In this document: in pieces, positions 1-64,000 of the stretch
Layout of the letters: every line of letters starts with the position of its first letter
How positions within the stretch are numbered: the first letter of the stretch is position 1
Assembly: GCA_910574255.1 (NCBI GenBank)
Contig: CAJTAK010000021.1
Location: 1-64,000 of the forward strand
Length of the DNA: 64,000 bases
From: Clostridia bacterium
GTDB lineage: Bacteria > Bacillota > Clostridia > Lachnospirales > Lachnospiraceae
Reading direction: 5' to 3'
Notes under the pieces: model-generated
Database searches by the model: none
What the model saw: the letters and a program-made list of their open reading frames with translations, nothing else
Told to the model about the DNA's origin: nothing
Made by a program: the position numbers and the translations under genes

Positions 1-1
1 T

Positions 2-100
2 ACAAAAGATATGACAAAGCAGGAAAAAATCAATTTCTATAATGAGGGTGGAAGGGCCTTTTTAAAGGAAATGGAAGAAAGAAAGCTACAGAAAGTGTAG
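2..100 (+). CDS. C-terminal end of an unidentified protein (partial)
   Basis: An open frame enters from the left edge and ends at TAG 98-100, giving 32 residues rich in Lys and Glu (ending EERKLQKV). It is followed by a terminator-like hairpin at 172-211, which fits the end of a gene. The low G+C matches the neighbouring mobile-element genes. The family cannot be named from this fragment. Confidence 0.4.
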   Translation, partial: TKDMTKQEKINFYNEGGRAFLKEMEERKLQKV

Positions 101-171
101 TAGATTGGTAACTTAACATTTTGATAATCAATCCAACTTGTTCAGTCGGAAAATAAAAATGTTAAATTTGA

Positions 172-211
172 GAAGCACCAACGGATGAATCAATCATCTG
201 AAGGTGCTTTC
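172..211. terminator. bidirectional terminator-like hairpin
   Basis: The arms GAAGCACC (172-179) and AAGGTGCTTTC (201-211) are complementary, with a further inner GATGA/TCATC pairing. It lies between the gene ending at 100 and the convergent gene ending at 190, whose stop codon is inside the hairpin. T-rich sequence follows on both strands. Confidence 0.6.
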
Positions 212-471
212 TTTATGTCCTGCTGCTTATTATGGATTTCATTAACGGCTTTTTGGAGATAGACGTTTTTCCAATTTTGTTTGATTGTTTCCTGTTGTAG
301 TTTGGAAATACGTTTGTTTAAATATCGCTCCATCCAGTCCATGAGTATAGAGGGGATAAAGCGTTCCGGTAACTTCTGGATGATGGAAAATAGTATATCT
401 TCTAATTTGCTATATAATTTGTTGAGAAATTCTTTTATTTGGTTTGGTTTTCTAATTTCTATATCTATCAC
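190..471 (-). CDS. small helical mobile-element protein of unknown function
   Basis: A 93-residue, mostly helical, basic protein with no membrane segment or signal peptide. The frame opens with TTG at 477, but the complement carries AGGGAG six bases before a GTG whose first base is 471, so GTG is the better start. The C-terminal half (around ERYLNKRISKLQQETIKQ) resembles short orphan proteins I associate with clostridial conjugative elements; no function is known to me. It is convergent with the partial gene at the left edge and shares its terminator hairpin. Confidence 0.55.
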   Translation of the reverse strand: MIDIEIRKPNQIKEFLNKLYSKLEDILFSIIQKLPERFIPSILMDWMERYLNKRISKLQQETIKQNWKNVYLQKAVNEIHNKQQDIKKAPSDD

Positions 472-766
472 AATCAACTCCCTAAAATTTATTGTGTATC
501 TTGGAAAATGAGCATGTTTCTATCTTTAGTTTATGTGAAAGTAGAGAAAAATACAATAGCTGAAAATGATGTTGAGAATATTGTAAAGGAAATCAAGTGA
601 CTTTATTTACAGTTTAAAGAGTGTGATTTTTCATGGAAATTGTAACAAATCAGCATTGTTTTTGTAAAGGAAATAAAAGTCGGCTTTTCTTTTACATTTT
701 GTGTGTGTTGCTGGAAATTTTGGAGAAGTAATTAGTAGTAAAGAAATAAAGTGGGGTGATTTAAAA

Positions 767-1366
767 TTGAAGTATGGTTATGCACGTTGTTCTACTAATG
801 AATCCAAACAGGATATAAACAGGCAAAAAAGAGAATTGAAAAATATGGGAATTAAAGAGGACAATATCTTTTTTGAATATGAAAGCGGGGCGAAAGATGA
901 CAGGAAAGAATTAAATCGTTTGATGCAGATAGTAAAGCCTGGCGATTCTATAACATCATTAGAAGTGAGTCGATTAACAAGAAGCACGCAAAAATTATGC
1001 GAGATAATTAAAAAGGTACAAGAAAAACAAATTAAGCTTGTGATTGCGGGCAGCATTACAATTGATTGCTCCCCAGGAAAAGAATTGGACGCAATTAGCA
1101 AAGGAATGATGTTGATGTGGGGAGTATTTGCAGAATTGGAAAGAGATATTATTACAGCTAGGATTAAATCAGGAATGGAGAACGCAAAAGCAAAGGGGGT
1201 GAAATTAGGAAGACCACAAACTACAATTGCTACATTGCCATATAATTTTTTGAAGTATTATCCAATGTTTCAAAGGGGAAGTATCAACTTATCTGAGTTA
1301 TCAAGATTGTCTGGTATTAGCAGGCCAACACTCTATAAGTATTTGAAGATTGTAGAAAGTCAATAG
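767..1366 (+). CDS. serine recombinase, small resolvase/invertase type
   Basis: Site-specific DNA recombinase of about 199 residues, the usual size of the small resolvase/invertase class. The N-terminal catalytic domain starts KYGYARCSTNE, with the nucleophilic Ser near residue 9 and the conserved SRLTRS stretch carrying catalytic Arg residues near 69-72. The E helix (GVFAELERDIITARIKSG) and the linker GVKLGRP follow, and a C-terminal helix-turn-helix (LSGISRPTLYKYL) occupies the last 30 residues. An in-frame ATG exists at 701, but TTG 767 has GGGGTGAT just upstream and matches the family start. It probably resolves or inverts DNA of the surrounding element. No resolution site was identified. 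Confidence 0.88.
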   Translation: MKYGYARCSTNESKQDINRQKRELKNMGIKEDNIFFEYESGAKDDRKELNRLMQIVKPGDSITSLEVSRLTRSTQKLCEIIKKVQEKQIKLVIAGSITIDCSPGKELDAISKGMMLMWGVFAELERDIITARIKSGMENAKAKGVKLGRPQTTIATLPYNFLKYYPMFQRGSINLSELSRLSGISRPTLYKYLKIVESQ

Positions 1367-1488
1367 GTTATTAAATATAGAAGCATGGAAAAATATTAAT
1401 TAAGAAAGCAGGAAGAGGGGGGAAAGTTGGATAAATAAGAGAAAGAATAAAGTGAACAAAAATATTTTAAAACATGGAGGAATGAATA

Positions 1489-1671
1489 TTGAAAGAGTTA
1501 TTAGAGAGTCAAGCGTTTTGTACTGGCATACTGTTTGGAATGAGCCTTTATGAGCAAAAGGTTATTATGGCACACGAGAAGAAGCAACATTTAAGGATTG
1601 GAGAGAATTTATATTACATTCAGGACGGAAGAGAAAGGCTACAGGAATTAATGGACAAAATTTGTAAATAA
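1489..1671 (+). CDS. hypothetical small protein
   Basis: A 60-residue protein starting with TTG 1489, with GGAGG eight bases upstream. It is mixed-charge with no signal or membrane segment. It opens a run of closely spaced short genes (1489-2651), each with a good ribosome-binding site, a pattern typical of the accessory region of integrative elements. I do not recognise the family. Confidence 0.55.
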   Translation: MKELLESQAFCTGILFGMSLYEQKVIMAHEKKQHLRIGENLYYIQDGRERLQELMDKICK

Positions 1672-1699
1672 TTAATGGGGAGGATTAGGTATAGCAGGA

Positions 1700-1864
1700 A
1701 TGAGAACTTTATGCAAAGAGGAAAAGAAAAAGCTAAAAGTATTAGCAGATGATTTTGGTTTGCTGAGAAGAAAAGAGGTTCAGGAAATTATTGAAAATTG
1801 TAAGAGCTATGCAGAGGGACAAAGAAAAATTATAGGCGTATATGAAGCGGTATATATGCATTAA
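1700..1864 (+). CDS. hypothetical small protein
   Basis: A 54-residue frame starting ATG 1700 and ending TAA 1862-1864 (MRTLCKEEKKKLKVLADDFG...). GGGGAGG lies at 1677-1683, 16 bases from the ATG, and AGGA sits immediately before it, so initiation may be at a weaker codon a few bases upstream. It is charged and helical with no known motif. It sits 28 bases after the preceding small gene and appears to be in the same operon. Confidence 0.45.
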   Translation: MRTLCKEEKKKLKVLADDFGLLRRKEVQEIIENCKSYAEGQRKIIGVYEAVYMH

Positions 1865-1909
1865 TGTGAAAATGATATATTTAAATTATTTTTGGAAGGA
1901 ATAATCAGT

Positions 1910-2290
1910 ATGAAAAGATACATAGTAGAAGTAGCCAGGCATGGATATAGGGAAGTTGAAGCGATAGATTGTGATGATGCAGAACAGACAGCAAGTGATC
2001 TTAATGCTTGTGATGGTGTTCAGTGGTCGGATTTTGTGAATGTAGTCAGGGCATGGGAAAAGGATTATGAGGGTATGCGGTGGGGAGATTTATCACCAGA
2101 AGATAGGAAATTCTTGTTATTTGATTATAAATTGACCGACATTGACGCATGGGAGAATGGTAAGCATAAGGAATTTACAGGAAATGGAATGTGTTTTGTA
2201 GATTTGAATGCGGAATGCTGCTGTATCAATGGAATTGTCAACGATGGACAACTTTATATTAATGAAGATGATGTGATAGTTTGTGTGTGA
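1910..2290 (+). CDS. hypothetical acidic protein of a mobile element
   Basis: A 126-residue acidic protein (MKRYIVEVARHGYREVEAID...). The frame extends to a TTG at 1892, but GGAAGGA eight bases before ATG 1910 favours the later start. The N-terminus has a beta-alpha pattern, and the C-terminal part has a CCC stretch and ends in a DDVIVCV strand. There is no signal peptide or membrane segment. It lies in the run of short genes and no function can be assigned. Confidence 0.55.
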   Translation: MKRYIVEVARHGYREVEAIDCDDAEQTASDLNACDGVQWSDFVNVVRAWEKDYEGMRWGDLSPEDRKFLLFDYKLTDIDAWENGKHKEFTGNGMCFVDLNAECCCINGIVNDGQLYINEDDVIVCV

Positions 2291-2309
2291 TTGGGGAGGA
2301 AATTAATTT

Positions 2310-2651
2310 ATGGGAGAGTACACAAAATGGACTGAGAAAACAGCTAAAAACAGCCGTGACAGTTGGAAGAATTTAATTACTTCCAGGATTGATGTTGCCT
2401 TAGAGCGTGTTAATAGAGATAATTTAGAGTACATAGAACTATGCCAACAGCAACAAAAGGGTGAAAGTATAGTTGACATGCTGCTTAAAAAGTTGGATAA
2501 AGAAGAGCAGGATATTGTACACCAATATTATGATAAGGAGATTGAAAAGGAGAATTATGAGCTAGAGGAAACTTATATGCAAGGTGTAAAGGATGGGATT
2601 TGTTTTTTGCTTGGGTTGGGAGTGCTTCGGGTTAAAGATTGGTCGTTGTAA
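2310..2651 (+). CDS. hypothetical helical protein of a mobile element
   Basis: A 113-residue, highly charged, almost entirely helical protein (KLDKEEQDIVHQYYDKEIEK). It begins ATG 2310 after GGGGAGGAAAT and follows the previous gene by 19 bases. A weak hairpin followed by a T-run (about 2665-2705) may end the transcript. Similar small helical proteins occur in phage and conjugative elements, but no family or function can be named. Confidence 0.55.
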   Translation: MGEYTKWTEKTAKNSRDSWKNLITSRIDVALERVNRDNLEYIELCQQQQKGESIVDMLLKKLDKEEQDIVHQYYDKEIEKENYELEETYMQGVKDGICFLLGLGVLRVKDWSL

Positions 2652-2753
2652 TATTATTTTATTAGAGAGAAAGCTGTGTCAGTGATGGTATGGCTTTTTC
2701 TTTTTGAGAGTAGTATAATTTGAAAAAATAATAATTGAGAGGTGAAATATTTT

Positions 2754-2864
2754 ATGTATAATATTGAAATGTTAGAAGATAAAGCCCAAGAAATATTAGA
2801 TATGTCACCATTGACAGAGCAGAATGCTGAAATATTGGATTCGATAATGAAATCGTATCTATAT
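2754..2864 (+). pseudogene. gene truncated by an IS200-like insertion
   Basis: An ATG at 2754 with GAGAGGTGAAAT upstream opens a frame (MYNIEMLEDKAQEILDMSPL...) that continues for about 37 residues and then runs into the left terminal hairpin of the IS200-like element at 2865, reading stop at 2898-2900. The good ribosome site and natural-looking start suggest a real element gene whose 3' part was displaced. No continuation was recognised right of the insertion. Confidence 0.45.
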
Positions 2865-2920
2865 CCCCCATTTGAAATGGGGGCCGAGGCAAAGCCGTAG
2901 CGTTACCTAGAGTAAAAAAA

Positions 2921-2975
2921 TCCTCCTATGTTACAATGATATTGGTTTCGCAGGCCATATCAAAACATAGGAGGT
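2921..2975 (+). promoter_or_regulatory. RBS-sequestering hairpin of the IS200-type transposase
   Basis: CCTCCTATGTT (2922-2932) is the exact complement of AACATAGGAGG (2964-2974), which holds the Shine-Dalgarno of the transposase starting at 2983. The hairpin would hide the ribosome site and keep transposase synthesis low, as known for IS200. The pairing is seen; the function is inferred from the family. Confidence 0.65.
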
Positions 2976-2982
2976 ATCCAAA

Positions 2983-3405
2983 ATGGATAATCAAAGTATA
3001 CAACATACTCGTTGGAATTGCACGTATCATATAGTGTTTATTCCAAAATATCGTAGAAAAATTATGTATGGAGAAACAAAAAGAGACATAGTGGAAATTA
3101 TTAAGAAACTATGTGAGATGAAACAGGTACAGTTAATCGATGGGAAAGTATGTGTGGATCATATTCACATGTATGTGGCGATACCGCCCAAAATGTGTAT
3201 TTCGGAATTTATGTCATACCTAAAAGGTAAAAGTACACTGATGTTGTTTGACAGACACCCAGAGTATCGAAGTAAATATGGGGATAGACATTTCTGGGCA
3301 AGAGGATATTACGTTTCAACAGTGGGAAATGTGAATGAAGAGACAGTACGCAGATACATTCAGGAACAAGAAGAGAATGATAAACTAGAGGACGGAAGAA
3401 AGTAG
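2983..3405 (+). CDS. tnpA: IS200/IS605-family Y1 (HUH) transposase
   Basis: Single-strand DNA transposase of 140 residues, the normal size for TnpA. The HUH metal-binding motif is DHIHMYV (His60 and His62), and the catalytic tyrosine is Tyr125 in the C-terminal helix (TVRRYIQEQ). The N-terminus (NCTYHIVFIPKYRR) is characteristic of the family. The enzyme would act as a dimer on the hairpin ends at 2865 and 3501. No accessory tnpB is present, so this is an IS200-type element. The gene looks intact. Confidence 0.93.
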   Translation: MDNQSIQHTRWNCTYHIVFIPKYRRKIMYGETKRDIVEIIKKLCEMKQVQLIDGKVCVDHIHMYVAIPPKMCISEFMSYLKGKSTLMLFDRHPEYRSKYGDRHFWARGYYVSTVGNVNEETVRRYIQEQEENDKLEDGRK

Positions 3406-3596
3406 TGAGCCCTACATAGGAGGGCAACCAGAAATAATGGTACTGCGAAATCCCGCCTCTGGCGGAACCAGTAATAATCCCCGGAGGGGTAAAATCTAAA
3501 CCCCCATTTGAAATGGGGGTTGCTAACTTAAGCAATAATTTTGATTATAATTATATTACAAACAACAAGAGATGTAAAGCGGAAAGGGGCATAGCC

Positions 3597-3776
3597 ATGA
3601 AATCTGAATTGTATGAGGCGCTGCGGTTATATGGGGCCATGTACCCGGATAAGCTGGAGACTCTGACGGAAAAAGAATTTTGGATGATGAAAGAGCAGGA
3701 GAAAAGGAGGAGAGAGGATGGAAATTTTCGTAATGGCAGGATGTATTGTCAGTGTGCTGGTGCTCTGCGTGTTTGA
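3597..3776 (+). CDS. hypothetical small charged protein
   Basis: A 59-residue frame from ATG 3597 (MKSELYEALRLYGAMYPDKL...), with AAAGGGG upstream. The first 45 residues look like a soluble helical protein; the tail is encoded by the same DNA as the overlapping frame at 3718. The base composition is higher in G+C than the element to the left, suggesting the mobile DNA ends before here. The family is unknown. Confidence 0.45.
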   Translation: MKSELYEALRLYGAMYPDKLETLTEKEFWMMKEQEKRRREDGNFRNGRMYCQCAGALRV

Positions 3777-3798
3777 GCATAGGATTCAGCAGGGATAA
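3718..3798 (+). CDS. membrane microprotein overlapping the preceding gene
   Basis: A 26-residue frame ATG 3718 to TAA 3798 encodes MEIFVMAGCIVSVLVLCVFE plus a short polar tail, a single hydrophobic helix. AGGAGG six bases before the ATG is much stronger than most sites nearby. It overlaps the end of the previous small gene by 59 bases in another frame, suggesting translational coupling. Function unknown. Confidence 0.4.
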   Translation: MEIFVMAGCIVSVLVLCVFEHRIQQG

Positions 3799-3910
3799 TC
3801 ATATATCAAACGTATCATTATTCCCCAAAATGGTTTTTATGAAAAATTTTTAACCGGAAAAGTATTCCGAATCAGCGGTAAGAAAATAAAATATTGTACA
3901 GAAGACGTAA

Positions 3911-3959
3911 AAAGCCGGATAAGTTACAGGAGTTTCAGCCTGTTGCTTTATCCGGCTTA
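3911..3959. terminator. bidirectional intrinsic terminator
   Basis: AAGCCGGATAA (3912-3922) pairs perfectly with TTATCCGGCTT (3948-3958). A-rich sequence precedes and T-rich sequence follows, so it can end transcripts in both directions between the small genes at 3597-3798 and the minus-strand MATE remnant. Confidence 0.7.
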
Positions 3960-4065
3960 TCATTTTCGGAGAATGATTTACCCTCCGGGCAAGTATTACG
4001 CATTTTACAAAAGATTGAGGAATTTGCCAGGCAGCAAATTTGTCTCTGACGTGTAAGTGTATGCG

Positions 4066-4440
4066 TTAATCAGGCTGAAGCTCCGCTGATTTTGGAAAAT
4101 ATTTGCGATAAGTAAATACAAACAGTATAATCGCAAGGGCCGTGGACAGATAGTCCGTAATGGGCTGAGCCGCCGCCAGCATCCTTGCGGAATCAAAAAT
4201 GTTCCGGAATAGAAACAGAACCGGAAGATAAATGATTCCCTGACGGCTGACGGAGAGAATCAGCGCCGGAAGTGCGGACCCGGTAGACTGGATGGCGTTG
4301 ATAAATACAAACAGCAGGCCCATTGCAGGTCCGGAGTAGATATAGATACGGGCAAATGACATGCCATAAGTAAATGCTCATGTACGGTAAAGAAGTAAGC
4401 AACCGAAAACAAGAGATAGACCGCCAGCACCACACTATTC
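4066..4440 (-). pseudogene. C-terminal remnant of a MATE-family efflux transporter
   Basis: The minus strand encodes about 100 residues matching the end of MATE multidrug/Na+ antiporters, including IYIYSGPAMGLLFVFINAIQ followed by membrane helices and ending at 4066. Just upstream of GMSFARIY the frame has a stop, and the preceding hydrophobic stretch is in shifted frames. The DNA beyond 4440 is a palindromic repeat instead of the first ten helices. It is therefore a decayed fragment and not a working transporter. Confidence 0.7.
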
Positions 4441-4471
4441 CAACCAAAGAAGCTAAAGACTAAAAGGCAAG

Positions 4472-4621
4472 CACCGTGGAAATGTGTATAACTTGCTATT
4501 CCGTCATGGAAAAGTCCGTTCACAGAACATGGAAAAGCTAAAGTGCAGCTTTCCCACATTCTGCAAACAGACTTTCCCACAACTCCATAAGACAGCAAGT
4601 TATGCACATTACGCACAGTGC
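4472..4621. repeat. long imperfect palindrome (MITE-like)
   Basis: About 150 bases fold on themselves. AATGTGTATAACTTGCT (4481-4497) pairs with AGCAAGTTATGCACATT (4594-4610), and an inner pair ATGGAAAAGCT/AGCTTTCCCACAT closes a short loop. It has no coding capacity and lies where the MATE gene breaks off. This is consistent with a non-autonomous palindromic element, but no transposase or target duplication was identified. Confidence 0.6.
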
Positions 4622-4681
4622 CGACTACTATGGAATCCCCATCATTCATACTTATTTTTACAATTTGTTCTATACTTATTC

Positions 4682-4724
4682 TTGACAAAGCGACACAAAT
4701 GACGCATAATAGAAAGCGACACAA
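4682..4724 (+). promoter_or_regulatory. promoter and probable operator of the TetR-GNAT operon
   Basis: TTGACA (4682-4687), a 17-base spacer and CATAAT (4705-4710) form a near-consensus sigma-A promoter. AAGCGACACAA occurs twice, at 4688 within the spacer and again at about 4714 just after the -10, with ACACAAGTGT forming a near-palindrome. Such paired sites over a promoter fit autorepression by the TetR protein encoded next. The operator assignment is inference. Confidence 0.65.
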
Positions 4725-4751
4725 GTGTTGCAAAAGAAAAGAGGTGATAAT

Positions 4752-5351
4752 GTGAGCTTGAAAGGAGATAAGACAAAACAGGACATTCGAGAAAAGGCAT
4801 ATCAACTGTTTGCGGAAAAGGGATTTAAAGATGTAACTATGAAAGATATTTGCGAGTTTACGGGACTTAGCCGTGGAGGACTATACCGCCATTATGAAAG
4901 TACCGAGCAGATATTTTTGGAGATAGTTAATGCTTTTTCCAATAAGCAAAAAAGTGAAGTATTTACTAAAATTGAGCAGCACGTTCCAGCTACCACGATA
5001 TTAGAGGAACTTCTTTCAAGATATGCAACAGAAATGATTGATTACGAAAATTCTCTAAGCCTTGCTATTTACGAATTTTATAGTAATCCAGCGGTTTCTA
5101 AAGAAGATAATTCAGTGAAAAAACAGTACAAAATTTCAAAATCAACATGGATAGAGCTTATCAACTACGGAATTGATACGAAAGAATTTAATTCCGTGAA
5201 CCCGGAATCAATTTTCAATGTAATTATTTTTGCATATCAAGGAGTACGAATGTATAGCAAGTTGATGAAAATGGATAAAGATATTCCCAATCAAATAATA
5301 AATGAAATAAAGCGGCTATTATTGCCGGAGGAGGTTCAGCATGAAAAATGA
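4752..5351 (+). CDS. TetR/AcrR-family transcriptional regulator
   Basis: One-component repressor of about 199 residues. The N-terminal helix-turn-helix domain (residues about 8-55) shows the family pattern: AYQLFAEKGFKDVTMKDIC, then TGLSRGGLYRHYES. The C-terminal ligand domain is all-helical and divergent, so the inducer cannot be predicted. GTG 4752 is preferred over the upstream TTG 4725 because AAGAGGTGA sits just before it. The gene overlaps the following acetyltransferase by 11 bases, so they form an operon, probably self-repressed through the direct repeats in its promoter. Confidence 0.88.
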   Translation: MSLKGDKTKQDIREKAYQLFAEKGFKDVTMKDICEFTGLSRGGLYRHYESTEQIFLEIVNAFSNKQKSEVFTKIEQHVPATTILEELLSRYATEMIDYENSLSLAIYEFYSNPAVSKEDNSVKKQYKISKSTWIELINYGIDTKEFNSVNPESIFNVIIFAYQGVRMYSKLMKMDKDIPNQIINEIKRLLLPEEVQHEK

Positions 5352-5865
5352 TATTGTTTTGGTAAGACCAACTTTAGGGCTAAAAGAAAAAGCACTTGAT
5401 TATCGAAAGGAACATTTTCAACATGGAGAAGAAATTATCTACGGAAGTGAGCTTTTTGACAAGACAGAAAGTTACGAGGAATGGCTATCCTCTGTAACGC
5501 TAAACACGAATCCCAAAACGGTAAATGAAAATTGGGTAGTTACGGATACTTTTTTTGCTTTAAGAAAAAGTGATGACAAGATAATCGGAATTATTGATTT
5601 AAGACATACGCTGAATGAATTTTTGAAAGATTTAGGGAATTGTGGGTATAGTGTACGTCCATCTGAAAGAAAAAAGGGATATGCGACAGAAATGCTATAT
5701 CAACTTCTCCAAGTGGCTAAAGAAGCAGAAATGAAAGAACTTCATATATCTGTTGAAAAAGAAAATGCAGCGTCAATAAAAGTTATACAAAAAAATGGCG
5801 GCGTGTATGAACGGAGCTTTTCTTTTGAAAATGAAGTAGCAGATATTTATAAAATTAAATTATAA
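5341..5865 (+). CDS. GNAT-family N-acetyltransferase
   Basis: A 174-residue acetyl-CoA-dependent acyltransferase. Motif A for the acetyl-CoA pyrophosphate is at about 100-118 (YSVRPSERKKGYATEML), with the R/Q-x-x-G-x-G/A pattern as RKKGYA. The later strand-helix KELHISVEKENAASIKVIQK is typical of the fold. The C-terminus ends with a strand near residue 170, giving full family length. The acceptor is unknown; coupling to a TetR regulator suggests a detoxification role, which is inference. GGAGG lies eight bases before the ATG inside the upstream gene. Confidence 0.85.
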   Translation: MKNDIVLVRPTLGLKEKALDYRKEHFQHGEEIIYGSELFDKTESYEEWLSSVTLNTNPKTVNENWVVTDTFFALRKSDDKIIGIIDLRHTLNEFLKDLGNCGYSVRPSERKKGYATEMLYQLLQVAKEAEMKELHISVEKENAASIKVIQKNGGVYERSFSFENEVADIYKIKL

Positions 5866-5880
5866 ATTTTTGAGTTTAGA

Positions 5881-5922
5881 GTTTAGCGGGGGCGACAGCT
5901 TGAGTGCTATTGCCCCTCTGAA
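5881..5922 (+). terminator. hairpin after the acetyltransferase gene
   Basis: GCGGGGGCGA and TTGCCCCTCT flank an inner AGC/GCT pairing, giving a stable stem-loop just after the stop codon at 5863-5865. The same GGGGGCGACAGCTTGAG text is familiar to me from conjugative transposons next to the sigma factor gene that follows here. It may be a terminator or an element-specific RNA structure. Confidence 0.45.
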
Positions 5923-5982
5923 TTATAAAAAAGTAACAGTAAACCATGCAACGCCCTATGTGGGAGAAAGGGGGAATCATTT

Positions 5983-6435
5983 ATGCCTTGCACAGAAGCA
6001 TACAGAGAACACATCATGTATACTTTCAATGGTTATTGCAAGACCGTCATACGCTTTGCGGCTATCAACGCATGGCGTGACAGGAGCAGACGGCGGCAAA
6101 AGGAAATATCCCTTGAATACCTCACAGAAGAAAAGTTTTACCCTTTAGGCACAACAGACGAATATTTTGAAGCACCCTATGAAGAATACCCCGTTACGAT
6201 ATGCGGTCAGACAGTTATCCTCACCAATGGGGAGCTTGCCGCTGCCCTGTTATCTCTGCCAGAGAGAAACCGGGAAATGATTTTCCTTTACTTTTTCGGA
6301 GATTACACACAACAGGAAATCGGGAAAATGTACGGGCGCTGCCGAAGTACAACCGGGTATCAAATCCGCAGGACGTTAAAGCTCTTGCAAAGAAAAATGG
6401 AGGTGCTTTCGCATCTTATGAAATCCGACTGCTAA
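5983..6435 (+). CDS. RNA polymerase sigma factor-like protein of conjugative elements
   Basis: A 150-residue sigma-70-type protein. The N-terminal region reads YREHIMYTFNGYCKTVIRFA and the middle has ISLEYLTEEKFYPLGTTDEY, both characteristic of sigma-like proteins carried on Tn916/Tn1549-type elements. The C-terminal sigma region 4 helix-turn-helix is at about 95-135 (LPERNREMIFLYFF, TQQEIGKMYGRCRSTTGY). AAAGGGGG upstream supports ATG 5983. No other transfer genes follow, so this is probably a leftover of an excised or decayed element. Confidence 0.75.
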   Translation: MPCTEAYREHIMYTFNGYCKTVIRFAAINAWRDRSRRRQKEISLEYLTEEKFYPLGTTDEYFEAPYEEYPVTICGQTVILTNGELAAALLSLPERNREMIFLYFFGDYTQQEIGKMYGRCRSTTGYQIRRTLKLLQRKMEVLSHLMKSDC

Positions 6436-6733
6436 TTGATAATGAATTTTTTGAGACAACATTTTATTCCTGCGGGCAACGAGCCAAGAGGACATGCTGG
6501 CATGTCCATTTGACTTCATCGTGCAAGGTATTCATCTTAAATACATAGCAAGCTATATAATGAAACAAAATCCAGCAATTGTCAAGATGTAAAATGAAGA
6601 TATTTTACAAGACGAAGTAAAAAATAAGAGGTAAAATAACTGTAATAAGCAGTAACATCCAGTCAGCTTATAGAAGAATTTACAAATGCAGGCTGCAGTG
6701 ACCGGCTGATACGGAACTGGAATGGAGATTTAC

Positions 6734-7555
6734 ATGAAAAAAGAGATTAGGACAGTGGTCTATGATGACGAGCTGAGGCTTGAAGCATACCGTTTTGAGG
6801 GAATTGTACAGCCTTTTCCCAACCATTTCCATGAGCATTATGTCATAGGATTTGTGGAGGACGGCATGCGCAGGCTTTCCTGCAGAAATCAGGAATATTC
6901 CATAGAAAAGGGCAGCATCGTGCTTTTTAATCCGGGGGACAATCATGCCTGTGCCCAGAGCGACGGCGGGACTTTTGATTATCGTGGTTTTAATATCCCC
7001 AAAGAAACCATGCTTGTTCTGGCAGAGGAGATTACCGGAAAAAGAGGGCTTCCGGGCTTTTCGGAGAATGTTATTTCTGATCAGGAGGCTGCCTGCTACC
7101 TGCGTCCGCTTCATGAGTTGGTTATGAAAGGGACCGGGGATTTTGGAAAAGAGGAAATGCTGCTTTTTCTGATTTCGCTGCTGATCCGGAAGCATGGGCA
7201 GCCCTTTGAAAGCTGCATTCCTGAGTGCAGGCAGGAGATTGAGAAAGCCTGTGAATACATAGAGCAGCATTTTATGGAGCACATTTATCTGGATCAGATC
7301 TGCCGCCATGCGGGGCTCAGCAAATCAACACTGCTGCGTGCATTTACAAAGTCAAAGGGGATTACGCCCTATCGCTATCTTGAGACGATCCGCATTAATG
7401 AAGCCAAAAAGCTGCTGGCAGAGGGAATTGCGCCTGTGGAGGCCGCTATGCGGACAGGATTTTCCGATCAGAGCCATTTTACGAATTATTTCAATCAATT
7501 CTTAGGGCTGGCTCCGGGTATTTACCGGGAGATATTCGACCAGAAACTTAGCTAG
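6734..7555 (+). CDS. AraC-family transcriptional regulator
   Basis: A 273-residue activator. The N-terminal cupin sensor domain (residues about 1-110) has the HFHEHYVIGFVEDG motif. The C-terminal DNA-binding domain (about 170-270) contains two helix-turn-helices: LDQICRHAGLSKSTLLRAF and the second with AAMRTGFSDQSHFTNYFNQF. ATG 6734 is seven bases after TGGAG, so it is favoured over ATG 6722. The next gene in the same direction is a DUF2000 protein, a pairing I recall from other Clostridia. The effector is unknown. Confidence 0.9.
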   Translation: MKKEIRTVVYDDELRLEAYRFEGIVQPFPNHFHEHYVIGFVEDGMRRLSCRNQEYSIEKGSIVLFNPGDNHACAQSDGGTFDYRGFNIPKETMLVLAEEITGKRGLPGFSENVISDQEAACYLRPLHELVMKGTGDFGKEEMLLFLISLLIRKHGQPFESCIPECRQEIEKACEYIEQHFMEHIYLDQICRHAGLSKSTLLRAFTKSKGITPYRYLETIRINEAKKLLAEGIAPVEAAMRTGFSDQSHFTNYFNQFLGLAPGIYREIFDQKLS

Positions 7556-7797
7556 GAAGTGTCAAGTGTTTACTAGTACAACGAATATTAAGTTATTGGC
7601 AGTTTGACTTGCCTATTTTCCTGATAGCACTACTCCCCAAGCCTCGCCGTAGCCACCGCTACGACTGCGTTTGTGAAGCAGCACTCTCAGAAAAATATTC
7701 TGCGTCAAACTATCCAAAACTTAATTTTCGTTGTACTAGAAATATTTTGCTGGACGTTAATTTTACCGTTGCGCAGCAGCTGAAAAAGGAGGATATG
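7549..7797 (+). repeat. copy 1 of an RBS-bearing intergenic repeat, split by a palindrome
   Basis: AGCTAGGAAGTGTCAAGTGTTTA (in part, 7551-7572) and AAATATTTTGCTGGAC (from 7740), then TACCGTTGCGCAGCAGC and AAAAAGGAGG, match copies at 12153-12338 (minus) and 33384-33475. In all three the repeat ends in a Shine-Dalgarno just before a start codon, here ATG 7802. In this copy a 167-base palindrome (7573-7739) is inserted in the middle. Confidence 0.65.
7573..7739. repeat. long palindromic repeat, family B copy 1
   Basis: CTAGTACAACGAA...TTAAGTTATTGG pairs with the mirror-image right end ...AACTTAATTTTCGTTGTACTAG. The core (GCCTCGCCGTAGC, CTACGACTGCGTTTG, CACTCTCAGAAAAATATTC) is shared with copies at 9552-9720 and 38431-38596, while the outer arms differ but stay self-complementary. 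It is flanked by CTAG on both sides. This resembles a non-autonomous mobile palindrome. Confidence 0.65.
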
Positions 7798-7801
7798 AAA
7801 A

Positions 7802-8224
7802 ATGGATTTACAAAATGAGAAATGTGTTATGGTCATCGATGAGAACTTGCCCCTTGGCATTATAGCAAATACGGCGGCCATCATGGGCATCACACTGGGA
7901 AAGCAGATGCCGGAGGTGGTGGGTACGGATGTGTATGACAGCACAGGGAACGCTCATCTGGGAATTATCGAATTTCCGGTGCCGATCCTAAAGGGAGATG
8001 CGCATATGCTCAAGAACATTCGTGAAAGGCTGTATGAACCGGAATTTTCGGATTTGACCGTGGTGGACTTTTCGGATCTGGCTCAGGGCTGCAAGACCTA
8101 TGAGGAATTTTCGGAAAAGATGGGGGAGGTTTCGGAAAGTGAGCTGAGTTATTTTGGAGTTGCTATCTGCGGTCCCAAAAAGAAAGTCAACAAATTGACC
8201 GGGAGTATGGCGCTGCTGCGGTGA
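7802..8224 (+). CDS. DUF2000-family protein
   Basis: A 140-residue protein matching DUF2000, a family with a peptidyl-tRNA-hydrolase-like fold and no established activity. Recognisable parts are CVMVIDENLPLGIIANTAA at residues 8-26, PVPILKG at about 59, and the C-terminal ELSYFGVAICGPKKKVNKLTG. It is soluble with no signal. Its ribosome site (AAAAAGGAGG) is supplied by the upstream repeat. Position after an AraC regulator suggests control by it; this is inference. Confidence 0.8.
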   Translation: MDLQNEKCVMVIDENLPLGIIANTAAIMGITLGKQMPEVVGTDVYDSTGNAHLGIIEFPVPILKGDAHMLKNIRERLYEPEFSDLTVVDFSDLAQGCKTYEEFSEKMGEVSESELSYFGVAICGPKKKVNKLTGSMALLR

Positions 8225-8650
8225 TTATGAAAGCAGCAATATGAAAAAGCTGAAAACAGACTGGGAGTATCAATAAGGCTGCAGGCCGGGAATCTGAAAG
8301 AGTGTTTCCAGCCTGCATAGATTGTCGTTTTTTGTCTATAAAAACGGATTGATTTTTTTATATAGACTGCATATTATGATATTGGGGTTAAAAGGTATTT
8401 TGACCCTGGTACCATATTATAAAATGTATCAAATTTCGTATCTATTCTGTACAGGTCCAAGCACTTGCTGCCAGGAGCGTAAGAATATGATTCAAGCTTC
8501 TTTTTATTCACAGGCCGATTCGGTCATAGTTTTCAAAAATTTTAAGTGGCTGTAATACTGCAAACTGTTTGAGGGAGGGTGAGAAGATGGAATGACACAG
8601 TTGTAAAAATGTTGGAATCTGCTATAATTTAAGAAAGGGAACAAATACAT
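8225..8650. other. intergenic region with a terminator, otherwise nothing seen
   Basis: Apart from the terminator at 8278-8333, this stretch has only short unconvincing frames without ribosome sites. A run before the next gene (AAGAAAGGGA at about 8632) serves as its Shine-Dalgarno. Confidence 0.4.
8278..8333 (+). terminator. intrinsic terminator
   Basis: TGCAGGCCGGGAA (8280-8292) pairs with TTTCCAGCCTGCA (8305-8317), and a TTTTTT run follows at 8328-8333. It ends the transcript of the DUF2000 gene. Confidence 0.7.
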
Positions 8651-9550
8651 ATGAATGATATTGAGGTTCAATGGCACCCGGGATTTGTGGCGGCCATGAA
8701 TCTGGAATTGGCCAGTAACCGGGCTGATTTGATTTATGAGAAAGAATACAATTTAAATACGAAGCCATTGGCCATAGACCTTTTGGTTATTAAAAAGGAG
8801 CGTCATATTCAGATTGAGAATGAAGTGGGAAAGCTGTTTCGAGGACATAATATCATGGAGTATAAGTCACCGCAGGATCATCTGGATATAGATGTATTTT
8901 ATAAATCAGGAGCATATGCCAGCTTATATAAGGCATACGGGGCAGCCGTAGACGAAAGAACGGCAGAAGATATTACGGTTTCCATAGTCAGGGATCGAAA
9001 GCCGGCAGGTTTATTTGATTATTTTGAAAGGCATGGTATCCGGGTAACAAATCCATATCATGGGATATATTATATATTGGACAATATTCTTTTCCCAACA
9101 CAGATTATTGTTACGGGAGAGCTGGATAAAAATAATCACATATGGCTCAAAGCCCTGTCTGATAAATTGGAGAAACAGGATATGAAAGAATTGTTAAAGC
9201 ATGTGAATACGCTTACCCAGAAGCAGGAAAGGGAGCTTGCGGATAGCGTATTGGAGGTAAGTGTCAGAGCCAATCGCCATGTTGCTAATGAATTACGAGG
9301 AGGTGATAGTGTGTGCAACGCATTACTGGAACTTATGGAGCCGGAAATTAATAAGCTTGTAGGAGAGGCTACAAAAGCGGCTGTAGAAGAAGCTGAAAAA
9401 AAGGCTAAGGAGGAAGCGGTTAGAACAGCCACGAAAATGCTGAAATCCGGGAAGTTCACTATAGAAGAAATTTGCGAGTTTGTACCAAGATTATCCATTG
9501 AAGAAATCGGAATGCTTGAAAATGAGTACTCACGACCATCAATGTCATGA
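8651..9550 (+). CDS. Rpn-like PD-(D/E)XK nuclease / transposase-like protein
   Basis: A 299-residue protein of the Rpn type (recombination-promoting nuclease, transposase_31-like), multi-copy in many Lachnospiraceae. The nuclease core is at about residues 25-130, with Asp43 in LAIDLLVI and an acidic strand HIQIENEVGK (Glu56, Glu58, Lys61) in place of the usual ExK/ExQ. A Lys/Glu-rich coiled coil (about 225-260) is followed by the terminal ATKMLKSGKFTIEEICEF helix pair typical of the family. A shorter relative is found at 22379-22597. AGAAAGGGA precedes the ATG. Confidence 0.75.
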   Translation: MNDIEVQWHPGFVAAMNLELASNRADLIYEKEYNLNTKPLAIDLLVIKKERHIQIENEVGKLFRGHNIMEYKSPQDHLDIDVFYKSGAYASLYKAYGAAVDERTAEDITVSIVRDRKPAGLFDYFERHGIRVTNPYHGIYYILDNILFPTQIIVTGELDKNNHIWLKALSDKLEKQDMKELLKHVNTLTQKQERELADSVLEVSVRANRHVANELRGGDSVCNALLELMEPEINKLVGEATKAAVEEAEKKAKEEAVRTATKMLKSGKFTIEEICEFVPRLSIEEIGMLENEYSRPSMS

Positions 9551-9551
9551 C

Positions 9552-9720
9552 GCTGGCAGTCCGTACTAAAAATCTTGCAAAAATATTTCGCTCTATTTTC
9601 CCGATTGCACAAGCCCAGAATACTCAGTGGGGGCCGCTACGTCTCTGTTTCTGAACTTGCACCCTCGAAAAAATATCCTCAAAAGTCTGCACAGGAGCTT
9701 CCGGTATGGACTACTGGCAG
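9552..9720. repeat. long palindromic repeat, family B copy 2
   Basis: Starts two bases after the Rpn-like stop codon and ends 13 bases before the convergent BlaR1-like stop. The ends CTGGCAGTCCGTACTA and GGTATGGACTACTGGCAG are complementary, and the core shares GGGGCCGCTACG and CACCCTCGAAAAAATATCC with the other two copies. By position it could act as a shared terminator for two converging genes. Confidence 0.6.
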
Positions 9721-9733
9721 ATATAATTTACAG

Positions 9734-11770
9734 CTAATTCCTATTGCCAAACGGCGTCTCTTCCTCCTGCTCGCTCTCATAGCCAAACAATTCAGCCGCT
9801 TCTGCCTCAGTCATATAGGCAGCCCCTGTGATTTCGTTATCCCCATTGCGGATAATCTTGATATCTACAGTTCCGGCCGGGTTTACATCCAACGTGTAAA
9901 AGGACTTGTTGGATCGGATGTCCAGAAAGATATGAACAAGCTGCCCCTGGTAGTAATAATTCTTACCAACCATCGTAACGCCAACCGCTTCGTATGCCTC
10001 TAACTGTGCTTTTTCCCATATTTTTTCCTGTTCCTCAAATTCATCGTCCCGATCCAGTGCATGGAATAATATGGACTGGGAGCTCCAATCTTTATCCTCC
10101 AGTGCTTTATTCAGCCATTCCTCCAGCAAGTCCTTACTCATGTGCATGGCCAGGGTGGAGAAAAAAGCCGCATTGTGATCCTGATAGGCTTTTTCCGCAG
10201 CACGCCGGATTAAGGCACAATCCTCATCTAATAGATTGACAGCAGCTCCAAAAAACGCAATATTCCTTTCAGCATAAATTCTGTCCAGCCATTCTTCCTG
10301 CACATCCTCGTCCAGCCGGGAGAAAACAATCTGGAACAGAGGTATACTGCCGGCTTCATAGTACTGCTCCGCCTGGGAAGCGTACAACTCATTGTTTTTT
10401 TCAGATTCCCCTTTTTCGGAAGCTACATCAACATCATCCGTTTCCTCATTTGAGGAAACCACATCGTTTGCATTCGTTTCCCCTTTTGAGGAAACTACGT
10501 CATTCTTATCTGTTTCCTCTTTTGAGGGAGCCATGTCTTTTTCGTTCAATTCCAATACCCGGGGGCTGCTTTGTATCTGCCCGGACGCTGCGGCATCGGA
10601 GTAAATGCCAATGAATGATGCGCCGAGGATAATGCACAGGGTCAGCACACCAGACAAAAGCCGGATTGGTTTTGAACTTTTTCCGAAATTCATAATAGCA
10701 CCTAACCTTTCTTTCAATAACTGCTTATTTTCGCTTAAAGTGACAGCCCCCAGATGTTCTCTGTATGTCCCTGCGGCTGCCATAGCATCAAGTAAGGTCT
10801 TTCCGTAGTCCTGTGCATGCTCATGCCCCATTTTTGCAAGGACTGCTTCATCACAGGAAAATTCACGGGCCTTTGCAATTTCCCGGCACATGAGATGTAC
10901 AAGGGGATTAAACCAGTGCAGGCAGACCGTAAGCTGCACAAGCCATTGGTAAAACATATCCCGCCGCTTGTAATGGGTCAGTTCATGCATCACAATATAC
11001 CGAAAATCCTTTTCGGGAATATCCGCACTTGGCAGCACAATGCAAGGATGGAAAAAACCAATCAGAAGCGGCGATGAAATCAGCGGATTGACACTTAACT
11101 CTACCGGCTTTTTTACTCTGGCTTCCTCTGCAGCAGTAAAGAGCCGATCCAAAATGTCCATATGGGAAACCGGTGACGCTCCGGCATTGAGATACCGTAC
11201 AAAGCTCTGATAGATGGTTATTTTCCGTATGAGCATACCAAGGGCAGTCATCAGCCAAATGAGCCAGATATGCCTGATAAGCAGTGACTTCATATCTTGA
11301 AGCGGGGGAGCCTCTGCCAAATCCCTGGACAGAGAATTTGAATTTTCCTGTCCGTCTGCCAGATTGCTGTCAGGAATGGAATCGCTTTTGGGAGCATATT
11401 TTGTGGATTCATTCATATCCTTTAAAGGTTGCAGGACTTTGTCTGCTAAGGTGTGCTCTTTTGGCATCCCGTAGTAGATTCCGTTTCGGGGCAGATGGAT
11501 TTCATTCAATAAGGCATGAAGCAGAGAGCCTTGCTGAGGGAAAGAAGCGGCCTGGGTTACTGCCTGCTCCACAGACACATAGGTTTCCCCCAACAGGCTT
11601 GTTTTTGACCCAAAGGGGAGCAGCAGCCGCAAAATGACAATAAGCCAGATGTAATACTGCCACTGTCGGCTGATTTTATCTTGCAAGAGGCGTTTTCCCA
11701 AAAGCAGAACCAAAATAAGCAGACTGCCGGAAAAGGACATGGACAGGAAGATTTTCAAAACAGTGTTCAT
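9734..11770 (-). CDS. BlaR1/MecR1-like M56 membrane metallopeptidase with a long C-terminal extension
   Basis: Membrane sensor-protease of 678 residues. Helices lie near residues 5-25, 38-55, 165-185 and 372-392. The M56 zinc site is MHELTHYKRRD (His262, Glu263, His266), with a downstream CDEAV glutamate (about 308). In BlaR1 systems this domain leads to cleavage of the BlaI repressor. Instead of a penicillin-binding sensor, residues about 400-678 form a secreted part: a linker of near-repeats (VVSSKGET, VVSSNEET, VASEKGES) and a helical domain of unknown ligand. It overlaps the upstream BlaI-like gene by 4 bases. No beta-lactamase is adjacent, so the target is unknown. Confidence 0.85.
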   Translation of the reverse strand: MNTVLKIFLSMSFSGSLLILVLLLGKRLLQDKISRQWQYYIWLIVILRLLLPFGSKTSLLGETYVSVEQAVTQAASFPQQGSLLHALLNEIHLPRNGIYYGMPKEHTLADKVLQPLKDMNESTKYAPKSDSIPDSNLADGQENSNSLSRDLAEAPPLQDMKSLLIRHIWLIWLMTALGMLIRKITIYQSFVRYLNAGASPVSHMDILDRLFTAAEEARVKKPVELSVNPLISSPLLIGFFHPCIVLPSADIPEKDFRYIVMHELTHYKRRDMFYQWLVQLTVCLHWFNPLVHLMCREIAKAREFSCDEAVLAKMGHEHAQDYGKTLLDAMAAAGTYREHLGAVTLSENKQLLKERLGAIMNFGKSSKPIRLLSGVLTLCIILGASFIGIYSDAAASGQIQSSPRVLELNEKDMAPSKEETDKNDVVSSKGETNANDVVSSNEETDDVDVASEKGESEKNNELYASQAEQYYEAGSIPLFQIVFSRLDEDVQEEWLDRIYAERNIAFFGAAVNLLDEDCALIRRAAEKAYQDHNAAFFSTLAMHMSKDLLEEWLNKALEDKDWSSQSILFHALDRDDEFEEQEKIWEKAQLEAYEAVGVTMVGKNYYYQGQLVHIFLDIRSNKSFYTLDVNPAGTVDIKIIRNGDNEITGAAYMTEAEAAELFGYESEQEEETPFGNRN

Positions 11771-12150
11771 GGCTGCTCTTTCCCTTTCTTAAGAAGCTGC
11801 TTCAGATCCTCATATTCTTCGTCCGTCAGCAGGTCTCCCATAATCAGATTCGACACCAGACCCTTTGCGCTTCCCTCATAGATCTTATCCAGAAAATGCT
11901 TCGTCTGGGCTGTCTGGTATTCTGTTGCGGAAACAAGCGTAGTATATTCGTTGCGGCGCCCGATTTTTTTTGCGCTCAAAAAGCCTTTGTTCATCAGCCG
12001 TGACAGGAGCACGATGAGCGTGTTCTTCTGACAGGGCTTCCCCCTGGCCGCCAGTCCGTCCATGATATAGGGGAACAGCGTTACTTCTTGTGGGTTCTCC
12101 CATACGATTTTCATAATTTCAAGTTCGGCATCGGATAACTGATTTACCAT
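11767..12150 (-). CDS. BlaI/MecI-family transcriptional repressor
   Basis: A 127-residue winged-helix repressor of full family length. The N-terminal domain opens LSDAELEIMKIVWENPQEV, with the recognition helix region KNTLIVLLSRLMNKGFLS and the wing KIGRRNEYT. The C-terminal dimerisation helices hold the region cleaved in the family. It is the first gene of a two-gene operon with the BlaR1-like protease. Two AACAT-centred dyads at 12344-12379, one lying in the promoter spacer, are probably its own operators. Its Shine-Dalgarno (AGGAGG) is the end of a repeated intergenic sequence. Confidence 0.9.
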   Translation of the reverse strand: MVNQLSDAELEIMKIVWENPQEVTLFPYIMDGLAARGKPCQKNTLIVLLSRLMNKGFLSAKKIGRRNEYTTLVSATEYQTAQTKHFLDKIYEGSAKGLVSNLIMGDLLTDEEYEDLKQLLKKGKEQP

Positions 12151-12152
12151 AG

Positions 12153-12338
12153 TTCGGTCCTCCTATTTAAGTTGCTACGCAACGGTACTAAAGGGTAAAG
12201 TCACTTCAGCGCACACCTATGAGAGAAACTTTCATTCGAAAGTGCACTCATGAAAGTTCCTCTCGTACGATTTCGCAACTTTACCGTCCAGCAGAAAATA
12301 TTTCTGATAAACACTTGACATTTCTTAGCTGGACTTAA
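12153..12338 (-). repeat. copy 2 of the RBS-bearing intergenic repeat
   Basis: Read on the minus strand: GTCCAGCTAAGAAATGTCAA, AGAAATATTTTCTGCTGGAC, then an extra hairpin insert of about 85 bases (TTTCATGAGTGCACTTTCG...), then TTTACCCTTTAGTACCGTTG, CGTAGCAACTTAAATAGGAGG, ending just before the BlaI-like ATG. The same outer sequence occurs at 33384-33475 without the insert. GTCCAGC/GCTGGAC and GTTGC/GCAAC make internal hairpins. Confidence 0.65.
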
Positions 12339-12343
12339 TGTAT

Positions 12344-12392
12344 AACATCGTGTTGACAATAAAAATATAACATGATGTTGTACTTTTGTCAA
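12344..12392 (-). promoter_or_regulatory. promoter with two BlaI-type operators
   Basis: On the minus strand TTGACA (12387-12392), a 17-base spacer and TATATT (12364-12369) form a strong promoter. The perfect dyad AACATGATGTT (12369-12379) occupies the spacer next to the -10, and a second, AACATCGTGTT (12344-12354), lies downstream near the start of transcription. The BlaI family binds dyads of this kind, so autorepression is likely. Confidence 0.75.
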
Positions 12393-12463
12393 GCCGGGGA
12401 GAAATCAGGATCTTGCCGGCAATTTTATATTGTGGTATTTCATTCGTCTCTTATTTGCTGCTT

Positions 12464-13786
12464 TCAGGCAGAGGGATTTATATACCGTTTGCTCATGGCA
12501 CTGACAATTCCAAAATAGCAAATATAAAAAATGATAATACACGCTCCAAATTTACCGGCTAATTTGAGCAGAATGTTATTCAAGGAAGCCGGCAGTATTA
12601 AGTTCATTTTTCCATTCAGCAATGGTATGCAGAATAAAAGAATCAATAAAGCCATTATCATTGGAGCGGTCAGCTTAATTGCCGTTTGCTGATTCACAAG
12701 CCTTTCTATTTGCTTATTGCTTTTTCCCAGATAGTGTAGGATCTGATTGTTTTTTGAATTCTGCCTGACCTCTATCATCTGCTGCAAAGACAGTATCGAA
12801 AAATAAATAACCAAAAACACGATACAGATACATATTTGTGAAGTTCCCATCCACCGCTGCATAGCCATATCAAAAAGCTGAAGTTCCGGCTGTAGCATCA
12901 AGATTCCGGTTATGAAAGAACAGGCTGAAAATAAAAAGCATACACAAAAAACAGTATTTACAATAGCAGACGTTTTGAAGTCTGATGTAATATTTGCCGT
13001 GATATACAGTATGTCTTTTTGGTATATTTTAACGGATTTCATTCTCCTTTGGGCATATAGACAGCCAAACACCCATTTGTAAAAGGCAAAGACAGATAGG
13101 ATCAAGGGTATTGCTGCAGCAGATACAGGATAAACAAGATAGACTTCCGGCAGAAAAACAATTCCGCATATGCAGCCAATTAGGCACACAAAACACAAAA
13201 GGAAGATAATTCCCCATTTTTTATAGTTCCCAATATTTTTTATACCTTGACTGCGGTTTTTTTCATACATCAGCTCCCTTATTTTAAGCTTGCTTAAACG
13301 CTTCCGCAATCGAAAAGAACACACTGCTTCAATAAAGCCAAAAAACATAAAAGTATAAAACATACTTTTACCATAAAGGAATCCCCAATGATTCATTTCG
13401 TGTAAAGGCTCACGGAAATACCAAAATCCATAGACGGCAAAACCTATGGCTGTGCCTGCCAGATAGCAGAAAAAGCCAATCAGTAAGACTTCGCATAGAA
13501 ACAGACGGGTTACTCTCTTTTTTTCCATACCCAGCAATAAATAGTTTGCAAATTCCTTTGCCCGCTGCTTTAGCATGAAAGTGTCTATATATCCAACTAA
13601 AACTATCTGGATTACTGCTATTAGCAAGGGCAGAGAAATTGCATGGAAACCGGATGATTCACCTATAATGGCTATGCAGTCAGATACCTCTATAATCGCC
13701 AAAAGGACGGTCATGGCGGCAGTATATAAAAGATAATTTATAAAAGACCGCCTGGCATTACGGATTGACAGCTTCAAGTACATCAT
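12464..13786 (-). CDS. FtsX-like ABC transporter permease
   Basis: A 440-residue membrane protein with about eight helices. The N-terminus (LKLSIRNARRSFINYLLYTA) and the first extended loop match the MacB/BceB-type permeases that work with peptide-export or peptide-sensing ABC ATPases. The gene starts 29 bases inside the upstream XRE-ABC ATPase gene, so they form a coupled pair. Likely a half-transporter involved in resistance to, or sensing of, cell-envelope-active peptides. It is shorter than BceB and lacks the roughly 200-residue extracellular domain. Confidence 0.8.
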   Translation of the reverse strand: MMYLKLSIRNARRSFINYLLYTAAMTVLLAIIEVSDCIAIIGESSGFHAISLPLLIAVIQIVLVGYIDTFMLKQRAKEFANYLLLGMEKKRVTRLFLCEVLLIGFFCYLAGTAIGFAVYGFWYFREPLHEMNHWGFLYGKSMFYTFMFFGFIEAVCSFRLRKRLSKLKIRELMYEKNRSQGIKNIGNYKKWGIIFLLCFVCLIGCICGIVFLPEVYLVYPVSAAAIPLILSVFAFYKWVFGCLYAQRRMKSVKIYQKDILYITANITSDFKTSAIVNTVFCVCFLFSACSFITGILMLQPELQLFDMAMQRWMGTSQICICIVFLVIYFSILSLQQMIEVRQNSKNNQILHYLGKSNKQIERLVNQQTAIKLTAPMIMALLILLFCIPLLNGKMNLILPASLNNILLKLAGKFGACIIIFYICYFGIVSAMSKRYINPSA

Positions 13787-14852
13787 GGCTTTCTCCCTCT
13801 ATCCATTCTATTTTCTTCAAAATATCTGCAAAAAAGGTCTGTTTGTTTTCCTGCTCCCGGTTTAAGGCAGCTTTTATTTCGCCGTCTTTCATAAACAAAA
13901 TTTTGTCACAATAGCTGGCTGCCATAACATCATGTGTGACCATCAATATTGTTGCACCGTATTCTCTGCAAAGCATGGCAAATGTATCTAAAAGCTGTCT
14001 GGCAGCATGGGAATCCAGTGCTCCGGTAGGCTCGTCCGCAAGTATAATGTCGGGATTTACCACAAGGGCACGGGCGCAGGCACAGCGCTGCCGTTGTCCT
14101 CCCGATATCTCATATGGAAATTTATCTAATATTGCCGATATATCCAGTTTTTCAGATAAACTCTGAATCATTGGACGAATACTTTCTTTGGAAACATCTT
14201 TTATTGTCAAAGCAAGTGCAATATTTTCATAGACAGTCAAAGTTTCAAGCAAATTGTATTCCTGGAACACAAAACCTAAATGTCTGCGGCGAAATTCTGC
14301 GGTATCTTCTTCCGGTATATCTACTATATTTTGCCCGTTAATTCGTATTGTTCCACTTGTCGGCTTATCTATTGTGGCTATTAAATGAAGCAAGGTTGTC
14401 TTCCCGGAACCGGAAGCTCCCATAATTCCAACAAAGCTGCCGTGCGGTATCCGAAAGCTTACATCATTTACGGCTGATACGGAATTATTTTCTGTTTCAT
14501 ATAGTTTGGAAACATTTTCAACCTCTAAGATATTTGGGGGAGCTGTATCATATTCTTTTAATTCCCGTTTGTCATGTCCTAACCAATTTGTAATCACGTT
14601 CATCAGTACCTCGTCTGCTTTTTCTTTCAACTTTTCTTCTGCAATGCATTCACCTGCAAACAGTTCATTCAAAGTAATGTCTAAAAGCGTGCATAATGGA
14701 AGAAACAAAGATAAATCCGGCATAGACCGTCCCGTTTCCCATTTTGAGACAGCCTTATCGGTTACTTCCAGTTTTTCTGCTAACTGGCTTTGCGTCCAGC
14801 CTTTTGCTTTCCGGCGTTGGGAAATAAAAGCTCCAATCTTAATTTGATTCAT
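13758..14852 (-). CDS. fusion of an XRE-type DNA-binding domain and an ABC ATPase
   Basis: A 364-residue protein with two parts. Residues 1-65 are an XRE/Cro helix-turn-helix (KGWTQSQLAEKLEVTDKAVS, KWETGRSMPDL). Residues 108-335 are a MacB/LolD-type ATPase with Walker A GASGSGKT (about 145-152), signature ISGGQRQR, Walker B ILADEPTGALD and the H-loop THD. AGGAGGGCC before ATG (first base 14852) sets the start, although the frame is open further upstream. The ATPase partners with the FtsX-like permease. The fusion suggests a transporter ATPase that may itself bind DNA and control its operon; this is inference. Confidence 0.85.
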   Translation of the reverse strand: MNQIKIGAFISQRRKAKGWTQSQLAEKLEVTDKAVSKWETGRSMPDLSLFLPLCTLLDITLNELFAGECIAEEKLKEKADEVLMNVITNWLGHDKRELKEYDTAPPNILEVENVSKLYETENNSVSAVNDVSFRIPHGSFVGIMGASGSGKTTLLHLIATIDKPTSGTIRINGQNIVDIPEEDTAEFRRRHLGFVFQEYNLLETLTVYENIALALTIKDVSKESIRPMIQSLSEKLDISAILDKFPYEISGGQRQRCACARALVVNPDIILADEPTGALDSHAARQLLDTFAMLCREYGATILMVTHDVMAASYCDKILFMKDGEIKAALNREQENKQTFFADILKKIEWIEGESHDVLEAVNP

Positions 14853-15199
14853 TACTTGGCCCTCCTGCTTGCGGTAAATTATATAAATCCGGCATAAAAA
14901 TGAACACCTACCAACGGTAGAGTTGGATAAAACGGGTGTAGTTTCAAAGAAAACTTGACAAAAAATAAAATGAGGTATATTCAAATTATATCATTGGGCA
15001 GTCTGTAATTCTATCTTGTTTATGACATTCAAAAAACAAATTGGAAGAAAAAGGGATTATACGGCGGGATGTATTCCCGGAGGTCCCGCCGAGAGTGGAA
15101 AAAATCCTATCAATTTCAGCAAACTACACACAAAACACAAAAAAATATAGTATGATTTCCTCAGGCTTAATTAAATGCATTAGCACAGGAGGCATTTCT
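14853..15199. promoter_or_regulatory. divergent promoter region
   Basis: Leftward: TGTTCA-17-TATAAT (complement of 14901-14906 and 14878-14883) can serve the ABC pair. Rightward: TTGACA (14955-14960), 17 bases, TATTCA (14978-14983) can serve the response regulator at 15200. ACAGGAGG precedes that gene. The TACCAACGGTA sequence near 14909 is a short dyad that could be an operator. Confidence 0.5.
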
Positions 15200-15871
15200 A
15201 TGCAAAATATTTTAATTGTTGAAGACGATCAGGACATCCAGGAGCTTCTTAAGGAATTTCTGAAAGAAGCCGGCTATGGAGTTACTGCCGCCGGCGATGG
15301 CATGGAAGCAATAGACCTGTTTGGGAAAGGCAGGTACGATTTGATTCTGCTGGATATCATGCTTCCGAAGATTGACGGCTTTGGGGTATGTGAGCTTATA
15401 CGGAAACAGTCACAGGTGCCGATCATTATGCTTACCGCATTGGGCGGCGAGGAGGAACAGATCAGGGGTCTGGATCTGCAGGTGGACGATTACATTACAA
15501 AGCCATTTTCCCTCCCAATCTTAATCCGCAAAATAGCGGCTGTTCTCAGGCGGAGCGGCCGGATGGGGGAAGAGGGCCATAAGACCATTTCCTATCGGAA
15601 TTTAGTTCTGGATTTGGATAATTATACGGCGGTCGTAGATGGAACTGCTTATGAACTGACACAGCGGGAGTTTGAAGTTTTAAGAGAGCTTTTGAGCCAT
15701 CAGGGACGCATCATGACAAGGCAGAACCTGCTGAATAAGCTGTGGCGGTATGATTTTTACGGCGATGAACGGGTGGTTGACACACACATTAAAAATCTTC
15801 GCAAAAAGCTGGGAATCGGCTTTATTCAGACGGTCAGAGGGGTAGGGTACAGAATTGAGAGAGAAAATTAA
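15200..15871 (+). CDS. OmpR/PhoB-family response regulator
   Basis: A 223-residue regulator. The receiver domain (1-118) has the acidic pair in VEDD (9-10), phospho-acceptor Asp52 in LILLDIMLPKIDG, and Lys in YITKPF. The winged-helix output domain (about 130-223) has the transactivation-loop region FEVLRELLSHQGRIMTRQNL and ends VRGVGYRIE. A long open frame upstream (from 15041) is discounted because ACAGGAGG precedes ATG 15200. It overlaps the histidine kinase gene by 17 bases. Likely targets are the neighbouring ABC pair or the secreted protein at 17557, by proximity only. Confidence 0.93.
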   Translation: MQNILIVEDDQDIQELLKEFLKEAGYGVTAAGDGMEAIDLFGKGRYDLILLDIMLPKIDGFGVCELIRKQSQVPIIMLTALGGEEEQIRGLDLQVDDYITKPFSLPILIRKIAAVLRRSGRMGEEGHKTISYRNLVLDLDNYTAVVDGTAYELTQREFEVLRELLSHQGRIMTRQNLLNKLWRYDFYGDERVVDTHIKNLRKKLGIGFIQTVRGVGYRIEREN

Positions 15872-17279
15872 AAGCAGCCTGTTTGCAAAAGTATTTTTCA
15901 TAACGGCGGCCATGCTGCTGTGCATATCCCTGCTGGTGTACGCTCTTTTGGCATGGCTGATGCCCCGAACCTATTCTGGCAGGCTGAATGCGGTTTTGGA
16001 TGAACAGACACAGGTATTTCTTTCGGAATTGGAAGAGACGGCTTTTTTGGACAGCGGGGGCCTGTTTGAACAATTCCTTAAGAATACGGATATATATTCC
16101 GTTGAATTATTTGATGAGGACGGCAGGCAGGTGCCCATCCCTGCCGGGCACCAGGAGGCTGTATTGGAGGAGGCAGCGATGACGGCGGTGTATGAATCCT
16201 ATGACAGCGATTCTGTTTTATCGAACAGCTATTATTTTTCTTTTTCTGACAGCCATGGGGTCTATATGCTTATGGTATACGGAAAGGCGGAGCAGGTTGC
16301 GGAAATACGGCAGGCATTTCGGCACATTCTGCCCCTGTTGCTTTTTGTTATCCTTGCGGTTTCATTTGGGGCATCCTGGCTGTACTCCCGGCTGATCACA
16401 AAGCCCGTACTGGAAATCAGCCGTATATCCGAGGAAATGTCCGGGCTTCATTTGGACTGGCAGATTGACATTAGAAGAACGGACGAGCTGGGCACGCTGG
16501 GGAGAAGCCTGAATTCCCTGTCCCGCAATTTGTCTGCAGCCCTGTCTGGCCTTAAGGATGCGAACAAAAAGCTGGAGGAGGATATTGAGCGGGAAAAGAA
16601 GCTGGAACAGGCAAGGACGGATTTCTTTTCCGCCGTGTCCCATGAATTGAAGACACCCGTTACTGTCATTAAGGGACAGTTAGAGGGGATGCTTCTGGGA
16701 ATCGGGGCTTATAAGGATCACGAAAAATACCTTGCCAGATCCCTGGAGACTGCGAATACTCTTGAATCAATGGTGCAGGAGATACTTACCATATCAAGGC
16801 TGGACACCATAGGGGCGGACTTTAAGAGGGACCAATTTGACTGTGTACAGGTGATTCGGAATTATTTGAATGAGACGGAAGACCTGATAGCGGGGAAAGA
16901 CTTGCAGGTATCTATGGAGCTGCCGCCTTTCGTATGGATAAATGGCAATAAAATGCTGATGGAAAAGGTTTTTTCCAATCTGATTGGAAATGCGGTCAAA
17001 TATTCGCCGCCGGGTGCAGCCATCCGCATCTGCGGACATATGGAATGTGAGCGGTTTCATTTCTCTGTGGAAAATACCGGGACTCGGATACCGGATGAGA
17101 GCATTCCGAAGCTGTTTGATGCCTTTTATCGTGTTGAACAGTCAAGGAACAGGAAAACGGGGGGAAGCGGGCTGGGGCTTTATGTGACACAGAGGATACT
17201 GCGGCGGCATGGAAGTGAGTGCGGGGTCTGCAATACGGATTCTGGGGTGCGGTTTTCTTTTACAATGGCTACTGCATGA
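15855..17279 (+). CDS. sensor histidine kinase
   Basis: Membrane kinase of 474 residues. Two helices (about 12-36 and 155-177) enclose an extracellular sensor of about 120 residues. HAMP follows (about 178-235), then the DHp domain with phospho-acceptor His263 in SAVSHELKTPVTVI, and an HATPase domain with N-box NLIGNAVKYSPPG and G-boxes GSGLGLYV. It starts with TTG 15855 inside the regulator gene, indicating coupled translation. The ligand is unknown. Confidence 0.92.
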   Translation: MREKIKSSLFAKVFFITAAMLLCISLLVYALLAWLMPRTYSGRLNAVLDEQTQVFLSELEETAFLDSGGLFEQFLKNTDIYSVELFDEDGRQVPIPAGHQEAVLEEAAMTAVYESYDSDSVLSNSYYFSFSDSHGVYMLMVYGKAEQVAEIRQAFRHILPLLLFVILAVSFGASWLYSRLITKPVLEISRISEEMSGLHLDWQIDIRRTDELGTLGRSLNSLSRNLSAALSGLKDANKKLEEDIEREKKLEQARTDFFSAVSHELKTPVTVIKGQLEGMLLGIGAYKDHEKYLARSLETANTLESMVQEILTISRLDTIGADFKRDQFDCVQVIRNYLNETEDLIAGKDLQVSMELPPFVWINGNKMLMEKVFSNLIGNAVKYSPPGAAIRICGHMECERFHFSVENTGTRIPDESIPKLFDAFYRVEQSRNRKTGGSGLGLYVTQRILRRHGSECGVCNTDSGVRFSFTMATA

Positions 17280-17556
17280 ACAGATAAGAAATACATTCGT
17301 AATTTATATAATATAGATGATAAAGTGCTTTTTGTCCCACTGCAGATCGGAAAATATATGCCGCTGATGAACCATTTGCAGGTGGAAATCGTTGCCTGAA
17401 CTTGCCAAGGCTGGAAACAGAATGCGAAAAATATCTTTTAAAGCGAAAGAGAGATACAAATCAAGAAGTACACATAAATCACACACAAACTACAAATCCA
17501 TCACAAAAAAGCCTGTTATGCTTTTTGTATATTTAAAGAAAGGAAAGATTTCTCTT

Positions 17557-18711
17557 ATGAAAAACAAAAAGAACATAACACAGGCTTTTTTGATTACGGC
17601 ATTTCTGGGAGTTATGGCCGGATACGGCACAGGACCCCTCTTACAGGATGAAAATACGGCACAGATCACCGAAGCCGCCCCGGAGCTGTCAAGGGAAGCT
17701 TCCCCTGTCCTTGCCGCCGCAGCAGAGGACGGGGAAAAAACGGACACATATGAGACTGCCTGTGGAGAGCAGTTTAAGATCTATGAGCCCTTTGGCATGG
17801 TTTATGATGCGGACAGAAATGAACTGTATTATAAGGGAAAAGCGGTGCGGTGGTTTGAGGACTACTATCCCCTGGGAGACGGTTCCCAGGCCGGCAGAGG
17901 CTTTTTCAATGAAAACGGGGTAGTAGACGTATATGCAATTCGTGATCTTCATACCTCTGTGCGGGCAGATGACGGCTCCTTTGACCCGAGCGGGACATTG
18001 ACAGGCTTAGCGGAATGCTCAGAAGAAGAATTTGCCGCCCGTGATTTGGAGGCCATTCGAAATCCGTCTCCGGTTGTGGCACAAGCAGGGGAGCCGGCCA
18101 CAGAGGAAGAGCTTAAGGAAATGGCAGAGGAATATGAAGCATTCGGCCTCACCTATGATACAAAAGAGGATCAGTGGTATTATCACGGTGAAAAGGTCCG
18201 GTATTTTCGGGATATTCTAACTTCTAACGGCGAAGACTTAAGCAGCGGCAAATTTCACGGTGCTATGCGTACCTTTGGAGATGAAAATGGCACTGTGGAT
18301 ATTTACACAGTACGAGATTATGAAAAGCCGAATGCTTCCGGGTATGGAACATTGACGGGCATTGAAAGGTGTACATCAAAAGAAGCCCATGAGCATCCAC
18401 AGCGAAACACAGTGCCGCAATCCGGCAGGGATTCGGATGCTGTTGAGAAGCCGGGAATTGTGGACATGGCCGTATATGAGCCCTATGGTTTGATTTTTGA
18501 TAAGGAGAAAGACTGCTACACTTACAACGGAAGTATTGTCCGGTATTTTAATGATTGGCGAAGCGGCGCAGGCTTTACGAATTTTTCAACGGGAACTGTA
18601 GACATTGAGGGGGCGTATGATGACAATGATAATCTTATAGGTATCAAGGAATGCTCCAGGGAGATGTATGATTTCCATACGAAAAAGAGGGAATCCTTAT
18701 TTTGCTCATAA
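17557..18711 (+). CDS. secreted protein with three tandem repeat domains
   Basis: A 384-residue protein. Residues 1-27 look like a signal peptide (ITQAFLITAFLGVMAGYG) without a lipobox. Three homologous domains follow, at about 75-175, 200-295 and 325-384. They open YEPFGMVYDADRNELYY, YEAFGLTYDTKEDQWYY and YEPYGLIFDKEKDCYTY, each followed by a V-R-[WY]-F motif and a GTVDIY/VVDVY strand, then GTLTGI-[E/K]. I recall similar repeats in proteins beside BlaR1-like genes of Lachnospiraceae. Function unknown; it may be the extracellular partner or output of the adjacent two-component system. Start ATG 17557 follows AGAAAGGAAAG. Confidence 0.7.
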   Translation: MKNKKNITQAFLITAFLGVMAGYGTGPLLQDENTAQITEAAPELSREASPVLAAAAEDGEKTDTYETACGEQFKIYEPFGMVYDADRNELYYKGKAVRWFEDYYPLGDGSQAGRGFFNENGVVDVYAIRDLHTSVRADDGSFDPSGTLTGLAECSEEEFAARDLEAIRNPSPVVAQAGEPATEEELKEMAEEYEAFGLTYDTKEDQWYYHGEKVRYFRDILTSNGEDLSSGKFHGAMRTFGDENGTVDIYTVRDYEKPNASGYGTLTGIERCTSKEAHEHPQRNTVPQSGRDSDAVEKPGIVDMAVYEPYGLIFDKEKDCYTYNGSIVRYFNDWRSGAGFTNFSTGTVDIEGAYDDNDNLIGIKECSREMYDFHTKKRESLFCS

Positions 18712-18712
18712 A

Positions 18713-18850
18713 TTGACAGGACGTAGATATTTTTCCATACCTGTTTACGAATTTTATCAGAAATACCATGAAAATGGAAATTCTGTTTGGGAATGTGAAT
18801 GTCCTATAATAGATGGAGAGGAAAAAAGTTTTTTCCGCAAATATTTTTGA
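18713..18850 (+). pseudogene. gene fragment, possibly double-stranded-RNA-binding-domain-like
   Basis: After the stop at 18711 an open frame without its own start encodes GRRYFSIPVYEFYQKYHENG then VWECECPI and ends at TGA 18848-18850. The pattern faintly recalls a dsRNA-binding domain of a ribonuclease III-like protein cut after its third strand. There is no ribosome site, so this is probably debris. Confidence 0.25.
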
Positions 18851-18908
18851 AGAATAGAATCATATCCTTTCGTATCCGAAAAGCAGTCCTTTCGTTCCAT
18901 TTATCCAA

Positions 18909-18933
18909 AAAACAGGGAATTTCTGCCGATATA
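18909..18933 (+). promoter_or_regulatory. sigma-28-like promoter motif (copy 1)
   Basis: AAACAGGGAATTTCTGCCGATATA: the GCCGATAT element (18925-18932) matches the -10 of flagellar sigma factor SigD/FliA (consensus GCCGATAA). Almost the same 25 bases occur at 20309-20332 and, less exactly, at 39559-39583. The -35 (TAAA) is imperfect here (CAAA). It lies upstream of the gene at 19183. Confidence 0.5.
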
Positions 18934-18983
18934 ACAGATAAGAACCTATTTATTTTTAGATGTTGTATTTTGGGATAGAAAAG

Positions 18984-19170
18984 TATCCCTTTATGCACAA
19001 AGATCATGTGCAGATCAAGGAAACACCCTACGGGCAAGGTGAATTTGCCTGTAAGGCAAAGAGAGGGTGCCCTGGGGCATATCCCTTTATGCACAAAAAC
19101 CATGTGCGGATTAAGGAAACACCCTACGGGTATCCCTTTATGCACAAAAACCATGTGCGGATTAAGGAAA
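18984..19170 (+). repeat. three tandem hairpin repeats before a start codon
   Basis: Copies at 18984-19034, 19080-19130 and 19131-19170 share TATCCCTTTATGCACAAA, then ATGTGCGGATTAAGGAAA and ACACCCTACGGG. GCACA...TGTGC forms a small stem-loop. The last copy runs directly into the GGAAAGGAG Shine-Dalgarno of the gene at 19183. A degenerate fourth copy precedes the gene at 54844. Between copies 1 and 2 lies another hairpin (TTTGCCT/AGGCAAA). Confidence 0.7.
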
Positions 19171-19182
19171 GGAGAAGCAGGA

Positions 19183-20181
19183 ATGGGTATTGGAGTGACA
19201 GCCGATAAATTGGGAGAACGCTATTTGGCAGAACAGAGCCAGAATCAAACATCCGTCAGGCTCAAAGGAGCAAGCTTCGCAGAGCTTGCGGCAGCAAGAA
19301 CAGCAGAGAGGACAGCAGGAAAAGCGGCAGGGCAGGCGAACACGCCGGGACTAATAACGGCTGCAGAGCAAAACAGAAGTGAAACAAATCTCTTTATGGG
19401 AGAAACCTACGAGGAACGTCTAAGTAAGATAACCGACAAAAACGCAGCAAACGCTTTTCGCATAGCATATGCAAAGAAAATGGCTGGTTCCACAGACTAT
19501 ATTTCAGCCATCAGCAAGGCATACAGCACCGGAATAATAGGAGCCGCAAGCTTCGGGGATGCATTTTCACAATACAAGGTCATAACCCATGTGGGAAACG
19601 CCGACATTTCCTCCGCAAACTGGCAGAGAAATGACTTTCCGTTCTGGAAGTATTTTCAACCGGATACGAGTGCGGACGCCCTAAATGACTGGAGACCCGT
19701 AGGTGCGAATCCGCCCCAGACACGCAGTGATCTGCAGCGAAATTACAGCAGCATCGGCGCCGGGAAAATCGCAGTGATTATTCCGGAGAGCCTGCAGCAG
19801 AAAATGGATGCGGACCCGGACTATGCCCGGCAGATCGTAGCAAAGCTGCAAGCATGGAAAGAAGACTACGACCTGTGGGACAACACAGTTGCAGCATCCT
19901 ACGGCTATGATGTGGCCGCCCATCAGGCAGGAAAAAGCTATGTCTTCAATCTGGACGAAAACAGAGATATACGGAATTGCACCGTCACTGGCAGCGGAAG
20001 AATCACGGGACCTTCAAAGGAGGAACTGGAGCAAATCGAAGCAGAGCAGGCCAGAAAGCGCCGGCTCCGTGTGAAATATATACAGATCATGGAAGAAAGC
20101 GCCGAAAAGAGAAGAATGCAGGAGCAGGAAGCGCTGCTCTATTTTCAGAGCCAGCGATTAAAACAGGATTTGTTCCGCTGA
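19183..20181 (+). CDS. protein of unknown function, DUF6033-like
   Basis: A 332-residue soluble-looking protein with a low-complexity Ala-rich N-terminus (residues 30-65), no signal peptide, and a Glu/Arg-rich helical tail (about 285-332). The central region IAVIIPESLQQKMDADPDYA recalls DUF6033, where an SVxIxxxxLxxMAxDPxY pattern is typical, and the protein at 34889 has the equivalent ISINISEAGFEAMKNDPEYE. AAGGAAAGGAG places the start at ATG 19183, although the frame is open from 19006 through the upstream repeats. A sigma-28-like motif lies upstream. It forms a cluster with the next two genes. Confidence 0.6.
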   Translation: MGIGVTADKLGERYLAEQSQNQTSVRLKGASFAELAAARTAERTAGKAAGQANTPGLITAAEQNRSETNLFMGETYEERLSKITDKNAANAFRIAYAKKMAGSTDYISAISKAYSTGIIGAASFGDAFSQYKVITHVGNADISSANWQRNDFPFWKYFQPDTSADALNDWRPVGANPPQTRSDLQRNYSSIGAGKIAVIIPESLQQKMDADPDYARQIVAKLQAWKEDYDLWDNTVAASYGYDVAAHQAGKSYVFNLDENRDIRNCTVTGSGRITGPSKEELEQIEAEQARKRRLRVKYIQIMEESAEKRRMQEQEALLYFQSQRLKQDLFR

Positions 20182-20308
20182 TTCATAAGGTGAAAAATGC
20201 AGTAAAGGAAAAAATGTCCGGCTGAACCCCCGGACAGCAGACACATACTTATACTTTTTAGGACTTTTTTAGCAAATAAACAGTAATTATGCCCCAATAC
20301 AGGTTAGC

Positions 20309-20332
20309 AAACAGGGAATATCTGCCGATATA
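20309..20332 (+). promoter_or_regulatory. sigma-28-like promoter motif (copy 2)
   Basis: AAACAGGGAATATCTGCCGAT(AT) with GCCGATAT at 20324-20331. It differs from copy 1 by one base over 24 and lies 24 bases before the gene at 20356. This strong conservation between two otherwise different intergenic regions supports a shared promoter or operator. Confidence 0.55.
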
Positions 20333-20355
20333 TCTGTAAAGGGGTGTGAGACTTG

Positions 20356-21006
20356 ATGAACATTAATAGTTTGAGGTCAGTTAGAAATTACGGAAATTAT
20401 ACGATTGATACAAATAGCAACCAGTATAAGGCGGCGGCAAAGGACTTCCTTGAGAACCACCGTGGGGCAGTCGCCAAAATGTCGCCATGGGAAAAGAAGA
20501 TGTATGAGATGTTCGGCGGAGAAAAGGCTTACATGAGAAATGTCATGAAGATGTACAATTCCGACGGAGATTTTGTGGGGCCGGGCGGCATCGTTGTGCC
20601 GGGAATGGTAGTAAATGGAATCCCGGAATCGGAGCGGCATCAGATTATAGATGTTTCCGAGGAAGCCCGTCAAAGTATGTTTGACGAGACAAAGCGTCAT
20701 TTCCTGCAGGAATATGGTGTGGCAAACGGCGACACGACAAAGCGATCCGAGGTTTTCCGTGCATTCCAGCTCAGCATTCCAAAGGAAGACAGATTAAAAG
20801 GAACATGGACCCTGGGACAGTATGAGAGAGCGTACAGCCAGGCATTTTATGACGCAGTGAAGGCTTCCGATCCCGGCTGGCAGCTAGGCATGCCCTTTGA
20901 CAGAAGCATTTTGGACAATGTAACAAGGGAATCTGTGGATAATGCCCTTGTGAAATCGGGCAATACTCTTGTTCTTCCGAGGAAAACAGTGGATGTCAGT
21001 GCGTAA
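20356..21006 (+). CDS. DUF3879-like protein
   Basis: A 216-residue protein without signal peptide. The C-terminal 140 residues match what I remember of DUF3879: IDVSEEARQSMFDETKRHF, EYGVANGDTTKRSEVFRAF and TWTLGQYERAYSQAFYDAV, ending near VKSGNTLVL. A paralogue is encoded at 35541. AAAGGGGTG nine bases upstream supports ATG 20356 (TTG 20353 is possible). The family has no established role; the sigma-28-like motif just upstream suggests expression with a motility-type regulon. Confidence 0.7.
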   Translation: MNINSLRSVRNYGNYTIDTNSNQYKAAAKDFLENHRGAVAKMSPWEKKMYEMFGGEKAYMRNVMKMYNSDGDFVGPGGIVVPGMVVNGIPESERHQIIDVSEEARQSMFDETKRHFLQEYGVANGDTTKRSEVFRAFQLSIPKEDRLKGTWTLGQYERAYSQAFYDAVKASDPGWQLGMPFDRSILDNVTRESVDNALVKSGNTLVLPRKTVDVSA

Positions 21007-21161
21007 TAAATAAGATAATATGAGATTTTAGCCAAAATATCCTATGAAAATGGACGAATATAACGTTTCCCGAAATTCCTATCAAAATCTTTTCCGGATC
21101 TTTTCCGGAAATTTTCATAGGAATTTCCAAAACAGGATACCACATGAGGGAGGTGCAGCTT

Positions 21162-22082
21162 TTGGATTTTTCCAAGATACAATCACTGGGGACTTATACA
21201 AAAAATATGGAAATGCAGTTGAAATGGCAGAAAAAGAAAGCAGATAATGATTTCACTGCGGACGGAAGTACGAAATTAACCGATCCGACGGCACAGCAGG
21301 CGGAAGAGATTCGAAAGGCCCAGGCGGACGGTTCGGCCAAGCTTTCCTCCCAGATCCGCACAAAGCTGGCAACGGGCAAGAAGCTGACCCGGGAGGAGAT
21401 GGAGTATCTGGAGAAGCATGATCCCCAGACCTACCAGAAAGTAAAAGCCATCGAAGCCGAGCAGAAGAGCTACGAAAAAAAGCTGAAAAACTGCAAGACC
21501 AAGGAAGAGGTGCAGCAGGTCAGAACGGAACGAGTGGCAGCTTCCTTAAGCGTAGTCAACAATGTGAAGAACAATCCGGCCATACCTGAGGGAGCCAAGC
21601 TTGGAATCATGTGGCAGGAGCTTCAGAAAAATATGGCCATGGAAGAAACCATAAGAAAATTTGTAGAGAGCGGCGAATATGCCCATCTCCCCACGGAAGC
21701 AGAGAAGCGGGAAGTGGAGAAGGATCTCAAGGAATTAAAGGAAGCCGAGCTTGGAATCAAAGATCCCACAGAGAGCAGCGAAGAGAAGGAGCCGGTGGAG
21801 AATGCCCAGGAGAAGGAGAGCGCCGAAGCGAAAGAAGCCGCCGCAGCAACGTCTGGAGCAGATCCTGTGAAGGAAGAGGTTTTAGCAGAGCATGCAAAAG
21901 AGACGGCGAGCCACAAAGCCGTGGAAAAGGAGCATGTTCTCCTAAAGGAGCGAAGGATCACACGGGCCCAGGTGGAAGCAACACCGGAGGCTTTGAAAGT
22001 AAAGCGTGCCAGAGCCCAGGCAACATATAAGGGGAGCCAGATTGAGATCCCCGATCGGGTTGTGGATGTAAAAGTAAAGTAA
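21162..22082 (+). CDS. Lys/Glu/Ala-rich coiled-coil protein of unknown function
   Basis: A 306-residue, highly charged, helical protein with no signal or membrane segment. The N-terminal part (LDFSKIQSLGTYTKNMEMQL), a central helical region with AKLSSQIRTKLATGKKLTRE, a Glu/Ala-rich low-complexity stretch (about 200-245) and a basic end are visible. TTG 21162 is chosen because GGGAGGTG lies six bases upstream; the alternative ATG is 21144. It is the third gene of the DUF6033-like/DUF3879-like cluster. The start motif (KIQSLGTYTK) resembles secreted flagellar-type proteins only in being flexible; no function is assigned. Confidence 0.55.
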   Translation: MDFSKIQSLGTYTKNMEMQLKWQKKKADNDFTADGSTKLTDPTAQQAEEIRKAQADGSAKLSSQIRTKLATGKKLTREEMEYLEKHDPQTYQKVKAIEAEQKSYEKKLKNCKTKEEVQQVRTERVAASLSVVNNVKNNPAIPEGAKLGIMWQELQKNMAMEETIRKFVESGEYAHLPTEAEKREVEKDLKELKEAELGIKDPTESSEEKEPVENAQEKESAEAKEAAAATSGADPVKEEVLAEHAKETASHKAVEKEHVLLKERRITRAQVEATPEALKVKRARAQATYKGSQIEIPDRVVDVKVK

Positions 22083-22122
22083 GGGACTGTAATATAAGAT
22101 TTTACACCCGGTTTACTGGCAA

Positions 22123-22597
22123 GTGATCAGTCCGATTATCAGCTTGTCAGTACATGTAAAGCAGTATCACTGGGAGTGCCAGAGCAGTCCCGATCATAGT
22201 ATGTTAATCCGTTTTTTGAGTATGATGCAAATTGCTTTGGATAGGGGGAGCATACAGGGAATCTGCTTATCCGTTACTCTTTCTCACTCGGCGGTATTGT
22301 TTCTGCGCAGTGATGCTTCCGCAGCGGACAGCCTGCGGATTGAGATTTTGACACCGGAGGAAAGGAGTAGGGAGTATTATGGGCGGAAAGATTTTAGAAT
22401 ATGAGGCGAAAACGATAAAAAATGAGGGAATAAATCAAGGGCTTAAAGAAGGACTTAAAGAAGGACACCGAGAGGGAAGACTTGAGATGCTCTTTGATTT
22501 GGTGCGTGATAATCTTTTGTCACTTCAGGAGGCAATTTCCCGTGCGGGACTTACGGAGGAACTGTTTTTAAAGAAAATGAACGAATATAAAATGTGA
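22123..22597 (+). pseudogene. C-terminal remnant of an Rpn-like protein
   Basis: The intact frame 22379-22597 (72 residues) contains GINQGLKEGLKEGHREGRLE followed by a helical LFDLVRDNLLSLQEAISRAG end, the coiled coil and tail typical of Rpn-like proteins such as the one at 8651. Upstream, 22123-22404 gives a second overlapping frame with ILTPEERSREYY, normally part of the same protein, in a shifted frame. The nuclease core is missing, so this is a decayed copy. Confidence 0.55.
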
Positions 22598-22630
22598 CGG
22601 CGGTTCCTCCTTCGTCACAAAGATTACGGC

Positions 22631-22675
22631 TGCCCTCTCTTGGCAAGGACTGTGTGCCCTTGTCAAGAGAGGGCA
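22631..22675. terminator. strong stem-loop terminator
   Basis: TGCCCTCTCTTGGCAAGG (22631-22648) pairs with CCTTGTCAAGAGAGGGCA (22658-22675), 17 of 18 pairs. The T-run is short, so it may act with help from other factors. It insulates the two-component system that follows. Confidence 0.65.
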
Positions 22676-22714
22676 TTGCTATAACATAATACAAGGAAAG
22701 GACGGTACGAACCT

Positions 22715-23401
22715 ATGAATCGGATTTTAATTATAGATGATGATAAGGAGCTCTGCGATTTGATTAAACGGAGCGTTTTGCAGGAGGATATTGAGGCAGA
22801 CTGCTGTGCTTCTGGGAGAGCAGGCTTGGGAATGCTTAAGGAAAATGTTTACCAGCTTGTTATTCTGGATGTTATGATGCCCGGATATGACGGCTTTGAA
22901 ACCCTTGAGAGAATCCGAAGGGAAAGCAGTCTGCCCATTTTAATGCTCACGGCTAAAAATGACAGTCTTTCCAAGGTCCGCGGCTTGAGGTCGGGGGCTG
23001 ACGATTATCTGACAAAGCCCTTTGATATGGACGAGTTGACGGCCCGTATTATTTCGCTGATCCGGCGTTATACCCGTTTCAACCAGGGAGAAGGGGAGAC
23101 CTTGGCCTTTGATGGTCTTACCATTGATCCGGATAACTGCAGTGTGCTTGCGGCAGGGGGCACCTATGAACTGCCCCCGAAGGAGTTTGATTTGCTTTTG
23201 TTTCTTGCGAAGAATCAAGGGAAAATACTGACAAAGCAAAGGATTTATGAGGAGGTCTGGGGGGAAGCCTACGTTTATGATGACAGCAATATTATGGCTG
23301 TTATAAGTCGGCTTCGTAAAAAGATAGAAGAAAATCCCGGGAGCCCACGCTATATTCAGACGGTGAAGGGAATAGGCTACCGCTTTAATAAGGAGGTATG
23401 A
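22715..23401 (+). CDS. OmpR/PhoB-family response regulator
   Basis: A 228-residue regulator. The receiver has acidic residues in IDDD (8-10), phospho-acceptor Asp52 (LVILDVMMPGYDG) and Lys in YLTKPF. The winged-helix output domain spans about 130-228 and ends TVKGIGYRFNKE. AAGGAAAGGACGG precedes the ATG. It is followed at 4 bases by its kinase and, after 524 bases, by a three-gene ABC transporter. Four 11-base-spaced GCAAGGTT repeats before the transporter are the likely binding sites. Confidence 0.93.
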   Translation: MNRILIIDDDKELCDLIKRSVLQEDIEADCCASGRAGLGMLKENVYQLVILDVMMPGYDGFETLERIRRESSLPILMLTAKNDSLSKVRGLRSGADDYLTKPFDMDELTARIISLIRRYTRFNQGEGETLAFDGLTIDPDNCSVLAAGGTYELPPKEFDLLLFLAKNQGKILTKQRIYEEVWGEAYVYDDSNIMAVISRLRKKIEENPGSPRYIQTVKGIGYRFNKEV

Positions 23402-23404
23402 CGG

Positions 23405-24328
23405 GTGTACATGGAAACGCTTGCTGTTATTTTTCTTATTGTGGGGATTGCGTCTCTGTTTGCTTCTGCTTTTATTACGTACCGTGCAAAAAGGCAGATA
23501 GCGGATATGTGGGAGGCCCTGGAGGATATCAGAAATGGGAACGGAAACCGGCGCATTTTAGCGGAGGCACATGAGCTTGCTGCTCCCATTGCGTGGCAGA
23601 TTAACGGGATTGTCCGCTCTTATGAGGACAGGCTTTCGGTTTACCGGCAGGCTGAAGAGACAAATAAGCGGCTTATGACGAGCCTTTCTCACGATGTCAG
23701 GACGCCCCTTACTACGCTGATTGGATATCTGGATGCGGTGCATAAGGAGCTTGTTACCGGGGATGAGCGGGAGGATTATATGGAGATCGCCCGGCAGAAG
23801 GCTCATGATTTGAAGGAATATATTGATGTGCTTTTTGATTGGTTTAAGCTGGGGTCTGATGAATTTTCTATGAATATTTCCGTGACGGATATGACGGAGC
23901 TGACACGGAGTATTCTGATTGACTGGATTCCGATATTTGAGGATGGGCAGATTGAATATGTGGTTGAGATACCGGAGCGGCCTTTTTGGGTCAGGGTTGA
24001 TCCCGATGGTTATATGCGTGTGGTGAATAATCTGATACAGAATGTGATTGCGCACAGTGGGGCGGATCGTGTTGTGATCTCTCTTTTGAGGGAAGAGGGG
24101 GAGGCTGTTTTATGTGTGGAGGATAATGGGGTGGGGATTGAAAAGGAGGATTTGGAGCATATTTTTGAGCGGCTGTATAAATGTGATAAGGGGCGTTCGG
24201 AAAGGGGGAGCGGGCTTGGGCTTGCGATTGTGCTTCAGATTGTGGAGAAGATGGGGGGAAGTATTGGTGTGGAGAGTGTGGTGGGGAAGGGGACGGTGTT
24301 TTTAGTGCGCTTTTTGCTAGAAGGGTGA
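23405..24328 (+). CDS. sensor histidine kinase with a short N-terminus
   Basis: A 307-residue kinase. One clear membrane helix (about 5-25) and almost no extracellular part resemble intramembrane-sensing kinases that work with ABC transporters. The DHp domain has His96 in SLSHDVRTPLTTL, followed by the N-box NNLIQNVIAHSG and G-box GSGLGLAIV. GTG 23405 is eight bases after AAGGAGG. By family analogy it probably senses bacitracin- or lantibiotic-type peptides via the neighbouring transporter; this is inference. Confidence 0.9.
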   Translation: MYMETLAVIFLIVGIASLFASAFITYRAKRQIADMWEALEDIRNGNGNRRILAEAHELAAPIAWQINGIVRSYEDRLSVYRQAEETNKRLMTSLSHDVRTPLTTLIGYLDAVHKELVTGDEREDYMEIARQKAHDLKEYIDVLFDWFKLGSDEFSMNISVTDMTELTRSILIDWIPIFEDGQIEYVVEIPERPFWVRVDPDGYMRVVNNLIQNVIAHSGADRVVISLLREEGEAVLCVEDNGVGIEKEDLEHIFERLYKCDKGRSERGSGLGLAIVLQIVEKMGGSIGVESVVGKGTVFLVRFLLEG

Positions 24329-24337
24329 GGATGGACG

Positions 24338-24555
24338 GAAGGAACTGCCGCAAAAGAAGTCAGCAGTCATTTCCATATCCTGTGTTCGGACGGTTCACGT
24401 ACACTCGGTTTGCTCTGGTCAGACATTACCTGAGAGATCTTGTTATTGGGGAGGTTTTTGAGGTAATGTCTGCCCATATCAAACAGAGCGTTCGTGAACA
24501 GCCGGACACTGGATATTGGAAAAGCCTGCTGACTTCTTTTGCGGCAGCTCCTTCC
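24338..24555. repeat. 218-base imperfect palindrome
   Basis: GGAAGGAACTGCCGCAAAAG (24338-24357) pairs with CTTTTGCGGCAGCTCCTTCC (24536-24555), and pairing continues inward through GTCAGCAG/CTGCTGAC, TTCCATATCC/GGATATTGGAA, TTCGGACGGTTCACG/CGTGAACAGCCGGAC and CAGACATTACCT/AGGTAATGTCTG. It is unrelated in sequence to the family B palindromes. It carries no gene and separates the two-component genes from the transporter. Confidence 0.65.
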
Positions 24556-24746
24556 TGGTTTTTGGGGGCTGTAGGTTGAAGGGAGTTTTTGGGGATGGGT
24601 TGGGGTGAAGGGTTTTGTTGATGGTATTGGGGGAGATTCTTTTGGGATAAATATTGGGATGTGTGTGGTTTTTGGTTTGTATTTTTGGAAGAATGTGTTT
24701 GGAGGTATGTAGGGGTTTTTGGTGTGGATTGCTGGTTTTTGGATTT
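24556..24746 (+). other. non-coding stretch almost free of cytosine
   Basis: Only three C residues occur in about 190 bases (24569, 24639, 24732); the rest is G/T-rich with many GGGG and TTTT runs. No convincing gene is present on either strand; long reverse frames here are products of the skew. Its meaning is unclear. Confidence 0.55.
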
Positions 24747-24800
24747 GCAAGGTTAATGCAAGGTTGCGGCAAGGTTTTTGCAAGGTGGGGGTGTTAGAAT
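24747..24800 (+). promoter_or_regulatory. response-regulator binding repeats and promoter of the ABC operon
   Basis: GCAAGGTT begins at 24747, 24758 and 24769, and GCAAGGTG at 24780: four direct repeats with an exact 11-base period. OmpR-type regulators bind such one-turn-spaced direct repeats. TAGAAT (24795-24800) is a fitting -10, so the repeats cover the -35 region, as for an activator. Confidence 0.65.
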
Positions 24801-24852
24801 GGTATTTGACAGATGATAGATTGTGGAATTGGAAGGATAGGAGGTTTTTGAT

Positions 24853-25776
24853 GTGAGCGAGTATGTTATTGAGACGAAGAATCTGACGAAGCAATATGGT
24901 GAGCAGAAAAGTGTTGCGAATCTGAATATTCATGTGGAGAAGGGGAGGATTTATGGGCTTCTTGGCAGGAATGGGGCTGGTAAGACTACGACTATGAAAA
25001 TGCTTTTGGGGCTTACACGGCCTACGGCCGGAAGGGTGTCTATGTGGGGGAAGCCGCTGGCGGGGAATGAGAGAAGGCTGCTTCCACGGATTGGGAGCCT
25101 TATAGAATCGCCGGGGTTTTATCCGAATCTGACAGCTGCGGAAAATCTGCGTATTTTTGCGGTGCTTCGGGGTGTGCCGGGGAGGGATGCGATTAAGGAT
25201 GCTTTGGATCTGGTGGGGCTGCCTTATGGGGATAAAAAATTGTTTTCTCAATTTTCTCTTGGCATGAAGCAGAGGCTTGCCATTGCCCTTGCGGTGATGC
25301 ATGACCCGGAGCTGCTTATTTTGGATGAGCCGATTAATGGCCTTGATCCCATTGGGATTGCGGAGGTGCGCTCTTTTATCCGGGAGCTGTGTGAGGCAAG
25401 AGGGAAGACGATTTTGATTTCCAGTCATATTTTGTCGGAAATTGCGCTTTTGGCAGATGATATTGGTATTATTGACCATGGTGTGCTTCTGGAGGAAGAA
25501 AGCTTTGCAGAACTGGAGCAGAAGAACAGCAAATATGTTCATTTTACGATTTCTGATACGGCCCAGGCGGCGAGAATTCTGGAGCGCAGATTTCGGGAAA
25601 AGGATTTTACCATACAGGATGACCGCAATCTGCTTCTTTACAATCTGGAGCTTCCGGTAGGTGACATGGTGACTGCTTTTGTGGAAAACGGACTTGTGGT
25701 GTCGGAAGCCCATACTTGTGAGGAAAGTCTTGAGGATTATTTCAAGCGTGTAACAGGGGGTGAGGGGATTGCTTAA
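24853..25776 (+). CDS. ABC transporter ATPase, bacitracin/lantibiotic-immunity type
   Basis: A 307-residue ATPase of the BcrA/LanF type. Walker A is GRNGAGKTTT (about 38-47), the signature is FSLGMKQRLAIA, Walker B is LLILDEPINGLDP, and the H-loop is ISSHIL. The C-terminal 90 residues are the accessory domain usual for this group. GTG 24853 follows AGGAGG by nine bases. It couples to the two permeases that follow to move a lipid-linked or peptide substrate out of the membrane; the role in peptide resistance comes from family and gene order. Confidence 0.92.
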   Translation: MSEYVIETKNLTKQYGEQKSVANLNIHVEKGRIYGLLGRNGAGKTTTMKMLLGLTRPTAGRVSMWGKPLAGNERRLLPRIGSLIESPGFYPNLTAAENLRIFAVLRGVPGRDAIKDALDLVGLPYGDKKLFSQFSLGMKQRLAIALAVMHDPELLILDEPINGLDPIGIAEVRSFIRELCEARGKTILISSHILSEIALLADDIGIIDHGVLLEEESFAELEQKNSKYVHFTISDTAQAARILERRFREKDFTIQDDRNLLLYNLELPVGDMVTAFVENGLVVSEAHTCEESLEDYFKRVTGGEGIA

Positions 25777-26566
25777 GCTGATTTACTGTGAATTTATGAA
25801 GCTGAAAAGGAAGCCGCTGTTTTTTGTCTCTTCTTTTTTGTCCATTTTGATTCCTTTCGGCATTTCTTTTCTGCCGTCATATGCGCAGACCGGAGCGCAG
25901 GCCGTGGAGGAGATGATGTCGTGTCTGTTTCAGCTCAGCGCCTATCTTTTGCTGATTCCGGCTGTGATTGTTCTGGCTGCCAATCTGTTGTTTGAGGAAC
26001 AGGATAATGATACGCTGAAGAATCTTATGACGGTGCCGGTGGATAAGGGGAAGCTGGCGGTGGCCAAAATGCTGGTGCTGCTGATTTTTTCGGTGCTCTT
26101 TATGGCAGTGGGAGGTCTGCTTGGAGGCGGCCTTGTGATGCTTAAGGGCTGGCGGCCGGAGGGATTCTGGTTTTTGTTTTTTGTGGGGCTCGGGGAAGCT
26201 CTGATTATGTGGGTGGGGACTATGCCCTGTGTGCTTTTGGTGGTTGCTTATAATAAGAGTTATATTGTGTCTGTTATTATTACTTTTTTCTATACCATGG
26301 TGAATTATATACTTTCTACCAGTACGCCTTTACTGACGCAGTCTTTTGGGCTGAATCCCGGTACGCTGCTGCCGGGGCCCCTGGCACTTCGCTGGTTTTT
26401 CCAGTTTTATGACCACAGCAATCCCAGTAAGGAACTGGCGGCGCTGCTTGAGCAGATTAGTCCTTATTTTTTGAGTAATGTGCAGGCATTTGGCGTGGCT
26501 GCCATGGAAGGTGCGGTATTTCTTACGCTGATTGCTTTTGTTTATAAGCGGCAGGAAACCCAGTAG
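25760..26566 (+). CDS. ABC-2-type permease, first of a pair
   Basis: A 268-residue integral membrane protein with six predicted helices, matching the BcrB/LanE-G permeases. It begins LLKLIYCEFMKLKRKPLFFV, a cytoplasmic amphipathic start typical of the family, and has the loop EEQDNDTLKNLMTVPVDKGK seen in the partner at 26609 as RETTHDTLKNIITVPVSMSK. It overlaps the ATPase gene by 17 bases. The start is ambiguous between GTG 25760 and TTG 25769. Confidence 0.88.
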   Translation: MRGLLKLIYCEFMKLKRKPLFFVSSFLSILIPFGISFLPSYAQTGAQAVEEMMSCLFQLSAYLLLIPAVIVLAANLLFEEQDNDTLKNLMTVPVDKGKLAVAKMLVLLIFSVLFMAVGGLLGGGLVMLKGWRPEGFWFLFFVGLGEALIMWVGTMPCVLLVVAYNKSYIVSVIITFFYTMVNYILSTSTPLLTQSFGLNPGTLLPGPLALRWFFQFYDHSNPSKELAALLEQISPYFLSNVQAFGVAAMEGAVFLTLIAFVYKRQETQ

Positions 26567-26608
26567 CATTCAGGAATGCTGGGGAAATGAAATTGGAGGT
26601 GACAAAAC

Positions 26609-27418
26609 ATGTGGAATTTAATACAAGCCGAATGGCTGAAGCTTCGCCGGTGTCAGATACTTTTGGTGGGGATTGTGGCGCTTGCCGTGTGCCCTGTGGT
26701 TCAATATGGAACTCAGTTGATGCTGGCGCCGGAGTATCGTGATTTGAATTATGATTTCAGGCACTTGTTTGCAAATGTGATCTGGGGGAATTCGCAGGTA
26801 TTTCTGCCGATTTCGCTGGTGATGATTGGAGGCTGGTTTATTGATAGGGAGACGACCCACGATACCTTGAAGAATATTATTACGGTGCCGGTATCCATGT
26901 CAAAGCTGCTGGGAGCGAAGCTGGTGATTACGGGGATGCTTTCTGTGGTGTTTGGTGTGTACAGTGTAGGTGTGACCCTTCTGACTGGGGGGATTGTGGG
27001 ACTTAAGGGGCTGACGCCGGGGATGATACTGACTTCGGGCGGTCAGGTGGTGGCGGCATCGTTTATGACGTATCTTGTGTGTATGCCTATGATTTTGATT
27101 TTTGGACAGATGAGAGGGGGATATCTGGGCGGCTCGATTTTTACGTTTTTTCTTGGGTACAGTATGCTGTTTTTTAAGAGCGGCCTGCTGCTCAGTGCTT
27201 ATCCCTTTTCGGCGGCACTGATTTTGACTGGGTTTGATATGACGGAATATAATGGGGCTTCTTCGCCCCCTGATTATCTCTTGGCAGCGGCAGGGATTGG
27301 CTTTGTAATTCTGGCGGCAGTGCTCCTTCTGGGGGCGTCTGACCGGCAGAGGGAAATGAAGCCCTTGAGGAGGAAGAAGAGGAAAGGATCTAGGAGAGGA
27401 GTGCGGGGGAGACGGTGA
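26609..27418 (+). CDS. ABC-2-type permease, second of a pair
   Basis: A 269-residue membrane protein, paralogous to the preceding permease (shared DTLKNIITVPV loop and helix spacing). It begins MWNLIQAEWLKLRRCQILLV and ends in a strongly basic tail (RRKKRKGSRRGVRGRR). TTGGAGGTGAC precedes the ATG. With the ATPase and the other permease it forms a LanFEG/BcrAB-like exporter. An intrinsic terminator follows at 27457. Confidence 0.88.
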   Translation: MWNLIQAEWLKLRRCQILLVGIVALAVCPVVQYGTQLMLAPEYRDLNYDFRHLFANVIWGNSQVFLPISLVMIGGWFIDRETTHDTLKNIITVPVSMSKLLGAKLVITGMLSVVFGVYSVGVTLLTGGIVGLKGLTPGMILTSGGQVVAASFMTYLVCMPMILIFGQMRGGYLGGSIFTFFLGYSMLFFKSGLLLSAYPFSAALILTGFDMTEYNGASSPPDYLLAAAGIGFVILAAVLLLGASDRQREMKPLRRKKRKGSRRGVRGRR

Positions 27419-27456
27419 TTTAGGTTGATGTGGGGGAAGAGCAAGAAGTATAAGAA

Positions 27457-27483
27457 GGGCATTCGGAAATGAATGCCTTTTTT
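27457..27483 (+). terminator. intrinsic terminator of the ABC operon
   Basis: GGCATTC (27458-27464), six-base loop, GAATGCC (27471-27477), then TTTTTT (27478-27483). A clear rho-independent terminator. Confidence 0.85.
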
Positions 27484-27944
27484 CATATTTCTTAATAGAT
27501 ATATTTTAATGGTTGAAGTCCGCCAGCCTTGAAAGGGCATGCATTACAGTGTATCCGTAGAGTATAAAATCATGTTTACCATAGAGCGGCATACAATTAC
27601 GGCAAGTATCTTCAAGTTTTTGGTGAAATTACGACAATCACAGAAAGATTGCAGAAAATATGCAAGTTCTTGAAGAAAACAGTATCATTGTTAGACAAGC
27701 TATGCTATAATAAAATCCTATGAAAATCCATAGTTAAAAACTCTGGAAACAAAAAATGTGATATTTGTTATCCATATGTATGTCACAAATCAGAATACGA
27801 GAATCCATATTGAAAAACATGAGAAGGAGATAATAACAATGGATTTATAGATATCAAGTTTTTGCTATTATCATATTTATTTTAAATTCTAAGTATTATA
27901 CAAAACTGTCAAAAAACCTTGCCAATCTGGAATTTGTAGAAAAT
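27484..27944 (+). other. AT-rich leader region of the ATPase-nuclease cassette
   Basis: No convincing gene. An extended -10 (TGCTATAAT, TATAAT at 27706-27711) without a good -35 may drive the cassette. A small frame near 27777 and AAGGAGATAATAACAATG at about 27824 (followed at once by a stop after three codons) are seen but not interpreted. The drop in G+C begins here. Confidence 0.4.
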
Positions 27945-28445
27945 ATGGAGGATATAAAGATTTTAAATGAAATTTTTTACTGGAAAGGACAGGAAAGGAT
28001 AGTAATACAAAGTGAAAGAGTAATTTCAAACATAGTGAGGATTACAATTGATTCGGAGAAAGAAAGTAATTATTTAATGGTATTATTATGTGTATTTATA
28101 CAAGAGCGTAAATTTTCTGCACATATATCATCTGAGGAGATGATGGAATTAGAGAAGATAGAGTGCAGAAATGAATATAATAAATTAGCAATATGTTTTC
28201 TTGAATTGTGTAATAACAAAAATGAGAATTTCCAAAATCTGTTAGAATGTATGGCAAATTTAAAAGTTAATAAGAAAATATTATATACTATTTTGGCAAA
28301 TTTATTGCGGAATGGTGAAGTTGATAATCGTGATAAAGTATGGACATTAAGTTATTTACGTTTAGAACAGGAAAATTTTGAGGGAAAGGAAGAAATTTTG
28401 AACAAAATGATAGATAATATGTTGGAGATAAGAGGTAATGGCTGA
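27945..28445 (+). CDS. hypothetical protein at the head of an ATPase-nuclease cassette
   Basis: A 166-residue AT-rich gene product, acidic and mostly helical (EEMMELEKIECRNEYNKLAI), without signal or membrane segments. The first strand-rich part (ERIVIQSERVISNIVRITID) is followed by helices that could form a HEAT-like bundle. AATATGGAGG lies near the start. I do not recognise the family. It is 81 bases upstream of the ATPase and in the same direction, so it is probably part of the same module. Confidence 0.5.
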   Translation: MEDIKILNEIFYWKGQERIVIQSERVISNIVRITIDSEKESNYLMVLLCVFIQERKFSAHISSEEMMELEKIECRNEYNKLAICFLELCNNKNENFQNLLECMANLKVNKKILYTILANLLRNGEVDNRDKVWTLSYLRLEQENFEGKEEILNKMIDNMLEIRGNG

Positions 28446-28526
28446 TAAAATAACAATAAAAGAGTGATTAGTATTTTACATTATATTTGTAGAGGATTTA
28501 GGACAATTTCAAAGGAGCAAAAAAAT

Positions 28527-29642
28527 ATGTCAATTAAATCAATAGAAGTTCTAAATGTTATGGCATTTCAACGCCAATGGCGTAAAAATAACGAGGATTG
28601 CAATACCTTTGATGTGAAATCAGGCGATACATCAAGTGATTCATTTCGTTTGGATTTTTGTGATGGTATAAATATATTGCTTGGCGAAAACGGCGTGGGT
28701 AAAACCACCCTGCTCAAAATGATATATGCTGCAACGCAGTGGTCAATACCGCAAACAGACGCTGGAAAAACAAAAAGACTTGCAGACTTTTTCTCCAGTA
28801 ATCTTTCTGACACCGATTTATTAAAAAATTATGGGAGAAAAGAGGAGCATGCTTATTATGAAGTATCTGACGGAGAACATAGCTTTAAAAATAGTTTGTC
28901 CCATAAAGGGATTTTTAATTATGACCAATGGCTGCGATTAAATATACAATCTGTATACATTCCTACAATGGAGATGTTATCCCATTCAAAAGGTTTCCTG
29001 GCATTAGATAAAAAATTTAAACTTCCATTTGATGGAACACAGGTTGATATTATTGTAAATGCTTCTTTGCCAGAGGCAAGAGAACTGCCTGAGTTTATGG
29101 AAAGAATTTTGGAGAAGATAAGTAAAGCGATTGACGGAACAGTTGTAGTGGAAGATGATACATTTTATGTGATAAAGACAGATGGAAGAAAAGTGGATTT
29201 TTCTTTGGAGGCAGAAGGGCTGCGTAAATTGGGGCTACTATGGAAATTGATTCGTAATGGACTTTTGGAAAGAGGAACCATACTTTTATGGGACGAGCCA
29301 GAAGCGAATCTAAATCCGGAACTGTTTCCGCTTGTAGTAGATATTCTGCTAGAATTGGAGGAAGCCGGCATACAGATATTTGTGGCAACCCATAGCTATA
29401 ATTTGGCAAAGTATTTTGAAATAAGAAGAAAAAGAGAAGAACAGGTGTTATATCACAATCTATACAGGGCTCCTGCTGATATGGCACCGGAATATGAGCC
29501 ATTTAAAACAGCGGATAATGGGTATGGATTGGAGATCTATGGCCGATCAGCAAAGTATTTGAGTATGCTGAAAGGCAATAAGATTGTTGCTGCAGATGAC
29601 AGCCTTTTGGAGGAAGCGATAGAAAAGAAGATGTTTGATTAG
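28527..29642 (+). CDS. AAA/ABC-type P-loop ATPase (AAA_15/AAA_21-like)
   Basis: A 371-residue SMC/ABC-like ATPase. Walker A is GENGVGKTTLL (about 53-63), the signature-like region lies in DFSLEAEGLRKLGLL, Walker B is TILLWDEPEANLNPEL (Asp256, Glu257) and the H-loop is VATHSYNLAKYF. No TOPRIM domain follows, so it is not an OLD nuclease. AAAGGAGC eight bases before ATG 28527 fixes the start. It is followed after 15 bases by a small PD-(D/E)XK nuclease, an arrangement found in several phage-defence modules. Confidence 0.8.
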   Translation: MSIKSIEVLNVMAFQRQWRKNNEDCNTFDVKSGDTSSDSFRLDFCDGINILLGENGVGKTTLLKMIYAATQWSIPQTDAGKTKRLADFFSSNLSDTDLLKNYGRKEEHAYYEVSDGEHSFKNSLSHKGIFNYDQWLRLNIQSVYIPTMEMLSHSKGFLALDKKFKLPFDGTQVDIIVNASLPEARELPEFMERILEKISKAIDGTVVVEDDTFYVIKTDGRKVDFSLEAEGLRKLGLLWKLIRNGLLERGTILLWDEPEANLNPELFPLVVDILLELEEAGIQIFVATHSYNLAKYFEIRRKREEQVLYHNLYRAPADMAPEYEPFKTADNGYGLEIYGRSAKYLSMLKGNKIVAADDSLLEEAIEKKMFD

Positions 29643-29657
29643 GTGGTGAGGATACAA

Positions 29658-30191
29658 ATGGATAATAATAAAATTTTGTGGGATGAAAACAAAAAGATGA
29701 AGTTTGATTTCTCAAAGGCTTTGGACGTATTTGAACCACATGAGTTGGCAAATCTTTATTCAGAATATTTGTCAGATGTTGATTTTGTAGTGGAAGAGAA
29801 AGAAAAGTTGATATGTCTGGAATATAAGAACAGCAATGTGAAAAATGCAGATAAACCGGAAGCTTTTAACCGGAAACTTGCCGGAGAAGAGTTTTGGAAG
29901 AAGATAGCAAAAAAGTTTTATGGTACATTATTTCTTATCTGGGCTTGTAACAGGAATCAATCAGAGAAACCAATACAGTATATTTTATTGATGGAAAGCA
30001 ACCCCAGTATGGATGCTACATTAAAAAAGAGATTCACTATGAAGATGATGCGTCAGTTGCCATTTAAATACAACACCAGAAGCGAGATTCAAAGAAAGAT
30101 AATTGATGAATTTAATTTAGCAGATTTAAAAGAATGGGAAGAGAAATATCCGCAGTATCCAATCTATGAAGCAGAATCCGCAGAGGTGTAA
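29658..30191 (+). CDS. putative PD-(D/E)XK nuclease partner of the ATPase
   Basis: A 177-residue protein. The motif SDVDFVV...LICLEYKNSN supplies Asp42, Glu55 and Lys57 in a strand-turn-strand arrangement typical of PD-(D/E)XK nucleases, preceded by a helix with a Glu (about 30-37). The rest is helical with a TMKMMRQLPFKYNTRSEIQ region. GGTGAGGA precedes ATG 29658, favoured over GTG 29643. Coupled to the ATPase, it would be the effector cutting nucleic acid; this is inference from motif and context. Confidence 0.6.
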   Translation: MDNNKILWDENKKMKFDFSKALDVFEPHELANLYSEYLSDVDFVVEEKEKLICLEYKNSNVKNADKPEAFNRKLAGEEFWKKIAKKFYGTLFLIWACNRNQSEKPIQYILLMESNPSMDATLKKRFTMKMMRQLPFKYNTRSEIQRKIIDEFNLADLKEWEEKYPQYPIYEAESAEV

Positions 30192-30277
30192 AATCACGGC
30201 AGAGCTTAGTCTTAAACAGATAACAGACAAGTTAAATATGGAGCTTACATGAGAGAGTCGTATGCTGGTTTTTTGGT

Positions 30278-30529
30278 ATGTATCTCTTATATGCTCCATT
30301 TCCTAAGCCGCCTGTGACAGAGAATTATTTGGAAGATACCCTGCTTTATTCAAAGCGTTTCTATGTAGACAGGGTTTCTTTCGTGTTGGCAGATTTGGGA
30401 ATGGATGAGAAGTATAAGCCCATTATCCGGAAGCATAAAAAGTATTTTTCAGAAAAGAGCTGGATATATGTATATCATGATGTGATAGACAATATTCAAA
30501 AGCAGTTCCCGATGTCCGTTAATTTATGA
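30278..30529 (+). pseudogene. fragment of an unidentified protein
   Basis: An open frame (LYAPFPKPPVTENYLEDTLL, VDRVSFVLADLGMDEKYKPI) has no ribosome site and an unnatural upstream sequence. It reads like the end of a longer protein that has lost its beginning. It lies in a run of fragments between the ATPase-nuclease cassette and the LytTR system. Confidence 0.3.
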
Positions 30530-30631
30530 TGCAATATATCCAGCAGCATTTGCGAGCAAAAATCTTTCACTGAGCGCACATTGATGTTGGAACATGGCCA
30601 TGGCATAATCAGTATAGCAAATCGTTAAGGA

Positions 30632-30713
30632 AAGAATCGAAGGTGATGCAAACGAAAAAGCAGTCCTGACGTTTTCATGTAACTGCCCTTTCGTTTGCAT
30701 CACCTTCGATTTT
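30632..30713. repeat. perfect 23-base inverted repeat
   Basis: AATCGAAGGTGATGCAAACG (start of left arm, 30635-30657) is fully complementary to the right arm 30689-30711 (start TTTCGTTTGCATCACC). The 31-base loop contains a second small pairing (GCAGT/ACTGC). It may be a terminator for the fragments around it or the end of a lost element. Confidence 0.6.
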
Positions 30714-30796
30714 CCCTGGTTGAACAAAGGCGCATCCGGGTAGCCGCTATATATGGACTTTCAATCCGCCCGGCCTTTTAGTGAAGTATACCACTT

Positions 30797-31153
30797 ATGG
30801 ACACATGCGCAAAAGCGGAAAAGGAGTTTTACCGGAATTTTATTTGTGCATGGCTGGAGCAGGATAAGGACAGGTATCTGTCTGCTATCCTCCCTGCTGA
30901 CAGCTACGAGGACAAAGGCGTTTATACCTTTTCACCTTATCGGGAGCTGCCCGTCCAGGTGCAGAATACGGGTGCAAGCGGACGTGACCGCCGTATGAAC
31001 CCGACTAAGACCGCCTATATGGTCTGTTATCAGGACATCAGTGGAAGCAGCTATCAATGGAGCGGGCAGGCCCTCACCCGTGAGCTGGGCCAGAAGATTG
31101 TAGACGCAGGAACAACGGTGGAGCGGCGGGGGTTTATATCCTGTTGTATATGA
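30797..31153 (+). CDS. hypothetical protein, probably incomplete
   Basis: A 118-residue frame (AEKEFYRNFICAWLEQDKDR, TKTAYMVCYQDISGSSYQWS). The start ATG 30797 has no good ribosome site, and the C-terminus RRGFISCCI looks like a frame-shifted end. The family is not recognised. Confidence 0.3.
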   Translation: MDTCAKAEKEFYRNFICAWLEQDKDRYLSAILPADSYEDKGVYTFSPYRELPVQVQNTGASGRDRRMNPTKTAYMVCYQDISGSSYQWSGQALTRELGQKIVDAGTTVERRGFISCCI

Positions 31154-31199
31154 TAGCGTGGTGCGTGATAGGCGGCATGAAAATGAGAGTGGAATAGAT

Positions 31200-31541
31200 A
31201 TGAAAGGAAAAATCGTGCGCCGCATTTTTTCTTTATGTTGTGCAACAATATTTGTTCTATTACTGACTGGCTGTAATCCAACAGCAGGTGCGACACAATA
31301 TGAAGTAATATATCCATCCGGCTATAGCAGGGATTGCTTTGCTTATGATGAAAAATCTCCCATTGAGGGAAGCTCCTGCTGTCTTAAGTGGAAAAAATCT
31401 GAAAACCAGCTTAAAGTGGCATGGACATCTTATGAACCTGTTGGTGATGAGTATTGGGAGTACCTGGAGAAAAAGGCTTATGAAATTCCAATTACTGAAA
31501 ATGCTAACGAGAGAGCCAAAAGCGCAGATGAGGTGATGTAG
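31200..31541 (+). CDS. small lipoprotein
   Basis: A 113-residue protein with a lipoprotein signal: basic MKGKIVRRIF, a hydrophobic core, and lipobox LLTGC (Cys near residue 24). The mature part is 90 polar residues with several Cys and aromatic residues and no known domain. The start ATG 31200 has only a weak Shine-Dalgarno. It probably is a membrane-anchored extracellular protein of unknown function. Confidence 0.5.
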   Translation: MKGKIVRRIFSLCCATIFVLLLTGCNPTAGATQYEVIYPSGYSRDCFAYDEKSPIEGSSCCLKWKKSENQLKVAWTSYEPVGDEYWEYLEKKAYEIPITENANERAKSADEVM

Positions 31542-31745
31542 GCTATGGTGGACAGGTTTGTTTGCGGTTATTTGGCCCTTTGGGACAAAATGTTTCGAAA
31601 TTGATACTATGAGAAATAGATATTTATGTAAAATTGCAGGAGATATAGATGTGGTTACTGATATAAAATCGGCTGACAACTATTACAATTTGCAAATATA
31701 TATGATAAAAACTTTGATAATAGAGAGAGGTAGATCGAATACTCT

Positions 31746-32018
31746 ATGAAGATATTAAAAAGCAAAACATGGCAGCATGAAATAACCGGCAGCGACGGAA
31801 ATGTCATTTTATTTGGCATCAATATATTTGATTACGAATGGGAAGACACTCATAAATCTGTGAAGGTTCGCCATCTTTTATATGACCGGGAATATAAATT
31901 TCCTATCTATACAGTTGTCATTAACGGGCAGGAGCAGGAATTTGCCGCTGGAGAGTTCAGTAACTGTGTTGGGGGGGTATCTCTTGAAGTATTGAGATTT
32001 TCAAGTTTTGCCAGGTGA
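31746..32018 (+). CDS. small hypothetical protein, possibly frame-shifted at a G7 tract
   Basis: Starts MKILKSKTWQHEITGSDGNV, with AGAGAGG upstream. The first 75 residues look genuine, while the last residues after GEFSNCVGG follow a GGGGGGG run (about 31971-31977). With one G fewer the frame would close within ten codons (GYLLKY, then stop), which looks more natural. Function unknown. Confidence 0.4.
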   Translation: MKILKSKTWQHEITGSDGNVILFGINIFDYEWEDTHKSVKVRHLLYDREYKFPIYTVVINGQEQEFAAGEFSNCVGGVSLEVLRFSSFAR

Positions 32019-32026
32019 CGATAAAA

Positions 32027-32212
32027 TGAGCAATTCCCCAATCCTTTGCTGTACTAAGTGATGGATATGCCTGCGATGATAAGAACATATTTTGGAGAGA
32101 TCAGTTATTGAAAACAAAAGTACAGAATTTTATGCTGTTAAGTGATGGGTATGCTTGTGATGATAAACATATCTTTTGGTGCAGTCAGATGATATTCATG
32201 GGGCACCCGTAG
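32027..32212 (+). pseudogene. remnant of a DKNYY-type repeat protein
   Basis: A 61-residue frame with AGGTGA upstream of ATG 32027. It contains VLSDGYACDDKNIFW and, 28 residues later, LLSDGYACDDKHIFW, the DKNxxW/Y repeat of DKNYY/DKNYH proteins. The DNA repeats itself accordingly. Normal members are much longer, so this is a fragment. Confidence 0.5.
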
Positions 32213-32400
32213 AAAAACCCGGTGCGGCGGATGATTTGCCTGAAAACAATGTAATATACTTTGACACAGAAGCAGAGCGAGATGAGCATTTCCGTGCATT
32301 GGATACCAATACTGCAAAAGGTCTGGATCGCTATGCGGGATTTGAGGAAATGTATGAAGGCATAGATACTTCTGCACCTGTGACATATATTGTGAAGTAA
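32176..32400 (+). pseudogene. C-terminal fragment of an unidentified protein
   Basis: An open frame overlapping the preceding remnant in another frame (ENNVIYFDTEAERDEHFRAL, APVTYIVK at the end). It is acidic and natural-looking but lacks a start with a ribosome site. Probably debris of a longer gene. Confidence 0.3.
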
Positions 32401-32417
32401 AACTGTCATGGCAAAAT

Positions 32418-32546
32418 GGCCCCACCCCATAAGCCGCACTATGGACTTCATCTGCCATATGCGGCGGTCTGCCATTTCTGCCGGCAGGCCGGGCGGCTTG
32501 ATAACGGAAATTGCTTGGAAGCTAGAGGTAATATGGGGTGGCGGCA
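32418..32546. repeat. inverted-repeat element
   Basis: GCCCCACCCCATA (32419-32431) and TATGGGGTGGCGGC (32532-32545) are near-complementary ends of a 128-base segment with an inner GGTCTGCC/GGCAGGCC pairing. It has no coding capacity. It is possibly a small palindromic element or a terminator. Confidence 0.35.
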
Positions 32547-32670
32547 TAGGCAGATTATATTATCCTTGAAACAGCGGAAAAGAATTCACGCTGTCAAATC
32601 CGCTATTCACGCTATCGGTATTAGATAAATTTACAGTTATTTCGATATATAAGATGAAAGCTACGAGGAG

Positions 32671-33384
32671 GTGGATGTAATAAGAATTGCAATCTGCGAT
32701 GATGAAAAGAATATAAGAGCTTATCTGCGCACACTTGTGAGAAAGCAGGATTCGGAGAGCGAAATTACTGAGTATGCATCCGCTGATGAATACCTGTCAG
32801 GTAAAATGGAACATGACCTGTTGTTTCTGGATATAGAAATGAAAGGCGATACATCCGGCATGGATGGCATGAGCATGGCAAAACAGCTAAGAGGCATGGA
32901 GCTTGACAGACAGCCGGTTATCATTTTTGTTACGGGCTATGAAAAATATGTCTATGACGCATTTGACGTGGATGCATTCCAATATCTGCTAAAACCCATC
33001 AATGAGCAGAAATTTGCGGAAGTTTTCAGCCGGGCGGCAGGGCAGATTTTATCTGAGGCAGAGCAGAAAAAGAAAACACTAATCATCCGGTGCGGAAGTG
33101 AAAGCAGGGCCATACCGTTAGACAGTATTTATTATTTGGAAAGCCGGAACCATAAGGTCGTGCTGTACTTAAAAGAAGGGGAACTGGAATACTACGCAAA
33201 GATTAGAGATCTGGAGGAAGAACTGGCGGGACAGTTTTACCGGATACACAGGGGATACCTGGTCAATCTTTCCTATGTTGAGGGGTATGACAAGACCGAG
33301 GTGACACTTGTGAATGGGGACAGACTGCCTCTTTCAAAAAGGTATGATGACTTTGCGGCGGCATATCTGCAGTTTATGCAATAG
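32671..33384 (+). CDS. LytTR-family response regulator
   Basis: A 237-residue AgrA/LytR-type regulator. The receiver domain (1-125) has acidic residues in CDDE, phospho-acceptor Asp54 in LLFLDIEMKG, and Lys in YLLKPI. The LytTR DNA-binding domain spans about 135-232 (SIYYLESRNHKVVLYL, FYRIHRGYLVNLSYVEGYDK). GAGGAGGTG lies at the start, so the true start may be GTG 32671 or a weak codon a few bases later. Its kinase is the next gene. In such systems the signal is usually a small peptide; no clear precursor gene was found nearby. Confidence 0.9.
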   Translation: MDVIRIAICDDEKNIRAYLRTLVRKQDSESEITEYASADEYLSGKMEHDLLFLDIEMKGDTSGMDGMSMAKQLRGMELDRQPVIIFVTGYEKYVYDAFDVDAFQYLLKPINEQKFAEVFSRAAGQILSEAEQKKKTLIIRCGSESRAIPLDSIYYLESRNHKVVLYLKEGELEYYAKIRDLEEELAGQFYRIHRGYLVNLSYVEGYDKTEVTLVNGDRLPLSKRYDDFAAAYLQFMQ

Positions 33385-33475
33385 TCCAGCTAAGAAATGT
33401 CAAGTGTTTTAAGAAATATTTTCTGCTGGACTTTACCCTTTCGTACCGTTGCGTAGCAACTTAAGATAGGAGGGG
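33384..33475 (+). repeat. copy 3 of the RBS-bearing intergenic repeat
   Basis: GTCCAGCTAAGAAATGTCAA, GAAATATTTTCTGCTGGAC, TTTACCCTTTCGTACCG, then TTGCGTAGCAACTTAAGA and AGGAGG. It begins at the last base of the response regulator stop codon and ends five bases before TTG 33481 of the kinase, so it supplies the kinase ribosome site. It is the simplest of the three copies. Confidence 0.7.
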
Positions 33476-33480
33476 AAATC

Positions 33481-34992
33481 TTGAGTGAAACAGGTTTTAT
33501 GCTATTCCGGCATATAATGGGTAAAACAGAAACAGTCTTATATGCAGCATGCATGACATTTCTTTTTTACCCATTTATGGCGGGGCAAAAGGAACAGCGG
33601 AAAAATGTGTTAAAAAAGGCTACCACAGTATTTGGGGCTTATGTACTGGTGTATCTTATCTGTGATGCGGCTGCTCTTCCCGGCTGGCTGCGCATGATAA
33701 TTGTGATTGTCCTGCTGACATCCTTCCATAGAATTACAGGAATGGAAAAGAATATTGCTTTTTTGCTTGGGGTGCTGTTTTTGGGGATTAGAGATATGTG
33801 CAGGTTAATAACGGAAAGCCTGCGCTATATTTTTGATACAAAGCTCCTGCGGGGCGTATACAATGAAAGCACAATGTACCGTAATACTGCTGTGGGTTAT
33901 TCCCTTTCCATAGTCTTGCAGTTTCTCTTTTTGTTCATTATGCTTTTGTTCATCAGCCGCAGGCTGCAAAAAGAACCGCTGGAATTACACGCAAAGGAAT
34001 TGTGTTATTTATGTCTGATGCCGATTGCAGGCATCCTGTTTGGGAATATTATTTTCCGGCAGCTCTTCATTGTAAAGGAAAATGTGTTTTTTCTGCTATA
34101 CGAGGAGTACCCGGTATTCATCGGGTTAGTGCCTTTGACCAGCTTCTTGTTCTATGTGGGGATTGTGGCTACGGTAATGTCCTATCAGGAAATGGTAAGG
34201 CTGCAGGAAGAAAAGAAGAAGTATTTTGTAGAGGAGCAGCAGCTTTTGGCAATACGGGAACGGATGGAGGAAGTCGAGCAGTTTTATGACGGCATACGCA
34301 GGATGAAGCATGAGATGAAAAACCATCTGACAAATATAAAGGGGCTGGCAGGAAGCGGCAGCTATGAGGAAATGGAGCAGTATATCGCCAAAATGGATGA
34401 AAGCCTGAATGTGTTTGAGCTTACTATCAGGACGGGTAATGCCGTTACGGATGTGATTGTGAATGACAAGCAGAAAGCAGCAGATAAACAGGGCATAAAA
34501 TTCAGTTCGGAGTTCCTGTATCCGGCATCGGACGGGTATGACGCATATGACATTGCGATCATCATAAATAATCTCCTGCAGAATGCTTTGGAAGCCTGCG
34601 AAAGGATGAAAGGGGGAAAAAGATATATTTCCCTTTCGGGCAGACAGAAAAAGAGATTTTTTCTGATATGTGTAAAAAATTCCTTTGAAGGGGAGGTGGC
34701 ATTTGACAAAAACAGTAATCTTCCGGTTTCCACAAAAGGAGCAGACCTTTTAGGGAAAAGGGTCTCCATGCATGGCATAGGCTTATCCAATGTTAAGCGT
34801 GAGACGGCAAAGTATTTAGGAAATGTGGATATCAGGATCAAGAAAAAAGAGTTCGTCGTAACAGTATTGTTGCAGGAAAGGAGCAGAAATGGGCAGCACA
34901 ATCAATGTAAACTACATGACAAAGACGTACAGCAGCTTTTTGAAGAATTACGAAGCAAAGGGCAGCGGCCAGACAAAAACCGCATCCTTTAG
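33481..34992 (+). CDS. AgrC-like (GHKL) sensor histidine kinase
   Basis: A 503-residue kinase. Six or seven membrane helices (about residues 10-250) are followed by a coiled coil, the His-box RRMKHEMKNHLTNI (His277) and a GHKL ATPase domain with N-box NNLLQNALEACERM and G-box GIGLSNVKRE. The natural end of the family is near VTVLLQ; here about 35 further residues run into the next gene (104-base overlap), suggesting a lost stop codon. TTG 33481 follows AGGAGGGGAAATC. Partner of the LytTR regulator. Confidence 0.9.
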   Translation: MSETGFMLFRHIMGKTETVLYAACMTFLFYPFMAGQKEQRKNVLKKATTVFGAYVLVYLICDAAALPGWLRMIIVIVLLTSFHRITGMEKNIAFLLGVLFLGIRDMCRLITESLRYIFDTKLLRGVYNESTMYRNTAVGYSLSIVLQFLFLFIMLLFISRRLQKEPLELHAKELCYLCLMPIAGILFGNIIFRQLFIVKENVFFLLYEEYPVFIGLVPLTSFLFYVGIVATVMSYQEMVRLQEEKKKYFVEEQQLLAIRERMEEVEQFYDGIRRMKHEMKNHLTNIKGLAGSGSYEEMEQYIAKMDESLNVFELTIRTGNAVTDVIVNDKQKAADKQGIKFSSEFLYPASDGYDAYDIAIIINNLLQNALEACERMKGGKRYISLSGRQKKRFFLICVKNSFEGEVAFDKNSNLPVSTKGADLLGKRVSMHGIGLSNVKRETAKYLGNVDIRIKKKEFVVTVLLQERSRNGQHNQCKLHDKDVQQLFEELRSKGQRPDKNRIL

Positions 34993-35560
34993 CGACAAGG
35001 TGGCTGGAAAAAGCATGGGAACCCAAAATGTATCAGAAACAGGGAAAGCGGGAGCTGTTTCAACAAAGGACATGACAATGGAGGAATACAAGCAGTATAT
35101 CCATGACAGGATTTCACAGATTCCCATGCACCCGACCCGCATGTCGGAGAGCATTTCCATCAATATTTCTGAGGCAGGGTTTGAGGCTATGAAAAATGAC
35201 CCGGAATATGAGGCGTGGGTGCTGAATGATTTGCGGACAGGATGGGCGCAGCCGGACAGATGGGCTGGCATCTGTGGAGGGGCCTATTCCACAATTTATT
35301 ATGGTGCGACAAAAGAAGAATGCCATGCAAAGATGTGGAGTGCAGGTTACCAGAATGGGAGCGGGAAAAGCCTGTTTGACAGCAGGGCGAAAAACAGCTT
35401 CTGGGAGCGCAGGGCAGAACGGGAAAAACAGAGGGAAGTACAGATAGAGGAACAGCAGGAAAAGAAGCGGATACAGAAAGCTGCAATGGAAAAAAGCATT
35501 GCACATAAAAGGCTGATGGTGCAGTGGGAGGGGAAGATTTATGATGCGTGTAGGAAATAA
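34889..35560 (+). CDS. DUF6033-like protein, paralogue of the gene at 19183
   Basis: A 223-residue soluble-looking protein, starting MGSTINVNYMTKTYSSFLKN, without signal peptide. The central ISINISEAGFEAMKNDPEYE corresponds to IAVIIPESLQQKMDADPDYA in the protein at 19183, and both end in Glu/Arg/Gln-rich helices. The start ATG 34889 with GAAAGGAG lies inside the kinase gene. A DUF3879-like gene overlaps its end by 20 bases, the same order as at 19183-21006. Confidence 0.65.
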   Translation: MGSTINVNYMTKTYSSFLKNYEAKGSGQTKTASFSDKVAGKSMGTQNVSETGKAGAVSTKDMTMEEYKQYIHDRISQIPMHPTRMSESISINISEAGFEAMKNDPEYEAWVLNDLRTGWAQPDRWAGICGGAYSTIYYGATKEECHAKMWSAGYQNGSGKSLFDSRAKNSFWERRAEREKQREVQIEEQQEKKRIQKAAMEKSIAHKRLMVQWEGKIYDACRK

Positions 35561-36206
35561 CAGTCAGGGAATCTGGCCGCTCCTTTCAAATAAGAGTTTT
35601 CCGTTTGCAGGGAAACAGGGGAGTGTAAGCAAGGGAAATGAAAAAGCAATAGCAGACCTGCTCTCCGGGCGCAGGAAAAATTCTTATGGCGTAGAAGGCA
35701 TGAGGATAACAGGCAGGACAGATTGGAAAAGGATCATTAACGTATCGGATGAAATGAAACAGCACGTCTTTGAAGATGTGAAGAAGGAATTTTATAAATA
35801 TGGCGGAATGTCCGGCGATAATACCGCTGAAACAGATGCATATTATGACAAGATACATTCTTATGTGAAAACGCTGAAAGCCAGTGACCGTTCTCCGGCT
35901 ACATGGACGCTGAGCCAGCTTCATTTAGATCTTGCACACGCAGTAACTGCTGCGGTTAAGGAAAAGGTGCCGGGCTGGACGAATGGCAAGCCGATCCCGT
36001 CAGATGTACTGGATGAGATTTTCGCTGACGAAAATATCACATCAATAGTGTTTGGGAAATCCGTCTATGCCCGTATAAATCATGGGGACACCGCATGTCC
36101 GAGTGAAAGAAAAAGGCAGAATGCCTGTATTGATGGAGAGATAGGAGATGTACTCTGTCAGCTGGATAATAAAATGGGAAACGGCAGATTCAGAGGCTTC
36201 GCATAA
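35541..36206 (+). CDS. DUF3879-like protein, paralogue of the gene at 20356
   Basis: A 221-residue protein. INVSDEMKQHVFEDVKKEF, TWTLSQLHLDLAHAVTAAV and PGWTNGKPIPSDVLDEI line up with IDVSEEARQSMFDETKRHF, TWTLGQYERAYSQAFYDAV and PGWQLGMPFDRSILDNV of the gene product at 20356. The last 40 residues (after SVYARINHGD) look unrelated and may be a run-on. GGAGGGGAAG precedes the ATG. It is last in the operon with the LytTR regulator and kinase. Confidence 0.65.
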   Translation: MMRVGNNSQGIWPLLSNKSFPFAGKQGSVSKGNEKAIADLLSGRRKNSYGVEGMRITGRTDWKRIINVSDEMKQHVFEDVKKEFYKYGGMSGDNTAETDAYYDKIHSYVKTLKASDRSPATWTLSQLHLDLAHAVTAAVKEKVPGWTNGKPIPSDVLDEIFADENITSIVFGKSVYARINHGDTACPSERKRQNACIDGEIGDVLCQLDNKMGNGRFRGFA

Positions 36207-36296
36207 ACAGTTCAACTTCCGAAAATAAATATAATTTTTGTTACTATTCAGCCGTTTTCAGATTATATCGAAAAGAAATTTGTTCCAATACCAGTT

Positions 36297-36485
36297 ATGG
36301 ATAAAGAAGATTATGCTATTTTCTGTGAAGATTATATGCTGACAGAAGATCCAATTAAAGGAGCACTACTAAATGGAAAAAAGAGTATGGAGCAAATGAC
36401 AGATGGGAGTGTTAAAAAATATATCCAAATGCTCCTTGCCCGTATGGCGGTGGTAAGAGGTACAAAAAGTGCTGCAAGAACATAA
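36297..36485 (+). pseudogene. short fragment of an unidentified protein
   Basis: A 62-residue frame (MDKEDYAIFCEDYMLTEDPI, KKYIQMLLARMAVVRGTKSA) whose reading frame is open upstream through QPFSDYIEKKFVPIPV without a start. It looks like the C-terminal part of a longer protein. No family is recognised. Confidence 0.3.
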
Positions 36486-36579
36486 TAAAGTTATAAAATG
36501 GTATGGGAGACAATCTGGGAGAATTAGCATAGAATTTAGAGAAAAAAGAAGTCAGCCAGATGCGGAAAAGGATTTAATC

Positions 36580-36608
36580 TTGTATATGGGATTCGATGAG
36601 GGTATAAT
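36580..36608 (+). promoter_or_regulatory. sigma-A-type promoter
   Basis: TTGTAT (36580-36585), a 17-base spacer and TATAAT (36603-36608), 26 bases before the ATG of the AAA-ATPase gene at 36634; AGGAGG follows. Confidence 0.65.
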
Positions 36609-36633
36609 TAGGCCATACTAGGAGGTATGGAGC

Positions 36634-38322
36634 ATGTCGAGGACGGTAGGAATTGGGCTGCAAAGCTTTGAATTCATAAGGGAAAATGATTGTTTCTATG
36701 TGGATAAGACAAAGTTTATTAGGGAATGGTGGGAAAGTAAAGACAGCGTAACAATGATTACCCGCCCCAGAAGATTTGGAAAGACTTTAACATTGAGTAT
36801 GGCAGAACAGTTTTTTTCCGTAAAATATAATGGACGGGGAGAGCTGTTTCAAGGGCTTTCTATTTGGCAGGATGAAAAGTACAGGAAATTACAGGGGACT
36901 TATCCGGTAATAAGTCTCTCTTTTGCCAATGTAAAGGAAAAAGACTATGAATCAACCGTTCGGAGGATCAATCAAATTCTTTCGGATCTCTATTATGATT
37001 ACAGCTTTTTAACAAAGAGTGAATGCCTGCTTCCAGAAGAAAAGGAATACTTCCGCAGTGTTTCTGAAGATATGCTGGAGACTACAGCAAGTATAGCACT
37101 TCATCGTTTGTCAAAGTATTTGTATAAGTATTGCAATAAAAAAGTGATTATCTTGTTGGACGAATATGATACCCCAATGCAGGAAGCTTATGTGAATGGA
37201 TACTGGAATGAGGTAGTTTCTTTTACAAGGAGCCTGTTTAATTCGGCCTTTAAGACAAATCCGTACCTGGAACGGGCCATTATGACAGGCATCACAAGGG
37301 TGAGCAGAGAGTCTATCTTTTCTGACTTGAACAATCTTGAAGTAGTGACGACTACTTCTGAGAAGTATGCGGATAGTTTTGGTTTTACGGAAGAAGAAGT
37401 ATTTGCGGCCCTGGATGAGTTTGGAATGTCGGATAAGAGGCAGGAGGTTAAAAGCTGGTATGATGGTTTTACTTTTGGAAGCCATACAGATATTTATAAT
37501 CCCTGGTCTGTGTTAAACTATTTGGATAAAAGGAAAGTAGGAGCTTACTGGGCCAATTCCAGCTCCAACAGCCTGGTAGGAAAGCTGATTCGGGAGGGAA
37601 GTAAAGAGATTAAGCAAAGCCTGGAATGTCTGATGGGAGACGGGACGCTTCGTGTAGAGATTGATGAGCAGATTGTTTATGGAGAATTGTATACAAAAAG
37701 AAATTCTGTCTGGAGTCTTCTCCTTGCCAGTGGTTATCTGAAAGTCCTTCAGATGGAATTTATAGAAAAAACAGGTCACTGGTACCATACACTGGCTTTG
37801 ACGAATAAAGAAGTGGAGATGATGTTTGAAAAAATGATTCGCAGCTGGTTTTCAGATCAAGATGAAAATTATAATGATTTTATCACGGCATTGCTGTCTG
37901 ATGATTTGAAGGCTATGAATTATTATATGAATAAGGTGGCGCTTGCCACTTTCAGCACTTTTGATACAGGAAAAAAGCCCTCGGAGGCTGCTGAGCCGGA
38001 GCGCTTTTACCATGGCTTTGTGCTGGGACTGTTAGTGGATTTGGCAGATCGTTATACCGTGACATCTAATCGTGAAAGCGGCTTTGGGCGCTATGATGTG
38101 ATGCTGGAGCCGAAGCAGGATGATGACGGAATCATACTGGAATTCAAGGTGCAGGATATGGAGGATGAGAAAGAACTGTCTGATACGGTAAAGTCCGCAT
38201 TACGGCAGATAGAAGCGAAAAAATATGAAACCATGCTTGTGTCCAAGGGGATTCCGGAGGGGAAAATACGGAAATATGGATTTGCTTTCTGTGGGAAAAA
38301 GGTGTTGATTGGGAAAGAGTGA
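36634..38322 (+). CDS. AAA-ATPase/PD-(D/E)XK protein (AAA-ATPase_like + PDDEXK_9)
   Basis: A 562-residue protein of a family present in many copies in Bacteroidetes and Clostridia. The N-terminal domain (about 5-230) has the P-loop-like TRPRRFGKTLTLSM (44-56) and Walker B VIILLDEYDTPMQ. The C-terminal nuclease-like domain has RYDVMLEPK and IILEFKV (Asp, Glu-x-Lys) near residues 485-515. Suggested roles include defence or mobile-element maintenance, but none is established. It is single-gene, with its own promoter at 36580 and a family B palindrome after it. Confidence 0.85.
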   Translation: MSRTVGIGLQSFEFIRENDCFYVDKTKFIREWWESKDSVTMITRPRRFGKTLTLSMAEQFFSVKYNGRGELFQGLSIWQDEKYRKLQGTYPVISLSFANVKEKDYESTVRRINQILSDLYYDYSFLTKSECLLPEEKEYFRSVSEDMLETTASIALHRLSKYLYKYCNKKVIILLDEYDTPMQEAYVNGYWNEVVSFTRSLFNSAFKTNPYLERAIMTGITRVSRESIFSDLNNLEVVTTTSEKYADSFGFTEEEVFAALDEFGMSDKRQEVKSWYDGFTFGSHTDIYNPWSVLNYLDKRKVGAYWANSSSNSLVGKLIREGSKEIKQSLECLMGDGTLRVEIDEQIVYGELYTKRNSVWSLLLASGYLKVLQMEFIEKTGHWYHTLALTNKEVEMMFEKMIRSWFSDQDENYNDFITALLSDDLKAMNYYMNKVALATFSTFDTGKKPSEAAEPERFYHGFVLGLLVDLADRYTVTSNRESGFGRYDVMLEPKQDDDGIILEFKVQDMEDEKELSDTVKSALRQIEAKKYETMLVSKGIPEGKIRKYGFAFCGKKVLIGKE

Positions 38323-38430
38323 TTTTATATGGCTCTTGTGCACATGGCAATTTTTTCTGCTGACAGGCAGGTTATTAGAGACGGATGAAGCGCAAAACTG
38401 CAAACTATCAACTATTTAATATCTGATGTA

Positions 38431-38596
38431 CTAGTAGTCCGTACCGGAAATCCTTGTGCATATTTCCGGTCTATTTCTCCGATAGCACAGGTCAAAAAGC
38501 CTCGCCGTAGCACCACTACGTCTGCGTTTTTTGACCTGCACTCTCGGAAAAATATCCTCAGAAATATGCACAAGGATTTCCGATACGGACTACTAG
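38431..38596. repeat. long palindromic repeat, family B copy 3
   Basis: CTAGTAGTCCGTACCGGAAA pairs with the right end TTTCCGATACGGACTACTAG, and CCTTGTGCATATTTC pairs with GAAATATGCACAAGG. The inner GGTCAAAAAGC/GCGTTTTTTGACC and CCGTAG/CTACG hairpins match the cores of copies 1 and 2. This copy has the best-preserved arms and is flanked by CTAG on both sides, as in copy 1. Confidence 0.7.
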
Positions 38597-38629
38597 AAAC
38601 TACGAAACTGATCATAGGAGAGCATAAAG

Positions 38630-39508
38630 ATGTATGAATTAGTGCAAATCAGCGAAAAGTGCTACTACATAAACTGTCCGGCGAAGATAGGAGTTTACAT
38701 TGCGGACAAAGAAAACGTCTATCTGATAGACAGCGGAAACGATAAGGATGCAGGAAGAAAGGTCAGGCAGCTTCTGGATAAGAACGGCTGGCACTTAAAA
38801 GCCATATTGAACACCCACTCCAATGCGGACCATATCGGCGGCAACCGCTACCTTCAGGGGCAGACAGGATGTAAGATTTATTCCGGCGGCATAGAGGCTG
38901 CATTTACAAAATATCCGGTACTGGAGCCCTCTTTCCTGTACGGCGGATATCCCTGCAGGGACTTGCGGCATAAGTTCCTGATGGCCCAGGAAAGCGATGT
39001 GACGGATTTTTCGGATGCCGGCTTTCCAAAAGAGATTGAAGTGATACCATTGCCGGGGCATTTCTTTGACATGACAGGCTTTCGGATGCCGGACGGGGTA
39101 GTATTCCTGGCAGACTGCATCAGCAGCAGGGAAACCCTGGACAAGTATGCCGTTTCCTTTATCTATGATGTGGGAGCATATCTGGAAACTCTGGACAAGG
39201 TGGAAAGGATGGAAGCTCCTATGTTTGTCCCTGCCCATGCACAGGCGGCCCCGGATATCAGCGAACTTGTCCGCTATAACAGGGATAAAGTGCAAAAGGT
39301 AGCTGAGAGGATTTGGTCTGTCTGCAGGGAACCTGTGCATTTTGAAAGTATTTTGCAGGAGGTATTTGGTAGTTATGGGCTTACCATGAATTTTGAACAG
39401 TATGTGCTGGTGGGCAGTACGGTGCGCTCATATCTTTCATGGCTGAAGGATACGGGAAGGATCACGGCTGCGTTTCAGGATAATATGTTATTGTGGCAGC
39501 AGATATAA
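38630..39508 (+). CDS. metallo-beta-lactamase-fold hydrolase
   Basis: A 292-residue protein. The MBL domain (1-205) has the metal motif THSNADHIGG (62-71), further His in LPGHFFDMTG and Asp in LADCIS. The usual HxHxDH is HSNADH, so the second metal His is Asn65, which may weaken one metal site. The C-terminal 85 residues form a winged-helix-like region. It is similar in outline to glyoxalase II/quinolinase-type hydrolases; the substrate is unknown. CATAGGAGAG precedes the ATG. Confidence 0.82.
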   Translation: MYELVQISEKCYYINCPAKIGVYIADKENVYLIDSGNDKDAGRKVRQLLDKNGWHLKAILNTHSNADHIGGNRYLQGQTGCKIYSGGIEAAFTKYPVLEPSFLYGGYPCRDLRHKFLMAQESDVTDFSDAGFPKEIEVIPLPGHFFDMTGFRMPDGVVFLADCISSRETLDKYAVSFIYDVGAYLETLDKVERMEAPMFVPAHAQAAPDISELVRYNRDKVQKVAERIWSVCREPVHFESILQEVFGSYGLTMNFEQYVLVGSTVRSYLSWLKDTGRITAAFQDNMLLWQQI

Positions 39509-39556
39509 AAAACCGGCGGATTTCATTCATAAAGGTATATTCATGAGGTTTGTATT

Positions 39557-39583
39557 TATAAGCAGGGCGAATCTGTCGATATA
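39557..39583 (+). promoter_or_regulatory. sigma-28-like promoter motif (copy 3)
   Basis: ATAAGCAGGGCGAATCTGTC followed by GATATAT resembles the motifs at 18909 and 20309 (AAnCAGGG, TCTGyCGATAT). The -10-like GTCGATAT is at 39575-39582 and TATAAG upstream resembles the sigma-28 -35 (TAAA). It lies upstream of the second metallo-beta-lactamase gene. Confidence 0.4.
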
Positions 39584-39637
39584 TTTAACAAAGAAATAAA
39601 AATAATGAATCTGCCAAAATAGAAATATGGCAGAAGC

Positions 39638-40306
39638 ATGATACGGACGGAAGTATCAGTAAGGATGGTGCGCATGGTACGAAGGATTTGCTGCGGTAAT
39701 GGAAACTGCTATCTTATTTCCGATGGAAAAAATGCCATACTGGTGGACACAGGACGGGAAAAATACAGGCAGAAGATACTGGATGCCTGTAAGCCGTACG
39801 ATGTGCGCCTTTTGGTACTGACCCATGGTCATGTGGATCATATACAGAACGCTGCATTTCTTTCGAACGCTTTGAGCTGTCCGATTGCCATGCACGAGGC
39901 AGATATTTCTCTTATTGCCGATAATATGCTGCAGCCCTTGCATGCACACAGTATCTTAGGAAAAATTGTTTTGGCAGCATCCATAAAAAGCTTTCATGAG
40001 GATGCGATTCTTTCGTTTACTCCAAATATATCTTTAAAAGAGGGCGATTCCCTGGAGGATTACGGGATACCGGCAAAGGTCATCGGCCTGCCCGGGCATA
40101 CGCAGGGCTCCATAGGAATTGACATTATGGGAAAAGAGCTGATTGTGGGGGATGCACTCATGAATATGTTCTACCCGACAGTATCCATGCTTTACAATGA
40201 CAGAGATACCATGCTGCAAAGTGCCCATAAGATCAGCGGCTTGGGAGAACGGCAGATTTATTTCGGACATGGGAAGCCGAAGAAAAACCGAAGTGCCTGG
40301 AGGTGA
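39638..40306 (+). CDS. metallo-beta-lactamase-fold hydrolase (second copy)
   Basis: A 222-residue MBL protein with the canonical motif LTHGHVDHIQNA, further metal ligands in GLPGHTQGS and IVGDAL, and a final His in YFGHGKPK: a complete metal set. The start is uncertain between ATG 39638, 39665 and 39674; the last two follow GTAAGG. Function likely thioester or lactone hydrolysis by family, substrate unknown. It is followed after 6 bases by a small membrane protein gene. Confidence 0.82.
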   Translation: MIRTEVSVRMVRMVRRICCGNGNCYLISDGKNAILVDTGREKYRQKILDACKPYDVRLLVLTHGHVDHIQNAAFLSNALSCPIAMHEADISLIADNMLQPLHAHSILGKIVLAASIKSFHEDAILSFTPNISLKEGDSLEDYGIPAKVIGLPGHTQGSIGIDIMGKELIVGDALMNMFYPTVSMLYNDRDTMLQSAHKISGLGERQIYFGHGKPKKNRSAWR

Positions 40307-40312
40307 CATCAC

Positions 40313-40663
40313 ATGATAAAAAAGACTATGATTTGCTGGATTGGAATCTCTGCGGTAATTATGCTGGTATTGCCGTGGGCGGCAGTTACATTTGTAAAAG
40401 CCGACGGAGGAATGGCAGTCTGCTTTCTTTTATTTTTTGCTGTTAATCCCATATACTCCTTGATCATAGGAGCTTTTGCAGGAAAGGACAGAAAGCATTT
40501 GTGGAGCCTTCCCGTTATTTCAGCGGTTTTGTTCCTGACGGGCGTATGGATCTTCTTTGACATGGGGGAAACCGCATTTATTCGGTATGGACTGGCTTAT
40601 CTTGCCTTGGGGATAGCAGCTATGGTGATATCCTCCCTTATCAGGAGGAAAGCACAAAGATAG
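40313..40663 (+). CDS. small four-helix membrane protein
   Basis: A 116-residue hydrophobic protein with four predicted helices (about 5-27, 33-54, 63-82, 88-108) and a basic C-terminus. GGAGGTGAC lies before the ATG and overlaps the end of the metallo-beta-lactamase gene, so they are co-translated. I do not recognise the family. Confidence 0.65.
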   Translation: MIKKTMICWIGISAVIMLVLPWAAVTFVKADGGMAVCFLLFFAVNPIYSLIIGAFAGKDRKHLWSLPVISAVLFLTGVWIFFDMGETAFIRYGLAYLALGIAAMVISSLIRRKAQR

Positions 40664-40758
40664 CTTTGGGCAATGGGGATTTGTAATGACAAAGCCATAT
40701 ATTTGAAAATAGGAAAAAAAATAACTTTGATATTGCCTGATAGGAATAGGAGCGCAAA

Positions 40759-41337
40759 ATGGGAATTACGGAAATAACAAGAAATAGCCGGACAGAATAT
40801 GCAGCAAGAGAAAAAACAGCATCCGGGAAAGAGTGGGAGCTGTCAGATTCTCTCAAGGAGAGGATCATAGAATATGCCAAAGAGGATGCAGCCCAAAATG
40901 TATATATGGGAAGCAGCTTCCTTAGCCTGCGGAAGAATGAGGTGGCAAAGGTTGCCCCTGACAGGATGGCGCTAATGGGAAAAATCAATCAGGCCATAGA
41001 ATCCGGTGATATGGAAAATATGAAAAAAATAAAAGAGGCAGACGAACGCTGGCTGAGCATCTTATTTGGCACACCCTATAAGGCTGAATTTCAATCCAAG
41101 GGAACAGGCTCCGCAGTCCATGTATATAACGAGAATGGCGAAGAAATCCTGACCTATACCGGGGGCGTAGGCTGGCATGAAAAAGAAACGAAAGCAGAAT
41201 CAGAGGTACATGGCACATTAAAAGCCGTCTACTATAACGCATATCATGCTGCAAGGCAGGAGATAAAAAACAGAGGCTTGTCCGGCAGCGATGCCGCTGA
41301 AACGGCAGTTCACGATGGCTTTGATGTGAGAGTGTAA
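40759..41337 (+). CDS. hypothetical protein of the DUF6033/DUF3879 neighbourhood type
   Basis: A 192-residue soluble protein starting MGITEITRNSRTEYAAREKT, no signal, helical N-terminal part (LSDSLKERIIEYAKEDAAQN) and a C-terminal GLSGSDAAETAVHDGFDVRV. Its opening resembles the flexible starts of the proteins at 19183 and 34889, and I recall similar genes in the same neighbourhoods, but the sequence is not homologous by eye. ATAGGAGCGC precedes the ATG. Confidence 0.55.
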   Translation: MGITEITRNSRTEYAAREKTASGKEWELSDSLKERIIEYAKEDAAQNVYMGSSFLSLRKNEVAKVAPDRMALMGKINQAIESGDMENMKKIKEADERWLSILFGTPYKAEFQSKGTGSAVHVYNENGEEILTYTGGVGWHEKETKAESEVHGTLKAVYYNAYHAARQEIKNRGLSGSDAAETAVHDGFDVRV

Positions 41338-41408
41338 GATATGGGAAACCTCCATTTGCTTCATTGAAACACACATATATTTTCCATGAAAAAAGAGGAA
41401 TTGGGATT

Positions 41409-41942
41409 ATGAGAAAGGTTATTCTATTCATCGCAATGAGTCTGGACGGTTATATTGCAGACTGCGAAGGGAAGGTTGACTGGTTGGAAGGACAAGGAAA
41501 TGAAGAAGAAATGATAGATACCTATTCAGAATTTGTGACACAGGTAGACACCGTAGTCATGGGCTTTAATACGTATCATCAGATTGTAACGGAGCTGTCT
41601 CCGGATGAATGGGTTTACCAGGGATTGAACAGCTATGTGATAACCCACCGGAAGCCTGCGCCAGCAAAAGGGATACAATTTTCTGATGAAGATCCCTGTG
41701 AACTGATAAATGCATTAAAAAAAGAAGATGGAAAAGGCATCTGGATCTGCGGCGGCGCATCCCTTGCAGGACAGCTTATGGCAGAAGATCTGATAGACAC
41801 CTATTACATCTCAGTGATGCCAATGCTTCTGGGAAAAGGCATCTGCCTTTTTGACAGTACTGACAGGAAGATTCCTCTGAAATTAGTAAAGACTCAAAGC
41901 TATAACGGAATCACGGAGATGGTATATGAGCGTCGGGGATGA
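41409..41942 (+). CDS. dihydrofolate-reductase-fold (RibD C-terminal-like) protein
   Basis: A 177-residue protein with RKVILFIAMSLDGYIADCEG at the start, VVMGFNTYHQIV in the middle and IWICGGASLAGQLM, the NADPH-binding loop of the DHFR/RibD_C fold. Such proteins are oxidoreductases of uncertain substrate (YyaP/YwjB-like). AGAGGAATTGGG supports ATG 41409 over the upstream ATG 41364. Confidence 0.85.
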   Translation: MRKVILFIAMSLDGYIADCEGKVDWLEGQGNEEEMIDTYSEFVTQVDTVVMGFNTYHQIVTELSPDEWVYQGLNSYVITHRKPAPAKGIQFSDEDPCELINALKKEDGKGIWICGGASLAGQLMAEDLIDTYYISVMPMLLGKGICLFDSTDRKIPLKLVKTQSYNGITEMVYERRG

Positions 41943-41984
41943 AAAGCAGCTTTTGCACTTTTTTCATAGACGGATCACTTGCCC

Positions 41985-42100
41985 TATGGTATAATATTAT
42001 CACATATTTTTCCTGCACCGAAAGAGGTGCGTGTGTATCTTGAAGCGTATACTCCAATACGTGTCCGTTCGGGACTGTAAAGATACACCATTTAATAAAA
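41985..42100 (+). promoter_or_regulatory. extended -10 promoter and structured leader of the chemoreceptor gene
   Basis: TGGTATAAT (TATAAT at 41990-41995) is an extended -10. Downstream, GCACC/GGTGC (42015-42019 with 42026-42030) forms a hairpin. A three-way junction follows: P1 GTGTATCTT/AAGATACAC (42033-42041, 42080-42088), P2 CGTAT/ATACG (42046-42050, 42057-42061) and P3 GTCC/GGAC (42063-42066, 42072-42075). It does not match any riboswitch consensus I know. Confidence 0.5.
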
Positions 42101-42118
42101 AACTGATGGAGGAAAGAC

Positions 42119-44092
42119 ATGAATAGTATCCGTAAAAAAATCACAGTATGCCTGATGGCAACGGTCCTGATCGCTTTAATTGCGGTGGGGTCATCCAGTA
42201 TTACCCTGAATTATAAAAGTACCCTGGCCACGGTGGAACAGATGATGGGCGAGACGGCTGTTTTGGCGGCAGAACGCATTGAACAGGAGTTGACAGCCTA
42301 TAAGAATGTAGCTATGGATACGGGCTGTATTCCTCAGTTGTCTGATGCATCTGTTTCTGCAGATGAGAAGCAGGCTGTTATAGACGAACGTGTGAAAATG
42401 CATGGTTTTCAGCGGGGAAATATTGTTGGTGCGGATGGCCGCAGTATCTTTGACGGGAATGATTATTCCGATCGGGAATATGTAAAGCAGGCTATGCAGG
42501 GAAATGTTTATGTATCCGAACCGTTGATCAGTAAGATCACGGGAGAATTATCTATCATGGTGGCGGCACCTATTTATTCCGGAGGAAATCAGGGAGCCCA
42601 GATTGTGGGAGTGGTTTATTTTGTACCGCCGGAGACCTTTTTGAATGATATTGTTTCTTCTATTATTGTCAGTGAAAGCAGCCGGGCTTATATGATCAAC
42701 AAATCCGGTGTTACCATCGCTGATATTACACTGGAGACGATTGCAACTCAGAATATTGAACAGGAAGCCGGGCAGGATGGCTCCTTAAAGGAACTGGCTG
42801 CACTTCATGCAGATATGCGTCAGGGAAAGAAAGGTTTTGGAAGTTTTAAGAACGCAGATGGCGATTGGTTTCTGGCCTATGCCCCGGTGGGAGGCACAGA
42901 CGGATGGAGCGTTGCCGTTACTGCATTGAAGACGGATTACCTGTCTGATACATATGTTGGCATCATCATTAATCTGGTAGTGATAGCAGCTTCTGCTTTG
43001 GCATCTATTGTTGTGGCTCTGAAGCTGTCCAGCAATATCAGCGTGCCCATGAGGGCCTGTGCAAACCGGATGAAGCTGTTGGTGGAGGGAGATTTGTCAG
43101 CACCCGTACCTGAGACCAGGGGGAAGGATGAAACGGCGGAGCTGACCCGATCTACGGCGGAGATGGTAACTGGTTTGAATACAATTATCAAGGATATCGG
43201 TTATCTGCTTAACCAGATGGCAAACAAGAACTTTGATATCCAATCCTCCAACCGTGATGCATACGTGGGGGACTTCCAGAGTATTCTGCGGTCTATGCGT
43301 AATCTGAAGATAGAATTAAGTAATACCATGCGTCAGATTGACGCTTCTGCCGGCCAGGTGTCTTCTGCCAGCAATCAGGTATCCATGGGAGCCCAGTCTC
43401 TGAGCCAGGGTTCGGTGGAACAGGCCAGTGCTGTGGAGGAATTGGCTGCTACGATTACAGAGATCTCCGGGAGTGCCAAGAAGACTTCCACTGCGGCAGA
43501 AGAAGCGGGACAGTTCGTGGGTCAGGCCGGAGCTCAGCTTGGCACCAGCGTGGAGTATGTCAAGGAATTGAATGTTGCCATGGAGAAGATATCAGGCTCG
43601 TCAGAGGAGATCTCCAAAATCATTGGCACAATTGAAAACATTGCATTCCAGACCAATATTTTGGCGTTAAATGCTGCGGTAGAGGCGGCCAGAGCAGGAA
43701 CATCAGGGAAGGGATTTGCGGTTGTTGCAGATGAGGTGCGTAATCTGGCTTCTAAGTCCGATGAAGCCGCCAAGGCTACAAAGGAACTGATTGAGGGTTC
43801 CATTGTGTCTGTTACCGAGGGAAGTCAGGCAGTGAACAAAGTCACCGAAGCTTTGGAGCTTACCAATAAGCTTGCCGGCAATGTGACCTCGAAGATGGAT
43901 ATTGTGGTGGAGGCAGTGGAGAAGCAGACTTCCGCTATCGAGCAGGTTACGGAGGGCATTGATCAGATTTCTTCTGTTGTGCAGACGAACAGTGCTACCT
44001 CCCAGCAAAGCGCTGCGGCCAGTCAGGAGCTTTCTGCCGAGGCTAACAGCTTGAAGCAGCTGGTGGAGCAGTTTACGCTGGCAAAAAATTAA
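42119..44092 (+). CDS. methyl-accepting chemotaxis protein
   Basis: A 657-residue transmembrane receptor. Helix 1 (about 10-30) and helix 2 (about 280-302) enclose a dCache-type sensor (about 35-275, with DGRSIFDGNDYSDREYVKQA). A HAMP domain follows, then the signalling domain whose hairpin tip is LALNAAVEAARAGTSGKGFA and VVADEVRNLA. The gene has the normal layout of class III MCPs. The ligand is unknown. It implies a CheA/CheW pathway elsewhere in the genome. GATGGAGGAAAG precedes the ATG, and a structured leader lies upstream. Confidence 0.93.
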   Translation: MNSIRKKITVCLMATVLIALIAVGSSSITLNYKSTLATVEQMMGETAVLAAERIEQELTAYKNVAMDTGCIPQLSDASVSADEKQAVIDERVKMHGFQRGNIVGADGRSIFDGNDYSDREYVKQAMQGNVYVSEPLISKITGELSIMVAAPIYSGGNQGAQIVGVVYFVPPETFLNDIVSSIIVSESSRAYMINKSGVTIADITLETIATQNIEQEAGQDGSLKELAALHADMRQGKKGFGSFKNADGDWFLAYAPVGGTDGWSVAVTALKTDYLSDTYVGIIINLVVIAASALASIVVALKLSSNISVPMRACANRMKLLVEGDLSAPVPETRGKDETAELTRSTAEMVTGLNTIIKDIGYLLNQMANKNFDIQSSNRDAYVGDFQSILRSMRNLKIELSNTMRQIDASAGQVSSASNQVSMGAQSLSQGSVEQASAVEELAATITEISGSAKKTSTAAEEAGQFVGQAGAQLGTSVEYVKELNVAMEKISGSSEEISKIIGTIENIAFQTNILALNAAVEAARAGTSGKGFAVVADEVRNLASKSDEAAKATKELIEGSIVSVTEGSQAVNKVTEALELTNKLAGNVTSKMDIVVEAVEKQTSAIEQVTEGIDQISSVVQTNSATSQQSAAASQELSAEANSLKQLVEQFTLAKN

Positions 44093-44352
44093 ATTTGTAT
44101 GAGTACACTGGAAAGGCAGTTATGAACCTATTAGACATAGGTGCATAACTGTCATTTTGCATTCTCGGAGACTTTTATGAATGTATTTGAAGCAGTGAGG
44201 GAAAACGGCAGGGAATTACTTTAAAGCTGCAAATTAACATTTTATAAATGAAATCTGCATTTCCACTTCGTCTTGTAATATCAGCAAGAATTCGTTATAC
44301 TAAAAAGGCAATAAATGACTGCAAATAGTTTACATAAAGGAAATGCGGAAAT

Positions 44353-45042
44353 ATGAAGCTTCAACTGGAAAAAGCATCCGAATCTTATATCGTGGGCATC
44401 CTGTTGGCCATTGCCGGCGGATATCTGGATGTATACACCTACATCTGCCGGGGCGGTGTATTTGCCAATGCCCAGACGGGAAATATCGTTCTGCTGGGAA
44501 TCAATGTGGCGGACCAGAACTGGTCTAAGATTTTATTTTATATGTACCCAATTATGGCTTTTATGGCAGGAATCCTGATTACAGAGTATGTGAGAAGAAG
44601 ATTCCGTTACAATCCCGGGCTTCACTGGCGGCAGATTGTAATCGTAATTGAGTTCGTCGTGCTGTGGGTGATAGCGTTCATTCCATCCGGGGTGTGCGAT
44701 GACGTGATTAACTCGGCAGTATCCTTTGTATGCTCCATGCAGGTCGAAAGCTTCCGCCGCTTTAATGGAAGTGCCTATGCCACAACCATGTGTACCGGAA
44801 ATCTCAGGAGCGCTACAGAGCAGCTGTTTTACTATAACATCAACAAGGATAAGGAGGCCCGTAAAAAGAGCCTGCAATATTATGGGATTATTCTGTTTTT
44901 CATTCTGGGAGCAGTCCTTGGAACAGCCATTACACGGGCGTTTATGGAGACTTCCGTATTGATTGTCTGCCTGCTTTTGCTAATTGTATTTGTCATTATG
45001 TTTATTCCTCCTGCGGTAGAAGAGCAGCCAGAGAAAGAGTAG
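44353..45042 (+). CDS. YoaK-family (DUF1275) membrane protein
   Basis: A 229-residue protein with six predicted helices. The opening VGILLAIAGGYLDVYTYICR and FANAQTGNIVLLGI match DUF1275, and the internal YATTMCTGNLRSATEQLF is the second half-repeat of the family. Function unknown, a transport role is assumed. TAAAGGAAATGCGG precedes the ATG. It lies one base before the open frame that holds the TRIC-type gene. Confidence 0.85.
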   Translation: MKLQLEKASESYIVGILLAIAGGYLDVYTYICRGGVFANAQTGNIVLLGINVADQNWSKILFYMYPIMAFMAGILITEYVRRRFRYNPGLHWRQIVIVIEFVVLWVIAFIPSGVCDDVINSAVSFVCSMQVESFRRFNGSAYATTMCTGNLRSATEQLFYYNINKDKEARKKSLQYYGIILFFILGAVLGTAITRAFMETSVLIVCLLLLIVFVIMFIPPAVEEQPEKE

Positions 45043-45187
45043 GATGTATTTGTGTCCATACCGAAAGGACACAGAACCGCAATGGAAAAGATTCTTAAAT
45101 CAGCAGTTTGGGAAGGATAAAAAGGCTCGCATTCCATTATATACAACGGGGATAAGCAGAATTTTTAGAAATGAGGATCAGAGACAG

Positions 45188-45892
45188 GTGGACTATTCAG
45201 AATTAATCATATTTATCATGGAGATCGTCGGAACCATTGCGTTTGCATCTTCCGGAGCGATGCTGGCTGTACGTAAGGACATGGATTTGTTTGGAGTCTG
45301 TGTATTGGGGGTAGTTACCTCCGTGGGCGGCGGAGTGATACGTGACTTAATTTTAGGTTTCACGCCCCCAAATATGTTTCGCAGGCCGATTTATACCATA
45401 GTTGCATTAATCGTATCGATTTTGCTCTTTCTGCTTTTGTACATGCTGCAGACACACCGAAATATGGGAGCTTCCGAGGCGGACAGGTCAGGTTCTTTCA
45501 AAGATATCCGGCAGAATCCGCTGCAGGGAAAAATCGCAGCAGCTTACGATAAGATTATGACACTCTTTGATGCAGTTGGATTGGGAATATTTACTGTTGT
45601 GGGCGTAAATACAGCCAGAAGTCTGGGCTATGACCAGAATTTCCTGCTGCTCTTTGTAGGCGTTATTACAGGTGTAGGCGGCGGCCTGCTGCGGGATGTG
45701 ATGGCCCAGGAAAAGCCCTACATCCTGACAAAGCATATTTACGCCTGTGCGTCCATTGCAGGCGCTCTTGTCTGCACATATTCAGGCAGCAGGATTGGAA
45801 ATCTGGCTTCCATGACAGCCGGAGCGGCAGTGGTCATAATTGTACGGCTGCTGGCCATGCATTATCGGTGGAACCTGCCGCGAATACAATAA
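45188..45892 (+). CDS. TRIC/YicG-type (UPF0126) cation channel-like protein
   Basis: About 234 residues with two homologous three-helix halves: TSVGGGVIRDLILG in the first and TGVGGGLLRDVMAQ in the second, the glycine-rich motif of the bacterial trimeric intracellular cation channel family. The frame is open from 45044, but its first 48 residues are hydrophilic and not family-like, so GTG 45188 is suggested. A charged insert (about 90-115) separates the halves, longer than usual. Confidence 0.82.
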   Translation: MDYSELIIFIMEIVGTIAFASSGAMLAVRKDMDLFGVCVLGVVTSVGGGVIRDLILGFTPPNMFRRPIYTIVALIVSILLFLLLYMLQTHRNMGASEADRSGSFKDIRQNPLQGKIAAAYDKIMTLFDAVGLGIFTVVGVNTARSLGYDQNFLLLFVGVITGVGGGLLRDVMAQEKPYILTKHIYACASIAGALVCTYSGSRIGNLASMTAGAAVVIIVRLLAMHYRWNLPRIQ

Positions 45893-45925
45893 AAATGCCC
45901 TGAATATGGAGATAGGAGACCGTAT

Positions 45926-46840
45926 ATGGAAAATGCATTTGTATTGGAACTAGCCGAATCAAAATTTAAAGACCTGTATGTCTGCTTCTGCGGCTATGCC
46001 AAGTGTGAACCACTCCACAGTTACGGTCCGGGAGTGCGTTCCAATTACCTGATTCATTACATTGTAGATGGAAAGGGACTCTACCAGTCAGGAGAGAAAA
46101 AGTATGAGCTGGAGGCAGGGGAGGGCTTCTTGATTGAGCCCAATGTGCTGACCTATTATCAGGCGGACAAAGAGGAACCCTGGAGTTACCTGTGGATTGG
46201 ATTCTCAGGGAAGCGGGCAGCGGAATACTTAGAGGATCTGGGGCTTGGCGGCAGGCAGCTTACCTTTCGCTCGGAACAGGGCAGAAAATTAAAGGAGTTG
46301 GTCCTTGAGATGATGAGCTGTTCCGATGGATCCGTTACCAGCCAATACCGGCAGCAAAGTCTTTTATATGCCTTTTTTGCAGTTCTGGCTGAAAATGCGG
46401 TGGATCGAGGAAAAGGGGAGCCCTCAAAGGAAAATTTCTATATGGAACGGGCTGTCACTTATATAAGAAACCGCTATTCCTCGGATATCAAGGTGACAGA
46501 CATTGCAGATTATCTCTGCGTAAACCGCAGCTATCTCTATAAGCTTTTTAAAAATACTTTACATATGTCCCCGCAGGAATTTTTGACGGAAGTCCGGCTT
46601 TCCAGAGCCAGGGAGCTTCTGACAACTACAAAACTGTCCATTGAGCATGTGGCACTGTCCTGTGGTTATGGGGATGCGCTTGTATTTTCAAAGGCGTTCA
46701 AAAGAAATACAGGGTGCGTTCCAAAAGAATACCGCAAGGAGAACTGGAAAGCAGTGAAAAAAGATCCGGAAGAAAGCAGAGAGATTTTGAGGGAGCTTAT
46801 GAATGATGAGAGTTTAAAGAAATTGCAGAAGAAGCAGTAA
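45926..46840 (+). CDS. AraC-family regulator of alpha-galactoside use
   Basis: A 304-residue regulator. The cupin domain has YIVDGKGLYQSGEKKYEL (about 45-65) and ends before a helical linker. The DNA-binding domain (about 178-280) contains VTDIADYLCVNRSYLYKLF and the second helix-turn-helix HVALSCGYGDALVFSKAF. It is 171 bases upstream of a GH36 alpha-galactosidase, the classic MsmR/RafR arrangement, so it probably activates that gene with an alpha-galactoside such as melibiose or raffinose. GATAGGAGACC precedes the ATG. Confidence 0.88.
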   Translation: MENAFVLELAESKFKDLYVCFCGYAKCEPLHSYGPGVRSNYLIHYIVDGKGLYQSGEKKYELEAGEGFLIEPNVLTYYQADKEEPWSYLWIGFSGKRAAEYLEDLGLGGRQLTFRSEQGRKLKELVLEMMSCSDGSVTSQYRQQSLLYAFFAVLAENAVDRGKGEPSKENFYMERAVTYIRNRYSSDIKVTDIADYLCVNRSYLYKLFKNTLHMSPQEFLTEVRLSRARELLTTTKLSIEHVALSCGYGDALVFSKAFKRNTGCVPKEYRKENWKAVKKDPEESREILRELMNDESLKKLQKKQ

Positions 46841-47011
46841 GTTGGAAGTTACTTAGAACATCATGGGGTGAACAGTAGTAGTTGGAAACATTTTGACTGT
46901 TTTATGAAACAAAAAGATCTAACGGATTCCAGGAAGAACGGATATAATGTACACTATCATATAAAAACCACAGAGCAATGGGAACGACAGAAAGTGAGGA
47001 ATTACGAAAAA

Positions 47012-49240
47012 ATGGGAATCGTGTATCATGAAAGCAGCAAAGTATTTCATCTGTATAATGACACAATCAGTTATCTTATGATGGTACTGAAAAACGGCCA
47101 TCTGGGGCAGCTATATTTTGGAAAGCGGATTCGGGACAGGGAAGATTTCTCTTATTTTCTGGAAACCTGCAAGCGGCCCATGACTTCCTATATCTATGAA
47201 GATGACAGAACCTTTTCACTGGAACACATTCGTCAGGAATACCCGGTTTTCGGCACAACGGACTATCGCCAGCCGGCCATGGAGGTAATTCAGGAAAATG
47301 GAAGCCGAATCTCGGATTTTCAGTATCAAAGCCACCGGTTAGAGAAAGGAAAGCCGAAGCTTCCGGGACTTCCGGCCACTTATACGGAATCCGGCCAGGA
47401 AGCCGAGACCTTGACTGTCACTTTAAAGGATGAGCTGACAGGAGTGGAGCTGGAGCTGCTCTATACTATATTTACAAAGGGCGGTATTCTGACACGCAGC
47501 GCCCGGTTCTGCCATAAGGGGGTTAAGCCAATACGGTTGGGGCGGGCTATGAGCCTCTGTCTGGATCTTCCGGATCGGGATTATGTATGGCAGCAGCTTT
47601 CCGGCTGCTGGGCAAGAGAGTGTCACATCCATTGCAGGAATCTGGAGCCGGGAATTCAGGCAATCGGAAGCATGCGGGGCAATTCCTCCCATGAGCACAA
47701 TCCTTTTCTGGTACTTAGGCGTCCTCATGCGGACGAACGGCAGGGGGAGGTTATCGGACTTTCTCTCATTTACAGCGGTAATTTCCGGATTCAGGCAGAG
47801 GTGGATGCCCATGATACCCTGCGCATTCTGGCAGGCATCGATCCGGAAACCTTTGAGTGGAAATTGGAAGCAGGGGAGAGTTTTCAGACCCCGGAAGCTG
47901 TTCTGGTTTATACGGATCAGGGAATGAACCACATGAGCCAGACTTTTCACAAGCTGTATCAAAAACGGCTGGCAAGAGGGTACTGGCGTGATAAAGCACG
48001 CCCTATTCTCAACAACAACTGGGAAGCTACTTACTTTGATTTTACAGAAGAGCGTCTGATTGAGATCGCATCCAAGGCAAAGGAGTGCGGTGTAGAGCTG
48101 TTTGTTCTGGATGACGGATGGTTTGGCGCCAGGAGCAGCGATCATGCCGGGCTGGGAGACTGGAAAGCGAACCGGGAACGCCTGCCGGGTGGGATCACGG
48201 GTCTGGCAGAGCGGATAGAGGAGCTTGGCATGAAGTTTGGTCTCTGGTTTGAGCCGGAGATGGTCAACAAGGATTCGGACCTTTACCGGCAGCATCCGGA
48301 CTGGATTCTGGCAACGCCGGGGCGTAAGGTATCCTATGGAAGATACCAGTATGTATTGGACTTTTCCAGAAAGGAAGTGGTGGATGCCATCTATGAACAG
48401 ATGGCAAAGATCCTTAAGAATGCAAAGGTCTCCTATATTAAATGGGACATGAACCGGAGTATTACGGAGTGTTTTTCAAAAGCGTGGCCTGCAGATCGGC
48501 AGGGGGAGATTTATCATCGGTATATTCTGGGTGTTTATGATTTATATGAACGTCTCACTTGGGAATTTCCTCATGTGCTCTTTGAATCCTGCTCCAGCGG
48601 CGGCGGACGGTTTGATCCGGGAATGCTTTACTATGCGCCCCAGGGATGGCTCAGTGATGACAGCGATGCCGTAGAGCGATTGAAGATTCAGTATGGCGCA
48701 TCCATGTGCTATCCAATCAGCAGCATGGGAGCCCATGTATCCGTCACCCCCAATCATCAGGTCTTTCGGAACACGCCGCTTCACACAAGGGCGAATGTTG
48801 CCTGCTTTGGGACTTTTGGCTATGAGTTGGATCTGAATAAGCTCACAGCGAAAGAAACGGAAGAAGTAAAAGAACAGATTGCATTTATGAAGAAATATCG
48901 TCAGTTGCTGCAGTTTGGCACCTTTTACCGCCTGGAAAGTCCTTTTGAGGGAAATGAGGCCGCCTGGATGGTGGTTAGTGATGACCAGAAAACAGCATTG
49001 GTTGGCTGGTACCGGATCTTGAACAGGGTTAACGGTAACTATACCCGATTGCGCCTGGAGGGGCTGAATCCGGCATATTGCTATCGGAATAACAGAAGTG
49101 GTTTAAATAATTATGGTGACGAGCTTATGTATGCGGGATTGATTACAACAGATGAGACGGCGGGACAGGGAGCGGACGGCGAGATTGCCTGCTCAGATTT
49201 TGATTCCAGGATATATATTTTGGAGGCAGAGGAAGTTTAA
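47012..49240 (+). CDS. alpha-galactosidase, glycoside hydrolase family 36
   Basis: A 742-residue cytoplasmic enzyme cleaving terminal alpha-1,6-galactose from raffinose-type sugars with retention of configuration. The N-terminal beta-supersandwich is followed by the TIM barrel (about 335-650) with LFVLDDGWFGARSSDHAGLG, nucleophile Asp479 in YIKWDMNRS, the CSSGGGRFDPGMLYYAPQ loop and acid/base Asp549 in WLSDDSDAVERL. The frame is open from 46868, but MGIVYHESSKVFHLYN is the usual family start, so ATG 47012 is chosen. No sugar transporter is adjacent. Confidence 0.95.
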   Translation: MGIVYHESSKVFHLYNDTISYLMMVLKNGHLGQLYFGKRIRDREDFSYFLETCKRPMTSYIYEDDRTFSLEHIRQEYPVFGTTDYRQPAMEVIQENGSRISDFQYQSHRLEKGKPKLPGLPATYTESGQEAETLTVTLKDELTGVELELLYTIFTKGGILTRSARFCHKGVKPIRLGRAMSLCLDLPDRDYVWQQLSGCWARECHIHCRNLEPGIQAIGSMRGNSSHEHNPFLVLRRPHADERQGEVIGLSLIYSGNFRIQAEVDAHDTLRILAGIDPETFEWKLEAGESFQTPEAVLVYTDQGMNHMSQTFHKLYQKRLARGYWRDKARPILNNNWEATYFDFTEERLIEIASKAKECGVELFVLDDGWFGARSSDHAGLGDWKANRERLPGGITGLAERIEELGMKFGLWFEPEMVNKDSDLYRQHPDWILATPGRKVSYGRYQYVLDFSRKEVVDAIYEQMAKILKNAKVSYIKWDMNRSITECFSKAWPADRQGEIYHRYILGVYDLYERLTWEFPHVLFESCSSGGGRFDPGMLYYAPQGWLSDDSDAVERLKIQYGASMCYPISSMGAHVSVTPNHQVFRNTPLHTRANVACFGTFGYELDLNKLTAKETEEVKEQIAFMKKYRQLLQFGTFYRLESPFEGNEAAWMVVSDDQKTALVGWYRILNRVNGNYTRLRLEGLNPAYCYRNNRSGLNNYGDELMYAGLITTDETAGQGADGEIACSDFDSRIYILEAEEV

Positions 49241-49278
49241 AGGTTTAAAGTTTCATGACAGGAAAATGTGAAAACCCA

Positions 49279-49307
49279 TTGACTTCTTTAAGAGATTGCA
49301 CTATAAT
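49279..49307 (+). promoter_or_regulatory. sigma-A promoter of the methionine transporter operon
   Basis: TTGACT (49279-49284), 17-base spacer, TATAAT (49302-49307): near consensus. Transcription would start near 49314, about 30 bases before the leader peptide. Confidence 0.8.
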
Positions 49308-49346
49308 CAAAACCAGTTCAGAAATGATTGGGAAAAGGAGAAAGCC

Positions 49347-49454
49347 ATGAGAAGGATCAGTAACAATATCGCTGCAATGTGTTCTATGGCCATGTACATG
49401 TACACCATGTGCATGTTTTGTGATGCTGATTTCCAACATGCTTTCTGTCTGTAA
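49347..49454 (+). CDS. methionine-rich leader peptide
   Basis: A 35-residue frame from ATG 49347 to TAA 49452-49454, with AAAAGGAG six bases upstream. Seven of the residues are Met, six of them within residues 11-23 (MCSMAMYMYTMCM), plus four Cys. It lies between the operon promoter and a strong terminator (49499-49529) preceding a methionine transporter. By analogy with trp, his and leu leaders, ribosome stalling at the Met codons when charged tRNA-Met is scarce would favour read-through into the transporter genes. The mechanism is inferred; the features are seen. Confidence 0.75.
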   Translation: MRRISNNIAAMCSMAMYMYTMCMFCDADFQHAFCL

Positions 49455-49455
49455 G

Positions 49456-49529
49456 GAGCGGCCTGATTGGCGGCGGCCGCAGCTCAAGTTTGATTGAGAA
49501 GGGAAGCTTTGTTGGAGGCTTCCCTTTTT
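49456..49529 (+). terminator. attenuator: leader hairpins and intrinsic terminator
   Basis: AAGGGAAGC (49499-49507) pairs with GCTTCCCTT (49518-49526), followed by a T-run to 49529: a strong terminator 75 bases before the transporter gene. Upstream, GAGCGGCC/GGCCGCAGCTC (about 49456-49486) and CTCAA/TTGAG (about 49483-49498) form further stems that overlap each other, as expected for switching structures. An explicit anti-terminator was not proven. Confidence 0.75.
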
Positions 49530-49603
49530 AATATGTAAAAAATGCAGCAGCTCACAAAACTCTTACTGCTGCAAAAACACCAACCAAAAAAGGAGAACAC
49601 ATT

Positions 49604-50455
49604 ATGAAAAAGCTAGTAAAGACACTTGTAACATCAGCCCTGGTGCTTACCCTTGCAGTATCTCTGACAGCCTGCAAAAAAAGCGGCGGCTTAACAATCG
49701 CAGTACCAAACGACACGACCAACGAGGCACGTGCTCTGCTGCTCTTACAGGAACAGGGATATATCACCTTAAAGGATGGAGCAGGAATCACCGCAACCAT
49801 TCAGGACATTCAGGACAACCCCTATGACATTACGTTCAAAGAGGTAGAAGCAGCCCAGCTTCCCAATGTCCTCCAGGATGTAGACTATGCGGTTATCAAT
49901 TCCAACTATGCAATTGAGGCCGATTTGAATCCCATGACAGACGCACTGGCTATTGAGGGGTCATCCTCCGCATACAGCAATATTCTGGCAGTAAAAGAGG
50001 GAAATGAGTCCTCTGATGCCGTCAAAGCTCTGGTAGCGGCGCTGGAAAGCCAGAAGGTAGCGGATTTCATTACCGAAAAATATGAGGGTGCCGTAGTCAG
50101 CACCGTGGATGCGCCCACAGACGGTTTTGACGCTTCCGTAGATTATGCGGCTTTAGCCGGAACCACCATTTCCGTGGCAGCTTCTCCCACACCTCATGCA
50201 GAGATTCTGAAGGTGGCTCAGGAAATCCTGGCTGAGAAAGATATTACTCTGGACATTATTGAGTATACCGACTATGTACAGCCCAACAACGTGGTAGAGA
50301 GCGGAGAGGTTGACGCAAACTATTTCCAGCATACGCCGTATCTGGATGACTTCAATACTGAGAACGGAACCCATATTGTATCCGCATCTGCCGTTCATGT
50401 AGAGCCCATCGGCCTTTACGGAGGAAAGCAGTCCAGCCTGGATGCTATTAAATAA
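49604..50455 (+). CDS. metQ: methionine-binding lipoprotein (MetQ/NlpA family), circularly permuted
   Basis: A 283-residue lipoprotein with signal peptide and lipobox LTAC (Cys24). The mature protein starts with the segment that is normally C-terminal in MetQ: LTIAVPNDTTNEARALLLLQ (30-49), FKEVEAAQLPNVL, YAVINSNYAIEADLNP, ending ITEKYEGAVV (156-165). A linker (166-186) follows, then the normally N-terminal segment: ISVAASPTPHAEILKVAQEI, EYTDYVQPNNVVESGEVDAN, YFQHTPYLDDFN and VHVEPIGLYGGKQSSLDAIK at the end. The joined ends (LDAIK to LTIAVPND) are continuous in normal MetQ, so nothing is missing. The pocket motifs are all present, so D/L-methionine binding is plausible. Confidence 0.92.
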   Translation: MKKLVKTLVTSALVLTLAVSLTACKKSGGLTIAVPNDTTNEARALLLLQEQGYITLKDGAGITATIQDIQDNPYDITFKEVEAAQLPNVLQDVDYAVINSNYAIEADLNPMTDALAIEGSSSAYSNILAVKEGNESSDAVKALVAALESQKVADFITEKYEGAVVSTVDAPTDGFDASVDYAALAGTTISVAASPTPHAEILKVAQEILAEKDITLDIIEYTDYVQPNNVVESGEVDANYFQHTPYLDDFNTENGTHIVSASAVHVEPIGLYGGKQSSLDAIK

Positions 50456-50466
50456 CCGGAGGTTTT

Positions 50467-51477
50467 ATGATAGAGATAAAGAATCTTTCCAAAGAATTTG
50501 AGACAGCGGATGGAAAAGTGGAAGCTCTGAAAAACGTAAATCTTACCATTGGGGATGGGGATATCTACGGAATCATCGGCATGAGCGGTGCCGGAAAAAG
50601 TACGCTGGTTCGCTGCATCAATATGCTGGAACGTCCCACGGAGGGTACAGTACTCATTGACGGCTGTGACATGGGCGGCCTGTCAAAAGCGGAGCTTCGA
50701 AAAGTGCGCAGGGAAGTAACCATGATTTTTCAGGGCTTTAATCTGCTCATGCAGCGAACCTGCCTGAAAAATATCTGCTTCCCTCTGGAACTGGCGGGAG
50801 CAGATAAGGCAGAGGCGAAAAAACGTGCGCTGGAGCTTTTGGATATGGTAGGCTTACCGGACAAGGCCAATGCTTATCCGGCCCAGCTATCCGGCGGGCA
50901 GCAGCAGCGAATCGCCATTGCCCGGGCGCTGGCAACAGAGCCTAAGGTGCTGCTTTGTGATGAGGCAACCAGCGCCCTTGACCCTAAGACTACTCATTCC
51001 ATTTTGGAGTTAATTCGTGATATTAATGCCCGTCTTGGCATAACGGTGATTATTATTACCCATCAAATGAGCGTTGTGGAGGAGATTTGCAGCCATGTAG
51101 CCATTTTGGACGACGGCGAAGTAGTGGAGGAGGGCGTAGTAAGCACCGTATTTTCCAGTCCAAAATCCGCTGCGGCAAAGCGTCTGGTCTTCCCGGACGG
51201 TGCGGACGAGATTATGACAGAGACTCCGGGAGAGCGGCGGATCCGTGTGGTATTTAGCGGAGCTCTTGCGGCAAAGACACCGTTGATTGCTCAGATGGCT
51301 ATGGAAGAGAAGATTGCGGCAAGCATCTTAGGAGCTTCTACCCGGAGTATTGGGGACAAGGCCTATGGAAATATGCTGCTTGGAATCACAGGCGACGATG
51401 AGATGGTACATAGGGCTATGGAGTATCTTCGGGGCATAGAGGATGTACTGGTAGAGGAGGTGACGGATCATGTTTGA
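50467..51477 (+). CDS. metN: methionine ABC transporter ATPase
   Basis: A 336-residue ATPase with Walker [13 protein letters not shown] (about 38-49), Q-loop MIFQGFNLL, signature [12 protein letters not shown], Walker [14 protein letters not shown] and H-loop ITHQM. The C-terminal part (about 258-336, [20 protein letters not shown]) is the NIL domain that binds methionine and inhibits transport in MetN. It starts 11 bases after metQ and overlaps metI by 8 bases. The domain order is complete. Confidence 0.95.
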
Positions 51478-52171
51478 TAAGCTGTTTTCGCCGGAGGTAA
51501 TCGAAGAAACCCTCTGGATTCTGCAAAATGAAATCCCTCTGGCAGTTTGGGAGACCATCTATGTGACCGTGCTGGCTACGGCCTTTGCCATTATTCTTGG
51601 CCTGCCTTTGGGCGTGCTTTTGGTAGTGGGAGAGAAGGACGGCGTGCTGCCGCTTCCCAAAGGCGTTATGCATGTACTGAATATTTTTATCAATTTACTC
51701 AGGTCTGTGCCTTTCTTGATATTAATGATTATGGTATTTCCCATTACAAGGCTGATTGTGGGAACTGCAGTAGGAACCACGGCTTCCATCGTTCCGCTGG
51801 TAATTGCGGCCTTTCCCTTTGTGGCCCGTCTGGTGGAGAGCAGCCTTCGTGAAGTGAATCCCAATATTATTGAGATGGCTCAGAGTATGGGAGCATCCCC
51901 TTTTCAGATAATTGTAAAGGTGCTGATTCCGGAGAGCGTACCCTCTCTTATGTCTAATTTTACCATAGCTGTCACTACAATTCTGGGCTATTCTGCCATG
52001 AGCGGCATCATTGGCGGGGGCGGCCTTGGAAAGATAGCCATTAACTATGGCTATTATCGCTATAAATACTTGGTAATGCTGATTGCGGTAATTTTGCTGA
52101 TTATTCTGGTACAGATTTTCCAGAGTGCAGGCACTCGGATTTCTGTGAAATCAGATAAGCGTTTGAAATAG
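51470..52171 (+). CDS. metI: methionine ABC transporter permease
   Basis: A 233-residue permease with five membrane helices and the conserved coupling region EMAQSMGASPFQIIVKVLIP (about 140-160), which contacts MetN. It is full length for MetI. It is the last gene of the operon and overlaps metN by 8 bases; GAGGAGGTGACGG precedes the ATG. Confidence 0.95.
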   Translation: MFDKLFSPEVIEETLWILQNEIPLAVWETIYVTVLATAFAIILGLPLGVLLVVGEKDGVLPLPKGVMHVLNIFINLLRSVPFLILMIMVFPITRLIVGTAVGTTASIVPLVIAAFPFVARLVESSLREVNPNIIEMAQSMGASPFQIIVKVLIPESVPSLMSNFTIAVTTILGYSAMSGIIGGGGLGKIAINYGYYRYKYLVMLIAVILLIILVQIFQSAGTRISVKSDKRLK

Positions 52172-52467
52172 AAAAGTAAGTACCAGCATATTCACTGGTT
52201 TTATTAACTGAGAGGATAAAGTTCATTTCTGTAAACAGTAACGAAAGTTCAAAGCTATTGATGATTTGTCGAACGAAAAGAGTAGACATAAAATGGAAAA
52301 GATGTTATATTTTCAAATAACAGCTTTTCCATTTTTGATCTATGCCCTACAGGTATTCGCAAATGCCTGCCGATTCAGCAGATCAAAATCAAATTTTAGC
52401 GAAAATCTGCACAAATCTGTGCTAATTATTCCAAAGAACAAGACAAAAAGAAAAGGAGGTACAAAAA
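52172..52467. other. intergenic region, nothing clear
   Basis: AT-rich with short frames but no supported gene. AAAAGGAGGTAC at its end is the ribosome site of the next gene. No strong terminator after metI was seen. Confidence 0.35.
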
Positions 52468-52926
52468 ATGATCGGCCTGGAGGCCATAAAAAGCTGTCTG
52501 ATATTTTTTGTTCTGCTTGCGGCAGCATGGACGGATATCAGTAGGATGCGTATTCCAAACTGGCTCATAGGGACAGGATGGATTCTACGCATACCATTCT
52601 TTATAGCAGAATGGGGCCTGGGAGGGAAAGGAGCATTAATACAGGGAGGAAGAGAGCTGGCGGGAAGTGTATTTCTGATCCTCGGGCTTGCTCTTTTAGC
52701 CGTTCTTAGCCGGCATGGACTTGGCTTTGGGGATGTAAAGCTTTTGGGAACAGTTGCATTGTATGGAGGAATCGAACAAACCCTTGTATGCCTGCTGTAT
52801 GGACTGTTTCTGTCTGCCGGTATTAGTCTGGCTTTATTAGCATTCAGAAAAATAAATCGCAAGGACAGGCTTCCTCTCGCACCCTTTTTTCTGGCAGGTT
52901 ATCTGTTCCGGCTTTTTATACATTAA
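52468..52926 (+). CDS. prepilin peptidase, A24 family (TadV/CpaA-like)
   Basis: A 152-residue membrane aspartic protease with about five helices. The two catalytic Asp residues are Asp23 in TDISRMRIPNW and Asp89 in GLGFGDVKLLG, the paired motifs of the A24 family. The short form lacks the N-methylation domain, as in TadV/CpaA of Flp/Tad pili. Its substrates would be prepilins; none was found in the window, but the next genes (kinase, Ig-repeat protein) also concern the envelope. AAAAGGAGG precedes the ATG. Confidence 0.85.
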   Translation: MIGLEAIKSCLIFFVLLAAAWTDISRMRIPNWLIGTGWILRIPFFIAEWGLGGKGALIQGGRELAGSVFLILGLALLAVLSRHGLGFGDVKLLGTVALYGGIEQTLVCLLYGLFLSAGISLALLAFRKINRKDRLPLAPFFLAGYLFRLFIH

Positions 52927-53070
52927 GGGATACCCAAGGGCAAGGACACAGCCCTAACACATACCCCGGAAGCATATTTGCAGAAGCCGTAAGGTATTGG
53001 GAGCAAAAAGGAAAAAGCTGTATATATTTCATAGAAAAGGAGATGGTTTGGACTGCTGAAAACAGGCACT

Positions 53071-54783
53071 TTGATTGATGGCAAATACAAAATTTTGTCC
53101 AGAATCGGTCAGGGCGGTATGAGCACAGTCTACCTGGCCATCAATGAAAAGGCTAATAAGACCTGGGCTGTCAAGGAGGTGCGCAGGGAAACGGGACTGG
53201 GGATAGAATTGGTCCGGGAGCGTCTGATGGCTGAGGCAGAGCTCTTAAAACATCTTCGTCATCCCAGACTTCCGGCTATTGTGGATGTAATAGACGAAGG
53301 AGAAAGACTTCTGATTGTGATGGATTACATTGAAGGCAGAACGCTTCAGGAAGTGTTGGACAATGAGGGAGCTCAATCCCAGAAGCAGGTGCTTGTCTGG
53401 GGAAGAGAGCTCTGTGAAGTATTGCTCTACCTTCATCAGCAGAATCCATCTGTCATTTACCGTGATCTTAAGCCTTCCAATATTATGCTTCAGCCGGACG
53501 GAAGCCTGAAACTGATTGATTTTGGAACGGCACGGGAAATCGGGGATTCTCATGTCAGGGACGATACCATTTGTCTGGGTACGCCAGGTTATGCAGCGCC
53601 GGAGCAGTGGGGCGGCTGCGGACAGACAGATGTGCGTACAGACATTTATTGCCTGGGGACTGTTCTGCATCAACTTGTGACCGGGCAGGATCCAAGGAAG
53701 GAACCTTACGGGCTTTATCCAATCCGCCGCTTTCGTCCTGAACTGTCTGCCGGCTTGGAGGAAATATTAGAAAAATGTACCAGGAAGGATCCAAAAGAGA
53801 GGTTTCAAAGCTGTCAGGAGCTTATTTATGCTCTGGAACATTATGAGGAAATGGATATTCGCTGGCGAAGAAAACAAAAAAGGCGGCTGGGAATTTTTTT
53901 CTGTACTGTATTGGCAGCTTTTCTGTGCTTCTGCATTGGGATTTACGGATGGAACATGGAAAAACGTCTCATAACGGACACTTATCAGGCATGGCTGGAA
54001 CAGGCCCTATCGGCCGCAGGACAGGAAGAAAAAATAGCTGCCTATGAGGAGGCGATTCGTTTGAATCCCTCCAGAGGGGAAGCATATTCGGAACTGTTAA
54101 ATCGGGTGTTTCTGACGGCGGAAAAGAACGGCACTATCTCCTTTACCAGACAGGAGGATGAGGAAATCCGGAGGATTTTAAATGAGAGGGCTTCTGACGG
54201 GAGAACCTTTGAGATGCATTTAAAAGAAAATCAGGAGGCTTATGAGCATCTGGCCTATGAGCTTGGGCTTGCCTATTATTACGACTATGAGGGAGAAGGC
54301 AGCAAAGCCTATGCTGTGAAATGGCTGAATATTGCAGCAGAATCAGAGACATTGCCCCGAACTTTTCAGGAGCGGGCTCTGCGTTTGAGCGCTATCGGGA
54401 CTTATTACAGTCAAATTGGACAGGTAAACCGGGCAGGAGATGTGAAGATTTCCTACGAAGATTACTGGAGGGATTTAACAGAACTGGCTTCCGGAAATCT
54501 GGTTCAGCTTGACAATGCTGTTACGGCTCTTCGTATGTATCAGGAATTGGCCTCTCAGATTCACGGAAGAGCTTTGGAATTTCGGCAGGCAGGAATTTTG
54601 AAGGAAGAACTGGAGGAACAGCTTTTGGAGATTCAAGAGCATTTGAGAGATGACTTTGCAGACACCAATTGGGATGAGCCTGGATTGGAAGAAATGCAAA
54701 GCAGGCTTGTCTATCTGCTGCGGGAGGCCAGACGCCAGATACAGATAGTTTATGAAGAACGGGTTTCCCTGCCGGATTATTAA
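53071..54783 (+). CDS. transmembrane Ser/Thr protein kinase
   Basis: A 570-residue PknB-like kinase. The kinase domain (about 1-262) has the glycine loop IGQGGMSTVYLA, Lys in WAVKEV, catalytic YRDLKPSNIML (YRD for HRD), DFG in LIDFGTARE and APEQW. A helix (about 277-297) leads to an outer domain of helical TPR-like repeats (for example EEKIAAYEEAIRLNPSRGEA). TTG 53071 lacks a nearby ribosome site. AAAAGGAG at 53035-53042 sits 10-13 bases from in-frame CTG codons 53053 and 53056, which would add LKTG T(L), the usual kinase start; so initiation at CTG is possible. Confidence 0.9.
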   Translation: MIDGKYKILSRIGQGGMSTVYLAINEKANKTWAVKEVRRETGLGIELVRERLMAEAELLKHLRHPRLPAIVDVIDEGERLLIVMDYIEGRTLQEVLDNEGAQSQKQVLVWGRELCEVLLYLHQQNPSVIYRDLKPSNIMLQPDGSLKLIDFGTAREIGDSHVRDDTICLGTPGYAAPEQWGGCGQTDVRTDIYCLGTVLHQLVTGQDPRKEPYGLYPIRRFRPELSAGLEEILEKCTRKDPKERFQSCQELIYALEHYEEMDIRWRRKQKRRLGIFFCTVLAAFLCFCIGIYGWNMEKRLITDTYQAWLEQALSAAGQEEKIAAYEEAIRLNPSRGEAYSELLNRVFLTAEKNGTISFTRQEDEEIRRILNERASDGRTFEMHLKENQEAYEHLAYELGLAYYYDYEGEGSKAYAVKWLNIAAESETLPRTFQERALRLSAIGTYYSQIGQVNRAGDVKISYEDYWRDLTELASGNLVQLDNAVTALRMYQELASQIHGRALEFRQAGILKEELEEQLLEIQEHLRDDFADTNWDEPGLEEMQSRLVYLLREARRQIQIVYEERVSLPDY

Positions 54784-54801
54784 AAGGCAGCAGGGAGGGG
54801 C

Positions 54802-54840
54802 ATCCCTCTATGCACAAAAATATGTGCAGGAAAGGAGAGA
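54802..54840 (+). repeat. degenerate fourth copy of the hairpin repeat before a start codon
   Basis: ATCCCTCTATGCACAAAAAT, ATGTGCAGGAAAGGAGAG: a match to the repeats at 18984-19170, again ending in the Shine-Dalgarno of the next gene (ATG 54844). GCACA/TGTGC forms the small stem. Confidence 0.6.
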
Positions 54841-54843
54841 AAT

Positions 54844-57800
54844 ATGGAGTATGCAGAACGACAGTTAGAGATATATCATAACATGTGGATTTTTTTCGGA
54901 ATAGCGGCAATGGTATTATTGGCAGTGGCGGCAGTAATGTTTATCTGCTTTCGGATTCCTGCGCTTATTGGAAAAAGGCGTTGGATTCTGATAATGGCCT
55001 GTGTGCTTGTATTGCAGGGAGGACAAGTCAGCAGTCTGAATGTTCAGGCAAAGGAAGCGGCAGTACAGGAATGGGAAGAGGTAAAAGAGATAAGGGAATC
55101 AGACAGAACAGAGGAACCCGAGACGACGGAAGAACCAAAGGAAACGGAAGAACCAAAGGAACCAGAAGAACCAGAAGATATCACGGCACCGGAAATTCTG
55201 ATTATATGGAAAGATTGGAATGGAAATGAATTGGAATCAGAGGATTATTACCAAACCGGAGAAGAATTGTTCATGGAATTGATGATACAGGAAGAAAATC
55301 TGGATCCGGAGAAAACGAGAATCTATCTGGAAGCGTCTAACGCTTCCGGAGAACCTCTGGATACCCCAGAGATTCAGCAAATCCACGGAAAAACCTGGAG
55401 CCAGTTAAAAGAATTGGCAGAACAAAAAGAAGCATGCTGCTGGACATTACAGGAGGAACCTGGCTTATTCAGTCTGAGGCTTCAACTGACAACAGAAGCT
55501 AATTACCATGTATCAGCACAAATACAAGACAAATCCGAAAATATTCCGGAGGACAGTGCGGAAGGTTATGTAAGCTTAGGAGACTTTTGCTTAGATCGAA
55601 CTGCCCCCATGCTTTCCCGGCAGGATGGAATCACCTTAACGGCAGAAGAGCAGACCTTTTTGGAAAAACTAATAAATCAAGTTACCTTTGGATATTTCTG
55701 CCAGCCGGATTTGACAGTCAAAATTCAAGCCTCTGATCTCGTCAGTGGTGTGGGAGGAATTACATATGTTTGTGAGGGGATAGGAGGAGAGGAAAAACCG
55801 GAAGATTTTATGTTAACCGGAACGGCGGAGCATGCAGGAGCGCTTACATATGAGGAAAAGGGCATGAAAGCATATACAGTTTTTTCCCTTCCTTCCTCCT
55901 TCCAGGGAATCATTCGAGCCAAAGCCTGGGATCGGGCGGGAACCGTACAGAACGAATGGACAGAGACAGAGGGATTGCTGATAGAATCGGAGCAGATGCA
56001 CAAAAAAACATCTGATGCCAGAGTCTTTCTGGAGGACACAAAAGGAGGCAGAGGCGGTTTTTACCGGGAGGATGTGAGTTTACGGTTTGTGATGGAGGAT
56101 ACCTTTTCGGGAATTCGTTCAATACAGCTTCAAGCCGGAAATCAGGAGGCTGTGCTGAAATTTGAAGAGGCAGGCCAGGAGATTCAAAGAACAGCAGAGC
56201 ACATTTTAACCATTCCGGCTTCTGAAAATAATCAGAACGAAATCTCCATTTCCGGAAGCCTTACGGATTTTGCAGGCCATATTACGGAACTTGCAGAAAT
56301 CCCAGTGATTCATATAGATACAAAACCGCCAGAGGTGAAGGTGGAATGGCTGAATCAAAATGTAAGAAATGAAAAGTACTATCAGGCAGATCAGACAGCC
56401 CGTATTACAGTAAAGGAGAGAAACTTTAATCCAGATTGGGTACAGCTTGAACTTACAGGAATGGAAACAGCAGTCTTAACCTGGACACACCAGGCGGGAA
56501 AAGGCTGCAGCGGCGCATCCGATCCTGAAAGCCTTTGCCACAGTGATAACTGTACTTGGACAGCAGAGCTTCTTTTTGATAAGGATGGAGAGTATTCCTT
56601 CAGCTTTTCCTGTCAGGATTCCGCTGGAAATAGAGGAAGCTATGAGAAAACGGATACCTTTATTATTGACAAGACACCGCCGGTTTTACAGGTACATTGG
56701 GATGACTCAGAGGCTGTTCATGATCATTATTATTCCAGGGAACGCAGTGCAGTCCTGGAAGTAAGAGAACGAAATCTTTGCCCTGAGGATTTGAAAATTT
56801 CCATGGCCGCATACTATAAAGGAGAAGCTATTTCCGGTCCGGAGCCTGGGCTGCTGCGCCAGTGGGAGGAAGAAAGCTGGAGAGCCGGGATTACCTTTTG
56901 TGAGGACGGCAGGTTTCAATGGGAGATTCACTGTGCAGATTTGGCCGGAAATGAGGCTGTTCCTTATGTATCTGAGGAATTTGTGATTGATCAGACGCCT
57001 CCGGAGATTGTCTTCGAAGGAGTGGCGGACTGCTCGGCCAATCGGGAAACAGTTGCCCCAAGGCTTAAGGTGACAGATGCAAATTTTGATCCGGAGCAGA
57101 CAAGGGTAAGACTCACAGGAAGCAATGGGACAGGAGAGCTTCCGGCCTGGGCACAGAGTAATGAGGAATACGGTTTTACTCTTCTCTGGGGAGACTTTGA
57201 ACAGGTTCCGGAAAATGACGATCTGTACCGTATTAAGGCGAAAGCCGGCGATCTGGCAGGAAATGTCACAGAGACGGAGCTCTTCTTCTCTGTAAACCGT
57301 TTCGGATCGGTCTATGAACTGGAGGAAGCTACAGCACGTTTGGCCGGCCAGGGAGGAAGCCGCTACGCTTCCCAGGAGCCGGAGCTTGTGATTACTGAAT
57401 ATAATCCGGATTTTCTGGATTGCTATCGGGTGACCAGCAGCCGGGAAGGAGAGACGGTGGAGCTTAAGGAGGGCAGGGATTATCAGGTAGAAAAAGCAGG
57501 GAGAAAGGATACCTGGAAAACATATCGCTATCGGATTGGAAAAGAAAATTTTCAGAAAGAGGGTATTTATCTGGTAACATTATATTCTGAGGATCGGGCA
57601 AAAAACGCTTCCACGAATGGAATAAAAGGGAAAAGCCTGGAATTTATTGTAGACAAGACTGGTCCCAGTATAGTGGTGACAGGTGTAACAGATCGGGAAC
57701 GTATTCGGGGAAAACACTTGGAGATACAGGCAGACATTCGGGACGCTTTTGCTCTTGCAGGAGCACAGGTTTATCTGAATGGACAGTGCGTGGCAGCCTA

Positions 57801-58077
57801 TGACAGAGAGACACTTAAGGAGTTGGATGGAATGCTTACATGTCCCGTTTCCGGTGCAAAGGCATGGCAGACTTTTGCTGTAAAAGCATGGGATGAGGCC
57901 GGCAATCTGACAGAGACAGAATCGATTCGCTTTTTGGTGACAGAACAGATTCGCTTCCGGTTTCCCGGGGATGATGAACCAGAGACTGTATACATAATAT
58001 TTTCTGTGGGATTGCTGCTTTTAACAGGAGTCTGCCTGACAGCAGCCGGAAGGATTCGAAGAAGGCTTCGAATGTGA
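54844..58077 (+). CDS. large surface protein with Ig-like repeats
   Basis: A 1077-residue protein. Two helices (about 16-37 and 47-66) at the N-terminus are followed by an acidic Pro/Glu/Thr linker (about 75-115, EEPKETEEPKEPEEPE). At least five Ig-like domains of the Ig_3-like type follow, each opening with a phrase such as IDTKPPEVKVEW, IDKTPPVLQVHW, IDQTPPEIVFEG or VDKTGPSIVVTG and containing CADLAGNE or CQDSAGNRG type ends. A C-terminal helix (about 1050-1070) ends in RRRLRM. Probably a membrane-anchored cell-surface protein, possibly phosphorylated or scaffolded by the upstream kinase; this is inference from position. Confidence 0.75.
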   Translation: MEYAERQLEIYHNMWIFFGIAAMVLLAVAAVMFICFRIPALIGKRRWILIMACVLVLQGGQVSSLNVQAKEAAVQEWEEVKEIRESDRTEEPETTEEPKETEEPKEPEEPEDITAPEILIIWKDWNGNELESEDYYQTGEELFMELMIQEENLDPEKTRIYLEASNASGEPLDTPEIQQIHGKTWSQLKELAEQKEACCWTLQEEPGLFSLRLQLTTEANYHVSAQIQDKSENIPEDSAEGYVSLGDFCLDRTAPMLSRQDGITLTAEEQTFLEKLINQVTFGYFCQPDLTVKIQASDLVSGVGGITYVCEGIGGEEKPEDFMLTGTAEHAGALTYEEKGMKAYTVFSLPSSFQGIIRAKAWDRAGTVQNEWTETEGLLIESEQMHKKTSDARVFLEDTKGGRGGFYREDVSLRFVMEDTFSGIRSIQLQAGNQEAVLKFEEAGQEIQRTAEHILTIPASENNQNEISISGSLTDFAGHITELAEIPVIHIDTKPPEVKVEWLNQNVRNEKYYQADQTARITVKERNFNPDWVQLELTGMETAVLTWTHQAGKGCSGASDPESLCHSDNCTWTAELLFDKDGEYSFSFSCQDSAGNRGSYEKTDTFIIDKTPPVLQVHWDDSEAVHDHYYSRERSAVLEVRERNLCPEDLKISMAAYYKGEAISGPEPGLLRQWEEESWRAGITFCEDGRFQWEIHCADLAGNEAVPYVSEEFVIDQTPPEIVFEGVADCSANRETVAPRLKVTDANFDPEQTRVRLTGSNGTGELPAWAQSNEEYGFTLLWGDFEQVPENDDLYRIKAKAGDLAGNVTETELFFSVNRFGSVYELEEATARLAGQGGSRYASQEPELVITEYNPDFLDCYRVTSSREGETVELKEGRDYQVEKAGRKDTWKTYRYRIGKENFQKEGIYLVTLYSEDRAKNASTNGIKGKSLEFIVDKTGPSIVVTGVTDRERIRGKHLEIQADIRDAFALAGAQVYLNGQCVAAYDRETLKELDGMLTCPVSGAKAWQTFAVKAWDEAGNLTETESIRFLVTEQIRFRFPGDDEPETVYIIFSVGLLLLTGVCLTAAGRIRRRLRM

Positions 58078-58220
58078 GGTTTAATGCCTTAAGAAGAAAG
58101 CTGCATAGAGCAGCAAAATAGAGTTTTCTTTTAAAATTGAATTATCCAGGTGCTTTTAGACATATTTTCCACTTCTGTTACATTACAATTAGTAATCGTG
58201 AAAAATAGAAGGGGATTTTT

Positions 58221-58951
58221 ATGAAGAAAATTTGTATCTTCCTCCTTGTTTTATGTCTTGGTCTGCATACTCCGGCGCTTTTGGCACAGGCATCCGGGGG
58301 AGAAGACATGGAAGAAACAGAGGGACAGGAGAGCATACAGCCAGAGGGAACGCAGGGAGAAAATGATGTGAACAGCTCTCCGGCGGAAACGCAGGAACAG
58401 ACAAGGGAGAGCACTTCCTTGTCAGAGGAACAGGGACAGGAGAGCGAGACAACGGAGACAGAAACGGAAGCCCAGGTGCAAAGCACGGCTTATGAGTTAC
58501 CGGAGAAAGCAGCACCGGGAGAAAAGCTGCCGGGAAAGGAAGTGGCGGAATCTATATTGGGAAGGCTGGCTCAGGCGGAACAGGCCCCAGGGGAAGGCGG
58601 AGGGGAAAATTCCCCAAATTCAGGGGATGAGACAACAACGACGACAGGGGACAGCATCGGAATCACCGCTCCCTCCGCAATTCTTATGGAGGCTTCCACA
58701 GGAACCGTAGTATTGGAGAAAAATGCCCATGAAAAGCTTCCGCCGGCCAGCGTGACCAAGGTCATGACCCTGCTTTTGATTTTTGATGCCGTTTCCCAGG
58801 GGAAAATCAAGCTGGAGGATACGGTGACTACTTCCGCTTATGCGGCTTCCATGGGAGGTTCTCAGGTTTTTCTGGAGGAGGGTGAGACTCAGAGTGTGGA
58901 TACTATGATCAAGTGCATTTCGGTGGCTTCGGCAAATGATGCATGTGTAGC
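58221..58951 (+). pseudogene. D-alanyl-D-alanine carboxypeptidase gene interrupted by an integrative element
   Basis: A DacF/PBP5-type gene. Signal peptide (residues 1-24), an acidic Glu/Thr linker (30-130), then the peptidase S11 domain with the active-site motif PASVTKVM (Ser177, Lys180) and SASANDACVA-like second motif (Ser237, Asn239 in ASANDA). After about residue 244 the sequence departs into YRYSRRRRILAKC and stops at 59027; the KTG motif and the rest of the domain are missing. The break near 58952 coincides with the start of AT-rich mobile DNA. The truncated product lacks the KTG box and should be inactive. Confidence 0.8.
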
Positions 58952-58952
58952 A

Positions 58953-59296
58953 TATAGATATAGTAGACGTAGAAGAATCCTTGCAAAATGTACATTTTTT
59001 AATCGATCAAAAAGGTTGGGACATTAGCATAAGTCCATTATCAGTTGTAGAAATATGATTGATAGTGGGCTTATTTAATGCCTTAATTACTACTCTCATA
59101 AAATCCCTGTAAAACCCCTGTATGAGCCGCACAGAGCCTTACAAGGGCATTCTGTAACCGCAATCCCACAGTAACTTGAAAGTACAGTTTCATTGCCGGA
59201 AAGGAGGATGCATGACATTAGATATTTGAAATTTGAAATTTAAAAGAAGAATTGATTATTAATTACTACATGACAAAATATGGAGGTAAAAGAAAA
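58953..59296 (+). other. terminal non-coding region of the element
   Basis: Between the junction and the first element gene no supported coding frame is seen. It contains short inverted segments around 59000-59060 and CTGGAAA-type sequences near 59195; AAAATATGGAGGTAAAAG at the end serves the HU-like gene. Recombination sites of the element should lie here. Confidence 0.4.
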
Positions 59297-59638
59297 ATGA
59301 ATGAGAAGATTATCAAACCCGGAGTTGTGAAACGAATTGTTGATTCACTAAAACACAAAGATAAGAATTATACACAGGAAGATATTGAAACGATCCTGTC
59401 CGCATTCTGGGATGTTGTTATTGATGCAGTTTCAAACGGCGATTCTGTAAATCTCAATGGTTATGCGACGATAGGAACAAAACATATGGCAGAACGCAAA
59501 TCAAGGAATGTAGCTGAGAATAAGGAAATGATTCTGCCAGAGCATTACAGGGTCTATTTCAAATCGGGTTCAAAGCTAAATCAAGCAGCATTACTATTTA
59601 CACAAAAAGAATTAGGAGGACAAGAAAAGAATGGATAA
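59297..59638 (+). CDS. HU/IHF-like DNA-binding protein
   Basis: A 113-residue protein with the HU fold order: helices KPGVVKRIVDSLKHKDK and TQEDIETILSAFWDVVIDAV, strand GDSVNLNGYATIGTKHMAE, and the flexible arm with RKSRN. It is longer than HU (about 90) through an extended arm end. TATGGAGGTAAAAG sets the start at ATG 59297. A second member overlaps its end by 8 bases. Probable role: DNA bending in element recombination, replication or packaging of the element; inferred from family. Confidence 0.7.
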   Translation: MNEKIIKPGVVKRIVDSLKHKDKNYTQEDIETILSAFWDVVIDAVSNGDSVNLNGYATIGTKHMAERKSRNVAENKEMILPEHYRVYFKSGSKLNQAALLFTQKELGGQEKNG

Positions 59639-60062
59639 TGAATTACATAAAAAGGATATTATTAACAAAATATCAGAGAAATTGATTGACGAAAAGATAG
59701 TCATAGGCGGCAATAAGAGTTTCTACAAAAGGAAATATCATTTGAAATATACACAGAAGATTATTGCAAACGTATTGGATGCTTTCTGGGATGTAATAGC
59801 TGACGTTATAGAGGATGGCGATTCTATTAAGCTGTATAACTACATTAAAATAGAACCCAGATATTATAAGGCAGTCAAATTAAATGCGAAAGGTTTTCCA
59901 GGGATAAAAGAAAATATTGTTCCGGCACGATATAGAATGAAATTTATTATGGGCGAACGTCTGAAAGAAGCATGCAGAAGGCTGTCACAAAAGAAATGTG
60001 GCGATTTTATTCCAGATTCTATTTCAGAGGGTGAAGAACAGACAGAATGTGGGGAGGAATAA
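59631..60062 (+). CDS. second, diverged HU-like protein
   Basis: A 143-residue protein, paralogous to the previous one: YTQKIIANVLDAFWDVIADV and EDGDSIKLYNYIKIEPRY match its helix 2 and first strand. The N-terminus has an extra basic region (GNKSFYKRKYHLK). Divergence from HU is larger, and the tail is acidic. ATTAGGAGGACAAG inside the upstream gene is the ribosome site, so translation is coupled. The pair may form a heterodimer; this is inference. Confidence 0.55.
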   Translation: MDNELHKKDIINKISEKLIDEKIVIGGNKSFYKRKYHLKYTQKIIANVLDAFWDVIADVIEDGDSIKLYNYIKIEPRYYKAVKLNAKGFPGIKENIVPARYRMKFIMGERLKEACRRLSQKKCGDFIPDSISEGEEQTECGEE

Positions 60063-60066
60063 TCTC

Positions 60067-60300
60067 ATGTACGGCAGAGTGACAAGATATTTTCGGGATA
60101 AAGGATATGGATTTATTCATGGTGAAGATGGCAATACATATTTCATTCATTGTTCAAAGCTGAATGGAGAGCATATTGAAAGAGGATATTATGTCTCTTT
60201 TAAGCCATTCCAAAATGACAGAAGTGATTATAATGCAAAGAATATTATGGTGATAGAAGCACAGGAAAGGAAAAGAAAGTATGGCAATACACGTAAATAA
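60067..60300 (+). CDS. cold-shock-domain-like protein
   Basis: A 77-residue protein with a cold-shock domain: GRVTRYFRDKGYGFIHGEDG (RNP1-like KGYGFI) and NTYFIHCSKL (RNP2-like YFIHCS), then a shorter third part than in CspA. It should bind single-stranded nucleic acid. GGGGAGGAATAATCTC precedes ATG 60067. It directly follows the HU-like pair and is followed by an overlapping gene at 60281. Confidence 0.72.
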   Translation: MYGRVTRYFRDKGYGFIHGEDGNTYFIHCSKLNGEHIERGYYVSFKPFQNDRSDYNAKNIMVIEAQERKRKYGNTRK

Positions 60301-60718
60301 CATGGATGAACTGGCAAAAGCAATCCAGCCAGTATTATTAAAAATGGTAGATAAAATGGCAGACAGGGTACATGAGACTTTGAATTACTTCCTACAGGAC
60401 TACTATTCGGGGTATGAACCTTCAAGCTATCAAAGATCAAAAGATTTCCTGTTTTCGGCTGTAAAAGTGGATGCACACCCATATAATGGCGGTGTAAAAG
60501 CAAGCGTATATATTGATTATGATTCTATGAATGGATATAGGGATGTAACAGGCTATCAGGTGGCAAAGTGGGCGAACGAAGGCAAGCATGGAGGCATAGA
60601 AGTGAGCCACAAGCCCCATGTGTGGGATGATACTTTGGATGAGACTGTTAATAATGGGGAACTTTTAAAGATGGCAATTCAATATTTGAAAAGTAAGGGA
60701 ATATCAGTAAGGGCTTAA
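60281..60718 (+). CDS. hypothetical element protein
   Basis: A 145-residue protein starting MAIHVNNMDELAKAIQPVLL. An amphipathic N-terminal helix pair and a C-terminal part with VAKWANEGKHGGIEVSHKPH and WDDTLDETVNNGELLKMAIQ recall HK97 gp10-like phage neck or minor tail proteins, where NEGSxG and W-x-D-x-T are seen; this likeness is weak. GGAAAGGAAAAG precedes the ATG inside the cold-shock gene. Confidence 0.5.
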   Translation: MAIHVNNMDELAKAIQPVLLKMVDKMADRVHETLNYFLQDYYSGYEPSSYQRSKDFLFSAVKVDAHPYNGGVKASVYIDYDSMNGYRDVTGYQVAKWANEGKHGGIEVSHKPHVWDDTLDETVNNGELLKMAIQYLKSKGISVRA

Positions 60719-60732
60719 GAAGGAGTGTACAT

Positions 60733-60917
60733 ATGCAAATAAAAGATAAAAAAGTGCTAAATTGTAGCGAATGCGATTTTAAGAAGATGTTTGATTATGG
60801 GAATAGGATTTACTATTGTGATAATGAAGACAGGGGGGATGATACAATATAGGAAAGTTGGGTGTAGGAGAGTTGCCAAAGACAATCCCTGAGTGGTGTC
60901 CATTGAGAGAAAAATAA
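60733..60917 (+). pseudogene. small zinc-binding protein gene, apparently frame-shifted
   Basis: The first frame (ATG 60733 after AAGGAGTGTAC) gives 39 residues with NCSECDFKK and YYCDNED, then TAG 60850-60852. The downstream DNA in another frame encodes KLGVGELPKTIPEWCPLREK up to TAA 60915-60917, the natural end of such CxxC...IPEWCPLR proteins. A small indel near 60838-60850 probably separated them. Confidence 0.5.
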
Positions 60918-60945
60918 TAAGTTCCCAAGATTTTGAGAATAACTG

Positions 60946-60961
60946 ACCACGAAATCGTGGT
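60946..60961. repeat. short palindrome
   Basis: ACCACGAAATCGTGGT, arms of seven bases around AA. It lies between the frame-shifted gene and the gene at 61017; could be an operator or a weak terminator. Confidence 0.4.
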
Positions 60962-61016
60962 GAGTTAAAATTTTAATAAATGATAAAATTGTTTAAATGG
61001 AGGATAATAAACGAAT

Positions 61017-61277
61017 ATGGAAAACATTAGAGTAATCAAGCACAGGAATTTATATTTTAAACATGCAGATATTGTTAAAGTTACAACTGTAGAAGATGAC
61101 GAATATATTGGACAGATTATGCCAGGTGATGAAAATGATCTATTTACATTTGAGCTGTGTTTAGAAGATAATAGCCATATGCCTTTTTGGAAAGAAGATA
61201 TAAAGGATTTAGAAAAAGCTAATGATGCAGAAGCGTTTACATATGCATTTAATCTTGGACAATATATGAAAATGTAA
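61017..61277 (+). CDS. hypothetical element protein
   Basis: An 86-residue acidic protein (MENIRVIKHRNLYFKHADIV) with a beta-rich N-terminal half (VKVTTVEDDEYIGQIMPGDE) and a helical end. AAATGGAGG lies upstream. The strand-turn pattern is like a small SH3-type barrel, which is only a guess. No family recognised. Confidence 0.5.
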   Translation: MENIRVIKHRNLYFKHADIVKVTTVEDDEYIGQIMPGDENDLFTFELCLEDNSHMPFWKEDIKDLEKANDAEAFTYAFNLGQYMKM

Positions 61278-61356
61278 TAAATTGTAAAACCGAAATTCAA
61301 GAAATTCTAACTATCAACTGTTTCGATTGTGTGTATCTACACAATAATTCCATTAA

Positions 61357-61503
61357 ATGATGATGAAAACTGAATATTTGAAAATAGAGAAATATTATTA
61401 TGTGATGTCCCAAATGGGATGTCACATAAACAGGGAAGTAAAAGTAGAAATATTTATTGTAGAAGAATTAAATCAATTTTTAGATGAAAGGAATAACAGA
61501 TGA
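61357..61503 (+). CDS. possible short protein
   Basis: A 48-residue frame (MMMKTEYLKIEKYYYVMSQM...) ending TGA 61501-61503. There is no clear ribosome site before the three consecutive ATG codons. Composition resembles neighbouring genes. Low confidence. Confidence 0.25.
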   Translation: MMMKTEYLKIEKYYYVMSQMGCHINREVKVEIFIVEELNQFLDERNNR

Positions 61504-61711
61504 GAAAAAATAATGTAAACAACAAAACCGAACCTTATCCCCGTTAGGGGTAAGAATGGATCTCTTGTAGTAAGGGGGATCTCCTTTAGTAGCAGTACCG
61601 AAATCGGCAAAATTTGCCCACTTGTCCTAGGTTAAGTATACATAAAAAGGCAAAATTTGCCCAAAACGGTACTTAGGATAATTTGTTTATGGATATTTAT
61701 GTAGAAAGGAA
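61504..61711 (+). promoter_or_regulatory. repeat-rich region, possible replication or regulatory locus
   Basis: Contains the stem TTATCCCC/GGGGTAA (about 61535-61552), twice GGATCTC (61558 and 61577), two identical near-palindromes GGCAAAATTTGCC (61606-61618 and 61649-61661), and AGTACCG (61594-61600) facing CGGTACT (61667-61673). The winged-helix protein encoded at 61963 may act here as an iteron-binding initiator or regulator. Confidence 0.5.
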
Positions 61712-61720
61712 TTGATGTAT

Positions 61721-61921
61721 ATGTTAAAAAATAAGCCAGTTTATAACTATGATATTGAAGAATGTAATCAATTATTTAAGAAAGGTGTGTATCCGATAGG
61801 ATGTGGCATTGGTGATAAGGATGGAAGAGTGTTCCATGTATTTACAGCAAACAGAAGATATTTTGATATGGTTAGACTGATAAACTTTGAAATGAACGAA
61901 AAAAGACAAAGCAATATGTAA
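61721..61921 (+). CDS. hypothetical small element protein
   Basis: About 66 residues (MLKNKPVYNYDIEECNQLFK). AGAAAGGA lies at 61703-61710; ATG 61715 and ATG 61721 are both possible. It has KKGVYPIGCGIGDKDGRVFH in the middle and no known motif. It lies between the repeat region and the winged-helix gene. Confidence 0.45.
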   Translation: MLKNKPVYNYDIEECNQLFKKGVYPIGCGIGDKDGRVFHVFTANRRYFDMVRLINFEMNEKRQSNM

Positions 61922-61962
61922 AATTTGCTTATATTCTATTTTATATTTAAAGGAGAAATTTT

Positions 61963-62880
61963 ATGTTAAAGTTATTCATTGGTAAATCAAAAGATTTAGA
62001 TGAAAAAGAAATAGTGGTATTAACTGCATTGAATGGTATGTATAGTGTGAAATGGGAGCAAATGGTTACTTCTATAGATTGTATAGGATATTTTATTACA
62101 GGCAGATTCCTTAAAACAGCAATAAAAAGGGATAGAACAATGATTGAAAATATTCGTATGGGTATCCAATCCCTTGCAGAAAGAAAGATAATCACAGTCA
62201 TAGACAAGAGTGAAGATAACTATGTCATTTCAAATGAAGGGTTAGATGTAAATACAGATAAGGAAAAGTTTGTTGTAGTGGAATTATGGGAGATGCAGAA
62301 AATATTTTCAGAATCCAACAAACCTTTTAATGTGTTTTTGTTCTTTGTGAATCTGATAGGAACAATTAACAATAAAACCAAAGAGTGGCATATGTCACAA
62401 GATGAAATGGTTTCATTATGGGGAGCCAGTAAACGTACTGTCAATGATTACCTGGAGCAGTTAGAGAAAATGAAACTTATTTATGTGTACAGGCATAAAA
62501 AGCGCAGGGCAAACGGTACATATTACAAACTGAATAATTCATATGGTAGATATTGTGATAAAGATGCTGTGATTGCTGAAGCACAAAAATACTCTGATAC
62601 GGTAGAATGTGAAGACTTTGTTGAAAAAATTGACAGAAGGGCGATTAAGCTAAGATATAATGCTTATTGCGAAGGAGCAAAGAAGTATATAAACAATCCT
62701 GCTGCCGTAATCGCTTTATACAAGGAATGCATGGCATATAATAAATCACTGAAATATAAGCCGGTAGAAGGGTATTATGATGGCGAGTATAAGCAGGGCG
62801 AGTTATTGGATTTATCGGTTTTTCCAGAAGAAGTGAGAAATGCGGAGGATGACAACTGGGGTGAGCCTGTTTCCATGTAA
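61963..62880 (+). CDS. winged-helix protein, possible replication initiator
   Basis: A 305-residue basic protein. Residues about 1-120 could be a first helix-turn-helix (ITGRFLKTAIKRDRTMIENI). A second, clearer one is MSQDEMVSLWGASKRTVNDY then LEQLEKMKLIYVYRHKKRRA with a wing. This double winged-helix arrangement is seen in Rep_3-type and RepA_N-type initiators of plasmids and elements, and it follows a repeat-rich region. No catalytic motif. AAAGGAGAAATTTT sets the start. Alternative: a transcriptional regulator. Confidence 0.6.
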   Translation: MLKLFIGKSKDLDEKEIVVLTALNGMYSVKWEQMVTSIDCIGYFITGRFLKTAIKRDRTMIENIRMGIQSLAERKIITVIDKSEDNYVISNEGLDVNTDKEKFVVVELWEMQKIFSESNKPFNVFLFFVNLIGTINNKTKEWHMSQDEMVSLWGASKRTVNDYLEQLEKMKLIYVYRHKKRRANGTYYKLNNSYGRYCDKDAVIAEAQKYSDTVECEDFVEKIDRRAIKLRYNAYCEGAKKYINNPAAVIALYKECMAYNKSLKYKPVEGYYDGEYKQGELLDLSVFPEEVRNAEDDNWGEPVSM

Positions 62881-62901
62881 CGTGATTTTTCTATAGAAGA
62901 A

Positions 62902-63165
62902 ATGCTTGATATGTCTACAGAGGGAGAGGTTCAATTGAACCTAACAAATATGGATTGCGTGGGACAGGATTTCCTATGCAAAGTGGTATCTCCGAATTAT
63001 TCGGAAACTCCAAAACAGGATATTGAGGTTTATAAAATAGGTTATTACAGGGAACCTGATTATATAGAAGCCGATAGTGAATCTCAGAGCGAAAAAGTCT
63101 GCCGTGAGCCTTTTTGCGTTACTGGAAAAGATTCAGATTATATTGATATAGAGGATTTGTATTGA
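62902..63165 (+). CDS. hypothetical acidic protein
   Basis: An 87-residue acidic frame, in the same frame as the preceding gene after its TAA (62878-62880). ATG 62902 lacks a good ribosome site; the open frame begins DFSIEEMLDMSTEGEVQLNL upstream of it. It could be translated by re-initiation, or be the rest of a once longer gene. No family recognised. Confidence 0.4.
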   Translation: MLDMSTEGEVQLNLTNMDCVGQDFLCKVVSPNYSETPKQDIEVYKIGYYREPDYIEADSESQSEKVCREPFCVTGKDSDYIDIEDLY

Positions 63166-63255
63166 TAGTTATATCTATTACAAAAAAATAGGTTGAATAT
63201 ATCCTATAAATTGAATATACTATATTTAGAATACAATATTAGGAGATATTTGATT

Positions 63256-63498
63256 ATGAAGATTGACACAAATACAATGGTTTCCATTACAGAAGCAAAC
63301 CAGAATTTTTCCAAGGTGGCAAGATTGGTTGATGAACATGGAACGGCTGTGATTTTAAAAAATAATGTTCCAAGATATCTTGTCATAGATTTTAGCAAGG
63401 CTGAAAATGATTCCATAGCATCAGATGAAGATATAATGAGTATCTCAAAAAGGCTGATTGAACAGAATAAAGAGGCTTATGAGGTATTGGCAAAGTGA
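63256..63498 (+). CDS. Phd/YefM-family antitoxin
   Basis: An 80-residue protein. The N-terminal DNA-binding/dimer domain reads VSITEANQNFSKVARLVDEH and the following strand GTAVILKNNVPRYLVI is typical of Phd/YefM. The C-terminal helix (IMSISKRLIEQNKEAYEVLA) would cover the toxin active site. AGGAGATATTTG precedes ATG 63256. It overlaps the toxin gene by 4 bases (GTGA) and would repress their shared promoter. Confidence 0.85.
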   Translation: MKIDTNTMVSITEANQNFSKVARLVDEHGTAVILKNNVPRYLVIDFSKAENDSIASDEDIMSISKRLIEQNKEAYEVLAK

Positions 63499-63872
63499 TC
63501 CGTCTGACAAAGAAGCAGGTGTTAATGCTTCATGCTCAATTGATAGAATCGACAGGTGGATGTGATGGCATCAGAGATCAGGGATTATTGGATTCTGCAC
63601 TTGAAAGTCCGTTTCAGTCTTTTGGTGATGAAGAACTATATCCAAGTATTCAGTCAAAGGCGGCAAGATTATGCTATGGATTGGTAAGGAATCATGCTTT
63701 GATAGATGGAAACAAAAGAATTGGTGTTCATGTTATGCTGATTTTTCTTGCAGTCAATGGGTATGAATTGGAATATACACAAAAGGAATTAGTTGATTTG
63801 ATACTTGATGTGGCAGATGGGAAGAAGGAATACGAAGATATTTTGTCGTGGATTCTGGAACATCAAGTGTAA
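63495..63872 (+). CDS. Doc-type toxin (Fic/DOC family)
   Basis: A 125-residue toxin of full Doc length. The Fic motif is HALIDGNKRIG (His67 on), close to HxFx(D/E)GNKR with Leu in place of Phe; Arg75 is kept. Family members such as P1 Doc phosphorylate EF-Tu and stop translation. The N-terminal RLTKKQVLMLHAQLIESTGG and GIRDQGLLDSALESP are also family features. It starts with GTG 63495 overlapping the antitoxin stop. It stabilises the mobile element, by family role. Confidence 0.88.
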   Translation: MIRLTKKQVLMLHAQLIESTGGCDGIRDQGLLDSALESPFQSFGDEELYPSIQSKAARLCYGLVRNHALIDGNKRIGVHVMLIFLAVNGYELEYTQKELVDLILDVADGKKEYEDILSWILEHQV

Positions 63873-63934
63873 ATAGGGTACTGGATTTTAAATGGTACTG
63901 TAAAACTTATACCCAATATGTACCGAAAAGTACG

Positions 63935-63956
63935 GCTTCGACATGATTGTCGAAGC
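63935..63956 (+). terminator. hairpin after the toxin-antitoxin operon
   Basis: GCTTCGACA (63935-63943) pairs with TGTCGAAGC (63948-63956). It lies 62 bases after the toxin stop, preceded by GTAC...GTAC; no strong T-run follows, so termination efficiency is uncertain. Confidence 0.5.
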
Positions 63957-64000
63957 AGATTAATAGGGCTATAGCATTTCACGATATCCCTTTAAAGAAA

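Follow-up and report, generated by a model that had tools for sequence, protein, structure and literature searches.

Circularly permuted MetQ-type lipoproteins in Clostridia and the origins of their reversed lobe order

Can a MetQ-type substrate-binding lipoprotein be built with its two halves in reversed order, and how would such a receptor arise? The question is raised by a reading frame of 283 codons (49604..50455) in the window, by which we mean the whole stretch of 64,000 nucleotides of clostridial DNA analysed here; this frame and all other features of the window described below lie on the plus strand. A sequence-only reading had taken the product for a circularly permuted MetQ-like lipoprotein, and we call it cp-MetQ, a putative methionine-binding lipoprotein of the MetQ/NlpA type. 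The family profile PF03180 (MetQ/NlpA, Lipoprotein_9) runs from lobe 1 to lobe 2, whereas in cp-MetQ the halves are reversed: profile positions 97-234 align with residues 29-166, and positions 1-95 follow downstream, at 50168-50452. The same reversed two-stretch pattern appears in four further alignments, to 4ib2, 4k3f, 4qhq and 1xs5. The chain opens with a predicted signal peptide (residues 1-23, 49604..49672), recognized from the sequence and from a low-confidence segment (17-27) of the structure model, ahead of the lipobox LTA-Cys24. The codon of Cys24, the predicted site of lipidation, lies at 49673..49675, and judging from the sequence, the modelled strands and the tether lengths of the family six residues lead from it to the first strand (31-35). 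Next come lobe 2, the canonical C-terminal half (residues 30-166, 49691..50101), a linker from the old C-terminus to the old N-terminus (167-187, 50102..50164), and lobe 1, the canonical N-terminal half (188-283, 50165..50452), which ends in SSLDAIK. The earlier reading had described just this arrangement, with a signal peptide and lipobox followed by the IPND half, a linker and the PHAEIL half, and with every pocket motif present exactly once; each motif is indeed found once. Its remark that the old termini are continuous stands in part: they are joined, but by a linker of about 21-23 residues.

Rotation of the sequence near residue 187, which the same reading had proposed as a check, gives the expected result. 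When residues 187-283 are placed ahead of residues 28-166 or so, with the signal peptide and linker omitted, PF03180 yields a single continuous match over positions 1-233 at 301.6 bits, compared with 281.5 bits for the unrotated protein (gathering cut-off 27 bits), and the match to 4ib2 rises from 250.8 to 270.9 bits. The cut-off of TIGR00363 (MetQ/NlpA family lipoprotein), 228.85 bits, is missed by both the unrotated (161.5 bits) and the rotated protein (180.3 bits). An AlphaFold2 model based on a 28-sequence alignment is confident (mean pLDDT 90.4, pTM 0.82) and predicts the two-lobed MetQ fold. In the model, lobe 2 starts with a strand at 31-35 and a helix at 38-50, lobe 1 with a strand at 188-193 and a helix at 195-210, and both continue as alternating strands and helices, lobe 2 with one extra short strand (69-71). 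A Foldseek search of the PDB with this model ranks MetQ-family structures first to sixth, 4ib2 being at the top, with 84-141 aligned columns; these matches cover about half of the chain or less, one half each, which is how a permutant should appear to an aligner that works sequentially. From rank 7 onward the matches are other binding proteins and ATP phosphoribosyltransferases, whose alignments span the full length but are poor (rmsd about 8-10 Å, TM-scores of 0.25-0.43 in most of these rows). Sequence profiles, rotation and model together confirm that the lobe swap is real, and the initial interpretation is both supported and extended.

A check in related species, likewise suggested beforehand, finds the reversed order to be conserved. 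It is present in all 16 genomes examined of the genus and in 80 of 80 species-level loci, the best 80 of at least 587 confirmed relatives; the species scan took one genome per species and used the permuted protein as query, so that this set favours permuted relatives. Such conservation rules out a chance origin of the reversed order. Judging by record titles, these best 80 loci comprise 74 from Clostridia, four from Bacillota without a listed class, one from an Erysipelotrichaceae bacterium and one from Treponema. The carriers are mostly gut bacteria, and those named include Faecalibacterium prausnitzii (including strains ATCC 27768 and APC923/61-1), Oscillibacter and [Eubacterium] infirmum NCTC12940. 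Altogether the order recurs in 107 distinct proteins of the clade of cp-MetQ, here called type I, and in 95 of them the bridge between the old termini, measured between the profile edges, is 23 residues long. Three loci missed by the motif search (L025, L093 and L094) are permuted on reading, and one apparent case of canonical order (L064) was rejected as an artefact of an upstream reading frame. The gene is under purifying selection: dN/dS against five relatives of the genus is 0.023-0.068, with dS above 1, and a sixth pair is saturated.

In samples not chosen by the query, permuted MetQ is a minority form. In a family sample of 120 genomes, 67 have a PF03180 match and four of these show the reversed pattern, two of them with type I (G000 and G130) and two with a second, distant type described below (type II). 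Among the 341 genomes of a class sample, 16 (window included) match the type I profile at full length with 455-504 bits; one type II protein spans that profile at 148 bits, and the other matches listed are partial, at no more than 195 bits. One genome of this sample (G524), with a single partial match, was left out of the classification. A phylum sample of 348 genomes contains three with permuted type I, two of which the class sample also includes. The two halves of one permuted protein should give two PF03180 matches, and this is the exact number in 15 of the class sample's 16 type I genomes, the remaining one (G500) having three. Judged by these counts, a genome with the permuted form usually has no other MetQ, and in the genome of cp-MetQ itself no second PF03180 protein was found.

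The predicted function rests on the pocket and on the neighbouring genes. In Neisseria meningitidis MetQ, R156, N213 and N238 hold methionine by its amino and carboxyl groups, and the thioether packs against Y81, F98, H100 and Y103 (PMC6739813). Assigned by motif and spacing rather than by superposition, their equivalents in cp-MetQ are R43, N101 and N126 in lobe 2 and Y224, F241, H243 and Y246 in lobe 1. H243 is conserved in 106 of the 107 type I proteins and the other six residues in all of them, and the methionine pocket of cp-MetQ is predicted to be intact. Pfam domains and gene order place cp-metQ at the head of a metQ-metN-metI operon, as for a MetNIQ receptor. The second gene, metN (50467..51477), would encode the ATPase of a methionine ABC transporter with a C-terminal NIL domain (PF00005 and PF09383; the best NCBIfam match, TIGR02314 MetN, scores 367.1 bits, below the cut-off of 499.7), and the third, metI (51470..52171), its permease (PF00528; best NCBIfam match NF008049 MetI, 199.8 bits, below the cut-off of 212). 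Because the MetQ-specific NCBIfam cut-offs are missed even after rotation, the substrate assignment, probably methionine or a close analogue, leans on the pocket residues together with these MetN and MetI partners, whose own NCBIfam matches are below cut-off. The Q-MetN-MetI order is found at 97 of the 107 type I loci, the others having, within the stretch available, Q alone (five) or Q-MetN (four), and in one case Q-MetI-MetN. The gene for the binding protein thus comes first in 97/107 type I operons versus 3/124 canonical loci; the three exceptions share a wider group with type I in the second of the two trees described below, with weak support (90/85). In two loci (L123 and L128), a canonical MetQ stands behind another binding-protein domain in a frame of about 570 residues that is first in a Q-MetN-MetI operon; the additional domain is Pfam SBP_bac_3 (PF00497) in L123 and is assigned by resemblance in L128.

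The family, order and class searches also turned up a distant group of proteins whose halves are reversed in the same way (L229, L230 and L231). An order-level search with these three gave five full-length matches in 236 genomes, one being L229's own, and the type II set analysed consists of seven distinct proteins. Their linkers are 39-46 residues long, an M20 peptidase gene lies near six of the seven loci (Pfam PF01546 in L229), and Thr replaces N101 in all seven, so the substrate of type II may differ. A tree built from 77 rotated sequences includes 20 rows of type I and 7 of type II. The two types, with supports of 100/100 and 100/99 respectively, are separated by a 100/100 branch, and each has canonical proteins on its side. 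Type I lies inside a mixed group of 41 rows (100/96), and the nearest forks of type II within its group have supports of 94/79 to 94/85. Trees of single lobes also need two changes. The main tree represents 77 of 238 distinct entries and a second tree 50, with the bootstrap in both short of fully settled and the canonical loci biased to high scorers. By the tree, there were at least two permutation events, one among ordinary MetQ proteins (type I) and one in a subfamily linked to M20 peptidases (type II). One genome (G164; L246 and G164:C42:64615-65397) appears to hold both permuted types, its type I call being made by score and span only.

How the order may have been reversed is suggested by a fused gene. 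The tandem INTERMEDIATE survey, in which overlapping loci were counted, classified 272 ORFs with matches to the lobes: 136 have the order lobe 1-lobe 2, 134 are permuted, one is a lone lobe 2 cut by the edge of its locus, and one reads 1-2-1-2. In L247 (G287:C171) a frame from 1066 encodes 548 residues, in which two canonical MetQ domains, both complete, stand behind a single signal peptide; no second signal peptide is found between the domains in this frame. Only one assembly is known to contain the fused tandem. In the tree its two domains pair with each other (100/100) on the side of type II, though not in the type II clade itself, and because of this position L247 is the direct ancestor of neither permutant. 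It nevertheless demonstrates that a gene of the kind through which duplication and loss must pass can exist. Near type I, no fused tandem was seen among the 272 ORFs. We infer that the permuted order most likely goes back to a metQ gene that was duplicated in tandem and in frame and then lost its outer lobes, the first lobe 1 and the last lobe 2. At another locus (L168; G492:C1, about 1318056-1320491), three canonical metQ genes lie side by side in tandem.

Several other explanations need to be weighed against this one. The genome might hold two full metQ copies whose inner halves were merged by the assembler, and the window does come from a fragmented assembly (78 contigs), many of its relatives being metagenome-assembled. 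However, the same order in 16/16 genomes of the genus and in the best 80 of at least 587 species records, strain-titled ones included, the linker of 23 residues in 95/107 proteins, and the finding of only one PF03180 protein in the genome reduce the probability of such an artefact practically to nil. A collapsed tandem duplication, which the sequence-only reading had named as the result that would overturn it, likewise fails, because the order recurs in 107 distinct type I proteins, some of them from records of named strains. Alternatively, the protein may be a genuine permutant that has moved from transport to another role, for example that of a surface or signalling protein, as MetQ can moonlight in other bacteria (PMC8416018). 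Against this, the gene leads a metQ-metN-metI operon in 97/107 loci and is usually, by match counts, the only metQ of the genome (15/16), so that we find a change of role extremely improbable.

The remaining two explanations concern the history of the swap. A single ancient permutation, with the canonical order regained in later lineages, would fit the lobe boundary that types I and II share. Yet the two types have a mean identity of only 0.33, and each is closer to canonical proteins: cp-MetQ of the window is 66% identical over the aligned lobes to the nearest canonical locus (L145), and type II proteins reach identities of 0.55 to canonical proteins of the M20-linked MetQ subfamily. A tree forced to unite all 27 permuted rows is worse by 86.8 log-likelihood units (dlnL) and is rejected by the AU test (p-AU 0.00054), and the order would have had to revert repeatedly; one origin is accordingly very unlikely. 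It is also conceivable that the protein is a chimera whose two lobes stem from separate metQ genes fused in reverse order, since halves of two paralogues would yield the same order and some Clostridia have several metQ genes, as in the triple locus above. The lobe-1 and lobe-2 trees, however, each unite type I, unite type II and keep the two apart. These trees are short (87 and 135 columns), support for types I and II is weak for lobe 1 (78/56) and higher for lobe 2 (99/99), and near-identical tandem copies would be indistinguishable from one gene, but on balance a chimera seems unlikely. The reading that we favour is that cp-MetQ is, very probably, a circularly permuted MetQ that works as the lipid-anchored receptor through which a MetN-MetI importer takes up methionine or a close analogue, that it derives from a tandem duplication and that it belongs to a form that has arisen at least twice. 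Its binding, lipidation, transport and docking are what we infer from sequence and model.

The predicted chain, signal peptide-lobe 2-linker-lobe 1, bears on how the receptor would be held at the membrane. A lipobox pattern is present in 102/107 type I and 120/123 canonical proteins, and the tether from the lipobox Cys to the domain has a median length of 8 residues in type I versus 21 in canonical MetQ. The pattern search found no lipobox in five of the 107 type I proteins (L082, L093, L094, L018 and L072), of which L018 begins near a contig edge and matches only from residue 28. L082, L093 and L094 have a signal peptide without the lipobox Cys, and in L093 and L094 the lobe-2 strand follows directly after it. 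As anticipated by the sequence-only reading, the permutation alters the placement of the predicted lipid anchor, which now sits on a shorter tether, immediately ahead of the strand that opens the other lobe. Such a relocation is not trivial, since substrate-binding proteins dock with the pocket beside the translocation path and the lipid of N. meningitidis MetQ is needed for maximal ATPase stimulation (PMC8416018). Both lobes open with a strand and a helix, so with the cut between the lobes the anchored N-terminus would no longer precede the first strand of lobe 1 but its counterpart in lobe 2; judged from the order of secondary structure in the model, the anchor would take the pseudo-symmetric position on the other lobe. 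MetI is a homodimer, and a MetQ-type receptor is pseudo-two-fold. For these reasons the anchor may be able to switch lobes with the ligand cleft and the docking face unchanged. It is tempting to speculate, and we do so tentatively because we hold the idea to be possible but rather doubtful, that MetQ is repeatedly permutable: pseudo-symmetric lobes and a homodimeric MetI would let either lobe carry the anchor, the swap would have been fixed at least twice by way of in-frame tandem fusions, and permuted receptors may dock on MetNI oppositely to canonical MetQ.

The DNA upstream of cp-metQ contains a further element of interest. A sigma-70-like promoter (TTGACT-17-TATAAT, 49279..49307) is a candidate by consensus match only, at 11 of 12 positions, with 6 such sites in the region versus 4.6 expected. 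It is followed by a candidate methionine leader peptide of 35 residues, 7 of them Met (49347..49454), and, between this frame and cp-metQ, by a terminator-like hairpin of 11 pairs with the loop GTTG and a T-run (49500..49529, fold z -3.2). A short frame with at least five internal Met codons is present in 39 of the 105 type I loci with enough upstream DNA and absent from 66, and such a frame arises in 4 of 2100 mononucleotide shuffles. All 39 loci also carry a terminator-like hairpin, which in L035 lies elsewhere than after the frame. Directly upstream of canonical metQ, a Met-rich leader occurs in 5/121 loci, but this control is invalid because canonical metQ usually comes after metN and metI. 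Upstream of metN, 6 of the 20 canonical operons examined have a frame with at least five such Met codons and a hairpin (L274, L275, L287, L288, L291 and L292); three others have a T-box (L278, L281 and L289) and one a SAM riboswitch (L280). We therefore rejected the idea that the leader is tied to the permutation. A pattern made from the Met codons of the leader, which covers this codon spelling only, occurs once in its own genome. Pairing of an antiterminator between leader tail and terminator arm, assessed in 38 of the 39 loci, gave no clear signal (mean -10.5 versus -9.2 kcal/mol in shuffles; p < 0.05 in 3/38). Rfam searches covered 17 type I and 20 canonical loci, the latter being repeated upstream of metN, and Rfam 15 gave no match at gathering scores within the window. 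At one type I locus (L092), a T-box lies just upstream of permuted metQ (L092:3223-3446), its specifier, read from the alignment, being probably AUG, and a SAM riboswitch lies further along (8165-8249).

The upstream element looks like methionine-specific leader-peptide attenuation that is independent of the permutation, and the leader supports methionine as the amino acid sensed. In the accessible text of a 2010 survey, histidine leader peptides in Firmicutes are presented as new (PMC2965389), and in that of a 2005 study of Actinobacteria, no RNA element was seen before the methionine operons of that group (PMC1262725). A search of the open-access literature by title or opening of the abstract found no methionine leader-peptide system, and the Met-rich frame with its hairpin is a candidate for a possibly unrecorded methionine leader-peptide attenuator.

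Compared with known MetQ/NlpA proteins (PF03180; 4ib2 of Ruminococcus gnavus, 4yah, the MetQ of Escherichia coli, and 6cva, that of N. meningitidis), cp-MetQ has the lobes, the predicted ligand residues, the lipoprotein signal and the MetN/MetI partners in common. It differs in its reversed lobes, the bridge of about 23 residues, the new termini at the connection between the lobes, the shorter tether and the metQ-first operon. Natural permutation of an ABC substrate-binding lipoprotein has a precedent in TpMglB-2 (Tp0684), a 'Type Ic / Cluster Bc' glucose-binding lipoprotein which binds its ligand and changes conformation, and whose relatives occur in treponemes and in Gram-positive, often gut, bacteria (PMC4990184). 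That protein, however, belongs to Type I/Cluster B, its permutation reorders the sheet of the N-lobe and adds a fourth hinge, and its permuted part is 13% identical to the E. coli equivalent (PMC4990184), whereas cp-MetQ swaps whole lobes at high identity; as a PF03180 protein with whole lobes exchanged, it falls outside the Type Ic class. Glycine-betaine-binding proteins (2B4L, 1R9L and 1SW1) and molybdate-binding proteins form a circular-permutation family in CPSARST, which extends to relationships among betaine-binding proteins themselves (PMC2395249). That permutation was recognized from structure, at less than 24% sequence identity, and the accessible text of the report mentions neither a tandem intermediate nor a repeated origin (PMC2395249). 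Our search of the open-access literature on permuted MetQ, NlpA or binding proteins found no report of a permuted MetQ. In other words, permuted substrate-binding proteins are already known, while a permuted MetQ, its repeated origin and an extant tandem are new as far as the literature was searched.

The natural permutants that we found in the literature were compared across low sequence identity. In the MetQ family, two permuted clades occur alongside relatives of canonical order and a reading frame with a fused tandem, which opens the duplication-and-loss route to stepwise study. Permuted MetQ is found in well-known gut bacteria (Faecalibacterium, Oscillibacter and Lachnospiraceae), where family models of canonical order under-score the receptor. 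Finally, cp-MetQ makes it testable whether the choice of the lobe that is tied to the membrane matters in a binding protein.
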